Part shown: positions 1-21,530 of the stretch, piece by piece
Layout: each line of letters begins with the position of its first letter
Position numbering within the stretch: the first letter of the stretch is position 1
Source: a virus
Length of the DNA: 21,530 nucleotides
Virus record (IMG/VR): IMGVR_UViG_3300020198_000122
Span: 1-21,530 of that record
Direction: 5' to 3' (one strand)
Made by a program: the position numbers and the translations under genes
The notes under the pieces: model-generated
What the model was told of the DNA's origin: nothing
What the model saw: only the letters and a program-made list of their open reading frames with translations
Databases searched by the model: none

Positions 1-253
1 CGGTCTGCACGGCTGGCTGCGTCTTGAACCATCGCGCCTCGATGCGCTCGTACGCCTGCAGCCACCACTTCAACTCGGGCTGGTGCGATGCGAACTTGCA
101 CTTGACCTCGTCGAGTGCCTCGCGGAGCCACTGCTGATTGAGTTTCGACAGTTGCTGCTTGATCAGTGCTTTGAGCGCAGGCGGGTACATCGCGGTCGGG
201 TGCAGTTCGCGGATGCGCTGCTCGTTGTCTTCCCATGTGATGTCGTCTCTCAT
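1..253 (-). CDS. Hypothetical early-region protein, 3' end cut by window edge
   Basis: An open frame starts at the ATG whose first base is 253 and runs without a stop to the left edge, giving 84 residues of an incomplete protein. It begins MRDDITWEDNEQRIRELHP and is rich in charged residues, Trp and Gln (QQWLREALDEV, KWWLQAYERIEARW), which suggests a helical soluble protein. An AGGA ribosome binding site lies 7 bases before the ATG, and the previous gene ends only 8 bases upstream (stop at 262-264), so it is the next gene of the replication operon. I do not recognise the family. Its place directly after a DUF1376-type replication protein suggests a replication or helicase-loading role, but that is inference from position only. 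The true C-terminus is outside the window. Confidence 0.75.
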   Translation of the reverse strand, partial: MRDDITWEDNEQRIRELHPTAMYPPALKALIKQQLSKLNQQWLREALDEVKCKFASHQPELKWWLQAYERIEARWFKTQPAVQT

Positions 254-261
254 GTCGTTTC

Positions 262-1044
262 CTAGAACCGAAGGTGCTCTGGCACCTCGTCGATCGTGCG
301 CGGCGAGATCGAGGATACACGGTGCTGCCGCGAGCCGCCGCGTTCCTGTTGCCTTGCGAGCCAGTTCGTCAGGAACCGCTCGACATTTTTTTTTCGCTGC
401 TTCGGGTTGGCTGCGAGCCACGCTGCCGCCGCCGCGACCTGCTGCTCGATCTCGACCGCCGGGTACGCGGCTGCCCACCGCTCTCGGTGCGAGTCGGTGA
501 TGCCGTCCAACCGCCCCGTTGCATAGTCAAAGACGACCCCACCACGAGCACGAGCAGGTGGCGCAGCCAACGCTCCGTGCTGATCGTGTTCTGCACTTTG
601 ACCTTCTGCACTTTGCCCTTCTGCTCTTCTGCTCTTCTGCTCTTCTGTACTTAGCATTCCGACTGGCAATGCGACTGGCATCCCATTGGCATTGCCAATG
701 GCATCGGGGTGCCATCGGCGCAGGCTGTTGCGCCTACCCGCCTCGCTCCTGCGCTCGTGCAGTTCGGTGATGTCGGCACGCTCCTGTTCGAGCCGTCGAT
801 TCGTCAGGCGGTCGCCCTCGCGCTGCCACCGATCGAGTACCTCGCGCATCTCGCGCTCGTCGATCTCACCCGTGATGCGCTTCAGCGCGGTCGGATCGGC
901 AGGCACGCTCCCGCGCTCCCACGCTTCGAGCATCATGCGAAGATGCGCTCCGACCTGCGCGGCGGTCATCGCGTGAGTGCTGGCAACGAAGTCGCGCACC
1001 CATAGTTTGAGCCACGGTGCTTTGCTTTCGGGTATGCTTGCCAT
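262..1044 (-). CDS. DUF1376-type phage replication protein
   Basis: A 260-residue protein. Residues 4-95 (from PESKAPWLKLWVRDFVAST through the ITGEIDEREMREVLDRW helices) match my memory of the DUF1376/YdaU N-terminal domain, a winged-helix-like fold common in phage replication regions. Residues 112-170 are a low-complexity linker encoded by repeated DNA. Residues 184-235 (RERWAAAYPAVEIEQQ, WLAANPKQRKKN, RFLTNWLARQQ) resemble the C-terminal segment of phage replication initiator and helicase-loader proteins. The ATG at 1044 is preferred because homology-like sequence begins there; the open frame extends further upstream but only through the hairpin region. The ribosome binding site is weak. 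It follows the ERF recombination genes, which supports a role in DNA replication. Exact biochemical function is inferred. Confidence 0.8.
   Translation of the reverse strand: MASIPESKAPWLKLWVRDFVASTHAMTAAQVGAHLRMMLEAWERGSVPADPTALKRITGEIDEREMREVLDRWQREGDRLTNRRLEQERADITELHERRSEAGRRNSLRRWHPDAIGNANGMPVALPVGMLSTEEQKSRRAEGQSAEGQSAEHDQHGALAAPPARARGGVVFDYATGRLDGITDSHRERWAAAYPAVEIEQQVAAAAAWLAANPKQRKKNVERFLTNWLARQQERGGSRQHRVSSISPRTIDEVPEHLRF
589..650. repeat. Tandem 15-nt and 8-nt repeats inside the replication gene
   Basis: On the plus strand a 15-base unit beginning TTCTGCACTTTG occurs twice in tandem (589-603 and 604-618, one mismatch). It is followed directly by three exact copies of the octamer TTCTGCTC (619-626, 627-634, 635-642) and a partial fourth. 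They encode the linker of the DUF1376-type protein (around residues 135-153, including EGQSAEGQSAE). The 8-base period is not a multiple of three, so gain or loss of a unit would shift the frame. The present copy number keeps the frame open. Confidence 0.9.
664..714. repeat. Iteron-like TGGCAW array with a 19-bp palindrome
   Basis: TGGCA followed by A or T occurs four times in direct orientation starting at 664, 676, 687 and 699, a regular spacing of 11-12 bases. Two inverted copies (TGCCA) lie at 93-97 of the same block (693-697) and at 710-714. The centre is a perfect palindrome at 683-701 with 9-base arms around one base. The array lies in the linker-coding part of the replication gene, where lambdoid phages such as lambda carry origin iterons inside gene O. 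Function as an origin is inferred; the repeats themselves are directly visible. Confidence 0.6.
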
Positions 1045-1084
1045 GCGTCGCGTCCATGCCTCTCTTCGTGGATGCTCTCGATCA

Positions 1085-1118
1085 CGCCGCCGCAGGAGTC
1101 CACGCACCTGCGGCGGCG
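1085..1118 (-). other. 12-bp perfect hairpin between early genes
   Basis: A perfect inverted repeat of 12 bases (1085-1096 with 1107-1118, GC-rich, loop of 10 bases) sits 6 bases after the stop of the 105-residue gene and about 40 bases before the replication gene start. No T-run follows on the minus strand, so it is not a canonical intrinsic terminator. It may protect or process the transcript, or attenuate expression of the downstream gene. Confidence 0.6.
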
Positions 1119-1123
1119 GTGTT

Positions 1124-1441
1124 TCAGTCCTCGTCGCGCTTCGCGTTTTCCTCATCATCGCGCCGCTGATACCAGTCGAACCATGTCGCGCAGGATAACG
1201 GACGAGCGTAGTCGCTGAGCCACGAATCGAGGTATCTCCATTTGTCCTCGACCGCCGTCAGATCGCGGAACTCGCCGCACTGGTAGTGGTCGCTCTCGAC
1301 GCGCTCCGCGATCAGTTCGTCGCGGTCGCGCTGCAGTTCCCGAATGCGCTCCTCGATGTCGAGCAGGATTTGCCTCTGTGCAGGCTTGCCTGAGAACAAG
1401 ATGTGCATCAGTGCCGCGTGGTCGATTTTCGGGAAGTTCAT
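1124..1441 (-). CDS. Small hypothetical protein of the replication operon
   Basis: A 105-residue protein starting MNFPKIDHAALMHIL. Residues 20-47 (QRQILLDIEERIRELQRDRDELIAERV) are strongly helical and probably coiled-coil, so it may dimerise or bind a partner protein. The C-terminus is Trp- and acid-rich (WFDWYQRRDDEENAKRDED). The ATG overlaps the previous stop in an ATGA junction, and a GGAG ribosome binding site lies 8 bases upstream, so the start is well supported. I do not recognise a family. Lying between the annealing protein cluster and the DUF1376 protein, it is probably an accessory factor for replication or recombination. A 12-bp hairpin follows its stop. Confidence 0.8.
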   Translation of the reverse strand: MNFPKIDHAALMHILFSGKPAQRQILLDIEERIRELQRDRDELIAERVESDHYQCGEFRDLTAVEDKWRYLDSWLSDYARPLSCATWFDWYQRRDDEENAKRDED

Positions 1442-1782
1442 GTTCCACGCTCCTGTTCGAGTTTCATCTGCACCTGCGCGAGATAGGCGCGACGGTACTC
1501 CTCGGTGCAGTCATCGAGGAACCACCGCCGGCGGCTCTGCGCTTGCATCTCGTCGAGTCCGAATATCTCCCCAGCCTGCGCGACGGTGCAATCCGACAGC
1601 GTGATGATCGCGGAGATCATGCGACTCTGCATCTTCGAGTTCGCCGACTTGCCGCGACGGTTGGGGGGCTCGTCCCCAACCATCGCAGCCTCGACAGTCG
1701 CGCACGCGACAACGACCTCGGAAGCCTCGAAAATGCGAGCCGCATCCCGAGCGAGTTTCGCCAAATCAGAATGGAATGGCAT
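1438..1782 (-). CDS. Small protein with possible helix-turn-helix
   Basis: A 114-residue protein starting MPFHSDLAKLARDAARIF. The ATG at 1782 is chosen over an in-frame GTG at 1788 because GGAGG lies 5 bases before the ATG but is too close to the GTG. The start lies inside the end of the upstream annealing-protein gene (17-base overlap), indicating translational coupling. Residues around 55-90 (SRMISAIITLSDCTVAQAG followed by EIFGLDEMQAQSRRRWFLDD) have the pattern of a helix-turn-helix, which would fit a DNA-binding accessory or regulatory protein. This is only a pattern-based guess; no family was recognised. Confidence 0.78.
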   Translation of the reverse strand: MPFHSDLAKLARDAARIFEASEVVVACATVEAAMVGDEPPNRRGKSANSKMQSRMISAIITLSDCTVAQAGEIFGLDEMQAQSRRRWFLDDCTEEYRRAYLAQVQMKLEQERGT

Positions 1783-2539
1783 CCTCACCTCCCATCGCCT
1801 CGACTGCGCTCACCTGCTCGGCGGTGTCGATCGAAATGACATCGACCCCACGCTCGCCTGTGCGGTAGGTCACGCGCACGGGGATGCCCTGCGTCTTCGC
1901 ACGGTTGGCGAACGCGCCGTCGGTCTCCGAGAAGGTCGTCGCCCACACCTTCTCTCCGCTGTCAGCAGTCCACCCGACTCTCGTCTTCGTGTACTGCTTG
2001 CCCGCCTTGCTCGTCCCTTGATCGCTCTTCACATACGCGAGCGTGCCAGTGAAGACCTGCGTCTCGCCGACGATCGTCGGTGTGATGCGCGGTGCAGCGG
2101 TCGGAGGTGGTGCGCTCGGCTGAACGCGCTGCACCTGCTGCGGTGCGCTCGCTGCGTTCCCGTCGTCATCCTCAGTCGCCGTCACGCCCACAATCGCCGC
2201 CAGGGCGTACCTGCGGAGATAGGTGAGTGCGCTCCCCAGTCCCTGCGGGTCTTGCTTGACGAGGCGTGCGCTGACCGCCTCCTCGATGAACTCGCCGCTC
2301 TTGTGCACGATCATCGTGCGGAGCGCGACGCGCTCGCAGTTCGGATCGTCGCACGGGAGTTGCAGCACCGCGAGGTCGTTCGCCGCCAGTGCCTCCCGGC
2401 ACGCTTCGACGATCGCTTCGAGCGTCGCGTAGTGCGACCTGAAGTGCGGGTTCACCCTGTCCTTCACGGCTGGCTGAATCTTCGCCTGCGCCTTTGCGAG
2501 CGCGGCTGCGAGTTGTGCAATCGAATCGCTGTGTCTCAT
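1766..2539 (-). CDS. ERF-family single-strand annealing protein with SSB-like tip
   Basis: A 257-residue protein. Residues 1-125 carry ERF superfamily hallmarks: KIQPAVKDRVNPHFRSHYATLEAI near residues 21-44 and the signature QGLGSALTYLRRYALAAIVG with ATEDDDGN at about 99-128. ERF proteins anneal single strands in RecA-independent phage recombination. Residues 130-155 are a Pro/Ala/Gln linker. Residues 158-240 form a beta-rich, OB-like segment, and the protein ends GGEDAIPF, very like the acidic DDIPF tip of bacterial SSB that recruits replication partners. The ATG overlaps the upstream stop (ATGA) and is preceded by GGAGG at good spacing. Assignment to ERF is firm. The OB-like domain and the partner-recruiting role of the tip are inferred. 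Confidence 0.9.
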   Translation of the reverse strand: MRHSDSIAQLAAALAKAQAKIQPAVKDRVNPHFRSHYATLEAIVEACREALAANDLAVLQLPCDDPNCERVALRTMIVHKSGEFIEEAVSARLVKQDPQGLGSALTYLRRYALAAIVGVTATEDDDGNAASAPQQVQRVQPSAPPPTAAPRITPTIVGETQVFTGTLAYVKSDQGTSKAGKQYTKTRVGWTADSGEKVWATTFSETDGAFANRAKTQGIPVRVTYRTGERGVDVISIDTAEQVSAVEAMGGEDAIPF

Positions 2540-2916
2540 GGCATACCTCCGTCCATCTGCAGTGCCATCTTGCAAGCCTCCGAGATGAACTCGGATGCAG
2601 TGCCTGCCGACGGCGCACCACCAGCCTCACGCCAGAAGTGTCTGAACCGCTCTTTGCCGTCACGCTTGACCGCCCTGTGTTCGAGTGTCATCCCACCGAC
2701 CGACACCATACTTCCGTCGGCAAGCAGTGTGTTCATGCCCCGAATCTTGAAGTCCTCTTTGGTCAGTTTGTATCTCTGCATCATCTGCTTCGTGCTCTTC
2801 CACGGCTGAGGATCAGACTTCGCACGGATATGCGAATGCGATCTCGCCGTCGCCACGAGTGCGATGGCAGCCTTCAGGATTGCGTTCTCTGTCTTTGGAA
2901 ACAATGAATCTGTCAT
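2536..2916 (-). CDS. Hypothetical protein upstream of the ERF gene
   Basis: A 126-residue protein starting MTDSLFPKTENAILKAAIAL. It has an amphipathic N-terminal helix, a basic central part (KSTKQMMQRYKLTKEDFKIRG), a short beta-like segment (MNTLLADGSMVSVGGMTLEHR) and a helical C-terminus. The start is an ATGA junction with the preceding mini-gene, with AAGGAG placed well upstream, and its stop overlaps the ERF start, so the two are translationally coupled. I do not recognise the family. Immediate coupling to an annealing protein suggests a recombination partner, such as an exonuclease accessory or DNA-binding protein, but no nuclease motif is visible. Confidence 0.8.
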   Translation of the reverse strand: MTDSLFPKTENAILKAAIALVATARSHSHIRAKSDPQPWKSTKQMMQRYKLTKEDFKIRGMNTLLADGSMVSVGGMTLEHRAVKRDGKERFRHFWREAGGAPSAGTASEFISEACKMALQMDGGMP

Positions 2917-3026
2917 GAGTCTCTCCTTGAATAGGTGCGGTCGGTCACGCCGTCGATGTCTGCGGTGCAGACAGTAGCGGCAACGATGAGGAGCAGCAGG
3001 GTAGCCGCTCCGACGATGAGTGTCAT
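2913..3026 (-). CDS. 37-residue single-span membrane protein
   Basis: A short frame of 37 residues starting MTLIVGAATLLLLIVAATV. Residues 3-20 form one hydrophobic membrane segment and the tail is charged (TDRTYSRRDS). Gene-level evidence is good: a strong GAAGGAG ribosome binding site before the ATG, ATGA junctions at both ends, and no other frame that could fill this gap in the operon. Function is unknown. Small membrane proteins in phage early operons include holin-like, superinfection-exclusion and host-takeover factors, but none can be assigned here. Confidence 0.72.
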   Translation of the reverse strand: MTLIVGAATLLLLIVAATVCTADIDGVTDRTYSRRDS

Positions 3027-3286
3027 GGGTTCTCCTTCGCAAACAAACGACCTGCGTGGAATGCGGCGTGGAGCGCGGCATCGAGGTCGCCGACGATGAA
3101 CGAAACAGGCGAGCAAGGATCGAGGTCTTCGCTGTCAACGATTGACAGGTATCGCCACGCGATGTCCCCGATGATTTGTTTCGGCGTGCGCGGTCGATCG
3201 TCGTGGGACGGGTGTCCGACCGTGCGCGGACCCGTACCGTATATGTCCTGAATGAACATGCGCGATTGGTGCTTCAGATCGTTCAC
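3023..3286 (-). CDS. Small hypothetical early protein (GTG start)
   Basis: An 87-residue protein starting with GTG and reading MNDLKHQSRMFIQDIYG. It has a hydrophilic N-terminal half (PRTVGHPSHDDRPRTPKQI) and an alpha-helical second half (DLDAALHAAFHAGRLFAKE). An ideal AGGAGG lies upstream, and the GTGA junction couples it to the previous gene. Its ribosome binding site and first codons are a 20-base exact copy of those of the next upstream gene, although the two proteins are otherwise dissimilar. No family was recognised. Confidence 0.78.
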   Translation of the reverse strand: MNDLKHQSRMFIQDIYGTGPRTVGHPSHDDRPRTPKQIIGDIAWRYLSIVDSEDLDPCSPVSFIVGDLDAALHAAFHAGRLFAKENP

Positions 3287-3298
3287 GCTGCACCTCCT
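3279..3298. repeat. Translation-initiation repeat A, copy 1
   Basis: A 20-base sequence holding AGGAGG, the GTG start and the first codons (reading on as MND) of the 87-residue gene is repeated exactly at 3485-3504 before the 69-residue gene. The match stops at the edges of the initiation region, so it looks like a duplicated ribosome-binding cassette rather than a gene duplication. Confidence 0.85.
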
Positions 3299-3492
3299 GT
3301 CGGGCAGTCCATCTCGCGAGCGGTAGCAAAGGCGTTGAGTTCAGCGTTCAGTGCCGCCGCCTTGTCGATCAGTTGCATCAGCACGATGCTCTCCAGTGCG
3401 CTCGCGTTTGCCAGTGTGCCGCGCAGGTCTCGCACCGCGAACTGAATGCTGTGCTGGGCTTGCGTTGTCGCTTCGGTCAGTGCGTCGTTCAC
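3283..3492 (-). CDS. Small helical early protein (GTG start)
   Basis: A 69-residue protein starting with GTG and reading MNDALTEATTQAQHSIQF. The sequence is Ala-rich and helical throughout, with a likely coiled-coil stretch (residues 34-60). It starts in a GTGA junction with the stop of the upstream gene and has AGGAGG at good spacing. The ribosome binding site and start codon region are identical over 20 bases to those of the downstream gene. Function is unknown. Confidence 0.75.
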   Translation of the reverse strand: MNDALTEATTQAQHSIQFAVRDLRGTLANASALESIVLMQLIDKAAALNAELNAFATAREMDCPTGGAA

Positions 3493-3504
3493 GCTGCACC
3501 TCCT
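3485..3504. repeat. Translation-initiation repeat A, copy 2
   Basis: Exact 20-base copy of 3279-3298, containing the ribosome binding site and GTG start of the 69-residue gene. Confidence 0.85.
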
Positions 3505-3707
3505 TCGCCTTGCGCCTTCAACAGTTTGAATGCATCATCGGCATACAAGTTCCAGATGAGTCGATTCTGCGACGAATTATCTGTCATCGCCCATGTCAGA
3601 GCGATTGACAATGCTCTGTCAAAGTCTCGGCTGTCAATGTGCTCCCGATACTTGATGTATGCCATTACCCTGCGAGTAAATTTGGATCGTGTCTTGATTC
3701 TCGTCAT
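3489..3707 (-). CDS. Small basic early protein
   Basis: A 72-residue protein starting MTRIKTRSKFTRRVMAYIKY. The N-terminal 15 residues are strongly basic (six Arg/Lys), followed by a mixed helical region (RDFDRALSIALTWAMTD) and an Ala/Gly tail, so nucleic-acid or membrane-surface binding is possible but unproven. AGGAG lies 6 bases before the ATG. Its initiation region is an exact 22-base copy of that of the first gene in the operon. The local DNA looks less GC-rich than the structural genes. Confidence 0.75.
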   Translation of the reverse strand: MTRIKTRSKFTRRVMAYIKYREHIDSRDFDRALSIALTWAMTDNSSQNRLIWNLYADDAFKLLKAQGEGGAA

Positions 3708-3725
3708 GTGTCTCTCCTGTTTGGG
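3704..3725. repeat. Translation-initiation repeat B, copy 1
   Basis: A 22-base sequence containing the ATG and the CAGGAGAGACAC leader of the 72-residue gene is repeated exactly at 3936-3957 before the 67-residue gene. A degenerate relative (AAGGAGAGACTC before ATG) precedes the 126-residue gene at 2916. Confidence 0.85.
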
Positions 3726-3735
3726 GTTTGGTCGG

Positions 3736-3939
3736 TCAGTCGATGCTCTCGTCGCTGTTGGTCGGAACGCCTGCTCGCTGCGCCTGATGGCAGAGTCGGT
3801 CGTACCCGTTTGCGAGGATCGGGAAGCGATGCTGCATCTCCTCGAAACTCATCGCAGACTGGTCGTACATCGCGGTCAGCGAGACGATGATGTCTCGCAG
3901 TTCAGACTTGCGAAGGGTGATGGTGACTTCGTCGTTCAT
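3736..3939 (-). CDS. First gene of the early operon, small hypothetical protein
   Basis: A 67-residue protein starting MNDEVTITLRKSELRDIIVS. AGGAG lies 6 bases before the ATG and decides the start; the frame stays open upstream, but only through non-coding inverted repeats. The protein is helical and acidic, with FEEMQHRFPILANGYDRL in its second half. It follows the 294-base control region, so it is probably the first cistron of the leftward early transcript. No family was recognised. In phages this position often holds small host-modulating proteins. Confidence 0.75.
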   Translation of the reverse strand: MNDEVTITLRKSELRDIIVSLTAMYDQSAMSFEEMQHRFPILANGYDRLCHQAQRAGVPTNSDESID

Positions 3940-3957
3940 GTGTCTCTCCTGTTTGGG
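3936..3957. repeat. Translation-initiation repeat B, copy 2
   Basis: Exact 22-base copy of 3704-3725 at the start of the first early gene. Confidence 0.85.
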
Positions 3958-4233
3958 TCTCTCGATCGTCCCTCGCCACGCGGCGAGGACGGGACGATCA
4001 TACACCACAATCGGCGAGCGTGCGCCAGGACCCACAAAGATTCTCAAGAGTTCCCGACAACACCCCACGCCGCCTGCCATGTTTGGCATCTGTTCGGGGC
4101 TGCCGCCGAAAACAGACCGCCGCAGATGCCCTGTAGCGCGTCCGTAGGGGTCGGGTGGTATCTCCAGACCTCCGCCGAACCGAGGCTTCTAATGGCATCC
4201 ACGGCGATTTCGCATCTCGCGGCTGATAATGAA
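3940..4233 (-). promoter_or_regulatory. Non-coding control region between late and early operons
   Basis: About 290 bases with no convincing gene separate the structural-operon terminator from the first early gene. On the minus strand a possible -10 box TATGAT (3997-4002) lies close to the first early gene, but no good -35 box stands at the right distance. A 14-bp bulged hairpin (3964-3999) follows immediately, and an 8-bp inverted repeat pairs 4085-4092 with 4123-4130. The layout fits the leftward early promoter with operator or leader RNA structure. A replication or packaging element is also possible. Confidence 0.45.
3964..3999 (-). promoter_or_regulatory. Bulged hairpin overlapping the putative early promoter
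   Basis: Nine outer base pairs (3964-3972 with 3991-3999) and five inner ones (3973-3977 with 3982-3986) close a 4-base loop, with a 4-base bulge on one side. It abuts the TATGAT candidate at 3997-4002 and lies just before the leader of the first early gene. No T-run follows, so it is more likely an operator or a 5'-leader hairpin than a terminator. Confidence 0.5.
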
Positions 4234-4262
4234 ACGCCCTGCCGCTTGGGACGGCAGGGCGT
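4224..4262 (-). terminator. Intrinsic terminator of the structural operon
   Basis: A perfect 11-bp GC-rich stem (4234-4244 with 4252-4262) closes a 7-base loop and is followed on the minus strand by TTTCATTAT. It lies 19 bases after the zinc-ribbon gene stop, exactly where the late transcript should end. The plus-strand side has no T-run, so it acts on minus-strand transcription. Confidence 0.88.
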
Positions 4263-4281
4263 CAGAGTGAGAGAGACAGCC

Positions 4282-4593
4282 TCATCCTACGCGCTTGCCG
4301 TCCACTCGCAACTCGTAGGTGCTCCACTTCTTCTTCGGGCAGGCGGCGAGCGGTGCGGTCGTCTTGATGCTCAACTCGCTCCGCCGCCACATCGGACAGC
4401 CGCACCCCGTGCAGTACCCGATCTGCGGTGGCTGCGCGTTGCCTCGGTCGAGGAACTCGCACGATCGGCAGATGTTCCGCCGCGCCTCGATCGCGTCTGG
4501 GGCGATCTTGCAGAACAGCCGCGAGAGTTCAGCCTGCGTGTACGCGATCGCTTTCACGATGAAGCGGTGGTTGATGTTCTCTCTGCCGAGCAT
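4282..4593 (-). CDS. Small zinc-ribbon protein
   Basis: A 103-residue protein starting MLGRENINHRFIVKAIAYTQ. Cysteines are arranged as C42-x2-C45, then C61-x2-C64-x-C66, and CP at 85-86 followed by KKKW at 87-90. This pattern (CxxC, CxxCxC, then CP..KW) is one I recognise from small zinc-binding proteins that recur in phage genomes, often near structural genes. The metal-binding fold is well supported; the role is unknown, with virion assembly or transcription control both possible. The ATG shares a base with the previous stop (TGATG), and the gene is the last before the terminator. Confidence 0.82.
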   Translation of the reverse strand: MLGRENINHRFIVKAIAYTQAELSRLFCKIAPDAIEARRNICRSCEFLDRGNAQPPQIGYCTGCGCPMWRRSELSIKTTAPLAACPKKKWSTYELRVDGKRVG

Positions 4594-7500
4594 CACGGAC
4601 CCGTCGTGATCGAGATCGCAGGGAAGGAGAGCCAGTGGTACTTCTGGATGTTGTCGCCGCTGGCGACAAGCCCCATGCGCTGATCGCTGCGATCGTCGAT
4701 CGAGCAGCACTCGCTCGACTGGAGTTTGGGAGTACTTGAGAACGCTTGCATGATGAACGGCGTGCCGAGCACGCTCTCCTCCTGCGCGTGCCCGACGGGG
4801 TAGCGGCGAACCGCACCGCCTGCGGTCTGCTCGGTCGCACCGACAAAGCCGTTGAGTTTGTAGGTCTCGCTGCATGCGGGCTTCGTCGCCCATCCGGGGT
4901 TGAACGGGTCGTCGTAATACTGCGAGCCGGGCTTGAATGCGACAGGCTCTGCAGGCGCGTCGATCACCGACTCGACCGCGCCGCAGTGGTACTCGCCTGT
5001 GCCACCCAAGCCCGGCGACAGTGTCGTCGAGGCTCGCGCACACAGCGTCCCACTATTGCACCTATTCAGAGTCGTCTCTTGGCAGTTGTCGTCTTCGCAT
5101 CCCTCGGGGTAGTTGTCTGGATCATCGACCCAGTCATCGACAGTCTGATCGTTGCCCGTCTTCGTCTCGCTGTTGTTCACATCGCACACCCTCTGCAGCG
5201 GGTGCGGGTACTCGCAGCAGATCGCAGCACGATCCACGAGGTTCAGTGCGGTCGGCTCCATGCGAAACGGCACCGCGCCGTCGTTCCACTCATACGGTCG
5301 ATTCGTGAACCGAGCGAAGCAGATATTCGAGTCCTCGAACGGGCACTCGACAAGTGTGTCGCTCGTATTGGTCTGCGTTGTGATGGCGCAGCAGTCGCCC
5401 GTGGTTTGGACAGGTGTCTCGTAGCCTCGACACACAGGCTGCGAGCCGCCCGTGTAGAAGTGCGAGCGAGCGAACCGAGCGACGAGGATGCTGCTGTTCC
5501 ACGAGTACGCGACGCTCGATCCGAGATCATCGCACGCCGCCTGCACGCACAAGCCACCGTACGAGTACGAGGTGCTGTCCTGCGGCGACCCGTTCGTGCA
5601 CCACTGCGGCTGCAGTGAGAGTGGGTCGTCGTTCGTGCCGAGCGATGCGATGACCGTGCTCGAATCCTCGGGGTAGAACGCGCTGCCGCGATTGGTCAGC
5701 CATCGGAACCGACAGTCGAGCGCGACGCTCGTTCCGTCTTGAAAGAGTGCGCTCGTGTCCCATCCGATCGGCTTCGTGCGGAAGTAGACCGACTGCGTGA
5801 GACGCTGCCACGCGAAGTACGCCTCGTCATCGAACCGCTGCACCGTGCCCGTGCCTGTCGGCGTTGCCGTCGCCGTGAAGATCACGCCGACCGCATTGCT
5901 CGATGCGCCTGCCGTCGTGAAGTCTGTCGTGCCGATCGACGCGATCTTGTACTGCTCGCCGACTACGATCGTCGTCGCTGCCGTCGCCGTCTCGTAGAAG
6001 CCGCTCGGAGCCACAACAAGGTTGTAGATGTCCTTGTGCACTTGGAGCGTGACCGCGCCGCTGTCGCTGTCGTCCGCGTACTCCGATCCCATGCCCGTCG
6101 AATCGTCCTGACACCGAGCGAGTGACGGCGGTCTCGTGGTCGTGTCCACGAGTTTCGTCACGGGGTCGATGCGCCGCATGTCGAAGTAGTCGCCGCGCAC
6201 ACGCGCAGGTCCGACTGGCTTGAGTGCCTGCGCCGTCGTGTACTCCAGTTCGAGCGCAGCCATCTGCGTCCACGCCGAGTCGTGCGATGTGCGGAACACC
6301 GAAAGCGTCTGCAAGTCGTCCCAGATTTCCTCGCGCCAATCCTTGCAGGCGAGCATGTCCTCTGCCTCCGCTGTTCGCAGTGCCGCATCGACCGCCATGC
6401 ACTGATCCTGCCAGCCTTCGAGCGTCGGATCGAGGTCTTCAGGCTTCTGTGTCTGCTGCGGCGAGGTGTAGTTCCCATGCTCGCTGTGGTCGATCTCCGC
6501 GAGCGCGTATGTCAGATTGTCCGAACCGCCGCCGACTGCGCCCGTGCAGGTCATGTAGTTGGTCTGGAACGAGAAGATCGGGACCGCGTCCGCGATCTGA
6601 TGGAAGTACGACGGCAGAGCCTTTGACATGAGCGAGGCGTTGTTGCCCTGCGACAAGAACTGCGTCGTCGGCACATCGCCCTTCACATACGAGAACTCCT
6701 CCGCCGCGAAAGCGAAGAAGTAGCGGAACAGCCCGTGCGCTCCTTGCGCGTCCCAGTCGGTTGGATCGTCGATGTAGAAGGGTGCGGTGCTTCGAGCGTT
6801 GTAAGCGTCGATCGCTTCGTGCCGCTCGTAGTACGAGACTCGACCCCGGCGCAAGACGCTGCTCGGCGAGTTCACCATCACCCCGATCGCTTTGCCATCG
6901 TTGAAGTTCAGTATCTCCCAGATGTCTGGCGAGCGGTACTTCGCCGTCCTCACCTGATAGGTGGAGAGTCCCTGATTGCTGCGATCTTGGATCGTGGTAT
7001 TGCACACCGCGCCGTATGTGCCGTGTGCCTCGTACTGCTCCTCAATAGTCGCAGCGGGGTAGTACGGGTTGAATGACCACCAGTACAACGGTCCGAGGAA
7101 CTGCTGCTCGTATGTCCCCACAAGCGGCTCGGGGTTCGTGTCACCTGCGAGATAGCACGCATCGAAGTCCTCGGCGAACGCGCCGTCGATGCAGCGACCG
7201 CCTTGATCGTCCTCGCCGCATCGCTGCAGGGTCGTGCCTCCATCCGCCGGAGGGACCGACTCGAAGAACAGTGAATAAGTCGCCTCGCCGCCCGAGCAGC
7301 AGCAGGCGTTCGCGCCGGGGTAGTACAGGTCGAGTTCGAGACACCTGTTCTTCGTCCACCATATCCAGTGATTTGGCTCGTGATTCGATCCGCTCAATGC
7401 TTCGCTCGATGCCAGCGAGTACGGCACGACGATCGCCGCCCGCTCGTGTGCCGCCGTGCCAAGCCAGAGCGATTCGTCATCAGGTGTCAGCGGGTCGCAG

Positions 7501-7685
7501 AGCGTGACCTGCTGCCAGTTGCTCGACTGCATCACGCAGCCGAGTTCGTCATTCGGCGTGGGCTGTATGCCGACATTGCATTCGGTGATCAGCCCAAACT
7601 TCGACATGATGCGACCAGTCGCACCGCCCGGCTCAGGTTCGGCACAGCAGCAGCCTTGCGAGAGCAGTGCGGGAATGATGCTCAT
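4593..7685 (-). CDS. Large cysteine-rich putative tail-tip or host-recognition protein
   Basis: A 1030-residue protein, the largest here, starting MSIIPALLSQGCCCAEPEP. I count about 38 cysteines, including two CCC triplets near residues 12-14 and 135, and several CC pairs, so extensive disulfides or metal sites are likely in the extracellular virion. It is rich in aromatic residues, Asp and Asn. At about residues 575-617 lies a Gly/Thr-rich module (QYKIASIGTTDFTTAGASS onward to a TGTGTV end) that I recognise as a small repeat domain common in phage fibre and virion proteins. No signal peptide or membrane segment is evident. Position after the tape measure and before the late terminator points to a distal tail or receptor-binding role, which is inference. 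Start is an ATGA junction. Confidence 0.8.
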   Translation of the reverse strand: MSIIPALLSQGCCCAEPEPGGATGRIMSKFGLITECNVGIQPTPNDELGCVMQSSNWQQVTLCDPLTPDDESLWLGTAAHERAAIVVPYSLASSEALSGSNHEPNHWIWWTKNRCLELDLYYPGANACCCSGGEATYSLFFESVPPADGGTTLQRCGEDDQGGRCIDGAFAEDFDACYLAGDTNPEPLVGTYEQQFLGPLYWWSFNPYYPAATIEEQYEAHGTYGAVCNTTIQDRSNQGLSTYQVRTAKYRSPDIWEILNFNDGKAIGVMVNSPSSVLRRGRVSYYERHEAIDAYNARSTAPFYIDDPTDWDAQGAHGLFRYFFAFAAEEFSYVKGDVPTTQFLSQGNNASLMSKALPSYFHQIADAVPIFSFQTNYMTCTGAVGGGSDNLTYALAEIDHSEHGNYTSPQQTQKPEDLDPTLEGWQDQCMAVDAALRTAEAEDMLACKDWREEIWDDLQTLSVFRTSHDSAWTQMAALELEYTTAQALKPVGPARVRGDYFDMRRIDPVTKLVDTTTRPPSLARCQDDSTGMGSEYADDSDSGAVTLQVHKDIYNLVVAPSGFYETATAATTIVVGEQYKIASIGTTDFTTAGASSNAVGVIFTATATPTGTGTVQRFDDEAYFAWQRLTQSVYFRTKPIGWDTSALFQDGTSVALDCRFRWLTNRGSAFYPEDSSTVIASLGTNDDPLSLQPQWCTNGSPQDSTSYSYGGLCVQAACDDLGSSVAYSWNSSILVARFARSHFYTGGSQPVCRGYETPVQTTGDCCAITTQTNTSDTLVECPFEDSNICFARFTNRPYEWNDGAVPFRMEPTALNLVDRAAICCEYPHPLQRVCDVNNSETKTGNDQTVDDWVDDPDNYPEGCEDDNCQETTLNRCNSGTLCARASTTLSPGLGGTGEYHCGAVESVIDAPAEPVAFKPGSQYYDDPFNPGWATKPACSETYKLNGFVGATEQTAGGAVRRYPVGHAQEESVLGTPFIMQAFSSTPKLQSSECCSIDDRSDQRMGLVASGDNIQKYHWLSFPAISITTGP

Positions 7686-8602
7686 GCGTCACATGCTGCG
7701 CTGACGGGTGGCACGGCGTAGAAGCAGAAGTACGCGGTATCCGCTGCTCGTGGAGTGCCTGTGTCGTACTCGATGACCGCTCGGTGCATGACGACGATCG
7801 TACCCGTGCCAGTGCCACCCACGGGCAGCGTGCCCTTCGTGACGGTCGCGCCTGCACCCGTCAGGCTTTGTCCGTGCCCCCAGTCATTACTGCCCGAGAA
7901 GGTCGTGGTCGTCGCCGCCTCGGTCAGCGCGAGCACGCTCGCGTACGAGGACGAGCGCGAGCGTAGCGCATTGATCTCGTACAGGTTCACGGCAGGACGG
8001 ACACTGGACGAACCGAGCATCTGCGTCACCTGCGCGGTCACGCCGACGAATCGGTACACGCCATCGACAGACTCCTTCGATGTAAGCCGTGCGAGGAATG
8101 TCGTCGGCTCAAGCAGCACGAGCGCGAGCATCGAGACATACTTGCTGCCGAGCCGCACCTGCATCGGGCGCAGCAGCACAAGGTCGCCCGAAATCAGCCT
8201 CGGCTGCGGCGAGAAGTCCACGCACGGAACATAGGTCGCGTCGCCAACCAGTTCGCCTTGCACGCCACCTGCGACCTGCTCGGGTCCTGTCTGGCTCATC
8301 GTGCTACCCGTGCCGGGCGTGGCTTCCCAATCGCCGACCCCGAAGCCGACCTCCTCCCAGTCGTACAGCCAACATTGTCGCGCCGTCGCGCCGCTTGTGC
8401 CGACGGTTGTGCCCTGCGCGACTCCCTGCACTGCGTCCGTCGTCAGGTCGCGGATTCGTGCGAGGATCGTCCCGACACGCGGGACCACCTTTGGCTGTGC
8501 GAGCGGTGTGCCGCGCACACGCTCGACTGCCTCGAATGTATCGTTGAGGTGAGCCGCCGTGATCTTGCCGTATCGCCCCGTGATGAAACGGGGAAGGCTC
8601 AC
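7682..8602 (-). CDS. Putative tail-associated virion protein (GTG start)
   Basis: A 306-residue protein reading MSLPRFITGRYGKITAAHLN from a GTG at 8602. That GTG overlaps the upstream stop in a GTGA junction, the coupling used elsewhere in this operon; no strong ribosome binding site is present, so translation probably depends on coupling. The N-terminal 40 residues are helical (AAHLNDTFEAVERVRG) and the rest is beta-rich with many Thr, Ser and Gly, including TGTGTIVVMHRAVIEYDTG near the end. I recognise no family. Position between small virion-like genes suggests a baseplate, tail-tip or fibre-attachment component. Confidence 0.8.
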   Translation of the reverse strand: MSLPRFITGRYGKITAAHLNDTFEAVERVRGTPLAQPKVVPRVGTILARIRDLTTDAVQGVAQGTTVGTSGATARQCWLYDWEEVGFGVGDWEATPGTGSTMSQTGPEQVAGGVQGELVGDATYVPCVDFSPQPRLISGDLVLLRPMQVRLGSKYVSMLALVLLEPTTFLARLTSKESVDGVYRFVGVTAQVTQMLGSSSVRPAVNLYEINALRSRSSSYASVLALTEAATTTTFSGSNDWGHGQSLTGAGATVTKGTLPVGGTGTGTIVVMHRAVIEYDTGTPRAADTAYFCFYAVPPVSAACDA

Positions 8603-9003
8603 GGCGACAGGATCAGATAGTGCAGTGCGCCAGTCGATGCAGCAGCGGTGTTCTGCACGCGGATCGCAATGTTGGTCACCGCCAGAGCAGTCGCACCTCG
8701 GAAGCACGCGATCTCGCCCGGACCCAATCTGCAAAATGCTTGACTTGTTGCTGAAGTGTGCGCGATGTCGATGACATCGTTGGTCGCCGTTGCGCCCGTG
8801 CTGAGGTTCCGCATGAAGATGTACCCGTTCGTCGCTGCCCCACCCGTCGTCGCGAGTGCGGCGAATGAAGTGCTACAGGTTCGCACGCCTGCATCGTTCA
8901 CCGTGCTTCCGAGATCGGGCGTGATTGTGCCCGGTCGGAAGAAGAGTTTGAGGTTGTCTTTCGTGATGTCACAAGTGAGCGCGAGTGAGATTTCGTCAGC
9001 CAT
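8599..9003 (-). CDS. Small beta-rich putative virion protein
   Basis: A 134-residue protein starting MADEISLALTCDITKDNLKL and ending LHYLILSP. It is rich in Ala, Thr, Ser and Gly with alternating hydrophobic residues, which fits a beta-sandwich structural protein. AGGA lies 8 bases before the ATG. It comes two bases after the previous stop and is coupled to the next gene, so it belongs to the tail block. Function is unknown; a tail decoration or baseplate subunit is the likeliest guess. Confidence 0.8.
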   Translation of the reverse strand: MADEISLALTCDITKDNLKLFFRPGTITPDLGSTVNDAGVRTCSTSFAALATTGGAATNGYIFMRNLSTGATATNDVIDIAHTSATSQAFCRLGPGEIACFRGATALAVTNIAIRVQNTAAASTGALHYLILSP

Positions 9004-9005
9004 GT

Positions 9006-9863
9006 TTAGAGTCCTGAGAAGTGCGGCGAGAGAGAGTTGAAGTCGTAAGTGAACCGAAACGGCTGCTGCAGATAGACCTTGAACGCTTTGCCATAATACG
9101 CGCTCGTCGAATCGTTCTCCGTCACGACATCACCGAGGGATGATCGCTTCGGCACTTGCACGAGATGCGCGAACGATGAGAACAAGAACTTGAAGGTGCA
9201 CTGTGTGTTGCCCGTCTCGGGTTGTATCGAACCGTCGAAGCCTGTGAAGAGAACATGCCCGTCGTCGTATCCGAGGAATCGCACGAGGTTCCGTTTGCCG
9301 AGCGCGTCTTGGATGTCTGATGCACGCGGGAGTTCCTGATCGACGACCGTGATGCTGATCTCCTGCTTCACTTCAAGACACGAGACCGGGATGCCGCGCT
9401 GATCCAGCGCGGTTCCGCCGATGTCGGTGTCGCTGTCCATGCTGCCCTGTGCCTCGTATGTGTTGATCGTCGAGTATGGCACGCTGCGCCAGAGATCGAC
9501 CAACTCTGCACGGCTGCTCGCCTGCGCGGTTCGATATCCGACCTCGCCGGGTTCCTTGTCGTTCGTCCACGGGTTGACATTCGCCGGGACAATGTTGCCC
9601 TCCGGCTCGTAGGTGAACGAGATGCGGAACGCCTGCGGGTGCTCGGGCACCTTCTGAATCGAGAAGTCACGAGCCACAAGGTCATAGATGAACGCACTGG
9701 TATTTGGATAGGACTCGTTCTGCTGCGGGAGCGTGCTGCCAAACAGCGCGAGCACCTCGCTCTCGTTCGCTGCGTCGATGACGATGAACTCGCGGGTCGC
9801 CGTGGGCTTGCCCTTGTTGTGGTTGTACTGCCTGCTCGATTGCAGTTCGATGACCGTCGGCAT
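9006..9863 (-). CDS. Putative distal tail or baseplate protein
   Basis: A 285-residue protein starting MPTVIELQSSRQYNHNKGKP. It mixes beta strands and Asp/Asn-rich loops, with VRFLGYDDGHVLFTGFDGSI in the middle and FRFTYDFNSLSPHFSGL at the end. The ATG shares a base with the tape measure stop (TGATG) and has GGGAG upstream. In siphoviruses the gene directly after the tape measure usually encodes the distal tail protein, and this length is compatible, but I cannot confirm the family from sequence alone. Confidence 0.8.
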   Translation of the reverse strand: MPTVIELQSSRQYNHNKGKPTATREFIVIDAANESEVLALFGSTLPQQNESYPNTSAFIYDLVARDFSIQKVPEHPQAFRISFTYEPEGNIVPANVNPWTNDKEPGEVGYRTAQASSRAELVDLWRSVPYSTINTYEAQGSMDSDTDIGGTALDQRGIPVSCLEVKQEISITVVDQELPRASDIQDALGKRNLVRFLGYDDGHVLFTGFDGSIQPETGNTQCTFKFLFSSFAHLVQVPKRSSLGDVVTENDSTSAYYGKAFKVYLQQPFRFTYDFNSLSPHFSGL

Positions 9864-11089
9864 CAGGCGGCTCCCTTCATCGCGTCAAGTTTGCGGTTCG
9901 TCTCCTCGTGCAGCCGCTTCATCTCCTCCTGCAGTCGCACGATCTTCTCCTGCTTCTCAGTCTGCGCCTTCGCCTCTTGGAACGCTCGCTCGGCGACCGC
10001 TGCGCCGCCGCCTCGGAATGTCCCGAGCGCGGTCTGGATGTTGCCGCCCATGTTCCCTGCGAACTGTTGCGTGAGTGCGCCGATCGAGGCGGCGCGTGCG
10101 GCTGGCGATTGTTTCTCCAGCGCAGCGATCTGCGCTGCGATCGCCTCCTCGCGTGCCTTGCCAGTCTGCTGCAGTGCCTTGATATCTGCGTCGCGCTTTG
10201 ACTTTGCTGCCTTTGCCGCTGCATCGGTTGCCTCCTTGGCTTTTTCCTCTTTGTACTTGAGATCAATGGCGTTGATCTCTGCAGTGTCCCTCGCCTCGTT
10301 CTGTTTGATCTGCTCTTTCGTCTGAGCCTTCATCTGTTGGATCACTGCCTCTCTTGCCGCATACTCATCTCTAAGTGTCTTTAGTGCCTTCTCTGCTGCA
10401 CCTGCAATAATGGGGTTGTTTTGCTGCTGCAGGTTCGAGGTGTGCGACTCTTGCTCGAAGATGCGATCTTTGAGTTTCCTCTGCTCTTCGAGCAGTGGTC
10501 GCAACTTCCTTTGATTTTCCACCTCAATCTTTGCATCTCTTGCGAGTTCGGGTGACTCACCCGCAAATCGTGCAAGGAACCGATCCTGCGCGATGTCTTT
10601 CGCCTGCTGCTTCAGAGCGGTCGTTCTTTCAGCAACACCCTCAACCGACCCCTGAATCTGCTCAATGAACCTATCTCTAGCGGTATTGAATCGTGCACCA
10701 TCATCAAACAACCGATCCAGCACACCGTTCGTAAAGTTTTCGAGAGCCTGCGTCAGCGGACCGACGATCGGTAGCCGCTTGAAGGCATCAGCCAGTCCGT
10801 TCACGAAAGACTCAGCCGTCTGATCAAGTGACCCGCCTGCTAGAAATGTTTTTGAGGCTTCTTCCAAACTGCTACTGAGCACTTTTGCAATAGAGAGAGC
10901 ACCGACTCCTCGTGAAAGAATCGCGCTGAACTGTCGAGAGTACTCGATGCCAGCCCTCTCGCCAGCCTTCCCCATCGGACCGACCGTGCCATCGACCTTT
11001 GCCTGCGCTGCCTTCAGTCCTTGCTCCAACTCGTCGATGCGAGCCGTGACGCTGATCTCGATTGCAGGATTGCCGCCGCCCATGCTCAT
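9863..11089 (-). CDS. Tape measure protein (short)
   Basis: A 408-residue protein starting MSMGGGNPAIEISVTARIDE. Residues 9-45 form an alpha-helical start typical of tape measure proteins (IDELEQGLKAAQAKVDGTV). Residues 155-400 are long Gln/Lys/Glu/Ala-rich helices likely to form coiled coil, and residues 105-120 are mildly hydrophobic. Tape measure proteins set tail length and are ejected with the DNA. At about 0.15 nm per residue this one would span roughly 60 nm, a short tail. Placement just after the frameshifted chaperone genes is the classic order and strongly supports the call. The central part looks less GC-rich than its neighbours. Confidence 0.85.
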   Translation of the reverse strand: MSMGGGNPAIEISVTARIDELEQGLKAAQAKVDGTVGPMGKAGERAGIEYSRQFSAILSRGVGALSIAKVLSSSLEEASKTFLAGGSLDQTAESFVNGLADAFKRLPIVGPLTQALENFTNGVLDRLFDDGARFNTARDRFIEQIQGSVEGVAERTTALKQQAKDIAQDRFLARFAGESPELARDAKIEVENQRKLRPLLEEQRKLKDRIFEQESHTSNLQQQNNPIIAGAAEKALKTLRDEYAAREAVIQQMKAQTKEQIKQNEARDTAEINAIDLKYKEEKAKEATDAAAKAAKSKRDADIKALQQTGKAREEAIAAQIAALEKQSPAARAASIGALTQQFAGNMGGNIQTALGTFRGGGAAVAERAFQEAKAQTEKQEKIVRLQEEMKRLHEETNRKLDAMKGAA

Positions 11090-11093
11090 GTCA

Positions 11094-11656
11094 TCATCCT
11101 ATGCCCTTGCCCATCGCGTCCGCCTCGCGCTTGACCATCGCAGACACCGCATCCGCCGTGGCGATCAGGCGGTCGAGCGGCATGTCGAGCGGGTCGCCGA
11201 AGCCCGGCGCATACTTGCAGATGAAGGCGGCGAGCGCGTACCAGTCCGTGTCGCTCGTCGCCTTCACGCGTTTCCCGAGTCGGTCTCCCCGTCCACATCG
11301 ACCGACAGGAGCGAGAGCGCAGCACGGATAACCGCCTCGGGCTGCATCGCTGCCAAGTCCTCGCTCGGATCGATCTTGACCTTCTGGCATGCGTGCTCGA
11401 TGACATCGAACGCGCCCTCGATCGTCGCCGCGTGCTGCAGCGCGAGCGTGGTCGTGCGGTCGCGCAGGTCGTAGACCGCCTTCATTTGCTCGACCCGCTG
11501 TGCAGGCTCGGCTCGTGAGTCGGTCAGCATCTCCAGAGTGCGCTGCGAGATCGAGTGCCATCGTGCCTCGCCGATCTCCATGAAGTCCCGAGCCGAGAGC
11601 AGCGACAGCGTGTGCCGCCCGATCTTCACCATGCGCGTCTTGTGGGCTTTGTCCAT
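11094..11656 (-). CDS. Tail assembly chaperone, frameshifted long form (gpGT-like)
   Basis: Long product made when ribosomes slip back one base at GGGAAAC (11270-11276). The first 129 residues are shared with the short form. After the slip, reading continues as RVKATSDTDWYALAAFICKY and ends at 11094, adding 58 residues for about 187 in total. In lambda, gpG and gpGT are made the same way and load the tape measure onto the growing tail tube. The extension contains an aromatic helical domain (WYALAAFICKYAPGF) like the T domain of such proteins. No start with a good ribosome binding site precedes the second frame, so frameshifting is the likely means of expression. Confidence 0.85.
11264..11656 (-). 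CDS. Tail assembly chaperone, short form (gpG-like)
   Basis: A 130-residue protein starting MDKAHKTRMVKIGRHTLSLL. It has a short beta start followed by helices (ISQRTLEMLTDS, QRVEQMKAVYDLRD, AFDVIEHACQKV), typical of gpG-like chaperones that coat the tape measure protein. AAGGAG lies 8 bases before the ATG. The gene begins inside the end of the upstream small gene (31-base overlap). It ends one codon after the slippery heptamer, as in many siphoviruses. Confidence 0.87.
   Translation of the reverse strand: MDKAHKTRMVKIGRHTLSLLSARDFMEIGEARWHSISQRTLEMLTDSRAEPAQRVEQMKAVYDLRDRTTTLALQHAATIEGAFDVIEHACQKVKIDPSEDLAAMQPEAVIRAALSLLSVDVDGETDSGNA
11270..11276 (-). promoter_or_regulatory. Programmed -1 frameshift site GGGAAAC
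   Basis: Read on the minus strand, the heptamer is phased G GGA AAC in the short-form frame, followed by GCG and TGA. This matches the X XXY YYZ rule. A -1 slip gives GGG AAA CGC and enters the frame that codes the long-form extension. GGGGAG, resembling an internal SD stimulator, lies 8 bases upstream. A 6-bp stem (CGAGCG with CGCTCG) can form downstream. Confidence 0.88.
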
Positions 11657-11856
11657 CTCGTGATCTCCTTGCGTCTGCGGATGGTAACGCAGGAGACCGT
11701 GCTCTTGTCAAAGATGTCCGCTGTGCGGAGTGCCGCCTCGATCGCTGCCTGCCGCGTGATGTCGCCCTGCACCCATCGACCGTCCGCTTCGCCGCCCTTG
11801 ACCCACTCGACACGCCAGTCGTCTGGGGTCTCGCGCTTGGCGAAGAAGTCGATCAT
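11626..11856 (-). CDS. Small hypothetical protein between tail tube and chaperone
   Basis: A 76-residue protein starting MIDFFAKRETPDDWRVEWVK. The ATG at 11856 overlaps the tail tube stop (ATGA), which favours it over an in-frame TTG six bases upstream. It has an N-terminal beta-like half (WRVEWVKGGEADGRWVQGDI), a helix (QAAIEAALRTADIF) and a basic tail. The C-terminal 10 codons overlap the chaperone start. I do not recognise the family. Position suggests a tail assembly role, but it could be an accessory gene. Confidence 0.7.
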   Translation of the reverse strand: MIDFFAKRETPDDWRVEWVKGGEADGRWVQGDITRQAAIEAALRTADIFDKSTVSCVTIRRRKEITRWTKPTRRAW

Positions 11857-12263
11857 GTCCAAGCCACCGTCACGCAGGAAGCGTAGTTCGTCGCGTTGGT
11901 CGGCGCGTTGAGTTGATAGTTGTAGGTGACGGTCGCCTCGCCGTTGACATCGACCGAGATGTCAGCCGAGCGGATCAGCGCGTTGAACGCGAGCGAGTTT
12001 CCGTCCTCCGCCTTGAGCGTGCATGTCGCGCCTGCTGCACTCTGAATGAACCACGCAGAGGACGACACTGGGCTGCTGCTGCTGTCCATCGTCGCCACGA
12101 TCGTCCCCGTGATGTCGAGGATGCCGTGCATTCGTTGCTTGCCGACGCTGCCGAACGCACTGATGTCGATCTCTGACGGAGCGACATTTGCAGTCCACGA
12201 CTTGATGAGTCCGACCGCGCCTGTGAACGAGACATTGCCGTTTGCGCCGCTGATTGCTGCCAT
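11853..12263 (-). CDS. Major tail tube protein
   Basis: A 136-residue protein starting MAAISGANGNVSFTGAVGLI. The pattern of a short beta start, KSWTANVAPSEIDISAFGS, and later beta strands (GILDITGTIVATMD, ISVDVNGEATVTYNYQL) fits small siphovirus tail tube proteins, which stack as hexameric rings to form the tail. AAGGA lies about 10 bases before the ATG. Placement between the tail terminator and the chaperone and tape measure genes is the expected position. The C-terminus lacks an added Ig-like domain. Confidence 0.85.
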   Translation of the reverse strand: MAAISGANGNVSFTGAVGLIKSWTANVAPSEIDISAFGSVGKQRMHGILDITGTIVATMDSSSSPVSSSAWFIQSAAGATCTLKAEDGNSLAFNALIRSADISVDVNGEATVTYNYQLNAPTNATNYASCVTVAWT

Positions 12264-12265
12264 GA

Positions 12266-12697
12266 TTAGGTGTCCTTGATTGCGATGATGCGGTAGGTGG
12301 TTTCGACCGTGATGAAGTCCTCGCCGATGTCAGGCACGCCGCGTGTCAAGACATACGAGTCGATGGAAGTATATGTGGCATCCGAAGGAGGCAGCGACTG
12401 TCGGTTCAGGAGCGTGAAGAGCGCGGCCTCAGCAGTCATCGCGGTAGCAACAGCGGCGGCTGAGTCAGGCTTGAAGAAGAACACGAAGGTCGCGGTCATC
12501 TCCTGCCGCGACTTCACCGACGTGCCCATGAAGATCTCGGTCTCGTTGCCGCTGATGCTGAACACGAGGCACGGAAGCGTCACGCCCTGCGGTGCCTCGA
12601 TCTGGTAGATGCGACCGCCGACGATCGTGTAGACCGTGCCTGCGCCTGTGTCGCTGATGAGTTTGTTGTAGAGGCTTGTGAGGACGATCTGGCTCAT
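12266..12697 (-). CDS. Tail terminator / completion protein
   Basis: A 143-residue protein starting MSQIVLTSLYNKLISDTGAG. The ATG at 12697 overlaps the previous stop (ATGA). The layout of an N-terminal helix, a GGRIYQIEAPQGVTLPCLVF strand segment, then TATFVFFFKP, a helix and a final beta strand (TVETTYRIIAI) fits the DUF3168-like tail terminator family, which caps the tail tube and joins it to the head. The tail tube gene follows two bases later, as usual for this module. Confidence 0.83.
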   Translation of the reverse strand: MSQIVLTSLYNKLISDTGAGTVYTIVGGRIYQIEAPQGVTLPCLVFSISGNETEIFMGTSVKSRQEMTATFVFFFKPDSAAAVATAMTAEAALFTLLNRQSLPPSDATYTSIDSYVLTRGVPDIGEDFITVETTYRIIAIKDT

Positions 12698-13152
12698 CGT
12701 GGGCTTGGGGGTCTGTAGGTGCGGATGGCTTTGTTGAGACTTCTCTGAACGACCGATGCAGCGACCGCTCGGACAGGGTCCGCGCTCCTGGCAATCCACG
12801 GTCGAGCAGCGATGCGCCCAGTGCCTGCATCGAGCATGAAGCCGTACTTCTTGACTCCCGCGATCACGAACCGAATCAGGCTGCTCCGCTTGGATGTCAG
12901 TGTCGGCTGCGACTGCACGCTTCGGCGGAGTTCGCCAGTATCGACCGCTGGCGGTGCGCCCGGAACCGATCGTCTCCGCAGCGATCCCTTGCGCTGTCTG
13001 CCGCCCCGATACAACTTGCCCGTGCCTGCAATGCTCAGGGTTCTCTTGAGGTTCTTCTGATACTGCAGGATGAGAGTGTTTGCAGACCGCTGCAAGTCAG
13101 CCGCGATGTACTGTGCGAAGTGCGCCGAGTTGAAGTTGTGCTTCGCTTTCAC
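12694..13152 (-). CDS. HK97 gp10-like neck/tail completion protein
   Basis: A 152-residue basic protein starting MKAKHNFNSAHFAQYIAADL. It has a long N-terminal helix, a loop with APPAVDTGELRRSVQSQ (residues 67-83) and the typical FMLDAGTGRIAARPWI segment near residues 106-121, all recognised features of HK97 gp10-like proteins that act at the head-tail junction. It starts in an ATGA overlap with the head-closure gene. Its place between the head-closure and tail terminator genes is canonical. Confidence 0.87.
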   Translation of the reverse strand: MKAKHNFNSAHFAQYIAADLQRSANTLILQYQKNLKRTLSIAGTGKLYRGGRQRKGSLRRRSVPGAPPAVDTGELRRSVQSQPTLTSKRSSLIRFVIAGVKKYGFMLDAGTGRIAARPWIARSADPVRAVAASVVQRSLNKAIRTYRPPSPR

Positions 13153-13508
13153 GCCAAGCCCTCCACGGTCTGCAGCGACACGATCTGGTACGCGAGCCGA
13201 TCAGGTGTGGCGCGGAAGTCTGGAGTGTAGAAGCCGAGCACCTCGTAGGTCTTGCTCGAAAAGGAGATTCGCATACCCGTCGTTAGCGTGACCGAGATGT
13301 CGCAGTACCCGCGAGCGTCGAGCGAGGCGCGACGCGCACCTGCGACCACGGACTCCCTCGGCATCGCAGGCTGCAGGAACATCGTGAACTCCGTCCCAGC
13401 CGCCCACGATCGGATCACTGCGCCGCCTGCGTCCACCGTACTGTCGGTCAGGGTGAACGGAGTGACAGACACGCCGAAGCGGTCGATCGACGCTCGTATG
13501 TTGCTCAA
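13149..13508 (-). CDS. Head-closure protein (TTG start)
   Basis: A 119-residue protein reading MSNIRASIDRFGVSVTPFTL. The start is the TTG at 13508, which overlaps the connector stop (TTGA) and has GGGAGG placed closely upstream; the open frame upstream lies in another reading frame of the connector gene. The body is beta-rich and ends LGFYTPDFRATPDRLAYQIV, in keeping with small head-tail joining proteins of the SPP1 gp16/HK97 gp7 type that close the portal after DNA packaging. The family call rests on position, size and fold pattern. Confidence 0.8.
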   Translation of the reverse strand: MSNIRASIDRFGVSVTPFTLTDSTVDAGGAVIRSWAAGTEFTMFLQPAMPRESVVAGARRASLDARGYCDISVTLTTGMRISFSSKTYEVLGFYTPDFRATPDRLAYQIVSLQTVEGLA

Positions 13509-14377
13509 ACGACCTCCCGGTACTCGTTCAGCAGCGAGGCGAGCATCTCGTTCACCTCTGCCATCGTCGCCCTGCTGTACGAGTAGTCGCCGAGACTTTC
13601 GCTCGACAGGCTCCGATCCTGCTTGCGGGTCTGGTACAGCATCGCGGCGACCTCGCAGCACGCCTCTTTGAGATCGTCAGGCGTTGTCGTGTAGCCCGCC
13701 GTGTACTCGATCAGGACCGACTGGTACGCCGCAGGGAACCGAGCGAGGTAGGTGTCGCCGAGCGGGAACGCGTCCGACTGGATGTGCACGATGCCCGTAT
13801 CGCTCTCGTACACATACTCCGCACCGACCTCGGCGCAGTGGATGTTGACCGTCCCAGACAGGCAGTCGCCACCCGCACGCGGATGCAGTTGCGCCGTACG
13901 GCAGGCGAAGACCACGCTCGCCGACACGCCCGTCAGCGCATTGATCGCTGCCACCAGTGAAGTCACATCGGGGTAGGTTGAGAACGCGAGCGTAGTCGTG
14001 GTCGTCACGCCGCCGCTGGTCGTCCGCGAGATGACGAGACCCGGCGCACCTGTCCCGACCGCCTCGCTGTTCACGCTGACCGTGACGCGGAGATCGCTCG
14101 ACACCGTGCTCGACACCGTGAACGCCGTGCGGATGCCCGTGAACACGCCCGTCACGGAGTTGATCGGATACTGCTTTGTGCGGATCGCTCGCACCTTGTT
14201 CCCGCCGTACCACTCCGCGTAGGAGCGTGTCAGAACATTGCGCCCCATGTACGACTCGATGCGAGCGGTCGCACGGTCAATCGCACGCTCCAGCACCGTG
14301 TCGTCGCTCGAACTCGTGATTCCGAGGTGATCCTTCAACTCCTGCAGGGTGATGAGCGCGTAGGTGCCGACTGCCAT
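13505..14377 (-). CDS. gp6-like head-tail connector with inserted domain
   Basis: A 290-residue protein. Residues 1-60 (ALITLQELKDHLGITSSSDD, then AIDRATARIESYMGR) and residues 228-290 (VLIEYTAGYTTTPDDLKEAC, EVAAMLYQ, LGDYSYS) match the gp6-like connector family, which forms a ring under the portal. Ordinary members are about 100-200 residues long. Here roughly 100 residues of Thr/Val-rich beta sequence are inserted at about residues 82-190. AGGA lies 7 bases before the ATG. It opens the connector block after the methyltransferase-glycosyltransferase gene. Confidence 0.85.
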   Translation of the reverse strand: MAVGTYALITLQELKDHLGITSSSDDTVLERAIDRATARIESYMGRNVLTRSYAEWYGGNKVRAIRTKQYPINSVTGVFTGIRTAFTVSSTVSSDLRVTVSVNSEAVGTGAPGLVISRTTSGGVTTTTTLAFSTYPDVTSLVAAINALTGVSASVVFACRTAQLHPRAGGDCLSGTVNIHCAEVGAEYVYESDTGIVHIQSDAFPLGDTYLARFPAAYQSVLIEYTAGYTTTPDDLKEACCEVAAMLYQTRKQDRSLSSESLGDYSYSRATMAEVNEMLASLLNEYREVV

Positions 14378-14385
14378 GCCGAATC

Positions 14386-15663
14386 CTATCCCTGTGCTTC
14401 AGGCGGTCGCAGCGAGGTCGGCATCCGCCAGACCTTCTCGCGGTTGCGGACATACCACGGCTTGCCACCACGAAGCCACGAGAACATCGACTGGTACTCC
14501 TTGCCTTTGTCGGGAGTCACCCACGAGATCATGCACTCGATGTGTCCGATGTGGACCTTCGGCGAGATGCCGATCGTCCACCCGTGCTCCTTCGCCCTGC
14601 GCCAGAAGTAGATGTCGTCGTCCATGCGACCGTCGTTCCATGTCCCATCGGGCGCGGGTTCGCTCTTGAACCACGGCTTCTCCATCTTGCGGAGCGTTTC
14701 GAGCCTGATGAGCGTGAGACCGAAGTGCATCGTCGAGACGGGGAACCACGGCTTCGCCAAGTCCTCCGCCTTTGCAGGCTGAACGGTCCCGTCCTCAGCG
14801 ACCGTGTTGAACAGCGCGACATTGCGCTCGCGTCCCGCCTGCATCGGCGCGATCGCGTCCAGTCCTGCATCCTCCGCAATCTGACGCAGGCACACGATGT
14901 CCCTCCAGTCGAAGATCGAGTCGTAGTCGATCGTCAGTGCCCACTTGAGGTCGTCGCACGCCGCGCACGCTTCGAGCACGCGCTGAATGCCCTGCCCGTA
15001 GAACACGCCGATCGAGTTCTGCACCTGTATGCCCAACTGCATGCACGACTGCGACACGCAGAACATGTTGTCCGTCCACGCGAGCCTCGGCATCGTCATC
15101 ACCGCCCTCATGTCGCTGTACTTCGGCGGAGGAGCGTCGAAGACGGTGTTGCCGGGCTTGCGCCCTGCGAGGTTCAGCGAGAAGACATGGTCGCTGCATT
15201 CGCGCATCTTGTTGTCGCTGCCCGAGTAGTCGTTCTTCCACTCTGTAATGTCGACCAGCCCTTGCTGCTCCATTGCCGCTTTGAGTTTCGGGTAGTTCCA
15301 GAGTGTGCGGTGCGAGTCGTACGGGGTCGTCTGTCCGCCCATGATGTACGCCTCCCACGGGAACGGCGGCTTCGACTGGTCCTCGCTGTCACGGTCGAGC
15401 GCAGCGAGCCGCACGATCTCGTCGAAGTCAGGCACGGCGATCCGCAGGATGCCGCCCGGCTTGATCTTGCTCACCCAGTGCCGCAGCGTCTCCTCGACAT
15501 CGGTTCGCGGCAAGTGTTCGAGCACATGCGATGCGCGTATCTCTTCGAGGCTGTTGTCCTCGTATGGCAGCACACGAGCATCATGCTCCAGAGTCCAGTC
15601 GTGCGGCGTGTAGCCCTCGTAGCGTTGCGGTCCGCAACCGATGTCGATCTTCATGCCGCGCAT
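14386..15663 (-). CDS. Methyltransferase-glycosyltransferase fusion protein
   Basis: A 425-residue protein. Residues 1-165 look like a class I SAM-dependent methyltransferase: motif I IDIGCGP at 6-12, the post-motif stretch SHVLEHLPRTDVEETL near 45-60, and KPGGILRIAVPDF at 69-80. Residues 185-400 resemble a GT-A glycosyltransferase: a possible DxD motif at 246-248 (TIDYDSIF) and a second acidic patch MDDDIYFWRRAKEHGW near 347-362, with FWRRAKEHG typical of such enzymes. The ATG at 15663 is preferred over one at 15654 because GGGGTG is well spaced. It lies between capsid and connector genes, just after a terminator. Likely substrate is a sugar on the virion or host surface; this is inferred. 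Confidence 0.82.
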   Translation of the reverse strand: MRGMKIDIGCGPQRYEGYTPHDWTLEHDARVLPYEDNSLEEIRASHVLEHLPRTDVEETLRHWVSKIKPGGILRIAVPDFDEIVRLAALDRDSEDQSKPPFPWEAYIMGGQTTPYDSHRTLWNYPKLKAAMEQQGLVDITEWKNDYSGSDNKMRECSDHVFSLNLAGRKPGNTVFDAPPPKYSDMRAVMTMPRLAWTDNMFCVSQSCMQLGIQVQNSIGVFYGQGIQRVLEACAACDDLKWALTIDYDSIFDWRDIVCLRQIAEDAGLDAIAPMQAGRERNVALFNTVAEDGTVQPAKAEDLAKPWFPVSTMHFGLTLIRLETLRKMEKPWFKSEPAPDGTWNDGRMDDDIYFWRRAKEHGWTIGISPKVHIGHIECMISWVTPDKGKEYQSMFSWLRGGKPWYVRNREKVWRMPTSLRPPEAQG

Positions 15664-15672
15664 AGTACACCC

Positions 15673-15710
15673 CGAAAACAGACACGCCCGACCCTTGCGG
15701 ATCGGGCGTG
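15673..15710 (-). terminator. Intrinsic terminator after the capsid genes
   Basis: A perfect 9-bp stem (15683-15691 with 15702-15710), extended by two more pairs after one mismatch, is followed on the minus strand by TCTGTTTTC. It lies 26 bases after the stop of the putative decoration gene and just before the methyltransferase-glycosyltransferase gene. It should reduce read-through from the heavily expressed capsid genes. Confidence 0.82.
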
Positions 15711-15736
15711 CTGAAAATGGTGGAACTGATGCGAGA

Positions 15737-16192
15737 TCAGTCTGGAGTCTGGACGAACGACGCTGCGCCAGCCGCCGAGTCGAGTGCGCTCTGTGAACCT
15801 CGTGCGAGGATCGCATGACTCGAACAGATTGCGGTAGCAGATGCAGGTGTGATGAGGATGCGGAAGTACCGCTTCTTGCCACGAAGATCGACATTCGCAA
15901 CGAACGACACATTCGTGACGCTCGTGTTTGCTCCGCCGATCGCGTTTGCCACGGTGTAATCCGTGCCAGCCACGAGACCAGTGACGGTTGCGAAGTTGCT
16001 CGCGACCGTATCGTCCGACTGCTGAATCGTGAGAGCCGAGAAGCCCGCCGTAGCGTGCGTCTGGCGCATCACACAAATCTGCAGTTCGCTGAAGCCCTTT
16101 GTGTCGATGTTGATGCTCGTCACGGTGGCATCGCTTGCAACGCTCTGCGGTGAGACGAGATTCTGATGCTTTACGCCTTGAAGTGAAAACAT
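15737..16192 (-). CDS. Putative capsid decoration or small virion protein
   Basis: A 151-residue protein starting MFSLQGVKHQNLVSPQSVAS. It is Ala/Ser/Thr-rich with beta-like strands (SFVANVDLRGKKRYFRILIT), which fits a virion structural protein. AAGGA lies about 10 bases before the ATG. It sits directly after the major capsid gene and before a terminator, the usual place for a decoration protein made in similar amounts. No family was recognised, so the role is inferred from context. Confidence 0.78.
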   Translation of the reverse strand: MFSLQGVKHQNLVSPQSVASDATVTSINIDTKGFSELQICVMRQTHATAGFSALTIQQSDDTVASNFATVTGLVAGTDYTVANAIGGANTSVTNVSFVANVDLRGKKRYFRILITPASATAICSSHAILARGSQSALDSAAGAASFVQTPD

Positions 16193-16213
16193 GGGTTCAT
16201 TGTCCTTTCGTGA

Positions 16214-17626
16214 TTAGGCGCCTGCCTTGAGTGTGACGATCGAGCCCTTCTCAGTCGATGATCCGACATTCGCGTTGACGATGTCGAACCGAGAGATGCC
16301 GCGCACGGTGACGAGATCAGCCTCGAAGGACGAGGATGCCGAGTCGCTGAACGCGATCTGGTTCTGCTTGCGGTCGCCGAGCAGTGCTGCCTGACGAAGA
16401 TCGCCGAAGTGGAACATGACTGCGCCCGACCCGGTGACATTGTTCATCGCTTGCGCGAGAACGACTGGATACCCGAGGAAGCGGAGTTTGTTTGCTCCAT
16501 CGCCGAGTTCCACAACCGACGCGCCGCCTGCGCTTTCAGCAAGACGCTGGCAGAGCGAGTTGAACACGGTGCGGTGCATGTAGAACTTGGTGTTCGCGTT
16601 GTCCGCGTACTGTGGGAGAAGTCCCATAGCGTCGCGGATGTCTGCGAGGGTGATCGCAGTCATGGCGACCGAGGAGGTCTTGGTGCCTGCCGATCCGACC
16701 GCGCTCGCCAGTCCGACGATTCCACCGTAGGTCGATGTGCCATCACCGATGAAGCCGCACTGGTCCTCCAACTTGGACTGCGCGTACGCCATCTCGCCTG
16801 CGATCTGATCGGCGAGGTTCACCACATTGTCCTCGGCGAGTTCGCCGCTGATCTGGGTGAGCACGACCGACTTCTTGGCGACGAGCGTCACGAGGTCGAA
16901 GTTCTGCTGCGTTTCGCTCGCGGCTGATGCCTCGCCCACGAAGGACGCGGTCAGAGCCGAGATGCGACGCGGCACCTGCAGTACATCGCGCTCCATGCTG
17001 AGCACATTGGCGTTCTGGCGGAAGATGCCGAACGACTCGCGCAGGTTGATGAGCGTGTTGTTGAACTGGTCAGGCACGAGGTAGCCGCCGAGCGTGTTGT
17101 TGCCCGACAGATGATCCTTCGTGATGAGCCCCTTCTCGACACACCAGTCGCGGGACTTGATGTGCCCGCGACATGCGAGAACGAAACGACCGAAGCCGTA
17201 GGCTTCCTCGCTTGTCTGAAAGTGCTTGCTCCGAGCAAGCGGTTGAGAGATGTCCATAAGTTGAGTTTCCTTTGTTGCGATTGGGTGAGATGCGGAGACC
17301 TGCGTCTCCGCCTTGAGTGCCTTGACAGCCTCGACGACAAGCGACTTAGCGGACTTCTCTTCGTCCTCCTCGTCGTCTGCCATCTTCGGCTCCTGTGGCT
17401 TCTCCTCGTCCTCGGGCTTCATCGCGTCCTCTTCACTTGCTGCAGCAGGCTGCAGTGTGACCTTGTATTCGATGTTGTCGGGATCGACGGGGTTGCCCTC
17501 AGCGTCCACGATGACGAGACCTTCCAAGATCAGATTCTTGGCTGCCTCGTATCGCTTCGCGCCGACCTGATTGGCGAGTGACTGCAGATGCTTCTGCAAC
17601 TCCTCGACCGTGATGGTCTTGAGCAT
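16214..17626 (-). CDS. Major capsid protein (HK97 fold)
   Basis: A 470-residue protein starting MLKTITVEELQKHLQSLANQ. The ATG at 17626 is chosen because GGAG lies 6 bases upstream; the longer open frame has no such site. Residues 1-150 are helical and very acidic (around residues 82-108, PEDEEKPQEPKMADDEEDEE), acting as the scaffold-like region removed by the protease. From about residue 185 the HK97 pattern follows: NTLGGYLVPDQFNNTLINL, VLQVPRRISALTASFVGEAS, the GELAEDNVVNLADQIAGEMA helix and the FIGDGTSTYGGIVGL loop. It assembles the icosahedral head. A stem-loop lies directly before its ribosome binding site. Confidence 0.93.
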   Translation of the reverse strand: MLKTITVEELQKHLQSLANQVGAKRYEAAKNLILEGLVIVDAEGNPVDPDNIEYKVTLQPAAASEEDAMKPEDEEKPQEPKMADDEEDEEKSAKSLVVEAVKALKAETQVSASHPIATKETQLMDISQPLARSKHFQTSEEAYGFGRFVLACRGHIKSRDWCVEKGLITKDHLSGNNTLGGYLVPDQFNNTLINLRESFGIFRQNANVLSMERDVLQVPRRISALTASFVGEASAASETQQNFDLVTLVAKKSVVLTQISGELAEDNVVNLADQIAGEMAYAQSKLEDQCGFIGDGTSTYGGIVGLASAVGSAGTKTSSVAMTAITLADIRDAMGLLPQYADNANTKFYMHRTVFNSLCQRLAESAGGASVVELGDGANKLRFLGYPVVLAQAMNNVTGSGAVMFHFGDLRQAALLGDRKQNQIAFSDSASSSFEADLVTVRGISRFDIVNANVGSSTEKGSIVTLKAGA

Positions 17627-17636
17627 TGTGATCTCC

Positions 17637-17654
17637 ACGCAGCGGATGCTGCGT
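17637..17654 (-). promoter_or_regulatory. Stem-loop directly upstream of the capsid RBS
   Basis: A perfect 7-bp stem (17637-17643 with 17648-17654) with a 4-base loop ends one base before the GGAG (17633-17636) of the capsid gene. It could stabilise the mRNA end or tune translation of this highly expressed gene. The 121-base gap also holds a TATAGT at 17736-17741 that could serve as a -10 box, but the -35 region is poor. Confidence 0.5.
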
Positions 17655-17747
17655 TGTGTGCGTGTTGTGATTGACCCTTCGTCCGACTCACCCGCTCGCG
17701 CTGTCCGCGCATCGGTTCGAGTCACCGTTTGTCGAACTATAGCAGGG

Positions 17748-18419
17748 TCAGAAGCGGAACCGTCCGCGAGCCTTCGCCATCGCCACGCGAGCAGCGTGCC
17801 GCACATCGTCGATGCCGACCGCTGGCACGCTCACGATGACCCTGTGCATGGTTCGCTCGGGCTGCGCTGTCTGGTCGATACTTGGCTCAATGCCGAGAGC
17901 CTTGACCGCCGCCGCCGTCGCCACGCCCTTCTGGATCGCCGTGACGAGTGCTTCCTGATTCGCGGGCACACTCACGACCGAGACTTCGAGCAGGTTCCAC
18001 TTCGAGAACACGCGCTTCACGCCGTCCCCGTACCGCTCGACATCCGCCTTGCTTGCCGACCGCATGCCGTTCGCCTGCGCGTGGAATCCGATCGACACGC
18101 CGCGCAGTGCGCCGAACCTCATCAGCGCACCGACCGTGTCGGGCAGCCACTCGCCCTCGTGCTGCTCTGGTCGAGGCGCGAGTCGGAAGTCCGCCTCGAT
18201 CTTGCCGTCGCCGCGTCGCAGCGTCTCCATCTTGCCGATCGGCATCTTGGGGTCGTGCGCGTACAGGAGCACGGGGTTCCGCTCGTACTGCTTGCTGTTC
18301 ATGCCTGCCGGGATGACGACCTCGCCATCGCGGTCGATCGTGTCGGTGGTAATGGTGGCGACGAACTTGGTGCCGTCCTCGCTGCTGTATGCCGCATCTA
18401 GTGTCTTGTGGTGCATCAT
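17748..18419 (-). CDS. Prohead protease (HK97 family)
   Basis: A 223-residue protein starting MMHHKTLDAAYSSEDGTKFV. Family features are clear: TTDTIDRDGEVVIPAGM at 24-40, catalytic His55 in LLYAHDP, catalytic Ser109 in RGVSIGF, and LLEVSVVSVPANQEALV at 143-159. It cleaves the scaffold-like N-terminus of the capsid protein and itself during head maturation. The start at 18419 forms an ATGA overlap with the upstream gene and has GAGG 9-10 bases before it. The capsid gene follows after 121 bases. The last 40 residues are basic (RHAARVAMAKARGRFRF). Confidence 0.93.
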   Translation of the reverse strand: MMHHKTLDAAYSSEDGTKFVATITTDTIDRDGEVVIPAGMNSKQYERNPVLLYAHDPKMPIGKMETLRRGDGKIEADFRLAPRPEQHEGEWLPDTVGALMRFGALRGVSIGFHAQANGMRSASKADVERYGDGVKRVFSKWNLLEVSVVSVPANQEALVTAIQKGVATAAAVKALGIEPSIDQTAQPERTMHRVIVSVPAVGIDDVRHAARVAMAKARGRFRF

Positions 18420-19321
18420 GTGACTGTGACCTCGAATATGCCTTCGCCGTCGCCCTCTGGCAGTTCCTCCAGTGCCGCGTCGATACTGCACCGACAGTTC
18501 GGGTGCAGTGGCGGACCAGAGACTGCCTCGAATCCTATGGTGAGCGACTTACCGCTCTCGCCGATGATCTGGGAGCCGAGCGGGTAGAAGTCCTGATCGA
18601 GCGGGATCGCCTTGTCGCCGAACTCGATCGCAGCCGCATCGCAGAACTCGCACGCGAACGGCGAGACGAGCCATGTCTTGCCCGTGACGATGCCGTCCGT
18701 GTCGCCCCATGCGGCGATCTGCCCGTCGCTGTATGCGCGTGCGGTCTCGGTGCGTGCGATCGCCTGCGCTCTGGTCGCGTCGAGTCCGCCTGCCCGTAGC
18801 AGTTGCTGCACCTCGCGGCTCGTCAAGTCCTCCTCGACACCCGTGCGGATGGCGTTGCCGATCAGCCGTGCCTGCGTGCGCGTGACGCTGTCAGCCATGC
18901 GCTGCGATGCACGGGCGGTCGCGGCGATCACGCTGCGGCTCGGCTCGCCCGACACCTCGAAGAAGCCCTGCGCTCCCGCCTCGAAGCCTGCGTTCACGAT
19001 GAGCCTCGTGTACTCGCGCCCGACCTCGGCGATCTGCGCCGCGATCTCTGGGCGGGTCGTGATGACTGCACGCTGCGCTGCTTGAAGTGCTCGCATGGCA
19101 TCGCCGTCGCCTGTGCGGATCGACTGCGCGTATGCGCGTGCCGCCTCGTCGTTCATGCGCCGCAGTTCCCGTTCGAGTTGCGTGCTGAACTGCTCCATCA
19201 GCGCGGACTCAAGGTCGGCGAACGACTCCTGCTTTCCCGCGTAGCGCACCACCTGACGCTCGGCACGCCAGTCCAGCCAGTGCAGTCGCGGTTGCGCTGC
19301 GCTCTTGCAGACTCCGCACAT
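18416..19321 (-). CDS. Head morphogenesis protein (Mu gpF / SPP1 gp7 family)
   Basis: A 301-residue protein starting MCGVCKSAAQPRLHWLDWRA. Helices at 35-180 lead to the family signature IARTETARAYSDGQIAAWGD at 188-207. It is followed by C224-x2-C227 (PFACEFCDAA) and PPLHPNCRC at 270-278, which together form a probable metal site. Such minor head proteins bind the portal and take part in procapsid assembly or DNA ejection. An extra CxxC lies at residues 2-5. The ATG shares a base with the preceding stop (TGATG). Portal, usually the gene before, is not adjacent here. Confidence 0.92.
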   Translation of the reverse strand: MCGVCKSAAQPRLHWLDWRAERQVVRYAGKQESFADLESALMEQFSTQLERELRRMNDEAARAYAQSIRTGDGDAMRALQAAQRAVITTRPEIAAQIAEVGREYTRLIVNAGFEAGAQGFFEVSGEPSRSVIAATARASQRMADSVTRTQARLIGNAIRTGVEEDLTSREVQQLLRAGGLDATRAQAIARTETARAYSDGQIAAWGDTDGIVTGKTWLVSPFACEFCDAAAIEFGDKAIPLDQDFYPLGSQIIGESGKSLTIGFEAVSGPPLHPNCRCSIDAALEELPEGDGEGIFEVTVT

Positions 19322-19575
19322 CAGTCGCGGTCCCCAAGCGCGACCCGCGCCGCCTGCGCTGCTCGCATCCAGTTGTCGCGTTGTATTGTCGTGCTGTAGC
19401 GGTACACATACGGCTTCATCATGGTCTGCTCGATATGCTCTGCGAGCGGTGCGAGCCGTGCGATCTCGTCCACCGATCCTGCGTTGAGCACGCCCTCGAT
19501 CTCGCGTGCCATGCTGTCAAGGTGCTGTACGATGAGGCACGCCGCCTGTGCGCTCGGTTGATAGTCTTCATGCAT
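19321..19575 (-). CDS. Small helical hypothetical protein
   Basis: An 84-residue protein starting MHEDYQPSAQAACLIVQHLD. It is helical, with SMAREIEGVLNAGSVDEIA and PLAEHIEQTMMKPYVYRYS, and ends in an Ala-rich helix. The start overlaps the preceding gene by 8 bases and the stop overlaps the gpF-like gene. I do not recognise a family. The position just before the head genes suggests a head-assembly accessory or a small host-directed protein. Confidence 0.75.
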   Translation of the reverse strand: MHEDYQPSAQAACLIVQHLDSMAREIEGVLNAGSVDEIARLAPLAEHIEQTMMKPYVYRYSTTIQRDNWMRAAQAARVALGDRD

Positions 19576-19825
19576 CGTTCACCTCCAGCCATGCGCGACC
19601 ACGAGCGGCAGCGTCCGCCCAAGCCGCAGCCTGATCCTCACCTGCATGCGCGATGATGAAGGCAGACTCAAACATGATGTCGATGTGACGCACCTGACGG
19701 TCCATGCACGACCGCGTGTACTCGCTCGGCATCTCGTGCGTCAGTTCAGCGATGCGCTCAACCGCCGCCTGCGTCGCCTCGACGAAGAACTCCGCTCGCT
19801 CTGGTGTTTCGCGTGGGTTCACCAT
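19568..19825 (-). CDS. Small helical hypothetical protein
   Basis: An 85-residue protein starting MVNPRETPERAEFFVEATQA and ending RGRAWLEVNDA. It is acidic and helical. The ATG at 19825 overlaps the fibre-gene stop by seven bases; another in-frame ATG lies at 19849 (eight residues longer), and neither has a clear ribosome binding site, so the start is uncertain. An open frame continues far upstream but only as a shadow of the fibre gene. Function is unknown; it forms a coupled pair with the next small gene. Confidence 0.72.
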   Translation of the reverse strand: MVNPRETPERAEFFVEATQAAVERIAELTHEMPSEYTRSCMDRQVRHIDIMFESAFIIAHAGEDQAAAWADAAARGRAWLEVNDA

Positions 19826-21530
19826 GTTGCTATCGCCACTCGCTTCCATGTGTTCGTTGCCGTGCAGACATAGATGTAGTTCTCGTCGTGGCAGATGTCG
19901 CCCTTGATTCCCGTCGTACCTGTTGTCGCGATGGTGCGCTGGGTCACGAGCCGCAGGTTCTGACCGCTCACGATCAGCGTGCTCGATGTCGTCCCGTCCA
20001 CCGTGGTCTGCGTGGTCGTCGTCGAGTTGATCAGCGTGGTATTCGAGCCTGATCCTGTGCGGTTGTATCCGATGACGATGCAGTTGTCGTCGGTCGCCGT
20101 GCCGACGGTTGACTGCGAGCCGAGGATGACATTCTGATCGGCACTCGTCGCTGTGCCTCCTGCGTTGTTGCCGATGAAGACATTGTTGTTGCCTGTCGTC
20201 AGGACATCGCCCGCCTGATATCCGATCATCGTGTTGGCGGTGCCGTCGTTCCTGTCGCCGCCAGCGAAGTAGCCCACGCCCGTGCAGAAGGTGCCATCGT
20301 TGTCGTACAGCGCGTCCGCGCCGACACCGACACACGATGAGCCTGTGTTCGAGAAGAGTGCGCCGGGACCGATGCCCATGCACGAGGTCGCCGTGTTGCC
20401 GTTCAGCGCGTTGTAGCCGATCGCCACGATCTGGGAGCCTGTGTTGTTGAGTCCTGCGTTCTGACCGACACCGACGCAGATGTTCTTGTTGTTGCCCGAG
20501 AGCGCAGACTGACCGAGTGCAGCGCATGTCGTCGGATCAGGTGCGCTTGCGCTGGCTGTGCCGACCGTGATGCCGCTGACCGTGCAGTCCTTTGCGAAGC
20601 CGCCGCCACCGCTCACGATCAACGCACCCGTGGTGTTGCTTGTGCTCGCCTGTGTGCTGCCGACTCGCACCGCCTTCGCTGCTGCAATGCCGCCCGAGCA
20701 GACGATCGCGCCCGTGCTCGTCGATGAAGTCTCGGTCGTATTCGACACTGTCAACACACCCGCAACGCTGCCTGTGCCACCAATAAACGCTGCACCGCTA
20801 ACACCGATGCCACCCGTAATCACGACTGACGCTGCTGTCGTGCTCGTCGCAGTTGCCTCCTCGGTAATTGCCACTCGATTAGTTTCAATGCTGTTGGCAA
20901 TCACCGAAAAGGTCAGTTGCCCGTCGATCGAGCCTGCTGTGACATCGCTGATCTGCGCGTGGATGTTCGCGTAGGTTTCCTCGTTGCTGAGGCTGTCGTT
21001 TCCACGGAAGCGGATGCGACCGAGCGTGTCGTTGTTCGCAGGCGTTGCACTAAGCCTCGTCAGCACGAGATCAGGAGCAGCCTGTGCTCCATCCGCCTCA
21101 CTCTTCACCGTTAGCGCATCGACGGGGAGTGAGGTTGCGCCGATATTGACGACTAATGCACCGTTGCTCGACCACTGAGGACCGCCCGTGGAGAGTTTCG
21201 CAGGCGTGATCGTGCCGTCGTCGATCGTCCACACGAGACCGCTGCCGCTGACCGTGATGTCGCCGTAGTCGCCGTCCGCGAGCGTTGCCGATGTGCCGTC
21301 CGCGCCTCGCTCGCCCTTCGGTCCACGCGATCCCGTCTTGCCTGCCTCGGCGAGCACCTGCCATCCCGAGCCTGTCACGGGCGACTGCATCGTCGCCGCC
21401 ACACACACGAACGCGCCGCCCTCATACCCGACGATGTCGCCGACCTCGTACCGCTGACCCTGCGAGTACGCGCCGCGCCACCGCAGCCCGTCCGCGCCCG
21501 GCTCACCCTGCGGACCCTGAACGCCCTGCT
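19819..21530 (-). CDS. Composite collagen-like tail fibre protein, 5' end cut by window edge
   Basis: About 569 residues are visible. At the edge lies a collagen-like GVQGPQGEPGADG stretch, then a module of W-RGAYSQGQRYEVGDIV type (about 21493-21345) resembling the CBM5/12-like domains common in phage fibres, then a second collagen-like GSRGPKGERGADG. Next come Gly/Ser/Thr repeats of the GIGVSGAAFIGGTGSVAG kind. Then, at about 20090-20520, are repeats with GxNA/IGxxA spacing (GYNALNGNT, GADALYDNDG) like trimeric YadA-type heads. The protein ends WKRVAIATW. It probably forms a trimeric host-binding fibre. A GTG at 21408 is not the true start, because homologous sequence continues upstream to the edge. 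Confidence 0.87.
   Translation of the reverse strand, partial: QGVQGPQGEPGADGLRWRGAYSQGQRYEVGDIVGYEGGAFVCVAATMQSPVTGSGWQVLAEAGKTGSRGPKGERGADGTSATLADGDYGDITVSGSGLVWTIDDGTITPAKLSTGGPQWSSNGALVVNIGATSLPVDALTVKSEADGAQAAPDLVLTRLSATPANNDTLGRIRFRGNDSLSNEETYANIHAQISDVTAGSIDGQLTFSVIANSIETNRVAITEEATATSTTAASVVITGGIGVSGAAFIGGTGSVAGVLTVSNTTETSSTSTGAIVCSGGIAAAKAVRVGSTQASTSNTTGALIVSGGGGFAKDCTVSGITVGTASASAPDPTTCAALGQSALSGNNKNICVGVGQNAGLNNTGSQIVAIGYNALNGNTATSCMGIGPGALFSNTGSSCVGVGADALYDNDGTFCTGVGYFAGGDRNDGTANTMIGYQAGDVLTTGNNNVFIGNNAGGTATSADQNVILGSQSTVGTATDDNCIVIGYNRTGSGSNTTLINSTTTTQTTVDGTTSSTLIVSGQNLRLVTQRTIATTGTTGIKGDICHDENYIYVCTATNTWKRVAIATW

Follow-up and report, generated by a model that had tools for sequence, protein, structure and literature searches.

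To our knowledge, glycosylation of the virion has been documented in only a few groups of phages. In mycobacteriophages, subunits of the capsid and of the tail tube have been reported to carry glycans (Freeman et al. 2023, as summarized in PMC12619734 and PMC11256854), and the A197 protein of Sulfolobus turreted icosahedral virus (STIV) is essential and possibly glycosylates the virus's own capsid protein (PMC10551542).

The window analyzed here, a stretch of 21,530 nucleotides of viral DNA (IMG/VR record IMGVR_UViG_3300020198_000122), carries on its minus strand a gene, MT-GT, in which a methyltransferase (MT) domain is followed by a glycosyltransferase (GT) domain. The preliminary description of this DNA had read this domain order from motifs in an ORF of 425 codons on the minus strand at 14386–15663. 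Pfam, PHROGs, an AlphaFold model, and fold searches now agree on the two domains, and the motifs IDIGCG (motif I), DYD, and DDDIYFW are all present. The ORF is a real gene, but its start at 15663 does not stand. In relatives, the protein is conserved only from Met4 of the longer ORF (MK-I/L-D/N-I/L-G); the first three codons of that reading, MRG, are not conserved, with IRT or LLA in their place, and a conserved −10-like box (TAnnnT) runs into the ATG at 15663. Because conservation begins at Met4 and the upstream ATG overlaps this box, MT-GT is best taken as 14386–15654 (minus strand, 422 amino acids), with the ATG at 15654 as its likely start.

An AlphaFold model based on 47 diverse sequences, which are relatives at 31–90% identity, reached a pLDDT of 87.6 and a pTM of 0.58; a first model, made with 12 close homologues (pLDDT 54), was set aside in its favor. 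The predicted structure has no long membrane helix, and with this pTM it is uncertain how the two domains are placed relative to each other. When compared with two near relatives, dN/dS is about 0.15–0.17 in the MT half and about 0.13–0.16 in the GT half, so that neither half is decaying.

The N-terminal half is a class I SAM-dependent methyltransferase by family profile, Rossmann-type fold, and SAM motif. The domain spans residues 1–168 (15151–15654, minus strand) and scores 23.2 bits against Methyltransf_11 in Pfam, for which the gathering cut-off is 21.2; it also matches phrog_6636, annotated as ‘methyltransferase’, at 2e-8, and the corresponding part of the model superimposes on the class I methyltransferase 1vl5 with a Z of 13.4 in VIA-align. 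Motif I, DIGCG, lies at 15645–15631 (minus strand), and the alignment of the 47 sequences contains a glycine-rich, GxG-type SAM motif. In this alignment Gly6, His43, Glu46, and His47 are invariant, with Gly8 (at least 90%) and Asp19 nearly so. Sequence and profile searches against solved structures returned only weak methyltransferase matches, among them a D-glucose O-methyltransferase at an E value of only 0.03. Pfam detected no PF05050 (FkbM) match in the window's protein.

The C-terminal half had been proposed to adopt a GT-A fold, and the fold search of the model bears this out: residues 173–376 (14527–15138, minus strand) match many GT-A structures in VIA-align, with Z values of 13 to 18. 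The matches include STIV A197 (Z 18.4), LH3 (17.6), mimivirus R699 (16.6), B4GALNT1 (15.9), and TarP (14.7). By sequence, this half gave weak GT2-type Pfam matches, a match of 8e-9 to phrog_1574, which has no assigned function in PHROGs, and nothing convincing among solved structures. Asp243 and Asp245 of the DxD metal/nucleotide-sugar motif (DYD, 14928–14920, minus strand) are invariant in all 47 sequences, as are His310, Asp345 and Asp347 (DDD, 14622–14614, minus strand), Trp351, Gly370, and His371 (14544–14542, minus strand). By its predicted fold and DxD motif the C-terminal half is thus a GT-A glycosyltransferase, for which sugar transfer is predicted, and the enzyme as a whole is presumed to be catalytically active.

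MT-GT sits among head genes on the same strand, as the preliminary description had placed it and as Pfam and PHROGs confirm. Upstream lie the gene for the major capsid protein (16214–17632; Phage_capsid 5e-40; phrog_10) and a small gene for a putative decoration protein (15737–16192; phrog_5707, 7e-13), a label that derives from its position and size; the head–tail connector gene (gp6-like, 13505–14377; Phage_connect_1 4e-13, phrog_442 8e-32) starts 8 nucleotides past the MT-GT stop codon. Elsewhere in the window, a 529-residue ORF with repeated GxGxxAL-type motifs (19819–21408) resembles a fiber protein or trimeric adhesin; it lies upstream of the head morphogenesis gene, which is an odd site for a fiber gene.

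To see how this position is kept, we scanned viral contigs with search patterns drawn from the MT-GT protein itself, which are blind to neighboring genes. With the window protein as seed, 27 viral loci were found, and a profile scan extended the relatives down to 31% identity; the relatives found are uncultivated contigs. A major capsid gene lies upstream on the same strand in each of the 52 unique contigs whose upstream sequence exceeds 2.2 kb, at a median distance of 578 nucleotides (range 80–2357), and a small phrog_5707-type gene precedes MT-GT in 48 of them. Most often the genes run capsid, small ‘decoration’ gene, MT-GT, connector. When the scans were seeded with the capsid protein instead, MT-GT was found downstream in 37 of 46 informative contigs, a further 14 contigs having ended too early to be counted. 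The nine contigs that do not carry it are all distant from the window: in four of them (L113–L116) the small gene is followed directly by the connector gene, in three (L118–L120) two other ORFs occupy the gap, and in the remaining two (L126 and L034) none was detected. The phrog_5707-type gene is present without MT-GT in L113–L116 and L126. Whole-record searches for a copy of MT-GT elsewhere in L113, L115, L120, L126, and L127, records that may be fragments, found none. In L120 (9830–10980), both ORFs in the slot lack a PHROG match and look by eye like further decoration-type proteins. In L126 (6813–9107) and L127 (6831–9125), the capsid protein forms the C-terminal part of a 764-residue ORF, perhaps a protease–capsid fusion.

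Pairwise distances between MT-GT proteins follow those between the capsid proteins (Mantel r 0.89 for 44 contigs; none of 2000 permutations as high), but the correlation is only 0.26 for the most divergent pairs, whose identities are saturated. The GC content is about 0.62–0.63 at the MT-GT gene and similar in its flanks. In the window's lineage, MT-GT is a core gene that is inherited with the capsid gene.

The slot holds fused, split, duplicated, and FkbM-extended versions of the enzyme, even beside capsid proteins that are unrelated in sequence, and in L090, L091, and L092 the adjacent capsid protein belongs to another PHROG family. In L091 and L092, MT and GT are separate adjoining genes that follow a phrog_371-type capsid protein; an MT-FkbM-GT chain is encoded in L090 and L093, and in L090 it stands behind a phrog_9953 capsid protein. 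Triple fusions with FkbM also occur in L072, L086, and L088, and L054 has a separate FkbM-type gene. Behind the capsid gene of L073, the slot contains an FkbM-MT-GT chain (4632–6602) together with a sulfotransferase-like gene (3569–4294; Sulfotransfer_1, 8e-8). The FkbM domain PF05050 is present in the chains of L073 and L090. Glycans are common substrates of FkbM methyltransferases and sulfotransferases, and the genes found in the slot therefore fit with a glycan product. A second copy of MT-GT follows the connector gene in L072 (3660–4880) and L122 (9562–10692).

The terminator that had been noted upstream of MT-GT is an intrinsic one closing the capsid unit, with a 13-pair stem and a T-rich tail (15711–15682, minus strand); it is kept in relatives, and across the clade the sequence of the stem varies while its pairing is preserved by covariation. 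Between it and the gene lies the −10-like box TACTAT (15662–15667, minus strand), 7 nucleotides before the ATG at 15654 and without a Shine–Dalgarno sequence. A TAnnnT box stands 6–7 nucleotides before the ATG in 38 of 38 clade loci, which comprise 24 distinct sequences and ten box variants, and a Shine–Dalgarno-like 4-mer was found in none of them. Outside the clade, the box was found in 0 of 11 loci and a Shine–Dalgarno-like 4-mer in 8 of 11. The terminator and the box together suggest that MT-GT has a putative leaderless promoter of its own, and thus a conserved leaderless promoter within a phage head module appears likely. TANNNT is the common −10 motif in Mycobacterium tuberculosis, in which leaderless transcripts are abundant (PMC3898074); as to the host, this likeness is only a hint. 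No terminator-like site was found between MT-GT and the connector gene.

These observations offer an attractive explanation for the function of the protein. We consider it rather probable that MT-GT is a bifunctional late enzyme that adds a glycan to the virion and methylates it, most likely on a virion protein. The GT-A domain would transfer a sugar, with a nucleotide sugar as donor; the class I methyltransferase domain would use SAM to methylate that sugar or an adjoining one. The sugar would most likely be attached to the capsid protein or to the product of the small gene directly before MT-GT, and the particle would carry a short methylated glycan, which in some relatives may be further methylated or sulfated. 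In the window's lineage, the terminator would separate the enzyme gene from the abundantly needed capsid genes, and MT-GT probably begins its own leaderless transcript, which would separate enzyme dosage from capsid dosage.

Other explanations have to be weighed against this one. The preliminary description had seen in MT-GT a moron-like layout. On the moron reading, the gene would be recently inserted cargo with no relation to the head module. An upstream terminator, a conserved promoter-like box of its own, and the distant lineages that lack MT-GT or have other ORFs in the slot would all suit a moron, but no terminator-like site precedes the connector gene 8 nucleotides downstream. The comparison of presence and absence among related phages, moreover, showed the gene to be a conserved head component, found at the same site in every informative close relative, which refutes a recent insertion for the window's lineage; with its divergence alongside the capsid protein and its ordinary base composition, we regard this explanation as scarcely credible. 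The suggestion in the same description that the enzyme both makes and methylates a glycan on the virion is by contrast supported by the domains, the fixed slot, and the co-divergence with the capsid protein. That description left the target as either the capsid or the host surface, and here we favor the virion. Phages are known to alter host glycans, and some of the GT-A fold matches, such as TarP and RmlT, glycosylate cell-wall polymers; the enzyme could thus act late on a surface glycan of the host, for instance to mask the receptor against re-adsorption to debris or infected cells. The place next to the capsid gene could also be a matter of late expression and not of a substrate in the capsid. 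Modification of the host surface is the main rival, yet we judge it unlikely, given that the slot is fixed beside the capsid gene, that the two proteins diverge together, that the gene persists beside different capsid families, and that the predicted structure has no long membrane helix.

The methyl acceptor may also be something other than a sugar. The two domains would then have different targets, the GT domain modifying a virion protein and the MT domain a protein or some other molecule, with the fusion only tying their dosage. The separate neighboring genes in L091 and L092, the loose domain arrangement indicated by the pTM, and the general nature of the methyltransferase matches are in line with such a division, which we nevertheless find somewhat more doubtful than action on the host surface: FkbM domains, commonly sugar O-methyltransferases, join the same chain in L072, L088, L090, and L093, and a D-glucose O-methyltransferase is among the solved-structure matches, if only at the marginal E value given above. 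Glycosylation or methylation of bases in the phage DNA as a defense against restriction is less likely than modification of the host surface, and we consider it improbable. Some viruses are known to encode glycosyltransferases by which DNA is hypermodified (Pyle et al. 2024, as cited in PMC12619734), but MT-GT lies among head genes rather than replication genes at every site examined, and its methyltransferase is more like small-molecule and sugar enzymes than like DNA methyltransferases.

A tblastn search of 50,697 deposited phage records with the window protein and two divergent versions found no MT-GT fusion; it returned single-domain matches and separate neighboring MT, GT, and MT genes in MW202524. 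This record (L136, MW202524.1), a podovirus from Manatee Spring, has the three genes adjacent at 5408–7226 and further glycosyltransferase genes upstream; the 598-residue upstream neighbor has no PHROG match, so that capsid adjacency is unproven there. Searches with the GT half gave weak matches, mostly in large cyanophages. In a scan of cellular genomes with narrow peptide patterns, which could miss rare copies, only methyltransferase-domain matches appeared, and no description of a head-module MT-GT was found in the part of the open literature covered, which is not proof that it is undescribed. The parts of the protein are of known kinds; new are their combination in one chain, their fixed place behind the capsid gene, and their spread through uncultured phages.

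As MT-GT is a fixture of the capsid-adjacent spot in many uncultured phages, these phages probably sugar-coat their own particles. More broadly, we propose tentatively that many uncultured lineages of tailed phages, some with sequence-unrelated capsids, may carry a dedicated capsid-glycan cassette at a constant position after the capsid gene, with a one-chain glycosyltransferase–methyltransferase as its core and, in some, FkbM methyltransferases and a sulfotransferase. If so, methylated sugars on phage capsids would be common in nature, although the fusion is absent from deposited phages. Phage capsid glycans bear on the stability of the particle, on adhesion, and on immune recognition. With a gene that keeps its place next to the capsid gene in phages that have diverged deeply, they become a testable and possibly widespread trait, and the fusion offers a specific case in which sugar transfer and methylation may be coupled.

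Among known systems, PHROG 6636 (methyltransferase) and PHROG 1574 each match one half of MT-GT at about 1e-8; each covers a single domain, and neither captures the fusion or its location among the head genes. The virion glycosylation of mycobacteriophages involves phage-encoded glycosyltransferases, and the window likewise encodes one. The glycosyltransferase genes of phage Maravista are found close to the 3′ end of its genome, unlike MT-GT, which lies behind the capsid gene. Mimivirus R699 and the collagen glycosyltransferases LH3/COLGALT1 have a GT-A fold and act on protein side chains, and they match MT-GT with Z values of 14.4 to 17.6; identities are about 9–15% and the partner domains are others, and a common fold shows no common substrate. 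While STIV A197 differs from MT-GT in being a single domain without a methyltransferase, in belonging to an archaeal virus, and in sharing only 13% identity, it is likewise a virus-encoded GT-A protein, and its structure (PDB 2c0n) is the top VIA-align match, with a Z of 18.4 over 165 residues.
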